Shown: positions 1 through 64,000 of the stretch, in pieces
Layout of the letters: every line of letters begins with the position of its first letter
Position numbering within the stretch: position 1 is the stretch's first letter
Assembly: GCF_018446385.1 (NCBI RefSeq)
Contig: NC_055996.1
Coordinates: 129,008,532 to 129,072,531 of the forward strand
Origin: Zingiber officinale
Lineage: Eukaryota; Streptophyta; Magnoliopsida; Zingiberales; Zingiberaceae
Reading direction: 5' to 3'
DNA length: 64,000 nucleotides
Notes under the pieces: generated by a model
What the model was told of the DNA's origin: nothing
The model's input: the letters and a program-made list of their open reading frames with translations, nothing else
Database searches by the model: none
Program-made: the position numbers and the translations under genes

Positions 1-156
1 ATGTCCCTAAGAGTGGGAAAATATTATTTTAGTTTTGGTTTTGAAGTTTAGGAAGGCATCGAGGTGTTGTTATTAGCCAAAATAGCCTGATAGTCCAAAG
101 CAATACATTTTAAGTGAATAATTTTACTGACAGATTTAAGCTCTGTTGTGAATTCA

Positions 157-1151
157 GGGGGTATTTGATTTAGGGTAATAATAATGGGGATTGGAATGAG
201 AATCATTGATTGTCATTGTTAATGTTTGGATTATAGAAATACAAATAAGAGAATGAATATTTGAAATTGGGTAATAACTCATTCTCATGTACCTCCCCTT
301 CAATGAGTCATTACCTTATTTTTATCAATCAAAATATTCCCTTATTGCAAAAATACCTTTGACCTAGAACTAAAATTTCCTCCCTTAATATCAAATATCA
401 AAATATATTTATTTATTTTTTCTTCCATATCACTTCTCTCTCCTTGTTCTCTCTCATCATATTTTCTCTCTCATCATTTTATCACACACTTTCTCTCTCC
501 TTAATCTCTCCTATCACACTCTCTTTACTTTTTTTTTCTCATCATACTTTCTCTCTCCTCAATCTCTTCCATCGCACTCTCTTTTCTCTTTTTTCTTATC
601 ACACTTTCGCTCTCATCACACTTTCTCTCTCTTCAATCTCTCTTGTCACACTCCCTCCTTTTTTCTCTCATCATATTTTCTCATCACACTTTCTCTCTCA
701 CCATACTTTCTCTCTCCTCAATCTCTCTCATCACACTCTCTCTCCTCATTTTTTCTCATTACATTTTCTCTCTATTCATCCTCTCTCATCATACTTTCTC
801 TCACATCATATTTTCTCTCTCATCTTCTCTTATTATGCTCTCTCCTATCACACTCTCTTTTCTCATTTTCTCTCATCACACTTTCTCTTTCTTCATTCTT
901 TCTCATCACACTTTTTCTCTCATCATACTTTTCTCTCATCATTCTCTTTCATCATATTTTTCTCTCACATCTAATTTTTTCTCTTATTTTCCTTTAAGGG
1001 TAAAAAAAGAATTTTGATTTATTCCGATAGAAAATATATAACTAATCAAATATTGATTTTAAGAGTGATATACATGCTCATACCCATTCGCATTCCACAA
1101 TACAATGATTCTCATTCCGATTCCTATTCTTAGGAAAGAATCAAACGCCCC
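157..1151 (+). mobile_element. MITE-like element with TCTC-rich core (copy 1)
   Basis: The ends are short imperfect inverted repeats (left GGGGGTATTTGATT, right end reading inward GGGGCGTTTGATTC), of the kind seen in PIF/Harbinger-type MITEs. The interior from about 430 to 985 is a degenerate minisatellite of CTCTCATCACACTTT-like units, which leaves long meaningless open frames rich in Ser, His, Leu and Phe. The right 170 bp match, as reverse complement, the left end of the element at 16044-17413, so the two belong to one family. It lies in the intron before the first visible epoxide hydrolase exon. No transposase is present. The target duplication is not clear by eye. Confidence 0.7.
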
Positions 1152-1600
1152 ATCAATCTCTTGGATTTAAATGATGCCTTTAGTTGTTAAAAAAATTAAA
1201 GTTTTGGCGTTCAGGAAAAAATATAAAGATAAAGAACATAACTTTGGCGAAGCTAGCTAGGGGTATTTAAGATACATTAAAAAAAAAAAAAAAGAAAAAA
1301 GACGATGAGCCTTCTGGGAATATGCCTGATTTTGGAATCCCCCACCTCGCACTCTAAGCGGTCAAGGGATCATGTTTTTTCTATTTTACTTAGTTTAAAC
1401 GATAACCTTGAACTACTCTCTTCTTTGGCAAGGCTAGATAGACAGAATTTGATAATAATCTTACTGGAAAATTGCCAGTATATTTCCTCTTTGCATTTTT
1501 CCTGTTCCTTTTCCAAAAGCATTTTCTGTATCAAAACTACATAAAGTTCAGAAATAAACATAAATGCCTTTTAATATATTTAATTGTAACTACAATGTAG
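1152..1600 (+). other. Intron remainder upstream of epoxide hydrolase exon
   Basis: AT-rich sequence between the MITE and the splice acceptor at 1599-1600. It holds a 15-base A run near 1279-1294. The small open frames on both strands match no family I recognise and look like chance. Together with 1-156 it is probably part of one long intron of the epoxide hydrolase gene. Confidence 0.5.
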
Positions 1601-2259
1601 GAACCTGGAAAAATAGAAGCAGAATTCGCTAGCTATGGCACTGCATGGGTTCTCAAGAAATTTTTGACATATCGTAATCCAGGTCCTTTCTACATTACCA
1701 AAGATCAAGGATGGAGTTTACCTTCTGAAATCCCTTTGCCTTCTTGGCTTTCTGAATTTGACATTGACTACTATTCTAACAAATACGAGAAGACTGGTTT
1801 CACAGGAGGTTTGAACTATTATCGAGCTCTTGACTTGTAAGTTATTCATAATTTCTGCTCTATACTGTAAATGCATCCATCCTCCTCGGGAATCCATCAA
1901 ATATAAGTTCAATGAATGATCAGAAACTATAAGTGTTTGACCATATATCAAAAACTGCTGCAGTTATTTTTTGAAACATTTTAGAGCTAAATACTGATGG
2001 AATTAAGATTAGGAACTGGAACCTTACTGCACCATGGACTAACGCGCGCATAAATGTACCTGTAAAGTTCATCGTCGGTGATCTAGACTTGACCTATCAC
2101 GCACCTGGTGCCCAAGATTTCATACACAAGGGCGGTTTGAAGAATTTTGTACCATCACTCAAGGAAGTAGTTGTCATGGAAGGAGTAGGTCACTTCATCA
2201 ACGAGGAGAAACCTGATGAAATCAGTGAGCACATTTCAGATTTCATCAAGAGTTTCTGA
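1601..2259 (+). CDS. Soluble epoxide hydrolase, 3' part (last two exons)
   Basis: Alpha/beta-hydrolase-fold epoxide hydrolase, which in this family turns epoxides (for example fatty acid epoxides) into diols. Two exons are visible, 1601-1836 and 2013-2259, joined by a GT-AG intron in codon phase 2. The first begins EPGKIEAEF after a TGTAG acceptor and carries the lid motif TGGLNYYRALDL with its epoxide-polarising Tyr. The second holds GDLDLTYH, with the charge-relay Asp, and GVGHFINEEKP, with the catalytic His, and stops at TGA 2257-2259. The exon or exons with the HGFPE and nucleophile GHDWG motifs are not in the window and presumably lie upstream. The visible frame is clean. AATAAA at 2357-2362 could serve as polyadenylation signal. 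Whether the whole gene works cannot be judged here. Confidence 0.93.
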
Positions 2260-2869
2260 TATTCAGCTTTGATATCTGCATTTGATGATAAGTTGTGGTC
2301 GGGTCTCATGATTTATGCTCTAATAAGATGCCCTGAATGATGTATTTGTGTCTGTTAATAAACTCGAGGTAGGTCAACCTCTTGTTACTAAAACATGAGT
2401 GTTTGAACTGATACAATTTAGTGAATCAATACTACATGATTGGAGTGTCGCTAATGTGAATTTTGTATTAGTTTCTTAATGATTTTCTGTATGTGCAGAA
2501 TTAAAGATCTAAGATAGGTGATGATACACGTGTCTTTTGCAGCAAAAGGTGATAATCTTCGTCCGAAGGCCTTCTAGAACTACCTCATAAGAAGGAAGAT
2601 AAATCACGGAGGACTTGGCCTAGCAAAGTAATCCTTTGTATAGGGATCGGGTGACCCGCGATGAATTTTACAAGCACTGTGAATTGGCCTCATGAGCTAT
2701 TATAGCAACATCACATATAAATACTGTTATTCAATTTGCCGGAGATATTTGGGACTTTAGTTGAATTTAAATATACCAAATTTAAAGTCCACTTATCTGT
2801 TGAAATGACCCGAGCTAATAATCTCAGGCTACCAGTAGGTGTTGGTATCTGTCAAGTGCCGAACGAAGG
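2260..2869. other. Spacer with LTR-like debris
   Basis: No gene is seen. The stretch 2640-2680 (GGTGACCCGCGATGAATTT) recurs at about 4690-4710, and 2765-2850 resembles 63370-63440 (both read as an ACTTATCT-TTGA followed by TAATCTCAG-CT module). This suggests decayed LTR sequence of one family at both places. Confidence 0.4.
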
Positions 2870-3390
2870 TTGCACGGTGGCCGAGCGGACTAGCTCCCGA
2901 GCAAGCTTGAGACTGGCCGAGCATAGTGACCAAGCGAGCTTATAGCCGGTCGGGTGAGCAGAGAGACCGAGCGAGTTAAAGGTCGATCGAGCAACTTAGC
3001 TGAGCGAGCTTGGTGATCGAGTGCCGAGCGAGATCAAGGTCGGTCAGGCAGATAGACCGAGTGAAACAGCTAAGTGATCGGTCGGGCACAGCAGCAGAGT
3101 GACCAACCGAGTGAAAGGGCGAGCCGTCGAGCGAACTGGAGGCCGGTCAGGTGAAGAGGCTGAGCGGAGGTCGGCCGGGCGAAGAGGCTAAGTGAGTTGG
3201 AGGTCGGTTGGGCGAAGAGGCCGAGCAAGCTGGGGCCTGCCGGGCGAAGAGGGCGAGCGAGCTGACCGACTGGGCGAGTTAGAGACCGGTCGGGCAAAGA
3301 CTAGAAAGCGACTGAATGAGCACACTTCCGAGCGACCGGACGAGCAAACAACTGAGCGAAGTGACCGGTATAGAGCTAGGCGAGCCGAGG
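2870..3390. repeat. Degenerate GC-rich minisatellite
   Basis: Imperfect tandem units of roughly 25-45 bp built on the words CCGAGCGAG, GGTCGGTCGGGC and GAAGAGGC. The base composition is far richer in G and C than the flanks. The repeats keep several frames open on both strands, giving spurious Arg/Ser/Pro-rich open frames. It seems to sit inside old LTR-derived sequence. Confidence 0.75.
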
Positions 3391-3447
3391 CCTACGATAA
3401 ATACAGTTTCCTTAAAACAGATTTGCACCACTTCCGATTGTGCTTTA

Positions 3448-3977
3448 GGGTTTAGGAACAATATTTATGAATCATGTTTATCAATAAAACTCTTATCAAC
3501 ATGTTAAATAAACAAAGAAAATTTCAAAATGAACAAACATATTTGTATTATCAAGTTCAATAATCAACTAAATAAGTTTAAAATATAAAAATTTTAAACA
3601 AGCTTGAATTGCGAGTTCGATAACATATAAATGAACCAAGTCTCGAATGTAACAAAACTCAAGCTCATAAAAAATAAATCAAAAAAAGTTTAAATAATTA
3701 TTTCAATAGTTTGGTTCATTGTAAGCTTGACTTACTTTGATTTAATTATCTTATCAAATAAATTTGAATACTAGAATGATGGGCTCGACTTGATTTGTTT
3801 GTCGTGCTATTGGTAGATTTCTGAGACTTTGCTTGGCCAAACCAACCAGTTTGGTCATTTAATTGGCTAAATTGGTTCAGCCAACTTTGTTGACTTGTCT
3901 ACATTTATTGACTCAACCAATATGCTAGACCTGTCTGGCTACGCAGGGCAAATCGCAACTCGCGGCTACGCGAAGCC
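3448..3977 (+). repeat. About 0.5-kb direct repeat, copy A
   Basis: The segment from ATGTTTATCAATAAAACTC to CAACTCGCGGCTACGCGA recurs in the same orientation at 5416-5927 with scattered differences. The copy ends where an inverted LTR fragment begins. The sequence style (GAACCAAGTC, GCTCGACTTGATTTGTTT) is like non-autonomous hAT-type repeats of plants, but I see no complete terminal repeats. Confidence 0.7.
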
Positions 3978-4671
3978 TGCCAAACATCTAGTCTTTCACA
4001 TCTGGTCCTTTAGACCTGTCAAACATTTGGTCCTTCAGACCTATTTGAACTTTCTCTGGCCTTGGTTAGTATATGTTCAAGTTGATCTACTAAGACTTGC
4101 CTGTAACACTGAGTTAGCACCATAAATATAAAATGATAAAGATAAAATAGTGTTAGCATTATTAATAATTCGCTAATTCGGTCGACTGCACGTGATCGAT
4201 CAGAAACTAGTCGATCACATATTACCTAAGGTTACCTTCTCCTAGGGATGTCAGCTTCACTCACTAGGACTTCCATTGTCTGACTTCTCTCATCAAGACT
4301 TCCACCACCTAGCATCACTCACTAGTGTCCGGCTTCATTGGCCAGAACTTCCACTACCTAGCTTCACTCATTAGGGTCCAACTTCACTTACCAGGATTTC
4401 CACTACTTAGTTTCACTCACTAGGGTCCGACTTCACTCACCACGACTTCCACTACCTAGTTTCACTCACTAGGGTCTAACTTCACTCACCAGGACTTTTT
4501 CTTGTCTAACCTCCAGTTAGGACTTACCCTTGTTAGTCATCTAATCCTAACTAGATTTTTCTCTTTTAAACATCAAATCCTTTTTAGATCAATCCTTTGT
4601 CAAACTGATCAAACTAAGATACATTATTAAATATCAAATTAAAACCCTAGAGATTGATTATCCTAACAAAA
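3978..4671 (-). mobile_element. LTR fragment, same family as the solo LTR at 7199-8798
   Basis: The segment CCTGTAACACTGAGTTAGCAC and the following 140 bp are the reverse complement of about 7690-7860, and 4500-4671 is the reverse complement of 7199-7340. Between them at 4250-4520 is the minisatellite TTCACTCACTAGGGTCC / CACTCACCAGGACTTCC. The fragment ends in CCTAACA, near the LTR terminus. It is incomplete and clearly older than the solo LTR. Confidence 0.75.
4250..4520. repeat. LTR-borne minisatellite (TTCACTCACTAGG type)
   Basis: Alternating units of about 45-50 bp: CTTCACTCACTAGGGTCC and CTTCACTCACCAGGACTTCC with CACTACCTAG. The same word family appears on the opposite strand at about 7350-7690 and on this strand at 55800-56050, 61550-61800 and weakly at 62930-62990. 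Confidence 0.8.
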
Positions 4672-5182
4672 GTAACTTTTATATAAGGGTCAAGTGACCC
4701 GCGATGAATTTATATAAACATCAATTATGTTAGCCCGTCGGGTTGATGATACATGTCTTTGAAACTCTTGGAGAGAGGAATCTTCATCAACTGCAAGTCT
4801 ATATAATAATCAAATTTATTTTATTTGCTTGACCTGTTGTTGGATCAGAACAATTATATTGGCTCTTGTGCGCCTGATCGACTTGTTTGGTCAGGTCAAA
4901 TTAATTGATTTGTGCGGCCTAATTATACCTATTAGATTTTCTATCATGTTCAACTTCTCTAATTTGATTAGGCCGATTGAGTTGATTGGTTCGCCTAATC
5001 TGATTGACTCTTCTGGGCTCTTGTTTGGCCTAGTCAACTTGATCGCTCTAATCAAACTAATTCTTGTTCAGCCTAACAAAATCTATCAGATTACCTAGCT
5101 TGCCTAATTTGTCTAGTTTGACAAGGCCTACTAAGCTAACTAGCTTGCTAAACCGATTGACTTAACTTGGTTAGACATGGAG

Positions 5183-5760
5183 ATAGGGCTATAAATGAAT
5201 CGGATGTTTGTGAACAAACAGGGTGTTCAGTTTGATAAAAATTTATTTATATCCGTTCAATACACACAAGATTAATTAAATAAAAAAATTTAAATAATTC
5301 GTTAAACTAAATAAATAAATTTGAACACATGTGTTTAACTCATTAATATTCGTAAATAGTGTTCATGACAACATTCATCAACAACGTTTGTGAATAATGC
5401 TCGTAAACTATGTTTATGAACAATATACGTGAACCATGCATGTTTATCAATAAAACTCTTATCAATATATTAAATAAAAAAATCAAAATGAATAAACATG
5501 TTTGTATTATCAAGTTAATAATCAACCAAATAAGTTTAAAATATAAAAATTTTAAAGAAGCTTGAATTGCGAGTTCGATAACATATAAATAAACCAAGTC
5601 TTGAACGTCATTAAACTCAAACTCATAAAAAATTAAATTAAATTTAAATAATTATTTTAACAGTTTGATTGATTGTAGGCTCGATTTACTTTGATTTAAT
5701 TATCTTATTAAATAAATTTGAATACTAAAAAGTTGGGCTCCGCTTTATTTGTTTACCGTG
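5183..5760 (+). mobile_element. Possible non-autonomous hAT-like repeat
   Basis: Starts near AGGGCTATAAATGAATCGG and ends near TTGGGCTCCGCTTTATTTG, with many GTTCATGAACAA / GTGAACCATG words inside. It overlaps the second copy of the 0.5-kb direct repeat. Inverted terminal repeats and target duplication are not convincing, so the boundaries and class are tentative. Confidence 0.3.
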
Positions 5761-5927
5761 CTGGCAGATTTCTGAGACTTTGCTTGGCTAAACCAACCAA
5801 TTTGGTCATTTAATTGGCTGAATTGGTTCAGCCAACTTTGTTGACTTGTCTACATTGATTGACTCAACCAATATGCTAGACCTGTCTGGCTGGGCAGGGC
5901 AACTCGCAACTCGCGGCTATGCGAGGC
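5416..5927 (+). repeat. About 0.5-kb direct repeat, copy B
   Basis: Second copy of 3448-3977: it shares GCATGTTTATCAATAAAACT, GCTTGAATTGCGAGTTCGA and the closing CAATATGCTAGACCTGTCTG segment. A third, more diverged relative of its first part lies at about 38180-38400, next to the long TA repeat. Confidence 0.7.
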
Positions 5928-6726
5928 AACCGTTGAGATCAGATATGGCAAGGAGAAGCTGAAGGAAAATCGTTCAGTTGGATAAATTGCTTCCGACAGA
6001 AAATAAAGAATAAGCAATTCATCATTTTTCACAAAAAAAAAATATATTATAAAACTTTCCACGCAGAAAAAATAAATAGAGAATATTTTCCCCAAAACAA
6101 ACAATTAAGCCTAATTTAGGTCAGGTTTGAAAATGTAGCCTTTCATGACTGAGTCTTGCAGTTTATGATCAGAAGGCTAGTTGAAGAAGCGTTTGTTTAA
6201 TTATCGTAGTTCATCCGGAATTGGCGACTAACAGATCTGCCAAACTTTAGGTCTGATTTCGGTGAATTTTTTATGGAAATGCATGCGATGACAAAACATA
6301 ATTAATGCTTTTTTCTCACGTTACTTTCATTGCATGTCTGGTTGGGATTGCCCCCACTTGTTTGGGATTCTTCCTTCCTTCCTTCCTGATGCGACTAAAT
6401 TGGACATTTGGAATTCGAACTTCTGCTGCAGGTGCAGGTTTCTTACATGTTCAGGCTGCATAAACAATACCAAATAATTGAGACTTTCCTTTCTTTCTTT
6501 CGTTTGTTCTGTCTTTCTTTCTTTCTTGCGAGAGCACAAGATGCTTCTTATTGGACATGTGGCTTTAATCGAATCTGTGGCTTGCTCCTCAGTTGCTTGT
6601 TTGATTTTTTTGGCCGTTTAGTCCACACTTTTTTTTATCCACTGTTTACTTGTAAGGATGTATATATATAAATATAAAATGGTCTGGCTGGAAAGCCGCC
6701 AGGTCGGCCAGCATTCTCTGTCCCTT
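5928..6726. other. AT-rich spacer with CTTT/CCTT tracts
   Basis: No gene is seen. Short pyrimidine microsatellites occur at about 6372-6387 (TTCC) and 6484-6526 (CTTT). Open frames here are short and cross low-complexity sequence. Confidence 0.5.
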
Positions 6727-6888
6727 TCAATCTGGCGAAGAGCCATCACGCATTGCTGCTGACTTCATCTCATCCTCTTCCTGCAGCTCAACGACGACCA
6801 GCTTGTTGTTGTTTTGCCTTGGAATCCACATCTGCGCTGAGGCCAGGCCATCAGCTCCATCATCGTCCCCACTGCTCAACCTTCCCAT
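6727..6888 (-). CDS. Unrecognised exon-like ORF, 53 codons
   Basis: Reading leftward from ATG at 6888, a 53-residue frame contains MWIPRQNNNKLVVVELQEED and ends SSPD at a TGA (6727-6729). It lies in a GC-rich island (about 6690-6910) inside AT-rich repeat DNA. Just upstream on the same strand is a possible AG acceptor in frame with more codons (AFLSGMGRL), so this could be the last exon of a gene or an orphan exon. I do not recognise the family and assign no function. Confidence 0.3.
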   Translation of the reverse strand: MGRLSSGDDDGADGLASAQMWIPRQNNNKLVVVELQEEDEMKSAAMRDGSSPD

Positions 6889-7198
6889 TCCACTCAAGAA
6901 AGCCTGTCTCGAGCTAGAGTTAATTGCATTACTTAAATTAAGGTTACAACCAATTTTGTGATTTAGAAATGAAGCAATTGTGCCCCGTGATTCCGTAGGT
7001 TAGTTTTAACATAAGGTTACAACCTTCCCATTCCGCAATTTTGTAATTACTCAAGAAAGCAATTAAGGTTAAATTCCGTAGGTTAGTTTTAACATAAAAT
7101 TTTAGAGAATCAAGATGTTTGAAATTGTCAAACATAGAGAGGTGGTCTCTGAATTTAACGAAATAAAGTTGATTTAAAATAAAAGATAATATCCTAAC

Positions 7199-8798
7199 TG
7201 TTGGGGTAATTCACCTTTAGAATTTCGATATTTGATAATATATTTAAGTTTAGTCAATTTGAACAAGAGTTGATCTAAACAGAACTTAATATTTGAAGGA
7301 GACTAGATAACTAGCAAAGGTAAGTCATAACCAAAGGATAGGCAAAGTGAAAATCCTGGTGAGTGAAGCCGAATCCTAGTAAATGAAGTTAGGTAATAAA
7401 AGTCCTAATGAGTGAAGTCAGACTCTAGTGAGTGAATTTAGGTGATGGAAGTCCTTGTAAGTGAAGTCGGACCCTAGTAAGTGAAACTAGGTAGTGGAAG
7501 TTCTGATAAGTGAAGTCGGGCCCTAATGAGTGAAGCTAGGTAGTGAAAGTCTTGGTGAATGAAATCGGACCCTAGTGAGTGAAGATAGATAGTGAAAGTC
7601 CTGGTGAGTGAAGCGGGGACCTAGTGAGTGAAGGTAGGTGGTGGAAGTCCTGGTGAGTGAAGTCAGGCAATGAAAGTCCTAGTGAATGAAGCTGAGCAGC
7701 CATAAGGGAGGTAACCTTTGGTTATATGTGATCGACTGGTTTCCGATCGACCGCGAGCGGTCGACTGGACCAGCAAATCTTGAAATCTATTAACACTGTA
7801 TTACTTTACTGTTTTATCTATTGTGCTAACTCAGTGTTGCAGGGAAGTCCAACTAGGTCAACGAACTGATCCGATAGCTGCCATGAAGTCCAAACAGGTC
7901 AACAGGCTGACCGGATGTCTGACAAGATGGTAAGTTAAGGTGGGTCACTGGAGGAGAGTGACTTGGTGAGGACGTGTTCCCTTTTTGAGGGAACAATATG
8001 CGTCAATCCAACTTAGATCCATTTTAGAAATCTAAGTTGAGATCTTGATTAGATTCTGATCTCGAGGAGACAGGATCTAATTACTACTCTACTTGTTATC
8101 GTGCTAACTTTCTTTTACAGGGCAGTATACCTTTTATTTGTCTCGGACTAACCTTTTCTTGCAGGAAAATAGTTTGCTAGAAAAGGAGGTTCGGGCGCTC
8201 AGAGTGGTCTGAGCGCCCGGAACTGGTCCTGGCGCCTAGAATGGTCGAAGCTTATCTTGTCGCCAGCTTGGAGCGTGCTGATTGGTTGGCTGATGTCACG
8301 GTCCAAGCGCTCGGAAGGGATCTAGGCGCACTGCCTATATAAGCAGCCTTCCACCAGGAGCATAGAACACAAGTTTCTTTTGTGATTACTTTTTTGCGCG
8401 TTGTTCCAAAGACGCTCCTGCGACTCCACGACGTGACTCCGACAGTCGAGTGACGCTGCTCCGATGACCAAGCAACACAACTCCGGCGACAGAGTGATGC
8501 GACTCCAACAACTAAAGCATAGTCTTCCAGATCTCTGAGAAGAAGTTGGTATATTTGTTTACTTCTGCACTTAAATTATACATTCATTGTATTACTCTTG
8601 TAAAAGATTTGCGAACTATTAGTGAATTGTCCACCGAAAGCACTCTCATGTGCGGACCTTGGAGTAGGAATCAACGAAAATTCTGAACCAAGTAAAACTT
8701 GGTTTGTTAGCATTGTTTTCATTGTTATCTTTCTGCTGCGTATTTTATTTTAGTATCGATTCTCCCACCTCTCCTCTAATGTTCTTTACGATCCAACA
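7199..8798 (+). mobile_element. Probable solo LTR
   Basis: Begins TGTTGG and ends CCAACA, the usual inverted termini, and is flanked by CTAAC on the left and CTAAT on the right, a near-perfect 5-bp target duplication. The core promoter TATATAAG at about 8336-8343 sets the orientation. Inside are the minisatellite at about 7350-7690 and a CCGACAGTCGAG / CGCTGCTCCGATGACC-type repeat downstream of the TATA box. No internal region or second LTR adjoins, so it most likely formed by LTR-LTR recombination. The retroelement superfamily cannot be told from the LTR alone. One mismatch in the flanks suggests some age. Confidence 0.75.
7350..7690. repeat. LTR-borne minisatellite inside solo LTR
   Basis: About eight imperfect units such as CCTAGTGAGTGAAGCTAGG and AAAGTCCTGGTGAGTGAAG. 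This is the reverse complement of the TTCACTCACTAGG repeat seen in the other LTRs of the window. Confidence 0.85.
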
Positions 8799-11269
8799 CT
8801 AATGTCAATTAAATAATTATTTAAATAGTCTCAAAATCCTAATGATACAAATGATAAAAAATAACTCTAAATCGATGACAAAAAATTATTTGAAATATTT
8901 AAAAAGGGTTTAAATAATATTTCTTTTACCTAAACGGGTTCAATTTGAATAAAAAATTATCATCTCTCAAAATCGAGGTTATCCTGTATCAATTACTTAG
9001 AGGAACAAACAAAATAATTAAGATTTGAATATCAATAAAAATAAATATTCTAGAGGTCGATCAGTCGATCTCTACCTCTGAACAATGGACAGTAAATTAA
9101 GAAAAAAAAGACCGTCTACCATCTAGACTAATTGAGTGTAATTCGAACATCTGAATTATAAAAAAAAATTGAAACAAGAATGCTCTCCACAGGTGTGATA
9201 TAGTAATAAAATCATTAAAGGAGTTCTCCGCGAGTCTACTTCCAAGAGAAAAAAACATGCTACTAAGAACGCCTAAATTATTTTTAAAAAATAATAATAA
9301 TTAAGCAAGAGTAAGGCAAGCAATTGATTCATGATTTGTGCATCTTGGACTTTGACAAGGGTTGATTTCTCCACACTGTTGAGTGGGGTATAGACGATCT
9401 ACATCACTGTGCTCACTTGAAAGGAAAACAAGCAAATGAAGAAGAAGAAGAAGTTTGAGAGGAAAGTGACGGATGAGCCGCCCTACCAAACCTTTGAATG
9501 ATTCGAGTTTGGTGAGAGAATTTAATTCAGCTGTCACTTTTGGCTATTTTCTCCATCACCTTAATTCATGACCCCAACCAACTCCTTGGGCAGATTAATT
9601 TAAGATGAATATTGCCTTCCCTAGCTACAAGCAACCCCATTAAATAATGCATTTTTGACCTAATACATTTGCCTTTTATCTCTTCAGAAAAAAAAAATAT
9701 CGGGAAGAAAAAGAAGAGAAGATTCAAAACACTCTTCATTAATCATATTTAAGTTGACATTTCTTTCCTACCATGTGAGTTCCAGACATTGATAGGGTTA
9801 TAGCTAGTTTTATTCCACAAGTGAGATCCTTAAAATACTTCTCCGCTTGACAATGGAATAGATTCGTTGTCACCTCATTTGTTTTTTTTTAATCCTCTTA
9901 AACTTAGTGAGTCAAATATATAGGACTAAAGGTGTATTTAAAATTGTGAAATTCTCAAAAACACATTTAACTTTTAAAATGTATAAGTACACATTTATTT
10001 TTCATTTTACTTTTTCTATCGATCATTATGTCATTGCATTACAACTAATTAATATTACTGTAGTATTACATTTTAAAAATCAGTACCATTCAACATCTTT
10101 ATGTTCTTATATTTTGAAAATCAACATCATTCTATTTTTGAATATAGAGAAGTCAAAAGGAGTGTGATTCTATTTTTTAGAAAATCAACAATACAGTTAG
10201 GGTTCATTTAGTTCGATTAGAATTATTTAGATTTATTCAGTTCAGATTATTTAGATTTTATAATTTTTTAAATTCAACCAAGAATTAAATTGAATTAACA
10301 ATAAATCAAACTAAATTATCCAAAATTAATTCAAATTATTTGGTTCGGGTATCCATTAACTTAAGTTTCTTTTCATTTCAAATTTTCAATCTTCCTCAAA
10401 TAAATAAACTCTAAATAATTTATATTTACAAATAAATAGCTCTAAATTTTATAAAATAGTTTCATTCAATAATATAAGAAAAAAATTTACACATTCTAAA
10501 GATTTCAAAGATTATACTAAAAAAATTATAAATTATATATTAATTTCTTATTCGAGTTTCAGGACAGATTATTCGGATGGTGAGCTAAATCCAAAATTAA
10601 ATCATTAACCCAATTAACATCTTGGATTAGTTTATTCAATCGACCCGAATTTCATTTAATCAAATCAAATAACCCGAATGTTATTTGGATCAGGCGGATT
10701 AATAGATTGACCTAAATAATGAACACCCCTAAACACAATGATTTGAATTTTAAAAACCAACACCTCGGGATGCTTTGGAACAAATAAAATTTGAACCGCG
10801 GTTGATGGGGGGAGTAAATAGGAAATAAGGGTGCTTTTTAAAAAAAAAATAAAAGTTAAAATACCTCTTTGGTGAATTCTACCATTTTGATGCATCTGTT
10901 GGATAATTGTTGAATTTATATTGTATGAGCATCATTTCAGCTAATAAAATTGATGAATAATTAACCTTTACTAATGGCATAGCATTATCGAGTTAATATA
11001 ATTGTGTCATCACTCTACTAATCATTTAAAAAAAAAAATCTCGTCACATGAAACTCAATTAATATCATGCAAAGTGTTGGTTGTTGGTAATAAAGACATA
11101 TGGGATCGTGCCTAGTATCCTCTGTCTATTATTAACTATATTCTCCACGTTGAAGCTGCCAACAATTATTACGTTCTTAAATTCTTTTATTTGTGCGTAT
11201 GATTTAGGTGTCTGAGCTTCATCTTATTAATTTTAAAGGTAGGTGATCTTCCTAATTTTTGTAGAGGAT
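8799..11269. other. AT-rich intergenic region, no supported gene
   Basis: Mostly AT-rich with simple A/T runs. Around 10060-10190 and 10740-10760 are words like TTTTAAAAATCAGTACCA that recall the array at 34815-35095. A 78-codon frame on the minus strand at 9301-9537 has a hydrophobic KLLLLLHLLVFLSS stretch and four Cys residues, but there is no recognisable family or support for expression. Confidence 0.5.
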
Positions 11270-11660
11270 AAATTTAAGAGAAAATTATATTTTCAGTCAT
11301 ATAATTTACATTTTTTTTAATTTTAATCCTGTTATGAGTTAATTTACGTTCTTAGTCTTGTAACTTGTAATATTTTTCAATTTCAATCCTTTTTCTTTTA
11401 AAATTAAAATTTTTCAACGGAAAATGTCTAGTTTGTGGTTGAAATATAAAAAACACATGGGTCATAAAAAATCAAAATCCCTAAATTCAATTTACAACTC
11501 ATCATTTTCCGTTGAAAATTTTCAATTTTAGAAGAAAAAAGACTGAAAATGAAAAATATTACAAGTTAAAGGATTAAAAATGTAAATTGACTAACAGGAC
11601 TAAAATTGGAAAAAAAAAAATATAAATTACAGGACTAAAAATATAATTTTCTCTAAATTT
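11270..11660. mobile_element. Fold-back MITE with long inverted repeats
   Basis: The two halves are imperfect reverse complements over about 170 bp each. Left AAATTTAAGAGAAAATTATA pairs with right TATAATTTTCTCTAAATTT, and TTTTCAACGGAAAATG in the left arm pairs with CATTTTCCGTTGAAAA in the right arm. The centre is a short loop near CACATGGGTCATAAAAAATC. It has no coding capacity. The recurring phrase TTTAGTCCTGTAATTTA is common in plant fold-back elements. A transcript would form a long hairpin. Confidence 0.8.
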
Positions 11661-12682
11661 TAAAGTATAACTTAGGTATATTTTGAAATTGATTTTTAAA
11701 TATTAAAAAAATTATTTTTTAAAAAAATGGAATTTTATTTATTTTATTGTTGTATGCTCTTAAATACTTCTGTCTTAAATAAATACATAATTAAATGTTG
11801 TTTGAAAAAAATATGTAATTTAACACTTGTCGATATTGATTTTGTCAATAAGTTTTGACAATTTCCACACATTGGCAATGAACCGGTATGAGATTTTTTG
11901 GATTGTAGAAATGTGAAGACATGAATTTGCCTAACTCGATTGAGAAAGGTTTGACTTGATTAACTAACCGGTTTAAATTGTGAAGATAGTTCAAAGTTTT
12001 AAAATTATGAAAATATTAAGTATTTTAATAATTCGTGTCATGTTGGATCGATCGTATCATAAATGGCTCGTATCAAGGTTTGACTAAGTGATTAGGTCCG
12101 TGCCGTCATGACAAATAGGTGGAGAGCCATTAGAGAGTTTAGACGACTTTTGTGAAGAACTAATTATATAATTTATTATTGGCAATGGATAGAAGATAAT
12201 TATATAATTTATATTATAGTAATCATATTATAGGGAATATAGAAGCAATATGTGAAATAATTAAAAAAAAATATATTTTTTTTAAGGAGAATTAAACTCT
12301 CTAAAAATATAACACATAAAAAAGTTACCAAAATTTTAAATTTAATCATATTGTTAATAACTTGCAATTTAAATTTTAAGGACAAATTGATTTATTATTA
12401 CTATTATTATTAATATTAATGAACGTTTTCTACGGTCAATTTTGATCGCCTCAATCACCACCGTCAATTAGCTGTGACGCACACCCTCGCGTTTCTAAGT
12501 CATTTCCATGGAGCGGTGCATCGCGTGAGACAGGAGCCATGTATAGGCAGGATACTGGAAATTACTAGATTACCCCTCCGTCTTCCTCTACATAAACCCA
12601 TCCCTTCCCCTGCTTCTCCCTCGTCCTTGCCTGCGTCTCCCCCTTCGCCATCCTCCTCTTCCTCTTCATAGATCGCGTCTCC
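11661..12682. other. Spacer and UXS upstream region
   Basis: AT-rich to about 12420, then rapidly more C-rich toward the UXS start. A CTCTACATAAACCC segment about 95 bp before the ATG could be a weak TATA-type element, followed by a pyrimidine-rich leader (CTTCCCC, CTCCTCTTCC). No other gene is supported. Confidence 0.4.
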
Positions 12683-15380
12683 ATGGCCTCGGAGCTTGTC
12701 TACCGCGGCCACGATGCGCAGCCGCTGGACGACGGCGATCGCTACACCCCCAAGCCGGAGAAGCGCCTCGTATGGCTTTCCCGCACGGTTCGTTACTTCC
12801 TACGCGAGCAGCGCCCCCTTTTCGTTCTGTTGGGTATGGCCCTCGCCGCGCTCTTCTTTGCCTTCTTCCCCCGCGGCCCCCCCTCCGGCGCTCTCCACTT
12901 GGCGACCGCCGATCCGAAAGGATGGAGACCAACGGAGCCCCGACATCTGGCGTCGTATGGTGGGCACAGCTACCACCGGTTCGCGATGGATACTGTGGGG
13001 AGGGGGTTCGTTGGGGGGAAAGTTCCGCTGGGGCTGAAGCGGAAGGGGTTGCGCATCGTGGTGACCGGCGGGGCGGGGTTCGTCGGGAGCCACCTTGTGG
13101 ACCGGTTGATCGCGCGGGGGGACAGCGTGATCGTGGTGGACAACTTCTTCACGGGGAGGAAGGAGAACATTATGCACCATTTTGGGAACCCCAACTTCGA
13201 ACTCATCCGCCATGATGTCGTCGAGCCGATCCTCCTCGAGGTGGACCAAATCTACCACCTCGCCTGCCCCGCATCTCCCGTGCACTACAAGTTCAACCCC
13301 GTCAAGACGATCATATCCTTTTGTTTTTTTCTCGCCTCTGATCACTTTCTCTGACTAGTCCATTGATTAGGTTATCTTACGATTCTGATCTTTTGTCTTC
13401 TTTGAAAAAAAAAAGTGAATCTTAAATCTCGTTCCGAACTAGTTTTCAATCGAATTGCTTGTATTCAAACCTTCCTTAGTTTTCCATCACTGTTTTTTCG
13501 TCGTCAGTTCTGACAAGTGGATTTTTGAATTTTTCTAACTTCTCATGGATGAACTATTGTTTCTAGGTTTTCACGAGCAAAATAAATTCTTCTTAGGCTT
13601 CATTTGTTCCCAGGTTGCTTGGATGATACTTCTTCGGCATTTATTAAATTTTGCCGGATTTTTAGCTGTCAAATGCGTTCCTTAACCCTTTTATTCTTTC
13701 ACAAGACAAACGTGGTAGGGACCTTGAACATGCTTGGTCTGGCCAAAAGAGTAGGTGCTAGGTTCCTCCTCACCAGCACCAGCGAGGTCTACGGGGACCC
13801 CTTGCAGCACCCTCAAGTAGAGACCTACTGGGGCAATGTGAATCCCATCGGTATGCTTTGCCCTCTCCTTTAACATATCAAAACTGCTCAAAACATTTTG
13901 GAATTCTGCTATACAAACTGTTGAAAAAAAAAGAACATTTTGCTGGTTGGGTTTGAAATTGCAATCAGGTACTTAGTTTAAGTCATCGAGCAATATAGAT
14001 ATTATATGTGTTCTTCGCAGGTGTTAGAAGCTGCTATGATGAGGGCAAGCGAACCGCTGAGACATTGACCATGGACTACCACCGTGGTGCTCAAGTCGAG
14101 GTCTCCAAGCTCTACTTGATCTACTCAAACACCATGTTACATAGCATACTCAGGATTCAACTATTTTTTCTTTGCTTGTTTTGATAAATCTCGTGTCTCT
14201 TCTGCAGGTGAGAATTGCTCGGATCTTTAACACCTATGGCCCTAGGATGTGCATAGATGATGGTCGAGTCGTCAGCAACTTTGTGGCTCAGGTTTGCTAC
14301 TTAAATTCTGTTGAGGTATTCGTCCACTGAACGATATCAACGGTTTATTGATGGAAGCTTGGTGCGTTGATTTAGGCCCTGAGGAAGGAGCCATTGACGG
14401 TTTATGGCGATGGGAAGCAAACTAGGAGTTTCCAATACGTATCTGATTTGGTAGGCCATCAACTTCACCCTGTTCTTGAAATGTCTTACCTTTGTCAATT
14501 TGCTATACGACTTCTTGCAAGGCCAACTCATGTCCAGTTAGTACTTTGCTTAATGGATTTTCCTTTCTACTTGTATAACGTGGAAATTTCACATTTTGAA
14601 TTTAATTATATTATCACTAAGATGAGTTACTCATTCAATAATGCCCTAGATGGAAGACTAGGTCAAGGGCTCAACCACTCTAATATGTTCAATTAATTGA
14701 AAACCGTGCTAAAAATAACTCGAGAAACTCAAAATCAGGACCACAAGTTAGTCGACTAGGTTTGAACTATTCTTTAGTCTTCTCAACTTTATCGAAATCT
14801 TTGAATGACTCTAGGGTTCCAAGACAACTTTATCAGCCCCTTCGTTGGCATTTCTCCTTTGTCAGAGAACCAAGAAGGGGAAAAAAGAACTATCTTCTTT
14901 TAAATTACAGCCAGTTTAGCTTTCAAATTTAGCAATTATGCATACGAGTTGTGTTAGGTCAAATTTCGGAATTGCTTTTTGATTCATTGTCTTGATCTTT
15001 ACTAAACAAAGTTAAAATTGTGTAACATCCAACAGGTGGAGGGTCTGATGAGGTTGATGGAAGGAGAGCACATCGGCCCCTTCAACTTGGGCAACCCCGG
15101 CGAATTCACCATGCTTGAGCTGGCAAATGTCGTGCAGGAAACCATTGATTCCAATGCAAAGATTGAATTCCGCCCCAACACAGAGGATGACCCCCACAAG
15201 CGCAAGCCAGATATCACCCGTGCCAAGGAAATGCTCGGGTGGGAGCCCAAGATCTCCCTCCGACAGGGTCTCCCTCTCATGGTCACTGACTTCCAAAAAC
15301 GCATCTTTGGCGACCAATCGGTTACCGCTGCCACCACTGGCGCCGGCACTGGCACCGGCACCAGTGTTGGATCCACTTAA
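12683..15380 (+). CDS. UXS: UDP-glucuronate decarboxylase (UDP-xylose synthase), membrane type
   Basis: Converts UDP-glucuronate to UDP-xylose with bound NAD+, supplying xylan, xyloglucan and glycoprotein synthesis. Six exons (12683-13312, 13703-13850, 14021-14100, 14208-14291, 14376-14450, 15036-15380) give 453 codons including a TAA stop in a clean frame only if the first intron is AT-AC. The protein has a cytosolic N-terminus, one membrane anchor at residues 46-62 ([19 protein letters not shown] region), the Rossmann NAD motif GGAGFVG at 129-135, STSEVYGDP with the active-site Ser/Thr near 235-237, and the SDR pair Tyr265-Lys269 in SCYDEGKR. The anchor marks the Golgi type II group rather than the soluble group. 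The first ATG with GC-rich context is chosen; exon 1 encodes all N-terminal features. The C-terminus is rich in Ala, Thr and Gly. Confidence 0.97.
13313..13702 (+). other. U12-type AT-AC intron in UXS
   Basis: The 5' splice site is ATATCCTTTT directly after the codon for Ile210, the branch site is TTCCTTAAC at 13678-13686 (exact U12 consensus), and the 3' end is AC at 13701-13702, 17 nt after the branch A. Joining these restores [18 protein letters not shown], the continuity expected of UXS proteins. No GT donor gives that frame. Confidence 0.95.
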
Positions 15381-16043
15381 GTTGGCATTGCTCGTGTTAG
15401 CTATTGATTATCAATATTTGATCAATCTGTTTCGTCCAAGAGAAAGATCACAGGAACCTCAATTTGGAGTTAAAAATGAGCACATTGAACAGTGAGATCT
15501 CCTTCATATTAAGTATTCGTTTATTTGTAGCATTATAACTGCTGCTGAAGGGATGCAGTAGCTGCATTGAAGTGGGATTGCAGTGTAATTTTGTTCTCTC
15601 TTGTTATAGTTTCTCAATTATTTTGGATCATAAAGTTCAGAACAATCGGTTTCAATGAATTTACAGTTTGTAAACTTCTAATGTCTGTTTAAAAGATACA
15701 ATAAGATAATGCATAGATCGTTCTTTCATTGTGTAACATTTGGTTTGTCAAAAATCAGGAGAAGACACTTTCCTTCCATCTCCCAAAATATCAAGTATTT
15801 CTTCTTTGTTGTCTGACACCCCTTCTGCCTATGAGCCCCAACGGCCGGCTATGAGCTTGCCGTCTGCTCGTTTGCCTAACGATCGATCGCAAGTTAAACC
15901 GCCGACGACTAGAGAGTTCGGTTAAAGCATTTTTCAGCAAGACGCATGAATACCAAATAATGCACGACTATCATCAAGGTTCAACAATTATATTACATAA
16001 ATAAAAAGGAAATGAAAGTTGAACAGATATAGTTTAAAATTAA
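15381..16043. other. UXS 3' region and spacer
   Basis: 3' untranslated region of UXS followed by AT-rich spacer. A 61-codon frame at 15740-15925 has no recognisable family and is probably chance. Confidence 0.45.
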
Positions 16044-17413
16044 GGTGATGTTTGATTTTCTCAATCGGAATGGGAATGAGTATCATAGTATAGTATTATG
16101 GAATGTGAATGAAAATGAATATCATAGTATAGTATTGTGGAATGAGAATGAGTATGAGCTTAAATATCATTTTTAAAAATAATATTTGGTTAGTTGAATA
16201 TTTTCAATCGGAATAAATCTAAATTTCCTTTTTATCTTAGAGGAAAATAAGAGAAAAAATTAGATGAAAGAAAAAATTAAATGTAAGAGAAACATATGAT
16301 GAGAGAATCATGAATAAGAAAGTATGATGAGAAAAAATGAGGAGAGAGAGAGCGTGATACGAGAGATTGAGAAGAGAAAAAAAGTATAATAAGAGAGAAA
16401 GTAAGCTTAGAGAAAAAAAGTTATAGGAAAAAATGAAGAGAGAGAAAGTGTTATGACAAAAAATGAGAGATTGAGGAGAGAAAATATGATGAGAAAATGT
16501 AATAAAAGAGAAAGTGTGATGGAAAAAAATAAAGAGAGGACAAATGTGATAAGAGAAAATGAAAAGAGAGAAAGTATGATAAGATAGATTAAGGAGAGAG
16601 AAAATGTAGAGAGAGAGTATGATAAAATAGATTAAGGAGAGAGAAAGCACGATGAAAAAATGAGGAGAAAATAATGAAAGAGAGTATGTGATGAAAAAAT
16701 GAGGAGAGAGAGAGCGTGATAGGAGAGATTGAGAAGATAAAAAAAATATAATAAGAGAGAAAGTGTGCTTAGAGAAAAAAAGTTATGGGAAAAAAATGAA
16801 GAGAGAGAAAGTGTGATGACAAAAAATGAGAGATTGAAGAGAGAAAGTATGATGAGAAAATGTAATAAAAGAGAAAGTGTGATGGAAAAAAATAAAGAGA
16901 GGACAAATGTGATAAGAGAAAATGAAGAGAGAGAGTACGATGGAAGAAAATGAAGAGAGAGAAAATATAAATGAGATAAAATGTAGAGAGAGTATGATAA
17001 GATAGATTAAGGAGAGAGAAATCATGATGAGAAAACGATGAAAGAGAGTATGTGATGAGGAAGAATACAGAGAGAAAATGATAAAAATGTGTGATGAGAG
17101 AGGATGAGAGAGAAAATGTGATAAAAGAGAATAAGGAGAGAGAGTGAAATAAAAAAAATAATTAAACAAATATACTAAGGATATTTTTGTCTAAAATTTA
17201 ATTTTCATTCTCATTCCATCAAAATTCAAGGAAAGAGATGAATATCATTTATATTCAAAATTTTAAATTTCATTTTAAAATCTTAATTATATTTTCATCA
17301 ACCAAATATAAAATTTAAGAATGAATCTATTTTTTTTCTCAAACTTCTATATCAACCCTCAATCAACCAAATATAAAATTTTGATTCTATTCCTATCCAT
17401 CAAATCGAACATT
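16044..17413 (-). mobile_element. MITE-like element with TCTC-rich core (copy 2)
   Basis: Ends in imperfect inverted repeats (left GGTGATGTTTGATTTT, right read inward GTAATGTTCGATTTGATG). The left 200 bp read as reverse complement match the right end of the element at 157-1151 (shared TTTTCTCTTATTTTCCT, GATTTATTCCGAT and CTCATTCCACAATAC). The core from about 16240 to 17150 is a GA-rich minisatellite (GAGAGAGAAAGTGTGATG units), the complement of the TCTC core of copy 1, with an internal larger duplication (16490-16570 recurs near 16850-16930). Non-coding. Confidence 0.75.
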
Positions 17414-18074
17414 ACTTTATTTATCTGAAATAATAAAAAATTAGTTTAAAAAATTTACTTATTAAAACTCTAGGAAGTAAGGGAAAGATCAAAAATTGAT
17501 GAGCCTCCCGTCTGGGTGGCAGCGTATCTGGTCACTGTGACTCCGTTTTCGGTTACGTTACCTCCTCTGCTTGTTTGTGTCTCGACTGGTTTCTTCCTCT
17601 GGAAACTGGACTGGCATCGGCGCGTCAGTCGTTGGCGGAGGACCATATCCAATAGCAGAGACCGACAAGTGGCTGTAAATAACGGCGTCAACGTGAGGTG
17701 GCGTGTGCGTGATGAGAACATGTGGCGTGGTCGAGAGGCATCTGGATCGCACCTCTCTTGCAAGCAAAGCGACGAAGCCTGGTGATTCGCCCGACCAAGG
17801 CAACCCTTCCTCTGGATCTTTTTCTCCCGGCTTCCTTTTTCGCGTCTCGATCTCCATACTTGTTTGTCTCTTTCATTCCCAATTCCTTCGGACAGCGGGA
17901 TTAAAGGGCTGTAATGAAGCTTGGCGGAACCGGAAACTACAAGCAATGGAGATGTTTTGAGTCGATTGGTGGTTTTGCGGTACTTTTTTTTTCTGATTGT
18001 TTGTTTTGGGTGGATGAATTTTGGTTTTGGAGCAGTTTTTGTAACGAAAAAGATCATCTTGCAGAGGAACTGCG
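17414..18074 (+). promoter_or_regulatory. 5' region and upstream ORF of the 711-residue membrane protein gene
   Basis: Moderately GC-rich leader-like sequence before the ATG at 18075. An upstream ATG at 17914 opens a 65-codon frame that, if unspliced, runs past the main ATG in another frame and ends at 18111. A possible small 5' UTR intron (GCG then GTACTT near 17982, to CTTGCAG near 18065) would shorten it. Either way it could lower translation of the main frame. Transcript ends are unknown. Confidence 0.35.
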
Positions 18075-21000
18075 ATGGGGAAATGGGAGGATCGTAGATT
18101 TTTCCCGCTAACGAGCTTGCAGATCGGGTAAGTTAGAACAAGTTCCGTCTGATTTTTTTTTTTAAAAAAATTTCTGTTGTGCTATCCCGGCGTTTTCGTT
18201 TCCGTGTGTCCGTGTGATTGAGAGTGGGTTTTTGTTGCGATCTCTTCGCATTCCATTTGATTTATGTGACCGTTCTCCATTATGAAATCGCGAGAAAAGA
18301 AATCAATAGTTTTTACATCTGCAACAAGGAGGCCCCTTCTGAAATTGAATTCATCTTATATTCTTTCTTCTGACGTCTAGTAGAAGATATAGTGTGAAAG
18401 ACATTGCTACAAATAGGAGGCATGTTTCAGCTTTATTTTGGCTGTTCAATTGGCCGTAATATTCAACTTTAGTTGGTCAGATACTTGGCTAAATCTTGCT
18501 CTAGTGTCACAGTTTGGGCAGCTTTCTTTTGGTTGGAAAGAGAGTTTGGTAGTTCTTTTAACAAGGAAAAATCTTGAAAATTAATCAGTGATGTTACTCA
18601 TCATTCTGAAAGGAATAAGCATACGACTTTGTTTTGAAACATGACAATAAGAAATCAAGAGAATTCCTAAACCAAAAGCAAATATCATAATTATGGGAAA
18701 ATACAATACCTAAAAGGTTACTTTTTGACAATAAGAAATAGAGAGAATCCCTATACTAAAGGCAATCTCGTAATTATGCGAAAATCCAATAACTAATGCA
18801 TAACTTCAACTAAGTAACTAACAACTTCTAAAAGCAACGACCAATTACAATCCCTTTCTTTAATCATGGAATTTGGGCTGATCCTCCAAGGGGTTTTCTG
18901 TCGATCTTAAAATAGTCAACTTAGTCTGGTGAATATACTGCTAGCATTCCCAATTGGTTGATGGTGATAAAAATCCATCATTTAGATGCTGTAGTTGCAC
19001 ATCAACCTCTTGAGTGTTGTAGGAATATAAGTAAGATATATCAGTCCTTTATTCTCCTCACTTATAAAGCCTATTTTTTTGTCACAGTTTTGTCTGTACA
19101 GCTAATTGTTTTTGTTGGTTGGCTGTTGCTTCTATGCTTCTGGTGTTCTTCCAATGCGATCTTAGGATTAAGCTTAATTGTGGATGACATTGCAGCATAT
19201 GCTTATCTATAGTTTCGTTATGTTAAGCTGCTCTTCATCATCACTATTCTGTATCTGTGATCTTTGTTTTATAGGAAATGAAGGCTGAGTGGCTGATGAT
19301 ATATGTGTATCTGTTACCTTTGTGTTGATGTTTTTTATTCAATTTTCTTGTGTCTAGGAGAAATGATTTAACATATCCACGTCAATGCAAGAAAACCAAC
19401 TACACTGTCGCCGACTAATTTTTTTTAGTGATGCACTATACTGATGAGCTTTTAGTTTTGCATCTGTCTATTAATTCCCATTTACTTTTGCTTAGAGTGT
19501 GGATCTGAATTCTAAATTCCAGCTAGCATTATGACAGTTTTGCCACCTATTTCTGCCTACCGTGCATCTAACTTCTGTTATAGAAGTTGTCTTATCAAAC
19601 AAACTCTGTCTCTGGGTTTCTTTTGCAGGGATCTTCAGTCCTATCTATCTCATTTGACTCTTTTTTTGGCTATAAGAAGTGAGAAATTCTATATCCTTGT
19701 CGATAATCGTCCATGGGTGATCCACCAGGACTCACGAGCTACTCACTTGTGGCAGTTAATGGTTACCAAGGTAAAGGTGAAAAGAGTTCAAATTCACTGT
19801 ATAAGGATGAGAGTACCCCTTGTATTTTCTGGTTACATTTTACAATGTTCAGTCTAGGCTATCTCCTTTTGCAAACACAAGATCTGCTAGAGTCACAGGA
19901 AGTGATATTGGGAAGATTTTAAGATTTACCAAAAGCTCTAGGTCTGTTTCCTTCAGAAGAAACAGATTACGTAATTGGTTCTCCTTGATTGATGCTGCTC
20001 GCAATTATAAGAAAAATTTGCACCATGTCAAGAAGCTGAAAGACTCTTTCCTTTTGAGTAATGATTTGCATTGTCCATTGTATGGATGCATTGTTTTTGA
20101 AGTAGAATGGAAGTATGTGCGTGGCATCAACTACATCAATGAACTGCAGGTATCTTCTTATGTCTCAGTTTCATTTGTAGGATTATATAGTGTTCAATTG
20201 TTTTTTCTATCTGTTCTAATTTAGATTTTCCCCAATTGTTTGACTGCCTATGTAGACTGATACATCCTTAGCATTGGAAGTTAAATTGATGAAAAGGTGG
20301 GAATTTGATAGTATTGAACAGGCTTCTAGCTGCATTTATCTATGGTTTACAGGTATATGCAATGAGTGCTATCTCCTGCAAGATTATCTAGAAAGTATCT
20401 CCAGCAAAGGTAAAACACACTTGAGCTTTCATGCACATCCAAGAAATTCCTTTTTCTGGATAACACATTGTCATCTTTTGCAGATGTGTTTTACGATGCT
20501 CAGGAAGATATTTCATCCTCTTGTGAGGCCAGTGAAAAGTTGTTCACTGCTGTTGAGTCTCACGAGGAAAAACATTGTTGCATGCATTCCAACTCTTCGT
20601 GTTCTCCTAGAAGAATGGAAGATTTAGATTCACCTTTCACACCACCTGCTTCTGGCCCTTACAAACGAAGAAAGATAATAAAATCAAGCATGTTCATTGA
20701 TGTGGATGGACTTTCTGAGGAAGCATACAGTGAAGTTGTTAGATCCCCATCAAATTCAGTATCCTCACCTTCTTTGAGTGGTAGTGAAAGTGATGATGGG
20801 TGTTTGGTTTATGAGGCTACCACATACAAGGATGTACTCCTTTTATTCAGATTTGACGATCATGATCTCCCATTTAAGCTCAAGGAAATAATTATGTCTG
20901 ACCTGAGGCTACTTACATTATTGGAGTATGGACTTCCTTCTTGGGTCATTTTTCTTCAATCCTACCCAGTCTTTTGTCAAATATATCGTCCATGGATGTG

Positions 21001-24000
21001 CCCTTTAGCCAGGGCTTTTTACATTTTGATATCTATAATCACTGTGCTCATAGGATTCTATGACCTTTATAAGAATGTTCCTATACTGAAGGCAACTGCT
21101 GCAAGCTTATTTGGTCCCTTCTTTAACTGGATAGAATCATGGGAAATGGTTTCAAGAATCAGATACCTGGGAACTATGCTTTTTCTTCATAACTTTGAGA
21201 AAGCTTTGATGTGGTTCCTAATGGTTGCACGTGCTACAAAGCCATTGTTTTCAGTGTTGACGAAGCCAATTGCTGGTCCTATCATGGAACTTTTTGAATT
21301 GATTTGTCCTATATGGAATGCATGCTTTTCTACTTTGGAGAGCCTCATCTGGGTTATTTGGAATGCGCTATCATCTTCATGCAACGTGGTTTCAAGTATA
21401 TTGGAAATTATCATTTGGCCTTTCTGGTTTGCCTTTTCAACTTTATGGAGTGTAGGTGGGATATCAGCTAGTTGTAGTTTTTTTCTATGTTTGTCTTGTG
21501 GTGCGTTCATCTTTCCTCAATGTCTCACCTTTTTACTTCTACTATCTTTTTGTAATCACAGTGGCATATGTAATATACCCAGTTGTTTGGCTGCTTTTGG
21601 AGATAGTCAGTGCTCCTGTTCGTTTGATTGCTGCATTGACTAGTTTCCTTGGAATGTTCTTCATCAATGTCTATTATCTACTGCAAGGAACCTGGTCAGC
21701 TATTGGGGCTTTGTTTCAGATTGCATCTCCATCTGAAGCAACAGCAGTTGCCTATGAAGTTACGATTTGGCGGTCACTTTGGAATGATTTATTTTCCAAG
21801 GTAATGTACTAATGTTGTTCGGTGATACACAAGTGAGCATCCTTTTGATTCCTAAGTTATGTTTTTGTTCTTCTCAGGTATTCCGTGCAATTCGAAGCAT
21901 TTTTTATGGTTTTGTTGCATTTTTCACAGCATGCAATAGGCATAGGTTAAGGTATGTTATCTATTACGCTATTTTTTATTAAATAAATCAAATGGCAGAA
22001 AATAGCTCAATTGATTCAGATATATGGTTCTTTTTTTGTCATTCAACACCATGCTTTCTAGTTGTTTAAATTTGTCTAGCAATATCCTTAAATGTGGTTT
22101 AGATGGATTATCTTTGTATCATCTCACAATTAAATGATTCTCTCATTTTAAGTTGTCTATAATAACAAGCTGTGAGTCAAACTATTCTGAGTCCACATGG
22201 ATCTAATTGAGTCCTAATGCAGAAATTTTAACAATGTAGCTCCTATATTATTATTCTTATACAGTTGATGCCTTTGAGTTAATTATATCTTGTCCCTTAA
22301 CAATTTACAGAATTATAACAGTGTAAATTAACTTAGGTAAATATACCCACTCACTCAATTGTTAAGGTCCTTCCTGACAGCGTAAGGTTTGGGAGCAAAT
22401 CCCACCTTCAGTATGATGTGCCATTAGCATGATGTGGCCCATTTGCTTTCAATCAATATCATCAGTCTAAACTTGACTGTTTGGTTTACTCAGGCTCATT
22501 GAATGTATATCGTCTTCTCCTCAAAATCTCTAATTTTGTTCAGCTACAAAATTTAAGATCAATTTCCATTCAGACCTGGTCACTTTTTGTAGCAAAACAA
22601 TTAAATCTTGCGCTCAAATTGGACTTGCAGTCAATATTCTTAGTGTGTCCAAAAAAACACTACTAAATTCTAATATATTGCTATTTTTTGGCACATACTA
22701 GTTATTAATGAGCTTATTTAAAACTGCATATGAGTCTATGCACAATCCTAGAATTATTTAAGAGCTAATGTATAGAGTTTTCGCTAATGAGTCAGTGTAC
22801 AAGTTACATCAAATCTGTCGCTCTCAGCAAGCTTTCATTGTTTGTTCATGAAGGCAGAATGAGGTTGTTTACAAACTAGTTTTGTTTGTAAATTCCCAGA
22901 TTTTTTTTATTAAACCCAATTTGAAGATTGAGTTTGGCTTGTAATGTACTGAGTTGAGCTGGAATGAGCTTATCCCAGAGAAGAAAGCTCTGAGCTATTC
23001 ATAAGAAACTCTCAAGGATTTTAAAATTGTTGCAGTGCGTATTCAGTATCACATATCTCATGTCTTGTTCCAGTATTAGCTGGATTATTGCATAACAGAC
23101 ATGGAAAGAATTTTCTATTAGAATCTTTCTTGGAAAGGATTTTTCACACTTTTTTTATTTTAAATGGATGCTAGTTCTTGTAGTCTCTATTCTTACTATG
23201 TGGTACCTTGGCATTAGGAATGACGAGTGATTGCTTGGCTTAATTTAGTATTATATAAAAACAATAACTAAATTCCAAGTTCTATATTTTCTTTGTATGA
23301 GATATTATTCTTACTATATTGTTGTATTCTTCTGCACTAATCCTGAAGGGGATATTGAGTTTTAGGGATCTGGGATCTATTATTTAATAAGGGATATCGA
23401 TGGAGACATCATCAATCAGAAAAAACAAATGAATGCTTGAAAAAAAAGAGGCTTCTAAAGATTTATCTGATCATTTTGTCCTCCAAGGGTTAAAAACAAA
23501 TTATAGCAGTGTGGTACCATCTATCATACTTCATGGATTATTGTTGGGTTGTTAGAAACAACATTTAGAAAAGCTAATGTCTCTAGTTGAAATAAAAACG
23601 GTAAGATGAATGTGTGGAGTTACTAAACACGATACAATAAAAATATTTATATTCAAAAACAATTAGCTGTATTAAATGAGAAGATGAGAGAAATAAATTC
23701 TGGACATGTTCAAAGACAATGTAGTTTTTAAAAATCTTTAATTAACTTGAATATTACCTTGGATATTGATTCGTATACAGGTCAAGAGAGGAATAAGATT
23801 TATGTCATCAACCATAAATAATTAGGAAGACATGACTTGACGATGATGATGGTTACACAGTTTGATGATTGATGATATAATGCTAATATGAAAAACATAA
23901 CTACTTGACCTTGCTGAAGTATAATATGGAGGCATCATTCATCCTTGGAACAATATTATTTTCTTGGCGACCAATATTTTTTTCCATATAACAAATATTA

Positions 24001-27000
24001 ATATTTGTTATCTGGGAAAGGAAATTATCAGAAAGATTATTCTCTTTTTAGTGTTATCTATAATTCTGTCTACCTTTAAAATTTTCCTTCAGAGATTGCT
24101 TCCATTTCCAAGTTTGTAGCTATTGTTTTGCTCTTATAGATTACAACATTATTATTATTATTATTATTATTTTTATTTCATCTTTCTATTTTATAGCATC
24201 TACAATCACATCTTGGTGCTTCTCCGTCGCTTCTCTCATGTCATCCACCCTTGGAGACTTTCCAAGTCTGACCGTGGAAGGCAGAAAGAAAGAAATCAAA
24301 GCCCTGTAAGTTTCTTGAAATACCTTTCTCATAAATTCGTGGATGATCAAGATTCCTCAAGGGAGAAGGGAGCACACTTTAATAGCATGTTGAGGGAAAA
24401 GTAGGATTTCTCAAGAAATCCTAAGATAGCCTTCTCTACCTTTTTATATATTATTGATGAATAGGAAATATTACACACTTGACCCTTAGACATTTATTCA
24501 TAATTCCCTGACAGTGTTCATCCAACTGATAATATTAATCTACTGATACATGTTCATCCAACTGATACTGAAATCAGACGTTGAGGTGCAATGTACTAGG
24601 TATGTGCTCTTCCCCAAGCATCAATATGGGTTGAGCTTCCAGATTCACAATAGAATGCAAATCTGCTCTAGCAACCAACGAATGGCTTCTTGTTTTTATA
24701 GTTTCACTGGAGTATCTAATTATTTTACCAGTGAAACTAGGTTGTGAGAGTTCAAATTTTTCCTCACAAATGTCCTTCCTGTCCTACTTTAGGAGTTGAA
24801 AAGTTCCTTTTAATATAACTGATTTCTATGCTGTATTGTGATTATTTCAATCTACTTAAGACAATTGAACTTCTACTTGTTGAACCAGAGGAAGAGGAAC
24901 TAATAAGCCACTGCACATAATGTTTCACATGTTGCTTTTTGTTAAAGCTAGTTTAGCAAAAAAACTCTTTCTTATTCCAGAAAGGTTACTCATATTCACT
25001 ACAAAGGAAACCTATTTATACACAGTGGAGATTAACAGCTAGTTGAATATAAAATATTATATCTAAACGATATTAGATTGTGTCCCTTCGATTACTGCAA
25101 GCGGAGTTAATACTATGAATCTTGTATTTTGTCATGCCCCCTCAAGAGGAGAATGGATGTTAATCATACTCATCTTGACCATAATCCATTCATGTTGGTT
25201 GGCATCTAAACCTTTTGTGAGAATGTCCGCCAATTGACATTGAGAGCTAACATATAAAACTTGGATTTTCTGACGTTCAACTTGTTCACGCACAAAATGC
25301 CAATCTATGTCGAAGTGTTTTGTCCGTTCATGCTGTATTGGATTGACGGCTATTTGAATGGCGGACTTATTATCCCATAGTAGTGGGACATGAGCATTAT
25401 GTGGGATATGGAAGGATCGTAGTAGATTGAGAATCCAAAGAACTTCGCATGTCGCTGTGGACATGGCTCGATATTCAGCCTCAGTTGAGCTCCTGGCCAC
25501 AGAATTTTGCTTCTTTGCTTTCCAGCTAATAATACTATTGCCCAGAAACACACAGTATCCCGAAACAGAACGTCGAGTATCTTGACACTTTGCCCAGTCA
25601 CTGTCACTATAGACCTTTAACGTGCGAGGTGAGGTGCTAGAGTAGAAAACGCCACACCCAGGGGATCCCTTTAAGTACCGTAATACTCGGAGTGCTGCTT
25701 TAAAATGCTCGATGGTAGGTTGACTCATGTACTGAGACAGAACCTGCACGGTATAACACAAATCAGGACGGGTAAATGTTAAATAGATGAGCTTACCTAC
25801 TAATTTCCGATATATGGTAGGATCAATCTTCTCTGAATCTGAATGATGAAGATGATCATTGCTCTGGAGTGGTGTCCGAAACGGTTTTGCACCCAGCAAA
25901 CCATACTCATGAAGAAGGTCTAATGTATACTTCCGTTGGCATAGGATAATCCCTTTCTTTGATCGGGCTATCTCTAGATCAAGGAAGTAGTGAGGGACAC
26001 CTAGGTCTTTGAGCTTGAATTCTCCTTTAAGATATCCAACTAGGTGTTCTAGCGCTGTTTCAGAAGTACTGCCGAGCATAATGTCGTCGACGTATACTAA
26101 AAGAGCAATGAATAGATCACCGTTAGTATATGTGAAAAGGGAATGGTCAGCAGAGCTCTTCTGGAAGCCATATCGAAAAAGGATCTCTGAGAATTTTGTG
26201 TTCCATTGTCGAGAGGCTTGCTTGAGGCCGTATAATGCCTTGGTGAGTTGGCAAGCCGGTTTCTCCTGACTAGAGTGCGGGACTGTAGATGGATAGCCAG
26301 GTGGTAAATCCATAAAAATGGTCTCGATAAGCTCTCCATTGAGGAAGGCATTATTGACGTCAAGTTGCCGGAGAAACCATGACTGTGACGCAGCAAGTGC
26401 AAAAAATAGTCGAACTGTAGTATGCTTGATTACGGGGCTGAAAGTTTCTTTGTAATCGAAGTGCTTGATTTGGCTATAGCCCTTAGCAACGAGGCGTGCC
26501 TTATGTCGCTCTATAGTTCCATCGGCATTCATTTTACCTTAAAGATCCACTTGCAGCCAATCGTGTGTATTGATTTTGGCACCGAAACTACTTTCCAAGT
26601 TTGGTTGGCGTCGAGCGTAGCTAACTCAGCTTCCATTGCTGATATCCATTCAGCATGTTGTGTTGCTTCCTCATATGATTGTGGCTCCATAGTTGTGGAA
26701 AGAACAGAGGTAAAAGCTGCATAGGAAGGGCTTAATCGGATGGAGCTCAGGTATCTTTGAATGGGATAAGCCATGCTATGATTAGCTTGTGGATCAGATA
26801 TATCGTGTTGATAGATGCTCAGATACTTGGGTACTTGCCGAATCCGCTGAGATCGAGGTCTAAGGTCTATGACATCTTCTGTTATTGTCTCAGGAGTAAG
26901 TTCTTGGTTATCATGACTCTTAGTTGTTGCAGATTGCTCTTCAGTCTGCTCACTGTCCATAGCTTGAGAGGGAATTTCTGGTTGGGCTGGACTTGTCATG

Positions 27001-30000
27001 GTAGTTTCAGGCTTATCAATTGCAGGTAGAAATTCCTTAATGGACTCATTGGGGTTGTTGATTTCTGGAAGCCCCCTTTCAGGAGGCGGGGCATTTAGAC
27101 GAGAAATGTAGTCTGAAGCAAAGGGAAAAACATCTTCGTGAAAGACGACGTTTCGGGAGACAAAAATCTCTTCAGTTTCAAGATCATAGATAGTGTATCC
27201 TTTCATTCCGGCTGGATAGCCAATGAAGATGCAACGTCGGGCTCGTTCATCCAATTTCGTGCGATTGCGTTTCAGTGTTGAGGCGAAGCACAGACATCCA
27301 AAGACCCGCAAGTAGTCATATTTTGGCATTTTTCCAGTGAGCTTCTCATATGGGGTTACGAAATGGAGTCGCTGAACAGGTATACGATTGATTAGGTGTG
27401 TTGCTGTGAGTACGGCATAGCCCCAAAATTTCTTTGGTAGATTGGACTGAAATAAAAGTGCGCGAGCCATATTGAGAAGATGTTGGTGACGCCTTTCCAC
27501 AACTCCATTCTGTTCTGGTGTCTCCACGCAAGATTTTTGATGCTCAATTCCTTGTTGGTCATAGTTAAAGAAGTTGAATTCCTTTGCTTGATCAGATCGA
27601 ATGTTATGGAATTTAACAGGGACCATGTTGATAAAAGATTGCAGTATTTTTGGTGCTTCAGATTTTTGATGCATAAGGTATGTCCAAACGGCTCGTGAAT
27701 GATCTTCTACGATGGTGAGGAAGAACCGCTGTCCTCCTATAGTAGGAGCGTGGCATGGACCCCATGTGTCTATATGAACTAGATCAAACAAAGGTCGTGC
27801 GTCGACATGTTCGGTAAAGGGTAACCTTTTTTGTTTTGCCTTGGGGCAAGTCAAACAAATATTATTTGGATAACTATGAATTTGTGGATAAAATTTAGAA
27901 ATATAAGGAATAATGCGATGAGATGTGTGGCCTAATCGGAAATGCCATAAATCAAAGCAAACAGAATTAGGCATGAGAGTTTTAGATACATATTGTAAAT
28001 TGAAAGCAAAATTTTTGATGAGTGGTTGCTGCAGAAGGTATAGACTATGTTTTTGCTCAGCCTTCCCAATCATCATTCTGGAAGTTAATTCCTGAAGGAA
28101 ACAAGCATTAGGAAAGAAACGTGGTTGAATCAAGTTTCTAACAAGCAGTTTATGAACCGAAATCAGATTTACTGTAAAACTTGGTATATATAAAACATCG
28201 TTGAGTATTAAATTAGGACCAAGGGTAACTTGTCCAATGTGAGTCACAGGTGCTCCATTACCATCAGGAAATTGGACACGAGCTGTGACAGTTTTTGTAG
28301 AGGAAAATAAAGAAAAATTTGAGCACATATGTTCACTGGCTCCTGAGTCAACTATCCAAGTATCTTTTGGAATTAAATGTGCTTTGTGTGTATGTGATTC
28401 TAAGAAAGAAGAGTTACCAGCGAAGTTTTGTGTTTTCTCAGGATTGGGAATGGCTGACGTAGTCGTCGCAACTGTAGATGAGTTCTGCCCATTTTGCATT
28501 AGTTGCTTCAACTGCCCTCGTGATAATGAAAGAATCTCATCATCATTGCCACCAGAGGTAGTGCCTGCAGTTGCAATGACACTGTGAGCATAGGAAGGTT
28601 TTGAAGATTAAACTTTCCTTTTCCTTTCTTTTTATTGTAGTTAGGTGGAAGACCGACGAGGAGGTAGCATTGCTCAATGTTGTGATTTTTGCGATGGCAG
28701 TAGGTGCAGTATTTGGTAGGAGCACCATTATTGGGGTGAGAAGCTTCAGATTTGTGAGCAAGGAGGGCAGACGCTTCAACCGAAAGCGGCAATACTGGTT
28801 GTTTAAGCCTCTGTTCCTCCTGGTATGCCGAGTGATAAGCTTCATCTAGGGATGGAAGCGGTTTTTGATTCATCATTTGTGACCTGGTGATGTTGAACTC
28901 TGAGTTGAGAGCATTAAGAAACATGAATAGGTTATCTTTGTCTTTTTGCTCTCTGAACGGTTTGAAGCAAGAGTTATCACACTTTCCACAAGAACATTGG
29001 GGAACTGGTCGGAAGATGCTATATTCTTGGAGTAGCGCGTTGTATTTCACAAAAAGTTCATCTACGGACAGAGATCCTTGTGTGAGTGAGCCAAGTTCTC
29101 GTTGAAGATGAGCTACCCGAGTGTCATCTGGTTTTGTAAACCGTTGTTGCAGTGTTGTCCAAATTTCGTAAGCTGTGGCACTATCAGGGATGGATGCAGC
29201 AATATTTGGTTCAATGCACCGAAGCAACCAGGTGACGACCAGATTGTTGCATTTGTGCCATAATTTGTATTGAGGATCAGCATTTTCAGGTGCCGAAAGT
29301 TCACCAGTAATATAAGCTTCTTTGTCTCGAATAGAAAGTGCTCGCTGGACCTGTCGAGACCAGGTAGAATAATTAGTAGAGTTGAGCAGCTGGGTGGTAA
29401 GCTGTATTTCTCCGGTTTCAGTTGGCAGAATCCTATAGTGAAGAGGAATTGAGGAGGAAGATGATTCTGCATGAGAATCCCTGGTTATAGCTTTGAACAG
29501 CTCAAAGAGTTGTTCGGTTGTGATAGAAGCCCCAGCCATGCATGGGAGAAGAGGGACAGCAGATTAGAGAGAAGAAGGAAAAGAAATTCAAATCAGAGCC
29601 ACTCTGCTCTGCTCTGATACCATGTTAAAGCTAGTTTAGCAAAAAAACTCTTTCTTATTCCAGAAAGGTTACTCATATTCACTACAAAGGAAACCTATTT
29701 ATACACAGTGGAGATTAACAGCTAGTTGAATATAAAATATTATATCTAAACGATATTAGATTGTGTCCCTTCGATTACTGCACTAGCAGGTTCCGATGCA
29801 GGCGGAGTTAATACTATGAATCTTGTATTTTGTCACTTTTTGTATTTTTCTGTCATCTAAATATATTATGGAATTTGATTCTCAAATTTGTATCTATCAA
29901 GCATAATGCAACGCTAAACAATGTTTTATTCTATGCAGGTTCAAGAAAGTGATAGACCAATACCTAAGTGAGTACACAATGTTCTACTTTAACACAAGTC

Positions 30001-30113
30001 AATTACATTAAGCAAACTGACTAACAGACTGATATTTTAATGTCAGATCTGGCTCGCAAACACCGGAGAAACTACGAAGAAGGCACGCAAGGAGACTAAC
30101 CTCCACATCATAG
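18075..30113 (+). CDS. Plant multi-pass membrane protein of unknown function, 711 aa
   Basis: Ten exons (18075-18127, 19629-19770, 19853-20149, 20256-20409, 20484-21455, 21562-21800, 21878-21951, 24197-24305, 29939-29967, 30047-30113), all with GT-AG borders and matching phases, give 711 codons plus TAG. The N-terminal part (LQIGDLQSYLSHL, FYILVDNRPW, LWQLMVTKSRLSPFANTR) looks conserved and soluble. A Ser-rich acidic linker follows at about 235-325. A hydrophobic half with membrane segments near 391-410 and through 500-580 is rich in Trp and Pro, and the tail is basic (LRRRHARRL). I recall similar plant proteins but no known role, so no function is given. Start: ATG has G at -3 and +4, and the short first exon joins in frame to exon 2. 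Intron 8 is 5.6 kb because a copia element sits in it. The gene appears intact. Confidence 0.85.
18641..18800. repeat. Short tandem duplication in intron 1
   Basis: Two imperfect copies of about 80 bp beginning GACAATAAGAAATCAAGAG and GACAATAAGAAATAGAGAG, each with CGTAATTATG or CATAATTATG followed by AAAATACAAT or AAAATCCAAT. Confidence 0.7.
24940..25134 (-). repeat. Left LTR of intronic copia (3' LTR of element)
   Basis: 195 bp, TGTTAAAGC to TTTTGTCA on the plus strand. The minus strand has TATAAATAG as likely core promoter. Confidence 0.95.
29623..29835 (-). repeat. Right LTR of intronic copia (5' LTR of element)
   Basis: 213 bp with the same termini. It matches the left LTR throughout except for one short extra block near its end (around CTAGCAGGTTCCGATGCA). 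Confidence 0.95.
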
Positions 30114-30948
30114 AACTTTGGATTGTACAGGAAATGTAAATTCCTTGATTCTTGTTTCTTTTTCTCTTGGAGAAGCTGGATACTGATCTCTTTCCCTTTT
30201 CTTTTGGGGTTAGGAGAGGGAGAGGAGCTGTAGGTATTCCGACTGGATAAAAGATCTAACTATAGGCTGTGTTAGGAACATTAGCGTAGAAGAAGAGTAA
30301 ATTGACTTTGTTGCTGACTTCAAGTGCAAAACTATCAAAATCTGTCACCTCACTGACCAGAGAGGAAAATTAAATTATTGACTTTGGTTTATGCAGGAGC
30401 AGGCGTATTGGTTCATCTAAAAATAGACAGAGTACCAAAAGTAATTTAATGTTAAGCAAGTTTGAGCAATCTTATTATAACTATTATAGATTTCTTGAGC
30501 CTCTATTGGTACTTTTGAATTCAAAGGCCCAAAAAGAGGGATGCCCTACGATGCTCAAGCAAGGAGTAGGAGTTACGATAAAGGGTCTTCGACTAGGAAG
30601 AGACATAACATTTGAAAAAATAAATAATTTTAAAAGTATTTTAAGAAAGTGATCAACCCCTTTATATACAAAAAAAAAAAAAAAAAAAAAAGTTATAATA
30701 ATAGAAATAGGAGCGAATGCTCAATTCTTCATTATTATGTATATATCTATTGTATTTTTCTCTTCTTTCTTCTAGTATAGGACTCACAATTCGACAAGCT
30801 TAAGCCTATACATCGATACAAAAAATGATCAATGTTGTATAATAACTCCATTTCTACATGCTGCGTGCCTTGATGACTCGTCCATAGAAGGAATTAACCT
30901 TCATCTTATAAAGATTTCAAATCGATCAACTTTCTCGATCTCTCCCTC
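30114..30948. other. Spacer between membrane-protein gene and GH9 gene (tail to tail)
   Basis: Holds the two 3' ends of convergent genes. An A run of over 20 bases lies at about 30669-30691. No further gene is seen. Confidence 0.5.
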
Positions 30949-33806
30949 TTATTCCACTTGGATTTCTGACATTTTTTGAGAATCCAGTGACAATGTCATC
31001 GATTGGTGGTGTAGCTTAGCGAATAATCCTACTAATGGTGCAGTGTTGTATGTGCATGCCTCCGTCTGCATATAGTTCTCTCGGTCATCCCTAAACCAAT
31101 CTCGATCATCTGGACCGCCAACGATAGCACCGGTCAACACATTCGGATTTGCCCCTCGTCGCCCGTACCAATCATAGTACCCCTATACTCATAGTCGACA
31201 ATGTTAAACACAATTCAACTAAATTTGAAATACATCCCTAACCTAACATATAAGGGGTACATGAACTAATCTGAATATTATTTATTATTATCTTGTTTTT
31301 TTATGTTTAAAGAGTTTATTTTTGTCTACCTGTGTACACCCAATGAAGTCCTTGCTCCTCTTCAATGCCACAATGGAGGCCCCACGGTGGTGGACCCGCA
31401 CCGGGTATTTGGGCCCAAAGCCCACTAAATAGCTGATCCGCATCGGATTCGAGCCCAGAATGTACTCGGCCTGCGACCTAGCCAGGTCCATAACCTCGTC
31501 CGGCCCAGCGTCGCCGCCCGGGCAGCGGAGTCGGCCGCCCGCCGCCTCCAGCTGAGCGGAGTAGACGGCAAGGAGGAAGGCGGCGCCGGTGACGTACTGC
31601 ATGTTGTTCCAACGGCGCACGTAGAGCATTCCGCCGGGGGAGCGCCGCACGTTGCCCGCGCCGGCGTTCCGGCCGAGGCAAGCGCACACGTAGTGCTCCG
31701 CCTTCGACCTGTACAGCTGCAGCTCCGCCGTCTGAGCCTTGGTTAGGTTTTTCTCATCGCGCAACAGCTGCCGCATCTCAAATTAAAAGATAAAAAGATT
31801 TCTTTAGCAACGGATTCAACAAAAGACAAAAAGAAAATTATAATTCAAGCGTTCGAATTTCAATAGATTAATTCCGAAGATAAATAATTTTTTTATTCAT
31901 TTATTAAATATATATTTGGACAATAATAAGAATAATAATAAAAAAAAACATCCATCATGAAACTCTATTAAAAAAACCCACCAATACTGGTAAAATTATA
32001 GGGTCCATAACTCTTATAATTTAGACTTATCATTTCATAACATTTCCGTTATCGTAACTACTACCATCCAAACTTTTTTTGTTTATATTTTATGAATTTA
32101 TTCTTTTCATACAATTGATGGATAATTTATAATTTAATGTGTATTATAAGAATAATAATGTCATTAATTGTGCCATTCTCATTCTCATAGGGACTGGTGA
32201 GCAGTGATTTAAAACAACATAAGAGTGCTTTAATTTTTTTTGTCCTCTAAAGTATACTTGACTGTATAAAATTGTACTTTCAATAAGGAAAAAAAAATTT
32301 GTCTCCTCCGTGATTAAATTATGAATAGGTAAGTAGGTGTTTTTAATTAGTATGTTGACGTGGACAGCTGACGATTCATGTTCCACGTGGTAGAGAGTTG
32401 AGCTGTCAAACTTATTATCAAAAATATTGTTTGGATTGTGGGTTTGGAAATGACATTTTGGGAATGATTACCAAACACATATAATTTGATGGGTTTCATT
32501 TCCATTCATATTCTCATTCCATCCTACTATTAAACTCATACCCATAGTCATCCCCATCGTTTAACCAAACGAAATTTTAATCACTTTTCAAGAAGAAAGT
32601 ATTAAGTAATTGTAAGTAATTTAACCAAAAATGAACGGACCTTGGACGCCAGGATTTGGACGCCGGCGAACTTGACGTCCCAGCTGAACTCCGTCACCGC
32701 CCACCCTGTGCCCCCTAACGCGCCGCCGTTCTCCACCACGTACTGCAGGTACTCCGCCCGCGCCGTCGCCCTGTGCAGCCACAGCGCCGCCCAAAGCAGC
32801 TCGTCCTCGTAGCCGCTCCACGACGGGTAGTAGCTCCTCGCCTCCCTGATGCTGCCGTCGTACTTGCCCCGGTGCGTGTCCGCGAACTCAAACAGCTGGG
32901 CAAATGATTCCGTATTTGAGGTCGATTTCCGGAAACGATCGGCGAGTCCGAAACAGAGGAAAGGCAGAGTTTAGCTGCTCATTCGATGGTTAATTAATCG
33001 ATCGGGTGATCACCTGTCGAGCATGATGGAGGAGGAGGCGGGCGTACTTGGGATTGGACTTCCGGAACACGACGGAGGCGGCGGCCATGGCAGCCGCCGT
33101 CTCGCCGGCGACGTCCGACCCGGGATTGTCCTTGTCAATTTTGTACGCTTGCCGCGACGTCGTCATGTCCTCCGGCCGCTGCCAGCAGTAGTGATCGGTG
33201 TCGCCGTCGCCCACCTGAGACATTTTTAAACAAAATTAATCCCTCGACGAAAATTCAATCCTTCATCAAACCGATCAAAGATTGAAGGAGCAAGACGACG
33301 AGCCTCGGCCCAGAGGACGAAGGGGTGGGTGTGAGCCTTGATGAAGTAATCGGTGCCCCACTTGATGGCCTCCAGAGCACGCCAGTACTCGCCGGCGGCG
33401 GCGATTTCCTCTCCGTACTCGATCACGCTCCACGACAGCATTGTGACGGTGAAGGCCATGGGAAGGCCGAACTTGACGTGGTCGCCGGCGTCGTAGTATC
33501 CCCCAACCAAATCCACCTGCGCGCATATACAATGATACACAAGGATCCAGCACTACTACTCGATCAATCACTTAAAAAATCTCTACAAAAACCACGCACT
33601 CCCTGTTGAAGGCCGTCGGTGAGGCCGGAGTGACCGCGCCAGGCGACGTGCTGAGTGTAGGGAAGCCGGCCGGAGCGCTGCGCCTCGAAGTAAAGCAGAG
33701 ACTTGGACAGAGCATCCTTGTAATCGAATTCCTTCGCGCCAGAACCAACACTAACTACGGCGGAGAGAACCACCAAAACGACGGCCATAAAGCTCTCCAC
33801 TTCCAT
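30949..33806 (-). CDS. Secreted GH9 endo-1,4-beta-glucanase (class B)
   Basis: Hydrolyses internal beta-1,4-glucosidic bonds in cell-wall glucans. Six exons on the minus strand (33600-33806, 33304-33516, 33014-33214, 32641-32895, 31330-31776, 30949-31182) give 518 residues in one clean frame. Features: signal peptide within residues 1-24 ([18 protein letters not shown]); [13 protein letters not shown] with the catalytic-region Asp residues (about 74-86); [34 protein letters not shown]; the His signature [10 protein letters not shown] (about 417-426); and the C-terminal signature with Asp473/Asp474 and catalytic Glu482 ([14 protein letters not shown]). There is no transmembrane anchor (class A) and no C-terminal CBM49 (class C), hence class B. 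Intron 2 (33215-33303) appears to be GC-AG. Intron 4 carries a short MITE-like sequence. The start is the only ATG preceding a signal peptide. Confidence 0.96.
32426..32573. mobile_element. Short MITE-like insertion in GH9 intron 4
   Basis: About 150 bp with imperfect inverted ends (TTGTTTGGATTG on the left, TTCGTTTGGTTAAA read inward from the right). Inside are CTCATTCCATCCTACTA and CTCATACCCATAG, words related to the ends of the elements at 157 and 16044. Confidence 0.4.
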
Positions 33807-33854
33807 TAATTGCTTCTGCTACGATAATGCATGAAACTCTGAGTCAATCACACT

Positions 33855-33897
33855 TCCTCCTCCTCCTCCTCCTCCTCCTCCTCCTCCTCCTTAATTT
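33855..33897. repeat. (CTC)n microsatellite in GH9 upstream region
   Basis: About 14 units of TCC/CTC, starting some 48 bp upstream of the GH9 start codon and therefore probably in the 5' UTR or promoter. On the gene strand it is GGA. Confidence 0.95.
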
Positions 33898-34814
33898 GTG
33901 GGAATGATTTGTACATGTAGGTCAATGTTTAGCTGCTACATGATGGACAGGGTTCTACCTAATCCAAGCACGGCTTCAGGGGAGGAAGAAGAGAGGAGTT
34001 TGGATCAATACAATACAATACAACACACAATGCAATACAATAAATATTATGTACATGGGATGAACTAAAAATGTGGAGAGGTATTTAATTAGGAGACGTG
34101 GATTGCAAGGGGGGCTGGAGGAGGGGAGGTACATGGAAGGTGCGTCCACTGCCAGGCGGCACTATCCATGGGCTTTGGCTCCGCCGGAGTCGATGCCTTC
34201 AACGAACTTGTCGGCGCACACTCTCTTGGTTTGGGCATTTTGTCGAATACAAATGGGTCCATAGAGCATGTCCATTGTACTCTTGGAATTAAAGAACAAC
34301 GGTGTTGTGGTGTTTAATTTTGGTAATTGATTTTCAAAATACAGCGTTGTATTGATTTTAGAATTTGTATTGTTGATATAATAGCGGTGTTATGTTTGAA
34401 ATCCAGTATTATTGCAGTGTTGTTATTGAATACACACCATAATAATAATAATGGATAAGAGAGGTAAAATCTTGGCACGCCTGAGTATGTCTTTTTTTCA
34501 TACTTTGATCATTTGTATTAATAATTAATAATTATGTATGATTTATCTTCTCTATTGGTCTATGGTCTATGGTCTATGGACGAGTTAGAGGAAGTGATGC
34601 CACACAAGAGAGGGTAAAATGAGAAATAAATATGCTCTTTATATATTTTCATAATTTTAAATATTAATATGCTGCACAATGGTGGACAATAGCATATGTG
34701 GATGATAGACATGGCCAAAACTCTTTTTTATTATTATTATTATTATTATTTTTCTCTTTCATCTGCATGTAACGCTTTTTTATTTCCTACATACAAATCT
34801 CTATCTTGTATACT
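33898..34814. other. GH9 upstream region, AT-rich
   Basis: Contains a short AATAC repeat (about 34006-34045) and several ATTATT tracts (about 34727-34753). Short open frames around 34073-34292 have no recognisable product. Confidence 0.45.
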
Positions 34815-35095
34815 GATTTTTAAAAATCAGTTCCAATGTGTTGAGTTTTAAACATCAACAGCAACAGAAGATCAATTATACATACCAATACTATGTTGGT
34901 GTTGGTGTTGGTTATAATATTGTGCTTATTTGCACCATCTACTGGTATTAATTTGCACCACATGGTATTGGTTTACGTAAATCAGCACCAACAGTAGTGT
35001 TAGTTTGTGTAAACGCGTGCCAATGTGCTAGTATTAGTTTTTAAAGATCAGCTTTACCTTGATACCGATTTGTAAAAATCAGCACCATCTTATAT
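34815..35095. repeat. Array of imperfect palindromic units TGATTTTTAAAAATCAGCACCA
   Basis: Six or seven loose copies of a 35-45 bp unit with words like TGATTTTTAAAAATCAG, GGTTTACGTAAATCAGCACC and CGATTTGTAAAAATCAGCAC, each an imperfect palindrome centred on TTTAAA or TTACGTAA. The words recall subterminal repeats of CACTA transposons, but no terminal repeat is seen. Confidence 0.6.
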
Positions 35096-38000
35096 GCAGG
35101 AGAAAGACTTACATATAAGAGAAAGGAGAAGTTGCAGGCAGATGAGAGAGAAAAAAAATAAATCAATTTTGACCGTGTCAGATCATCCATGTTAGATGTC
35201 GTCCACTGTTATACAAGGTATGTTGTGCAGGATATCATTATTATTGTTATATATATAAAAATGTTGTCGGACTCTCCGACTCCCCATGCATGACTTTGTC
35301 TATGATTTCATCTGTGATTGACTCATATTTTTGGGCACTCAGATCATTTTTGAATATTTCGCTCCGCACACTCAGTCGAGCATAAAAATCAAACAAAAAA
35401 ATATGCACAATATATAAATATAATATTAGTATAGGCTGTGTAGTTGTAGTAAAAATAAAATTACGTTTAACTCGGGTGTCTCTTATCGTCTATTCCTAAA
35501 TTATATGAATAGAGATAATTACAAAATCAATTTAGAGTTAATCGTCAGATGGTTAAGAATGAGAGGAGAGTATAGATTGTGTCGTTGAATCATGTCAAGT
35601 AATTTAAATTAGTGTTCTTCACGGAATTATTATGAAGTACTTGAATTTTAAATTTAAAATGGTCAATTTATTAATTAGTTGAAAGGGGAAATCAGCAAGA
35701 TCTTTAAAATTTTGAAACTCTTGATTTATATGGATTAAAAATGCCACGAGTGGAGATCATGACGTCCTAACATGGAATAAAAAATTCCACCAAATTATGG
35801 AATAAAATCCCACAAGACAAATGGTGGACTAGAATCAAAAAATAATTTTAAAAAAATGTTAAAAAGAAGAATCTTTTTTATTTCTTCTTATTTTTTTTTA
35901 TAAAAAGATAAATTTAAGCATTCTATCATCAAAATGGAATGTTAAAGCTAATTAACAGCTATAGAATATATTAAAAAAATATTGATTTATACTCATTTAA
36001 GGAGATAATTGGAGAGAATATTCTCTTACCATCTCTCCATTAAGGCCTTAGTGCAGAGGCCGAATGTTTTAGATTGAGCTTAATTTAATTTATTTAGATG
36101 TTATCAAATTTTTAATTGTCTAAGGTGTGCAAGGCTTAGAAATGAATTAGGAAACATGAGAAAGCAATAAAACTTCATTGTTAATAAGAACTTACTTGAT
36201 ATGGAACTAACCCTATTGTGACACTGTGTTTAGGTAAACAATATTAAAGCGACAAACAATGACTATACCCGCTCATAGTTAATCAACACTTCTCCGCAAG
36301 GATAAATCAATGTGCGATAATAATTTGTGACACTAATCTAGCTATGACTTGTTTCGGTCATCATAATTTGGGTAATCTATTGAATGATTAAAGAGAATAA
36401 CCTCCAACCCTATTTGGAGTGGATCCAACTTGGCTTCCTTCGACCATATTCAGCCAAAGGCGGCTCACCAAACAAATTAATGGAATGAATGTTGAGCATG
36501 ATACCTATTCAATTAAATTCTCTAAACCATATCAATTAACATATAGATCTCTAAAAAATATCACTAAATAATTAAATTGTATAATATGAAAGTTAATACT
36601 TTGTTATTATTATATATATAAATACATAAATGATATTTTGAAAAAAAAATAAAAAATAAAAAATAAAATTCTTCCTCAGGTAATCTTAAATTTTACACTA
36701 TAATTATATTTGAATATCTCATGATGCACCTTCGCAATATTTATTGAATGAAGTAGTACAATTCAAATTGAATTGTGACACTATTAATTTCCTCTCTAAT
36801 TATAACACATGACAAATTAAGTCACTAGTCAACTAATTAACATGGAATTGATTGAGACAAACTTCTATAAAATTAATGAACTAAGTGTTAAAACACTAGT
36901 CGAGGTGCATGCGCAATTAATTAGTTTTATAATCGGTACATTAGCTGTTAAAAACCAGCACAAGATGATCGAAATTATCAAATTAAAATTCTCATTAATT
37001 TAATGGGAAAACCCATATTTAACAATTAAATTAAGAGAAGTGGTTGGGTTTTCTTTAATCTCAGGAGACAAAATTAAGAGCTGTGTTGGTAAGCTACCAA
37101 GTTAGATCACACATAAAACACACCTCAACAAATATCAGTTTCCAGCAGACTGATTTTGTCATATTTTACTATCTTGCTAAACTTGTTTTTTTTTTTTTTT
37201 ATCTTCCAAAATTAATTAATTATTGTTCTAATTAATTAGAGCCCCTTGATACCAAAACTAAACTTGAGAAGATTGCATACAGTTCTATTCGAATTCCCAA
37301 GAAGCCAAACTGAATATTTAGGACATCTTTAATAGTGCTTTTTTTTTAAAAAAAAAAAATATCATATCAAAAATCTAAAAATATATTACTCTTTTCTCTA
37401 TCCAAAAATCTTCATATAACCTTTTTCTTCGTTTCATAAACTTTTTAAAAAATCTTGCGGTGGAGAAAGTTTTGTGAAGAGAAGAAAGGCAAAAGGCATG
37501 TATGATTATTGATTAATTATTGAGTGTTGAAGTCAAGAGCTTTAATTTCTTTTTCCTAAAGTAGGTAGAGGAGATTAGCTGTCGGGTGTATTTGATATGA
37601 GAAAGGATTGCAAAAAGGAAGGGAAAAAGAAAAACAAAAAACAAAAAGGGATAACAACAGGGACATTCAAATTTTAAAATTATTTATAATTTTTAACATA
37701 AAAAATATTTATTATATTTCTTTTTTTTTTTAAAGTATTCGGCTAAATGTGTAAATTGTACCCAACCAAATCACAGTATTTGTACATACAATTCGGTTCA
37801 TTTGATTCAAAATTAATTTTGTATAGATTTTGTTTGATTAATGGATTTATTTAAAAATAAATAAATTAATTAATTCGATTTCGATTTTTAATCTCATCCT
37901 TAACGTTGGATAGGCAAAGCCTTCCTTTCAATCATTTAGGTATAAATTTACTTGGCTGAAAAATCAGGGTGGCCCAACCCAATTTCAACAATAATATTTG

Positions 38001-38103
38001 AGACCCAAGGAAATGGGTTGAGGGAGGCTTGTCGTTAAATTAATTATATATGTAACTTAATGTGTCGATAGTAAAGCGGATCTAATTTTTAATTTCCGTT
38101 TTA

Positions 38104-38106
<3 letters not shown>
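35096..38106. other. AT-rich intergenic region, nothing recognised
   Basis: No coding exon, RNA gene or clear mobile element was found on either strand. Poly-T and poly-A runs occur near 37188-37200 and 37341-37359. Confidence 0.45.

Positions 38107-38167
<61 letters not shown>
38107..38167. repeat. (TA)n microsatellite
   Basis: About 30 uninterrupted TA units. Immediately downstream, 38180-38400 resembles the start of the 0.5-kb repeats at 3448 and 5416. Confidence 0.97.
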
Positions 38168-38170
<3 letters not shown>

Positions 38171-39283
38171 GATGGTTATCAATAATCTACTAAATCATGT
38201 TTATTAATAAAACCTTTATTAATATATTAAATAAATAAAATAACTTTCAAAATGGATAAAGTACTATTAAATTTAATAAAATGTATAAATTTTAAACAAT
38301 CAAACGAGTTTAATTTGAAAGATCAATAACACCTAAATTAAATTTAAGTTAAAAAATCAAAACAATATTATTTCAAGATTCATTTTAAATTCTATTGGGC
38401 TAAGGGCTTAGTGACTTTACTACAAATCTCCTCTCATTTGGGCTTGTTTACAATTCCACCTGGGCTCATTTACAATCCTACGTAATCATAATTGCAGTTT
38501 TCAGGATGCAACCACAAAATAAATTTTAATATTTTTTTGATTTTAAAATTACAATATGATTTATTTGTTTCAGGCCTTTTCATTCAATATTCAATTGAAC
38601 TGTGTGGTAGGCTAATGGTCACTTTTGCTTTAATTCGTGGGAGAGCATTTTAAAATATTATTTTTAAAAAATTATGTTCATCTTAAGACATTTAAATGGG
38701 AAAGATTTTATTTTATAGGAGATTGTTCTCCCATCAATTCGGCTCCTATTTTCATATGATAATCAATTCGGTTATCCTGAAGACTAATTTCATTTCTTTA
38801 ATACTCACCATCTAAGTATAGATTTTAATTAAAAAAAATGAAATCAAATGAGAGAAAAAAAGTAATTTTCAAAATTTTAAATCAGCGATTGCTCTACGTG
38901 TAATGCACGAGCGAAAGCGGTTGCTCGAAGTAAGTAAGAAAGAGAAGGGTGACGAATCGCATTCGCCTTTCCAGATAAGATAGTGACTAATTTAATTTTC
39001 AAAATTAATAGTTTTAAAAATTGGGTGGAAGAAATAAGTTGTCTTTCAAAATGGATAAAAAGAAGAAAAAAAATGCGTGGATCAATTTATTTTTAAAAAA
39101 TAGTAAAAAAGTTTATTCTTTATCTTTTAATTTTTTTAATTCTTTTTATTTAAACCCACCGGTTTCGAGTCGACTCGAGATCTTTTGCTCGTGCGACCTG
39201 CGGTGCGAATTCGAAATATCCCAAGACGCTCGCTTCTTCTGCTCGGCTCGGAAGGCCAAAGCCGTCGGCCGGAGCCATCGCCC
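38168..39283. other. Spacer and PFP-beta upstream region
   Basis: AT-rich until about 39150, then abruptly GC-rich across the presumed leader (GTCGACTCGAG to CCGGAGCCATCGCCC). The long frame starting at 39021 is not used; it overlaps exon 1 out of frame. Confidence 0.45.
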
Positions 39284-45445
<6,162 letters not shown>

Positions 45446-47380
45446 TTGTCTGAAGCTGCCTTTGAAATTAATGTTAACCCCAAGAGTGGGGAACACAAAC
45501 AAGGTATTTCTCATGCATTTCTCCTTGTCCTAGAAACAAAAGGTGAACACAATTTTTGTGCTTGAGATTTTCTTTGCCGACAAATGCAACAGGTGATAGC
45601 TACGTGAAACTTGAGATCTTTGAGAAAGCATTTCCATCGTACCCTCCAATTGTCGTTGACATATAGCTTGAGCAGAAGGCAATAACAGTTGACCTTTTCC
45701 TACCTAACATGGTCAGACTAATTGGGTCAAACAGTTTGTGTCAAATCATGCCATCTACTTCATTGCATGTTTTGCCAATTCAACCAGCCCTGTTCCTTCT
45801 GTAGATCTTGTGTTTTCTGTTTTTCCTTTTTTAATTTGCTTGATATTTAGTTATCGTTGTATCTTGTGTCTTTTTGAGATACCATTGTTGATCATTCTAG
45901 CTTTCTTGTGTCCAAAAATATTTTTTTTTATGCTGATTGTGACACCTTGTATGTTATTTTTCATAGCCCAAGATCATCTTGCAGATCACTCTGTGTCATA
46001 AAATTTTAAATCTAAATACTCCTAAACAGTTTATAATACCTACCCTCCATGTCAATTCTTTTATAGCATAAGTTGAATTAAATCTTGTGTTAAAATTACT
46101 AATCTATTTCATGTGTTACATTCTCAGTTGACCATGTCGAATTGTTTTTTTTTGTAAATGAAAATTGCAATGATGACCAAATCACAACTAGGTCAAATTA
46201 GCAATGGAGCAGTTACGGACAAAATTTAGTTGCCTTTTTGTTGGAAGATATATATTGAAAATATATAAATATACTACTGTGCTTTGGATATATAACTACA
46301 ATGGTCATCTGCCTATAATCTTGATTATTTCATAATCTATGTCTGATATCACAATGCCATTATCCAAAATTGTTGAATTGGATATTTAAAAGCCTAAGGT
46401 AATAGACCCTGTCAAAAATGCTCATGTTTTATATAGATAGCCTGTTACCTCATGGCTTTAAATATTTGATTCAAAATTTATAATGTCATCTTAATTACTG
46501 TTGATAGTGTAATAAAACAGTTTGAATTCTGAAGAATTGTTATTTTATCAGATATAATTATGAAATAGTCAAGATTATAGCTGACGACTATTGCATTTAT
46601 AATTGTTATGGAATGGAATAAAATGTATTTAAGATTTTACTGAATTTATTTGTTTGTCTTATACTAAAGTCAAGAATAAACGACTTTTTGTGTCCTTTTC
46701 GCCTGTCTCAGAAACAGGTCGCAGGTGTCACTGATAAAAGTATGCTTCACTCTTTAATTTTCTATGATTTTCAAATCTCATCCCTGGAGATTTCAATTCA
46801 TACCACACATTTTTCTTTCTTTTTTTTCTTTTTCTTTTTATTCGTTTTCAAAGTTTTTTAATTTTACAGTTTACCCTAAAATTTTCTAATATTGACTCAT
46901 GCTAAATAAATGTGTATAAAACACGGATGGATTTCTGCTACATAATCTATTGAGTATTTTTTTTAAAAAATATAGTTCATGATTAATTTAAATATCCTTT
47001 TCTCTATTTTTTTTAATATGAAAATTTTCTAAAAACAGAGCTCTGGTGTCGGTTATGAAAAGCTGGATAACAGAGCATGTTTTCATTCTCAACCTTGCCA
47101 TGCCTTTCATTTTACCCGTTTGCCCTTAATTGTTCAAATATTCTCAATGCAGCCCTCCTTAATTCGTCGGCCAAGAAGTTTCCATTTCCCATGGCCCAAC
47201 ACAGACGCACCACTTGACATCCCTTGACGCCGTCATTTCATTCAAACCGCGTTGATGTCCCTGAACTACGTCCCCTTTTCCCACACCAAATCCGCTTAAC
47301 AACCACCACCCTTTCTCACCCACCTCCTCACGGCTCACTCCTCCCTTCCTCTCTCTCTTTCTCTCTCTCTCTCTTCATCC
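45446..47380. other. PFP-beta 3' region, spacer and formin upstream region
   Basis: 45446-45660 is probably 3' UTR, perhaps with a small intron (GTATTTCTC at about 45504 to AACAG at about 45593). AT-rich spacer follows. From about 47150 the sequence becomes C-rich and leads to the formin, with a CT microsatellite at 47348-47375 just before its ATG, as is common in plant core promoters and leaders. Confidence 0.5.
47348..47375. repeat. CT microsatellite before formin start
   Basis: TCCTCTCTCTCTTTCTCTCT tract ending a few bases before the start codon. It probably lies in the 5' UTR. Confidence 0.9.
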
Positions 47381-50300
47381 ATGGCCGCTAGACGTATCCC
47401 TTCTTCCCTCCTCCTCTTCCTCCTCTCCCTCATCTCTGCCGCGACCTCAGCCGCCCAGGCGCCGTCGACGAGGAACATCCAGGTGCAATTCCCCTCCTTC
47501 CCCGCCCCCGCCTTCCAAATCCCCCCTCCTCCGCCGCCGGCGCAGGCTCCGGCCCCGGCTTCGACTCCCCCGCTGCCACAATCCAGCACTTCCAGAGTGA
47601 GGGTCGCCGTCGCCATCACCGCCTCCAGCAGCATCGCCCTCTGCGCTCTTCTTTTTGCGGGCTTCTTCTTCCTCGCCCAGCGCCTCCAGGTCAGAGTCGG
47701 CGATGGCGCCCTCCCCGAGCGCTCAGATTCGGCACCTAAGGGTCAGACCGCGTCGGGCGGAATTGTTGACGAGAATGGGCTGGACGCCATCTACTGGCGC
47801 GAGTTCAACGAGAAGAGGTGCCCCTTCTGCCATAACGAGTTGGATGCCTCTGAAGTCCGGGAACAAGGCGATAGTGGCGGTGGCGGTGGCGGTGGGGATG
47901 CTGATGGATCGTCCCCGGAAAATCCGGGGAGGGTACAAGAAAGGCCGTTGCTTCCCGCCGGCAGCATCAGCTCATCGCAGTCGTTTTCTTCGGAGCAGAG
48001 CACGCCGTCTGTGTTCTCCTTTGCCGCCGTCCGAACCGCTGGGAGCGCGAAGCATATGGGTGTTTCCCGCCAGGAATCAGCCACTCGGTCAGCGGGAAGA
48101 TCGAATTCGGAGTCTTCGTTATCATCGGCAGCGCTACCGCCTCCGTCTCTTCCTCCCCATCGACCGACGATGACATCAATCGCGGCCTCTGTGCCCCTGC
48201 CAGCTTCGGAATCAAACGCGCCTCCACCTCGACAACCACCGGCGACGACCAAATCGAGCGCGGCCCCTCCAGCACCTCCTCCCCCACCGGTCGCGAAATC
48301 AATTCCCGCGGGCCCACCTCCACCACCTCCTCCTCCAGGGAAAACCCCACCCGCAGCTCCATCACGCCCTCCATTGCCTCCGCCGGCCCCACCAACCGGC
48401 GGCGGCCGTACAGCCATCGGCCCCTCAGCGATGCCGCCGCAGTCGTCGGCCGCGGCGGCGGCGAAGAAGCTGAAACCGCTTCACTGGGACAAGATGAACC
48501 CGGACAACGCCCAACACTCCATGGTCTGGGACAAGATCACGGACGGTTCATTCAGGTAAACACTCGCTCAATGAATGATCAATCATCTGTTTGTCGAAAT
48601 GCCCCACTCAGTTTCCAGTACATTTGTCATACGTACAACCTTGAACAGGAGACCTCACTTTAGGTACAACAAACCACCAACTTACGATTGATTTAGGAGA
48701 ACAAATCTGGATCAGGAAAAATTTCATGTCTCAACAACCTACAATTACAAACTATGAATTGCTTTCAAAAAAAAAAAAAAAAAGTAAACCAACACGCAAT
48801 GGAAATGATTTACTCTCTTTTAAATCGAAGAATTCAACTGATCGAACAGATCCATCTTTGCCTGTCTGTTTCTTGTTAATTCTCTACAAGTTTGAAGATT
48901 TCATATTGCTTAGCTGACATGGTTTTTGACCTAATCCTCTTAAGACCTGGTGTTAGCGCCAGCGGACAGGAGGCTGATATAACATTAAGAATGTCCTGCT
49001 TGTTGCATGATAATGATAATCTTTTCATTATTATTTGGATGTTGAGCTGGTTTAGTAGAATATTATAATCCATAAGATTGTGCAGGGACAAGTTGTGTTT
49101 CTTGCGTACTTAAATTACATGTACCAGTCTGGTGCATGTGTAGATTGAGAGAGTTGAAAACTTGAAGTGCATTCAATATTTATATGAACTGCTTGTGTGA
49201 TTGGAGATTGCATTTTGTTTAGTCAAGACTTGCCGTTTTTCTAAAGTCGAATGGGAACCAAGTCAATTCCCTCGACTGAGTCGATGTGTTCATCTAAGTC
49301 AACGATTAAATTTCTAACTCTTCTCGTTAATGTTCGACTTAGAAAAAGTGTTTAATTTCTTTGTACCCGTAACAGCACTGTTACATTGATATATGTTTTT
49401 TTTTTTTTTACTCTGTTACAGATTCGATGAGGACATATTGGAAGTCCTGTTTGGCACGATGGCCACCAACCGGAAGTCCCCCGCCGGCGGTAAAGCTGGC
49501 GGTGCTTCCGGCAATTCCGGCCCCAGCACGCAGACAACCGTGATCTCCTTTCTGGACCCGCGCAGGTCGCAGAACATCGCTATCGTCCTCCGCTCACTGT
49601 CCCTGAGCCGCTCGGACATCCTCGACGCCCTCGTCGAGGGCCGCGGCCTCCCCGTTGAAGTCCTCGAGCGCCTCACCAAGGTAGCCCCTACCGAGGAGGA
49701 GGCGGCGTTGATCCGTAGCTACGACGGCAACCCCGGCAAGCTCACTGAAGCGGATTCCTTCCTCTTCCACATCCTCCGCGCTGTCCCCTCCCCGTTCGCC
49801 CGCTTCAACGCCATGCTCTTCCGGGCCAACTACGAGCACGAGGTGGCGCAGCTGCGGCAGTCGCTCCAGACGATGGAGGCGGCGTGCAAGGAAATGAAGA
49901 CCCGCGGCCTTTTGCTCAAGCTACTGGAAGCGGTCCTCAAAGCCGGCAACCTCATGAACGCCGGCACGGCCCGTGGCAACGCCCAGGCCTTCAACCTCTC
50001 CGCCCTCTGCAAGCTCTCCGACGTGAAGAGCGCCGACGGGAGCACGACGCTGCTGCAGTTCGTGGTGGAGGAGGTCGTCCGGTCGGAGGGCAAGCGGCTT
50101 GTTGTCAAACGCAACCATAGCTTCGGCCCGACGACCCTGGACCGCACCACGAGCCACAGCGGCGCCTCCGGAACGAGGGAGGAAAGGGAGAAGGAGTACA
50201 TCAAGCTGGGCTTGCCCATCGTCGGGGGGATCAGCGACGAGTTCTCCAGCGTCAAGAAGGCGGCCAGCATCGACCCCGACGCCCTCGCAGGTACCTGCTC

Positions 50301-50727
50301 CTCTCTAACCGCCCGCCTGGCTGAGATTCAGCAGTTCCTGGGCACGTGCGGCAACGACGGGTTCACGAGGGAGATGCGGGAGTTCGCGGCGGCGGCGGCG
50401 GAGGATCTGCGGGCGGCGAGAGCAGAGCAGGGGCGGGTGATGGAGCTGGTGAGGGGCGTCACGGACTACTACCAGCCGGGATCCTCCAGGGCGAAGGGAA
50501 GCCACCCGATGCTGCTGTTCGTCATCGTGAGAGACTTCTTGAACATGGTCGACAAGACCTGCGTCGACATCGCCCGCAACCTGCAGACGAAGAAGAAGCC
50601 GCAGCAGGCGGAAGCGTCGGGGAGTCAAAGGAAACCAGTGGCGCGGTTTCCCTGCTTGCCGCCGAACTTCTTGTCGGAAAATCCCAAGTCGGAATCGAGC
50701 AGCGACGACGATGAGGCCGGATCGTGA
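47381..50727 (+). CDS. Class I formin (FH1-FH2 actin nucleator, membrane-anchored)
   Basis: Nucleates and elongates actin filaments from the plasma membrane or endomembranes. Two exons (47381-48555 and 49422-50727) with a phase-2 GT-AG intron give 826 residues. Order: signal peptide 1-24; Pro-rich outer segment about 37-68 (PSFPAPAFQIPPPPPPAQAP), the class I wall-facing stretch; transmembrane helix about 74-100; a Ser-rich linker with an RCPFCHNE CxxC motif near 145; FH1 polyproline about 260-355; and the FH2 domain from LKPLHWDKM (about 366) to roughly 790, including the lasso Trp, KAGNLMNAGTARGNAQAF and LLQFVVEEV. The tail is acidic (SESSSDDDEAG). The single intron falls early in FH2. The GC content is high throughout, typical of monocot genes. 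Which of the many plant FH paralogues it is cannot be settled here. Confidence 0.97.
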
Positions 50728-51114
50728 CAGGGGATCGAGACAACGATCACAAGGACAAAGGCCTGTTAAGCATTCGATTATTGGCAGCATTGATTCTTTT
50801 TTTAGAGAAATTTTTAAATTCGTCTCGAATGTTGTTCATGCAAATTAATGCCGTGATTAAAATATAAATTTTGTACATTTGTACATCAATTCCCAATATG
50901 ATTAAAACGAACTTGTGATGGATTGTCCTCAGAATTTATTTGTGGTTTTTGATTTATTTGATACGCGGGATGAGTCGGTCACGTAAAAAAAATCATTTTT
51001 TTTTTTGGAAAATTTGTATGCAACGTCTAATGAGTAATAAAATTTTGCATCCAATCCTATTAATAAAATTTTTTATTTTTACTCTAATCAAATATAATGG
51101 ATACTAATTTATTT
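50728..51114. other. Formin 3' region and AT-rich spacer
   Basis: No gene is seen. AT-rich with T-rich runs near 50995-51006. Confidence 0.45.
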
Positions 51115-51640
51115 AGTTATCTTAAATATTTTTAGTTATAAAAAATTAAAAAATAAATATAATTCTTCTTAAATTCAACATATTAAATTAATTTAGTATA
51201 TTTTCTATCAAATTTAACAGGACTATTTTTCCATCTCAATTGAATGAAATTATATTCATTTTTAGATTTTTTATATTAAAAAAATATGAGGGGCAATTTT
51301 GATAGAAAATATACTTTATTCTAATTTAAAGTGTTGAATTTAAGAGTTATTATACCCATTTTTTGATTTTTTGTACCTAAAAAATCTGAAGGACAATTAG
51401 AAAATATATACCTAAAAAGCCATACTCAATTTAATAGAAAATATATACGATTCTAATTTAAAGTGTTAAATTTAACAGAAATTATACCTATTTTTGGGCA
51501 TTTTGTAACTAAAAAATAAAATATGAAGAACAATTTTGATAGAAAATATACTTGATTCTAATTTAAAATGCTGAATTTAAAAGAAATTATACTCATTTTT
51601 TAACTTTTTGTACTTAAAAAAAATCTGAGGGACAATTAGA
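51115..51640. repeat. Inverted plus tandem repeat of about 100-bp unit
   Basis: Three direct copies start at about 51291, 51429 and 51534, each with GATAGAAAATATAC-like, TTCTAATTTAAA and AAATCTGA-GGACAATT words. A fourth copy at 51115-51222 is inverted (TAGTATATTTTCTATCAAAT). Non-coding. It could be the remains of a fold-back element with internal duplication. Confidence 0.65.
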
Positions 51641-52129
51641 TAATGATATTTGTAGTAAGGAGTTAAAGTAAATAAAATTTTATATACATTAAATGGAAAT
51701 AAAATTTTTTAGAAATGAAGATTACATGCAAAGTTAATTTTGTGATTAGATATTTTTCTTTAATTTACTTTTTTTATATACAATTTACCAACAATAAATA
51801 ATAAAAATAATAAAATTCTATATAAAAAACTTATTAAAGCAAATGGACACTTGGCAAAAATTAAAAGGACGCCTTTATCTTTTAGATTTTTTCCAATGTG
51901 CATTTTAATAACTTTTTTATCAAAAAATATTTTATTCCACTGTATAATTATTCCACTGTGCTTCAATTTTCATTTAGATATTCACAATTACGATGCATTT
52001 TATAGAAATCTTTTCCTAAATAAGATTTGTAATTAAGAGATACTGTACTTTTAGGTCATCCATCATGAGTACTTTTCGATTTACCGACCGGTAGAAAACT
52101 TTTGTGGAGTCGAATTGGTCACCCCAGAT
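51641..52129. other. AT-rich spacer
   Basis: No gene or element recognised. Short frames on both strands look like chance. Confidence 0.4.
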
Positions 52130-54490
52130 TAGGGGTGACAATTTTCCCCATGGGTTCGGGGCCCCGTGGGAAAAACCCGAAACGGGGATAGGTTTGGGGA
52201 GTTAATTTGGGTATGGGTTCGAGTTCGGGTTTAGGGATTTTTAAAATCCTCGAAATTAAATCGGGGTGGGTATGAGTATGCTATCCCATCTCCGAACCCG
52301 CCCCGATTTTAATAATAATAATAATAATAATAATATAAGTGAGATAAAAATAAAATCCCTAATTCCTAAACAGTAAACCTACACCATTCACCCATTTTAC
52401 ATTTCGACGCCGCCATCCCTTCGTCGCGTCAATCTCCGTCGACGCCGCTCCCTTCATTGTGTCGATCTCCGCCGACGTCGCTCCCTTCGACATGGCAATG
52501 CCTTCAGCCTCCCTAGTCTCCCGTCATCGTTGATCACTCCCTACCTCCCGTCCAAGTTTGATCTTTGCTCTAGTTTCCCATCGACGTCGTCAACCTACAC
52601 ATCCTCCGATCCTTGTATATTATCAACACTTGCTCCAGTCGTCAGTGAGGTGAGTCATATTTCAAGTTTTTGTCATCAACACTTGTTAGCCAAAGTCGTT
52701 AGAATCATTGTTCTCACCTCGATGCACATGTTCTTTCAGATGGAAAGGAGAATCTAGCAAGATTTTCCTTCTTTCCATCTTGATCAAGGGTGAAATAAGA
52801 CCTCATTGCTGAATGTTTCACAAATTAAGCAGTTAATGGCTTTGCTTTGTTAGAGGAATCACTATTGCTAATTAAATAATCAATCCATGTTGCTTTGGCA
52901 TAAAAACATGATGTTAATGGTTATGCTAAACTTTATTTATTTAAAATTTTAGTAGCTCAACCACTTTCACAGCTAGGAACGCAAACAAGCGTGGCAACGG
53001 TAGTGAATTAATGATGTCTTTTTTTCTCTTTTACTTGTCTGATAAAAGAAGACAATTAATTAAGGATATATACTCTATGATAGATTAAGATTGTGCTGCT
53101 TTTATAATGATTAAGGATATTAATCAATTAAGAAGACTTTTCTTTAAAAGTATGTTCCTAAAAAAATCTCATCTATAACATTACTTTGTTTTATTAATGT
53201 AGGGATTATGTGAATGAGTAGAATATGATTTTTTGATATTATGATATATCCTTTCAGATGGAAATTAATGATAACGAGGTTGAGGGTACTATGCAAACAA
53301 CTCCAACTGTGGGAAGTGAAGTTCATGCAGCGACTGAATCACATTCGCAAAATGAGAGTGTTCCAATCGAGGCAAACGAAATAACTCTAAATAACACTTT
53401 AGATATTGAAATTTCGGGTACAGATGGTGAAAAGAAAAGAAAATTTAGATCTATTGCATGAGATCATTTCAAGAAAAAATTAATTGAAGGAAAATGGAAA
53501 GCGGTCTGCAATAATTGTAAAAAGACCTTAGGTGGTGAGACTAAGAATGGTACCAAGCATTTACTTGACCACATGAAAACATGCTTGCACAAAAAATAGA
53601 AGACCGTACAACAATCTCTATTGCAGCCAACAAAATCCAATGATGGGACAACGCAACTTGGGACATACCATTTCAACCAAGATCAAGCAAGGGCAGAGCT
53701 TGCAAATATGATTATATTGCATGAGTACCCATTATCTATGGTTGATCATGTTGGCTTTAGAAGATACTCTTATGCATTGCAACCAATATTTAAAGTTGTT
53801 TTCCGGAACACATCAAGACTGACATCATGAAGATATTTGAGTATGAAAGAAATAAAACAATAAAATTATTAGACTCAAATGCTAGTCGGATAGCGTTGAC
53901 AACTGATATGTGGACGACAAGTAATCAAAAAAGAGGATTCATGGCCATCACTTCACACTTCATCGATGTTTCATGGAAATTACAAGGTCGGCTTGTCAGG
54001 TAAATTTTTTTCTCTTTAACTTTATACTTGCATTTACCATTAATAGTGTTACTATTATCATTACAATGTATTATATTGCTTAGATCCTCGCAAATGCACT
54101 TGTTGATTGCCTCTTGGATTGGAACTTGGATCGTAAGTTATCTACTTTAACCGTTGATAATTGCACAACTAATAATGCTATGATTGAGCTTATTCTGGAC
54201 AAGCTTATTCTGGACAAGCTTCCTCCGAGTTCACTTATCTTAGAAGGAAAATTATTTCACATGCGGCGTTGTGCCCATATTTTGAATTTTGTTGTGAGGG
54301 ATGGATTAGAATTAATCAGTGATAGCATTGAAACAATTCGTTATAGTGTCGCATTTTGGACAACAACACCAAAAAGAGATGAAAAATTTATTGAAACAGC
54401 TCGACAATTGAAAGTTCCAAGCACAAAGAAACTAGAACTTGATTGCAAAACACGATGGAACTCTACATATTTAATGCAAGGAGATCAATA
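52130..54490 (+). mobile_element. hAT transposon (RICESLEEPER-like), 5' part, decayed
   Basis: Begins TAGGGGTGACAATTTTC, a typical hAT-type terminus, followed by GGGTTCGGGG-type subterminal sequence. An AAT microsatellite follows at about 52310-52335, then a leader and transposase sequence. The opposite terminus and the C-terminal hATC dimerisation region are not found, so the element is truncated on the right. The gag-only LTR element inserted about 235 bp further on may have nothing to do with that loss. Confidence 0.75.
53258..54490 (+). pseudogene. hAT transposase, BED-finger type, broken
   Basis: Starts MEINDNEVEGTM and continues into a BED zinc finger (WKAVCNNCKKTLGG, then HLLDHMKTCLHKK), LANMIILHEYPLSMVDHVGF, then LTTDMWTTSNQKRGFMAIT, LVDCLLDWNLDRKLSTLTVDN, HMRRCAHILNFVVRDGL and CKTRWNSTYLM, in the order of RICESLEEPER-like transposases. 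In-frame stops lie at 53459-53461 and 53597-53599, there is a frame change between about 53790 and 53827, and a GT-AG intron is likely at 54000-54083. The frame ends at 54489 with no dimerisation domain. It cannot make a transposase. Confidence 0.85.
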
Positions 54491-54725
54491 GCGTTACAAA
54501 TTTTATAAGCAAATAATAACAAAAATAATTGAATCAATCAAAGTAGCACAACAAAAAATATAAATTACTTGAACAGATTCAATAGTAAAGCAATGTGGGC
54601 ATGCAAAGAACTTATCTATAAATTAAGCATGCATGTAGTACATTAACCAAACTAGAAGTATATACATGCACATCAATCTTATTTCTAGTCTTCCCTTTCC
54701 ACAAAGCTTCCGGAGGTGGGGAAAC
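54491..54725. other. Short flank between hAT remnant and LTR element
   Basis: AT-rich, non-coding. It ends with GAAAC (54721-54725), the left target duplication of the next element. Confidence 0.5.
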
Positions 54726-56195
54726 TGTTAGGACCAAAAGTAGCTAGAGGGGGGAGGAGGGGGTGCGCTTCGTTGCTTGGCGTTGCTTGTTTCTTCTTGG
54801 ATGTGCAGCGGAAAATACAGAAACAAATACAACCACGCTAACACTAGGATTTTACTTGGTATCCACCTCCAAAGGAGGTGACTAATCCAAGGATCCACAC
54901 CACGCACGCACCCTCCACTATGAAACACTCCTTTTCGGTAACTACCGAGGGCGGAGAAGCCCTACAAGACTCTCAGTACAAGAAGAAGAAAGGGTAGTAA
55001 AGATTAAGTAAAAGCTTACAAGAAATGCAGTGAAAAACCCTAACCCTAACTTCTTCCTCTTGCAATAGATCCGCCTCTTGACTTGGAAAGCCTCCAAGAA
55101 CCTTCAAGAACTGGCGATCACGTGCTTGTAGAGAGCTGTGGAGGAGCTGGAATGAATCTGAGAAGAGCTTGTGAAGAGATACCGAAGACCACGCTCGCCT
55201 GCGGCTTTAAACCCGACGCAACGGTCAGATCCCGATCGATTCAAATGTTCCGAATCGATCGGGGAGGCTTTGGATCGATCCACGGATCGATCCGGCGCCT
55301 ATCGAAAGCGCTGGATCGATCCACGGATCGATCCGGCGCTTATCGCAGCATCGTCCCGATCGATCGGCCGATCGATCGGGACCTCGATCGATCCACGGAT
55401 CGATCCGAGCTTCGAAGAATGGATCGATCCATCGATCGATCTGGATCGATCCACGGATCGATCCGACTTGGTTTTGCCCAAAACCAAGTCCCAAACCTCC
55501 TAACCAACATCCGGTCAACCTTGACCTGTTGGTACATCATGCCTCGCATCTGGTCACTCCCTTGACCTGCCAGGACTCCCCACCAAGTGTCCGGTCAATC
55601 CCTTTGACCCACTTGGACTTTTACTCGTCGTGCCAAGTATCCGGTCACTCCATTGACCTACTTGGACTTCCACCAGATGTCTGGTCAACCTTGACCCATC
55701 TGGACTTCCTTCCTTGCCAAGTATCCAGTCAATCCCTTTGACCTACTTGGACTTCCCAACACCAGATGTCCGATCATCCTTGATCCATCTGGATTTCCTT
55801 CCTTGCCTGGCTTCACTCACCAGGAATTTCACCTAGCTTCACTCACTAGGGTTTTCCATCTGCCTAGCTTCACTCACTAGGACTTTCACCTGGCTTCACT
55901 CACCAGGATTTCCTTCTGCCTAGCTTCACTCACTAAGACTTTCCATCTGCCTAGCTTCACTCACTAGGACTTTCACCTGGCTTCACTCACCAGGATTTCC
56001 TTCTGCCTAGCTTCACTCACTAGGACTTTCCATCTGCCTAACTTGCCAGTTAGGACTTCCCAGTCAAGTATCCAGTCAACCTTGACCTACTTGACTCTTC
56101 TTCAATCAATATCTTATTGTCAAACATCTAAACCCTAACCAAGACTCAGCTTGGTTAACCAGGTCACCCTTGACCTGAGGGATATTGCACCAACA
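54726..56195 (-). repeat. Left LTR of gag-only element
   Basis: About 1470 bp. Contains the palindrome array at about 55235-55470, then GTCCGGTCA / CACTTGGACTT units, then the TTCACTCACTAGG minisatellite at 55800-56050. Confidence 0.95.
55235..55470. repeat. ATCGATC palindrome array in left LTR
   Basis: At least six copies of pairs like GGATCGATCCACGGATCGAT with variants CGATCGATCGGGAC. Each half is itself a perfect 10-bp palindrome. The array keeps all frames open, producing Asp-Arg-Ser and Gly-Ser-Ile repeats on both strands that are not genes. Confidence 0.9.
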
Positions 56196-58695
56196 ATCTC
56201 CCCCTTTTTGATGTTTGACAATACCACAATAACACTTACAATCCCACATGTAAGTTAGGCTAATCCTATAGCCTCCTTCTTCATGCCACTAGGTAATGAA
56301 CCCATAAATTAAGCTTTTCATTCTCCTCCTAAGAGGGCAAACTCCCTCTAGGTAATGAAAACCTAACTTACTTCCTTTCATTCTCCCCCTATTGGCACAC
56401 ATCAACCCCTTACAAAAAAAACATCAACCCGTCTTTGGACACACATCAACCTATGCTCCAATTTTGGGCACACTTCAACAACTCCATTTGTTGAAGACTC
56501 TCCCCCTGAAGAGTTGCTCATCGTGATCACAATTTCACTCATGTGATCAACTCAATATTGAAGGTCCCATACCCTTCATTATCCTTAACTTCTCACTCAA
56601 TGTTGACAAATACCCAACCTTGAGCATTTTCAACCACTTGAGTTGCCACTTGAAATGATGAGGATATCCACTCCCCATTTATCCCCATTTCAAGTTTAAA
56701 TGCTCAACCTTGAGCAAGTTCACAACAGAAGGTTAACCACCTTCCAAGGTTCATGAAAAATAATTTTCATGTCTTTAAAGAGTCCCTCCCCCTAAAGACA
56801 TGGTGGTAACTTCTGTCATTGCACCAACAATGACTTGGAATCCCTAAACCTTTAGGAAACCCAGATTTAGAAGTTTTGAGGTTCAAATGTTCAAAATTTG
56901 AAACAAACCTCAACCTAAACTTCAATGAAGTCTTCCTTTACCATTCCATCCTTGTTTTCAACACGAAAACACCCTTTTTTATGTATACAAATGTATTTTA
57001 AGGGTTTGGAATGGTTACCTAGACTAAAATAGGTTCAAAGTGCTGAAATCAGGCTTTCGCAAAATCAGCAACTTGGATCGATTGGAGTTGGGTTCCAATC
57101 GATTGAACCTTTTCGAATCGATCCACCGATCGATTCAGACTACTGAATCGATCGGCTGATCGATCCAGAGCCACTCGTGCGAGATTGCTTCCGAATCGAT
57201 CCATGGATCGATTCAGCACTCCAATCGATCCATGGATCGATCGAGACTCGATAGTTGCTGAAATTCCATTTCAGTCATCAGAAACCCTAGAAAATTCTAC
57301 AAAATCCAAAAATTATGAAATTTCGTGTAGACATTGTTTAGGGCATATATTATCAAGGAAAATAGTTTTCTATGAAAATACATCATATTTTCAAAGATTG
57401 ACACAAACTTGAAAACTTGCAAAAACTTTAGTGTTTTCTTCAAGTTTGTGTCTAACTATTCAATGGTGATTACTATCAAAAGATAGCCTTCACCAAGGTT
57501 TTCCAAAAACATTTTAACAACATTTTCAAAACCAATATCCCATCATGTTCCTTGGGCATAATGCACATGACTTGTACATTAGCTTTCCCAATGATGGGAA
57601 AACACATAACTATGTGTTTTGATGAACCTAAAACTCAAAAGAATGCACTAAATCAACATTTTGAGTTTTGTTCATCTTCCTAACATCTCACTTGTATCTA
57701 ATGTGCACTAAAACACATACAAGTCATCTTATAGTCCTTGTGAGATGCAAGATTTTGGTTTTGCCCTATTCTAGGGATCATGCATATCTATCTAGGCATT
57801 TCAAAGATATTAGACATCCACCTAGGATGTCACTTGTTAATAAGTGTTGTTAAATGCCATTTATCCTTAATTACAAGAAATTAAACTAATGCATGATAAT
57901 GTTATGGCATACATCAAAAGGAAATAATTTTCAAAAGAAAATATCCTATAACTACATGATGTATGAATGTCATGACATGGTATTTTGTATTTTCATAATA
58001 AGTCATGAATGCAAAAGTAGACATGATGTCATGGCATATGATGGGCAAACAATCATGGAAAGATTTAGCATAAATAAAATATACCTAGATTAACTATCTA
58101 AGTATCCTTAAAACCTTAGCTAAACTTACAACTTAAACCTAGATTGCCCTTAAGTGCGTCAAGAAAACGCCAAAACCTAAATTGGCATTTCTAATTCCCT
58201 TGATTAATTTATGCCAATTGAAATTAAGCATATTCCTCAAATGTTGGCATATTTCATTTTTCCACAAGAGTAGCACTTTAAAGTTAAGGCCCGGATTGCC
58301 TTAAATTTCCTAAGAACATACCAAAATCCCAACTTGGTAGCTCTTATGAATTTCCCAATATGTGCCTTTTAAGATTAAAATCAAATTTTCACCACTAGGC
58401 ACATTTTACTCTTTCAAGGAGTAAATAATAGTTCCATTTCATTTTCAAAGGTTAACAAAAACCTTGAAAATGCTCCTTGAGTGTCAATTTCCTCAAAGTT
58501 GGGTTAACTACCCTTCTAATTGGAGTTGACACTCTCTAACCCATTTATGGGGTAGAGAAGATGCTCCTAGGAACCCAACACCTATTGGTGCTCCTTGGAT
58601 GCTCTAGGTACTCACTAGGGATAACTTCCCTAGATACCTTCCTAGTGACCTTGTTGGGCTTCTTAGAAGCCTTGGTCACATTTTCTAGGTCAACC
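56196..58695. other. Non-coding internal part of gag-only element
   Basis: About 2.5 kb with no domain visible on either strand. It includes a diverged set of the ATCGAT palindromes at about 57070-57250 (AATCGATCCATGGATCGATT) and AT-rich sequence with words such as TTCTCCCCCTATTGG. In an autonomous relative pol would be expected here. Confidence 0.7.
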
Positions 58696-60387
58696 CTAGG
58701 ATAGCCTCCTTGTGACCTTGTTAGTGACTTTCTTAGACTTCTTAGAAGTCTTAGTCACTTGGTTGCAAAAATACTCTAGGGATGACTTCCTAGTATTCTT
58801 GACTTGACCACTAAACCTAGGGTTTGTTCCATAACTATATGGAACCCTATGATAACTAGGCACATCCTTCTTAGCCTTTGGTTTGTATCCCAAACCTCTA
58901 TGGCTATTTGATGGCTTTGACTTTCCTAGCCCTAGGTTTTGCTCATTTTGCCCTTTTAGGATATTTTCCATCCTTTTTAAGGCCTTTTCCATTTTATCAA
59001 GTCTTGATCTCAAGACTTGATTTTCTATCATTAAATCCTTAGAATTTGGTTTTTCATTAAGTCCATGAGCATTTTGGTTTCTAGGCTTGTATCTAAAATC
59101 CTTAGAGTTATTGCCTAGACTTTTACCTACATTCCTAACCCTAGGAGTGATAGTCTTAGCATGTAGGGCCACATGCTTTTCCTTAAAGCCCTCATGCTTT
59201 CTATTCTTATGGTAAATTGCATTAAAATGATAAAAATTAGAACTATCATGCTTTTTACCATTTTGCAAAGGAATAGGCTCAATGAAAGTTACCTTCCTTT
59301 TTACCTTGGAGGCTCCCCCTTGACTAGTGCCTCCTTGAGCCTTGACCTTCTTCTTCCCCTTGGGGCATTGACTACGATAATGCCCCTTTTGATTGCAAGA
59401 GAAGCATATAATATGCTCCTTGCTCTTCTTTGTGTTGGGGATGGTCTCCTTGGGCTTCACCTTGCCCTTTTGTGCCACTTGGCCCTTCTTCTTGGCTAAT
59501 TTAGGGCACTTGCTCTTGTAGTGCCCATGTTCCCTACATTCAAAGCATATAATATGATTTTTATTATTAATTGAAATATTTATACCTTTGCTTGTAGGGG
59601 TGGAATCTTTTTCTTTGGATCCGGAGGTAGAAGCTTCCTCTTGATCGGACCTTGATTCTCCTCCATTTGATTTTTCTTGACTTATGGAGGTAGAAGCTTC
59701 TTCCTCCTCTTCTTCTCTTGACCCGGATGTAGAAGCTTCTCCTTCTTCTTGATCCGGCGTCACCAAGGATTGCTCCCCCTCAATCCTAGAGGTGGAGGCT
59801 TCATCATCTTGAATATGAAACAAGGAGTATGCTCTCTCCTTGTTCCCTTCGTTGCATTCCCTTGAGGATGAAGCTTCTTGGATTTTTTCTTCTTCGGAGG
59901 TTGAGCATCTCTCAACCTCGGAATCCTCCTCTTGGTCTTGCTCCAAAGAGTCTCCCTCTCTTGATTCTTCTTGATCTCGTACAGTGGAGGGGATCTCTTC
60001 ATGAAGCTTGGCCAATTTGCTCCAAAGCTCCTTGGCATCTTCGAATTCTCCAACTTGAGCCAAGATGTGGCTAGGCAATAAGTTGACCAAAAGCTTGGTC
60101 ACTTTGTCATTTGCCTCGCCCCTTTGAATTTGCTCCGAGCTCCATCTGCTTTTCTTTAGAAGCTTGCCCTTGGAGTTCGTTGGAGCTTTGAAGCCTTCCA
60201 TTAGAGCAAACCATTGCTCTATCTCCATCATAAGAAAGTTTTCGATTCTTGATCTCCAAGAATCAAAACTTGTGGAAGTGTATGGTGGAGCCACCCTTGT
60301 GTCAAATCCAAGTCCATCTTGGAATTGCATCTTGAAGTTGAGCTTGATGAAGTCTTGAACTTGAAGAATTTGCTCCAACTTCTTCAC
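58696..60387 (-). CDS. Gag-like protein of the non-autonomous LTR element
   Basis: 563 residues on the minus strand, adjoining the primer-site end. The N-terminal part has a gag pattern (FDSWRSRIENFLMM, IEQWFALMEG, DAKELWSKLAKLHE). A long acidic, repetitive segment with EEEASTS-like repeats follows (about 140-270), then two CCHC knuckles, CFECREHGHYKSKC and CFSCNQKGHYRSQC, then a basic coiled region (MIENQVLRSRLDKMEKAL). No protease follows. Such proteins bind element RNA and form particles in related families. Confidence 0.85.
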   Translation of the reverse strand: MKKLEQILQVQDFIKLNFKMQFQDGLGFDTRVAPPYTSTSFDSWRSRIENFLMMEIEQWFALMEGFKAPTNSKGKLLKKSRWSSEQIQRGEANDKVTKLLVNLLPSHILAQVGEFEDAKELWSKLAKLHEEIPSTVRDQEESREGDSLEQDQEEDSEVERCSTSEEEKIQEASSSRECNEGNKERAYSLFHIQDDEASTSRIEGEQSLVTPDQEEGEASTSGSREEEEEEASTSISQEKSNGGESRSDQEEASTSGSKEKDSTPTSKGINISINNKNHIICFECREHGHYKSKCPKLAKKKGQVAQKGKVKPKETIPNTKKSKEHIICFSCNQKGHYRSQCPKGKKKVKAQGGTSQGGASKVKRKVTFIEPIPLQNGKKHDSSNFYHFNAIYHKNRKHEGFKEKHVALHAKTITPRVRNVGKSLGNNSKDFRYKPRNQNAHGLNEKPNSKDLMIENQVLRSRLDKMEKALKRMENILKGQNEQNLGLGKSKPSNSHRGLGYKPKAKKDVPSYHRVPYSYGTNPRFSGQVKNTRKSSLEYFCNQVTKTSKKSKKVTNKVTRRLS

Positions 60388-60462
60388 CCTCTAGCTTTTC
60401 TTGATATGCTTGACCCTTCCGGCGATGATTCCGGTGAAGAGCGGCCTTGCTCTGATACCACT

Positions 60463-61940
60463 TGTTAGGACCAAAAGTAGCTAGAGGGGGGGTGAATAGC
60501 TCGTCGCGTGCTCGTCGCTTGGCGTTGCTTGTTTCTTCAAGGATATGCAGCGGAAAATACAGAAACAAATACAACCACGCTAACACTAGGATTTTACTTG
60601 GTATCCACCTCCAAAGGAGGTGACTAATCCAAGGATCCACACCACGCACGCACCCTCCACTATGAAACACTCCTTTTCGGTAACTACCGAGGGCGGAGAA
60701 GCCCTACAAGACTCTCAGTACAAGAAGAAGAAAGGGTAGTAAAGATTAAGTAAAAGCTTACAAGAAATGCAGTGAAAAACCCTAACCCTAACTTCTTCCT
60801 CTTGCAATAGATCCGCCTCTTGACTTGGAAAGCCTCCAAGAACCTTCAAGAACTGGCGATCACGTGCTTGTAGAGAGCTGTGGAGGAGCTGGAATGAATC
60901 TGAGAAGAGCTCGTAAAGAGATGCCGAAGACCACGCTCGCCTGCGGCTTTAAACCCGACGCAACGGTCGGATCCCGATCGATTCGAATGTTCCGAATCGA
61001 TCGGGGAGGCTTTGGATCGATCCACGGATCGATCCGGCCTGCGATAAGCGCTGGATCGATCCACGGATCGATCCGGCGCTTATCGCGCGACAGTCCCGAT
61101 CGATCGCCCGATCACGTCGCGACCTGGATCGATCCACGGATCGATCCGAGCTTCTGAGAAGAACGGATCGATCCACCGATCGATCCACGATCTGATCGAT
61201 CCACGGATCGATCCAAGACTTGGTTTTTGCCCAAACCAAGTCCCAAACCTCCTAACCAACATCCGGTCAACCTTGACCGTTGGTACATCATGCCTCGCAT
61301 CCGGTCACTCCTTGACCTGCCAGACTCCCACCAAGTGTCCGGTCAATCCCTTTGACCCACTTGGACTTTTACTCGTCGTGCAAAGTATCCGGTCACTCCA
61401 TTGACCTACTTGGACTTCCACCAGATGTCCGGTCAACCTTGACCCATCTGGACTTCCTTCTGCCAAGTATCCAATCAATCCTTTGACCTACTTGGACTTC
61501 CCAACACCAGATGTCCGATCATCCTTGATCCATCTGGATTTCCTTCCTTGCCTGGCTTCACTCACCAGGACTTTCACCTAGCTTCACTCACTAGGGTTTT
61601 CCATCTGCCTAGCTTCACTCACTAGGACTTTCACCTGGCTTCACTCACCAGGATTTCCTTCTGCCTAGCTTCACTCACTAGGACTTTCCATCTGCCTAGC
61701 TTCACTCACTAGGACTTTCACCTGGCTTCACTCACCAGGATTTCCTTCTGCCTAGCTTCACTCACTAGGACTTTCCATCTGCCTAACTTGCCAGTTAGGA
61801 CTTCCCAGTCAAGTATCCAGTCAACCTTGACCTACTTGACTCTTCTTCAATCAATATCTTATTGTCAAACATCTAAACCCTAACCAAGACTCAGCTTGGT
61901 TAACCAGGTCACCCTTGACCTGAGGGATATTGCACCAACA
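60463..61940 (-). repeat. Right LTR of gag-only element
   Basis: About 1478 bp, matching the left LTR end to end with scattered small differences. The palindrome array is at about 61010-61215 and the minisatellite at 61550-61800. Confidence 0.95.
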
Positions 61941-63680
61941 GAAACTTTATAGAAAAAGAATCTAAAAAGATAAGTACAATCAAACAAAATATGGCAATAC
62001 AAAAACAAATAAAAATATTACTCTAGGTGTTGATGATCATAAATGAAGTGCGGATTGTAGCGTGTCATAGTACAGAAGACGAGAGTGCACGAGCATAAGA
62101 GATTAAGAGAAGAGTGAATTAATTATCTTGAAACTCTATTCGAAGCTCTTTATATAGTGCTTGTCAGGTCGCTTGAAGACTTCTTGGTCACATGTATTCA
62201 TGTTGACGTAGCTACAACTTCTATCCATGAGATAATGCTAACAAAGTTCTCCAATAGATCAGACGCCTTTCGATTACCTGGTAAAGGGTGAAATTTGATT
62301 TTAACCAAACTCACTCAAATTGCTGATTAACTTTATCTCCATCGCTTGGAAATTACTCTGGTCGTCTATATTCTTCAGTCGCCCCAATTATCCAGATATG
62401 GTCTCCTGGACCCTTTAAAATATGTTCATCAAGAGTTATTACCAATCAGTCATCCCGAACTCCCTCCGGTCATTTGAACCATCGAATATGCTTCCCTTCA
62501 ATGATTACACGTAATGAATAAAATAAAACAAAATTAAAGTTACATGCACTTACGTTGGATCTAGATGTTCAGCTCATAGTTGATCCATCTAAATTGAGTT
62601 GCCAAGATACACCTTCTAGTTGATTCCACTTGAACTTATTTGCCAAACATCAGCTCCTAGCTTACTCCACTTGGATTTCATATACCAAGCTTTATCTCCC
62701 AGCGTACTCCACTTTGACTTCATCTGTCAAGGTTTAGCTCCCAGCTTATTCCACCTGGACTTCATATGTTAAGTTTCAACTCCTAGCTTATTCCACTTAG
62801 ACTTTGTTTGCCAAGATTCAGCTTCCAGCTTACTCTCCTTAGACTTCATTCACCTAACTCCCAACTAGAACTTTCTTGCTAGTTTCCAACAAAGACTCAA
62901 CATATACTTAATTTCCAATCAGGACTTCAGACGTTAAGCTTCACTCAATAGGACTTTGTCAGTACCTAGCTTTACTCACTAGGATTTTTCTATTTGTCCA
63001 GTAACTTACTCATGCACACTTGATATTAATTCATTAGATCATAACAAACTTAACTTTAACCTTAGTTATATATCTAAACTTCTAAGTTAAAAGTTGTGTT
63101 CCCAGTACCAATAAGTCTTATATAGCTGACAAGAGAGAATATTCATATGGTTTGATGCGTTGGCCACGCGGGTTGTCGTACGCATCATGTACCCCCCCCC
63201 CTCCCCCCACACACACACACGTGAGGAGGGGAGTCGATTGGTGGGATGATGTGCGGTCGAGCGCTAGAAGGGACAATGGTTGTGTCGTACATTTGGCGTA
63301 GTTGGGTCGTTGGCCATGTGATTCCTATTGACAATCTTGTCGTCGGAGATGGAGAAGAAATTGTTGAATTAATATTATAATTTAAGTTCAACTTATCTAT
63401 TGAGTAGTTTGAGCGGATAATCTCAGACTGCTAAGCAGGGAAGGAAGAGATACTTGGATGACTACTGAGCTATCTTGTATGACCAAGTTGTTGAGTCAGC
63501 CGAGTGCTCTAAGTGTTGAGTTAGCCGAGTGTCGTGGTGAGAAAGGATGATGTTGAGTCCTACATGAAGGAAAAAAATAAATAGATAGAAAATGTCCTTA
63601 TATTGTTTCCATTGAATTAGAAAACCATATAAAAAAATACAAATGTTTAAATTTTAAAATTCAAATCACAATTAGATTTT
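61941..63680 (-). mobile_element. Old LTR-like debris
   Basis: The minus strand has a CTATATAAAG core promoter (plus 62148-62157). 62570-62990 is a degenerate repeat of CCACTTGGACTTCAT and CTCCCAGCTTA units, similar in style to the LTR minisatellites of the window. A poly-C/CA tract lies at about 63189-63222. 63366-63440 resembles 2765-2850. No clear termini; the age appears much greater than that of the neighbouring element. Confidence 0.45.
63189..63222. repeat. Poly-C and (CA)n tract
   Basis: A run of C with one T-containing break followed by about seven CA units. Assembly errors are common in such runs. Confidence 0.9.
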
Positions 63681-63684
63681 TGTA

Positions 63685-63913
63685 TCTGATTCTCCAATAT
63701 GACTCCACAAGATAGACCTCTGGGAGGAGAGACCAATCTTAGTCATAAACTGTCGGAAACGTATGTGGGGTAATAGTTTGGTGAGAGTATTTGCTAGTTG
63801 ATCCTTAGAAGACATATGTGTAACTCGGAGATCACCATTGTGAATTTATCCATGAATGAAATTATAGTTGAGAGCCACATGCTTCATACGAGAGTGGAAC
63901 ACTAGATTAGATC
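63685..63913 (-). mobile_element. Copia pol fossil (end of RNase H region)
   Basis: On the minus strand the sequence resembles the end of a copia polyprotein: FHSRMKHVALNYNFI, then GDLRVTHMSSKDQLAN and a C-terminal RSILWSHIGES stretch. It is a broken remnant with no more than about 75 codons left here. It stops abruptly on the right at about 63914, where a different element begins. Confidence 0.75.
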
Positions 63914-64000
63914 CTACAACAAAAACCCTCATAGACATCAGTGGAACAACAACGGTTTTAAGCAAAAACCGATTTCTTTGAGTATTTTACACCAGTTTTT
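63914..64000. mobile_element. Probable CACTA terminus, cut by window end
   Basis: CTACAACAAAAACCCTCATAG followed by AACAACGGTTTTAAGC and AAAACCG words is the usual style of plant CACTA ends and their subterminal repeats. It interrupts the copia fossil. Only the first 87 bp are in the window, so class and extent are tentative. Confidence 0.4.

Follow-up and report, generated by a model that had tools for sequence, protein, structure and literature searches.

A predicted U12-type AT-AC intron in the coding region of a membrane-anchored plant UDP-xylose synthase gene

The principal gene discussed here lies on the forward strand of a 64-kb window (the whole stretch of DNA that was analysed) and encodes a predicted UDP-xylose synthase (UXS). 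Its coding part begins with an ATG at 12683 and consists of six exons. Exon 1 (12683 to 13312) supplies a hydrophobic anchor and the NAD-binding GxxGxxG motif, exon 2 (13703 to 13850) begins with K-T-N-V-V-G, exon 3 (14021 to 14100) is followed by an unusual donor, exons 4 (14208 to 14291) and 5 (14376 to 14450) read openly in the spliced model, and exon 6 (15036 to 15380) runs to the stop codon. When an AT-AC intron between exons 1 and 2 and four GT-AG introns are removed, the product has 453 codons, all open, followed by the stop. The donor of intron 3 (14101 to 14106, GTCTCC) is poor, yet this junction is needed by the protein match (QVE-VRIARIF); it may be an inherently inefficient donor or reflect variation in the sequence, and it gives a faint hint that this copy may be imperfect, though the 453 codons are open.

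The identity of the product as a UXS, proposed in the initial annotation, is supported by several lines of evidence. Residues 120 to 429 match the solved UDP-glucuronate decarboxylase 1 (Protein Data Bank [PDB] code 2b69, which we take to be the human enzyme) with 448 bits, the GxxGxxG motif is present as GGAGFVG at residue 129, a YxxxK motif lies at residue 265, and the Pfam Epimerase model is matched with 159 bits (cut-off, 20.9). Searches against the curated bacterial and archaeal models of NCBIfam matched 27 families, and none of the 25 among the matches listed reached its cut-off; since none of these 25 models is of the eukaryotic UXS type, the miss is no defining failure. A hydrophobic stretch starting at residue 45, in the N-terminal part encoded by exon 1, agrees with the membrane-anchored form that had been suggested. 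Together, these features support a membrane-anchored UXS, presumably of the UXS2/UXS4-like subgroup, which would convert UDP-glucuronate to UDP-xylose.

Elsewhere in the window, two degenerate tandem arrays with TCTCATCACACTTTCTCTC-type units (404 to 1106 and 16129 to 17174) flank the UXS gene in opposite orientations and are approximately 68 to 72% alike, and further arrays share a common CTAGCTTCACTCACTAGGACTT-type unit (4278 to 4497, 7346 to 7664 in reverse orientation, 55791 to 56044, and 61549 to 61789). A copia-type retrotransposon extends over three frames on the minus strand (25132 to 29563); the two frames scanned, which exclude 28508 to 29563, exceed the cut-offs of the Pfam models RVT_2, Pol_BBD, and SH3_retrovirus, and a minus-strand frame at 58696 to 60390 combines a zinc knuckle with a sub-threshold match to copia gag. 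Other coding regions comprise a partial glycosyl hydrolase family 9 protein (31288 to 31782, minus strand), a formin-like (FH2) gene (47384 to 50727), and two frames at 39018 to 40013 that we take to resemble the start of pyrophosphate-dependent phosphofructokinase. An Rfam scan of the whole window returned no matches at the gathering threshold.

The predicted AT-AC intron of the UXS gene occupies positions 13313 to 13702 of the forward strand (390 nt). It opens with ATATCCTTTTG and closes with TTTCAC; exon 1 terminates in ACGATC at 13312, and AAGACAAACGTG opens exon 2 at 13703. Because exon 1 measures 630 nt from the ATG, the intron is in phase 0. The consensus of the 5' splice site of U12 AT-AC introns is ATATCCTTT, and the 5' splice site found here, ATATCCTTTT (13313 to 13322), matches this motif exactly. 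AT-AC donors described in SMYD2 agree with the same consensus (PMC7367187). Near the 3' end, TTCCTTAAC (13678 to 13686) conforms to TTCCTTRAY, which has been given as the plant U12 branch region (PMC5932401), and 17 nt separate its likely branch A, at 13685, from the final base of the intron. No AC or AG occurs downstream of that adenine before the AC of the 3' splice site (13701 to 13702). The coordinates given in the initial annotation are exact, and the donor, branch site, branch-to-acceptor distance, and phase are as described there. Read in all three frames, the intron shows 7, 7, and 8 stops. The GC content, measured over 100 nt on each side of the two borders, changes from 59% (exon 1) to 32% (intron) at the donor and from 37% (intron) to 56% (exon 2) at the acceptor.

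The choice of this junction was evaluated against alternative splice pairs with donors between 13240 and 13419. Counting the proposed one, 46 pairs of the AT-AC, AT-AG, GT-AG, and GC-AG types keep the frame without a stop, and 50 splice products of at least 400 aa, again including the proposed one, were scored with a profile of 81 proteins. This profile comprised the best 80 of 338 relatives from genome contigs and one of six viral loci (L081), the five others (24 to 30% identity) being left out; its members are the longest stop-to-stop plus-strand frames, not individually checked. The AT and AC ends at 13313 and 13702 restore the frame and give the highest score among the 50 choices (522.8 bits), followed by the pairing of AT at 13310 with the same AC (514.9 bits), and no alternative among the best 25 of the 50 outscores them. 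The resulting junction aligns without gaps to the segment NPIKTLKTNTIGTLNMLG of the solved UDP-glucuronate decarboxylase 1, and the alignment of the 81 relatives has no insertions within the junction segment NPVKTIKTNVVG. Residues T209 and G216 are well kept (T in 79 and G in 78 of the 81), and K211 is K in 58; some junction positions vary, namely I210 (I in 17) and N213 (N in 5, S in 55), which counts against the assignment.

These comparisons bear on two other readings of the junction. Removal by the major spliceosome through a GT-AG pair, with the U12 motifs present by coincidence, has in its favour nine GT-AG pairs near the junction that are in frame and stop-free, such as donor 13301 with acceptor 13705. 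However, the best product of this kind (donor 13323, GTTTTTTTCT) scores 503.8 bits, 19 below the AT-AC product, and the coincidence that it demands at this junction has an expectation near 2 to 4 × 10−7, so that we consider it scarcely credible. A U12-type intron ending always or mainly in AG, i.e., an AT-AG intron with its acceptor at 13705 and one lysine fewer in the product, is favoured by the AG at 13704 to 13705, which keeps the reading frame at a distance of 20 nt from the branch adenine. Against it, the AC at 13702 precedes this AG, the AT-AG product scores 8.9 bits less (513.9), and the lysine it would remove is K211, which is kept in most of the relatives as well as in the solved UDP-glucuronate decarboxylase 1; we therefore judge it very improbable. 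The statement in the initial annotation that only the AT-AC splice gives the continuity NPVKTI-KTNVVG consequently needs qualification: the continuity stands, but the exclusivity is slightly overstated, as splicing to 13705 also keeps the frame at the cost of one lysine.

The weight of the U12 signals depends on where they occur. Taken singly in the 64 kb, the donor and branch motifs are not remarkable: TTCCTTRAC was observed once against a mean of 1.86 in shuffles, and ATATCCTTTT twice against a mean of 0.48. When perfect sets of donor, branch, and acceptor were sought on both strands of the whole window with a donor-to-branch distance below 4 kb, one was observed, namely, that of the AT-AC intron, and 60 simulated windows held 12 such sets in total (0.2 per window). 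At the junction required by homology, the expectation of the U12 signature falls to 1.8 × 10−7 with the composition of the window and 3.9 × 10−7 with that of the intron, as calculated for first-order Markov sequence over 31 donor and 11 branch positions, a range that we chose ourselves. An AT-AC intron of a type other than U12 is a further reading, and such introns exist (PMC7072748), but here both the donor and the branch site fit the U12 consensus (for the branch, TTCCTTRAY; PMC5932401), and this reading deserves next to no credence. Three other exact donors in the window (27195, 46992, and 53246) were dropped as U12 introns, as all of their branch partners carry one mismatch. With one mismatch allowed per motif, the forward strand yields 49 pairs against a simulated mean of 35.3; thus, no further U12 candidate is claimed.

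We accordingly consider it highly probable, from the sequence, that the first of the five introns interrupting the coding region of this membrane-anchored plant UXS, at 13313 to 13702, belongs to the U12-type AT-AC class and is functional. The class assignment made in the initial annotation is thereby supported, by virtue of the donor and branch motifs with their fitting spacing, the single perfect set in the window, the low expectation at the junction, the best score against the family profile, the gap-free alignment, and the GC shift at both borders. The intron is best read as a standard, ordinary case that offers nothing new mechanistically. By established knowledge of the minor spliceosome, U11 would pair with the donor ATATCCTTT and U12 with TTCCTTAAC, bulging the branch A at 13685; U6atac would then take the place of U11 at the donor and take part in catalysis, and the first downstream AC would be joined, restoring the continuity NPVKTI-KTNVVG. 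Mutations of DROL1 in Arabidopsis impair the splicing of AT-AC U12 introns (PMC11039992), and plant AT-AC introns such as this one probably also require DROL1. If the intron is retained, the translated frame stops at 13352 to 13354 after 223 residues, past the GxxGxxG motif at 129 and short of the YxxxK motif at 265, and an inactive product is therefore expected; a retained transcript would presumably also be subject to mRNA decay. The AT-AC splice fixes the gene model, since the coding sequence would otherwise be interrupted at residue 210, past the NAD-binding motif and ahead of YxxxK, and it adds one more clear case to the plant U12 introns. Automatic annotators may miss it, as had been suggested.

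It had further been suggested that slow splicing of this intron could limit the supply of UDP-xylose, and on this, the literature points both ways. In a mini-gene, the AT-AC intron of CBP20 was spliced to 4.77%, whereas two U2 introns reached 79.66% (of which 37.05% were alternative products) and 94.4%; splicing of U12 introns generally improved with their length (PMC5932401). Plant genes carrying AT-AC introns seldom show low expression (PMC7072748), and tobacco has 17 UXS genes (PMC10631120); both points count against a limiting role. The more specific proposal that regulated slow removal of the AT-AC intron sets the amount of membrane-bound UXS, and so ties minor-spliceosome activity to the supply of cell-wall xylan in this plant, strikes us as improbable, though such a link from minor splicing to cell-wall sugars would be of wider interest if true.

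With respect to frequency, AT-AC introns have been reported to make up 13% of the U12 introns in maize, 22% in rice, 23% in soybean, and 26% in Arabidopsis (PMC7367187), and another count for Arabidopsis, quoted in PMC5932401, is 4.8%. Their description in the initial annotation as a small minority even among minor introns is fair in the light of these figures, if mild. Among all plant splice pairs, 0.092% are AT-AC, and these introns tend toward conservation among plants: when 64 Arabidopsis AT-AC pairs were compared with other plants, 967 sequences had AT-AC, 93 had another non-canonical pair, and 157 had GT-AG (PMC7072748). Phase 0, which applies to an average of 22% of minor introns (PMC10639083), is the less common phase for this class and counts against the assignment of the UXS intron. 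Two DNA-pattern scans of viral contigs for orthologous introns recovered at least 132 loci (at least 120 of them from one scan), and 4 of these 132 contained a distant relative (22 to 28% identity), with no close one among the matches listed. In the open-licence library searched, we found no paper that connects UXS or xylose with U12 or minor introns, and "uxs" and "uxs1" had no occurrences in the main texts searched; orthologous copies of the intron may nevertheless be on record elsewhere.

Comparison with known UXS genes gives a divided picture. The UXS groups of tobacco have 11 and 6 introns at conserved positions (PMC10631120), resembling the present gene in having several, of which five are coding here. 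In lotus, four UXS genes are described as having a single exon and the fifth as having two (PMC12787360), unlike our model with five coding introns, and these exon counts speak against an intron shared by every plant UXS gene. The tobacco and lotus accounts disagree on UXS introns, with no intron class named in either passage (PMC10631120 and PMC12787360). The nearest counterparts of the intron itself are the U12-type AT-AC introns of plants, such as that of CBP20, which has a different host gene and is conserved across land plants, the UXS intron being described here from one gene. The two are alike in their AT-AC ends, U12 branch site, and location within the coding region, and the 390 nt of the UXS intron fall inside the range of 76 to 2,733 nt given in the same source (PMC5932401).
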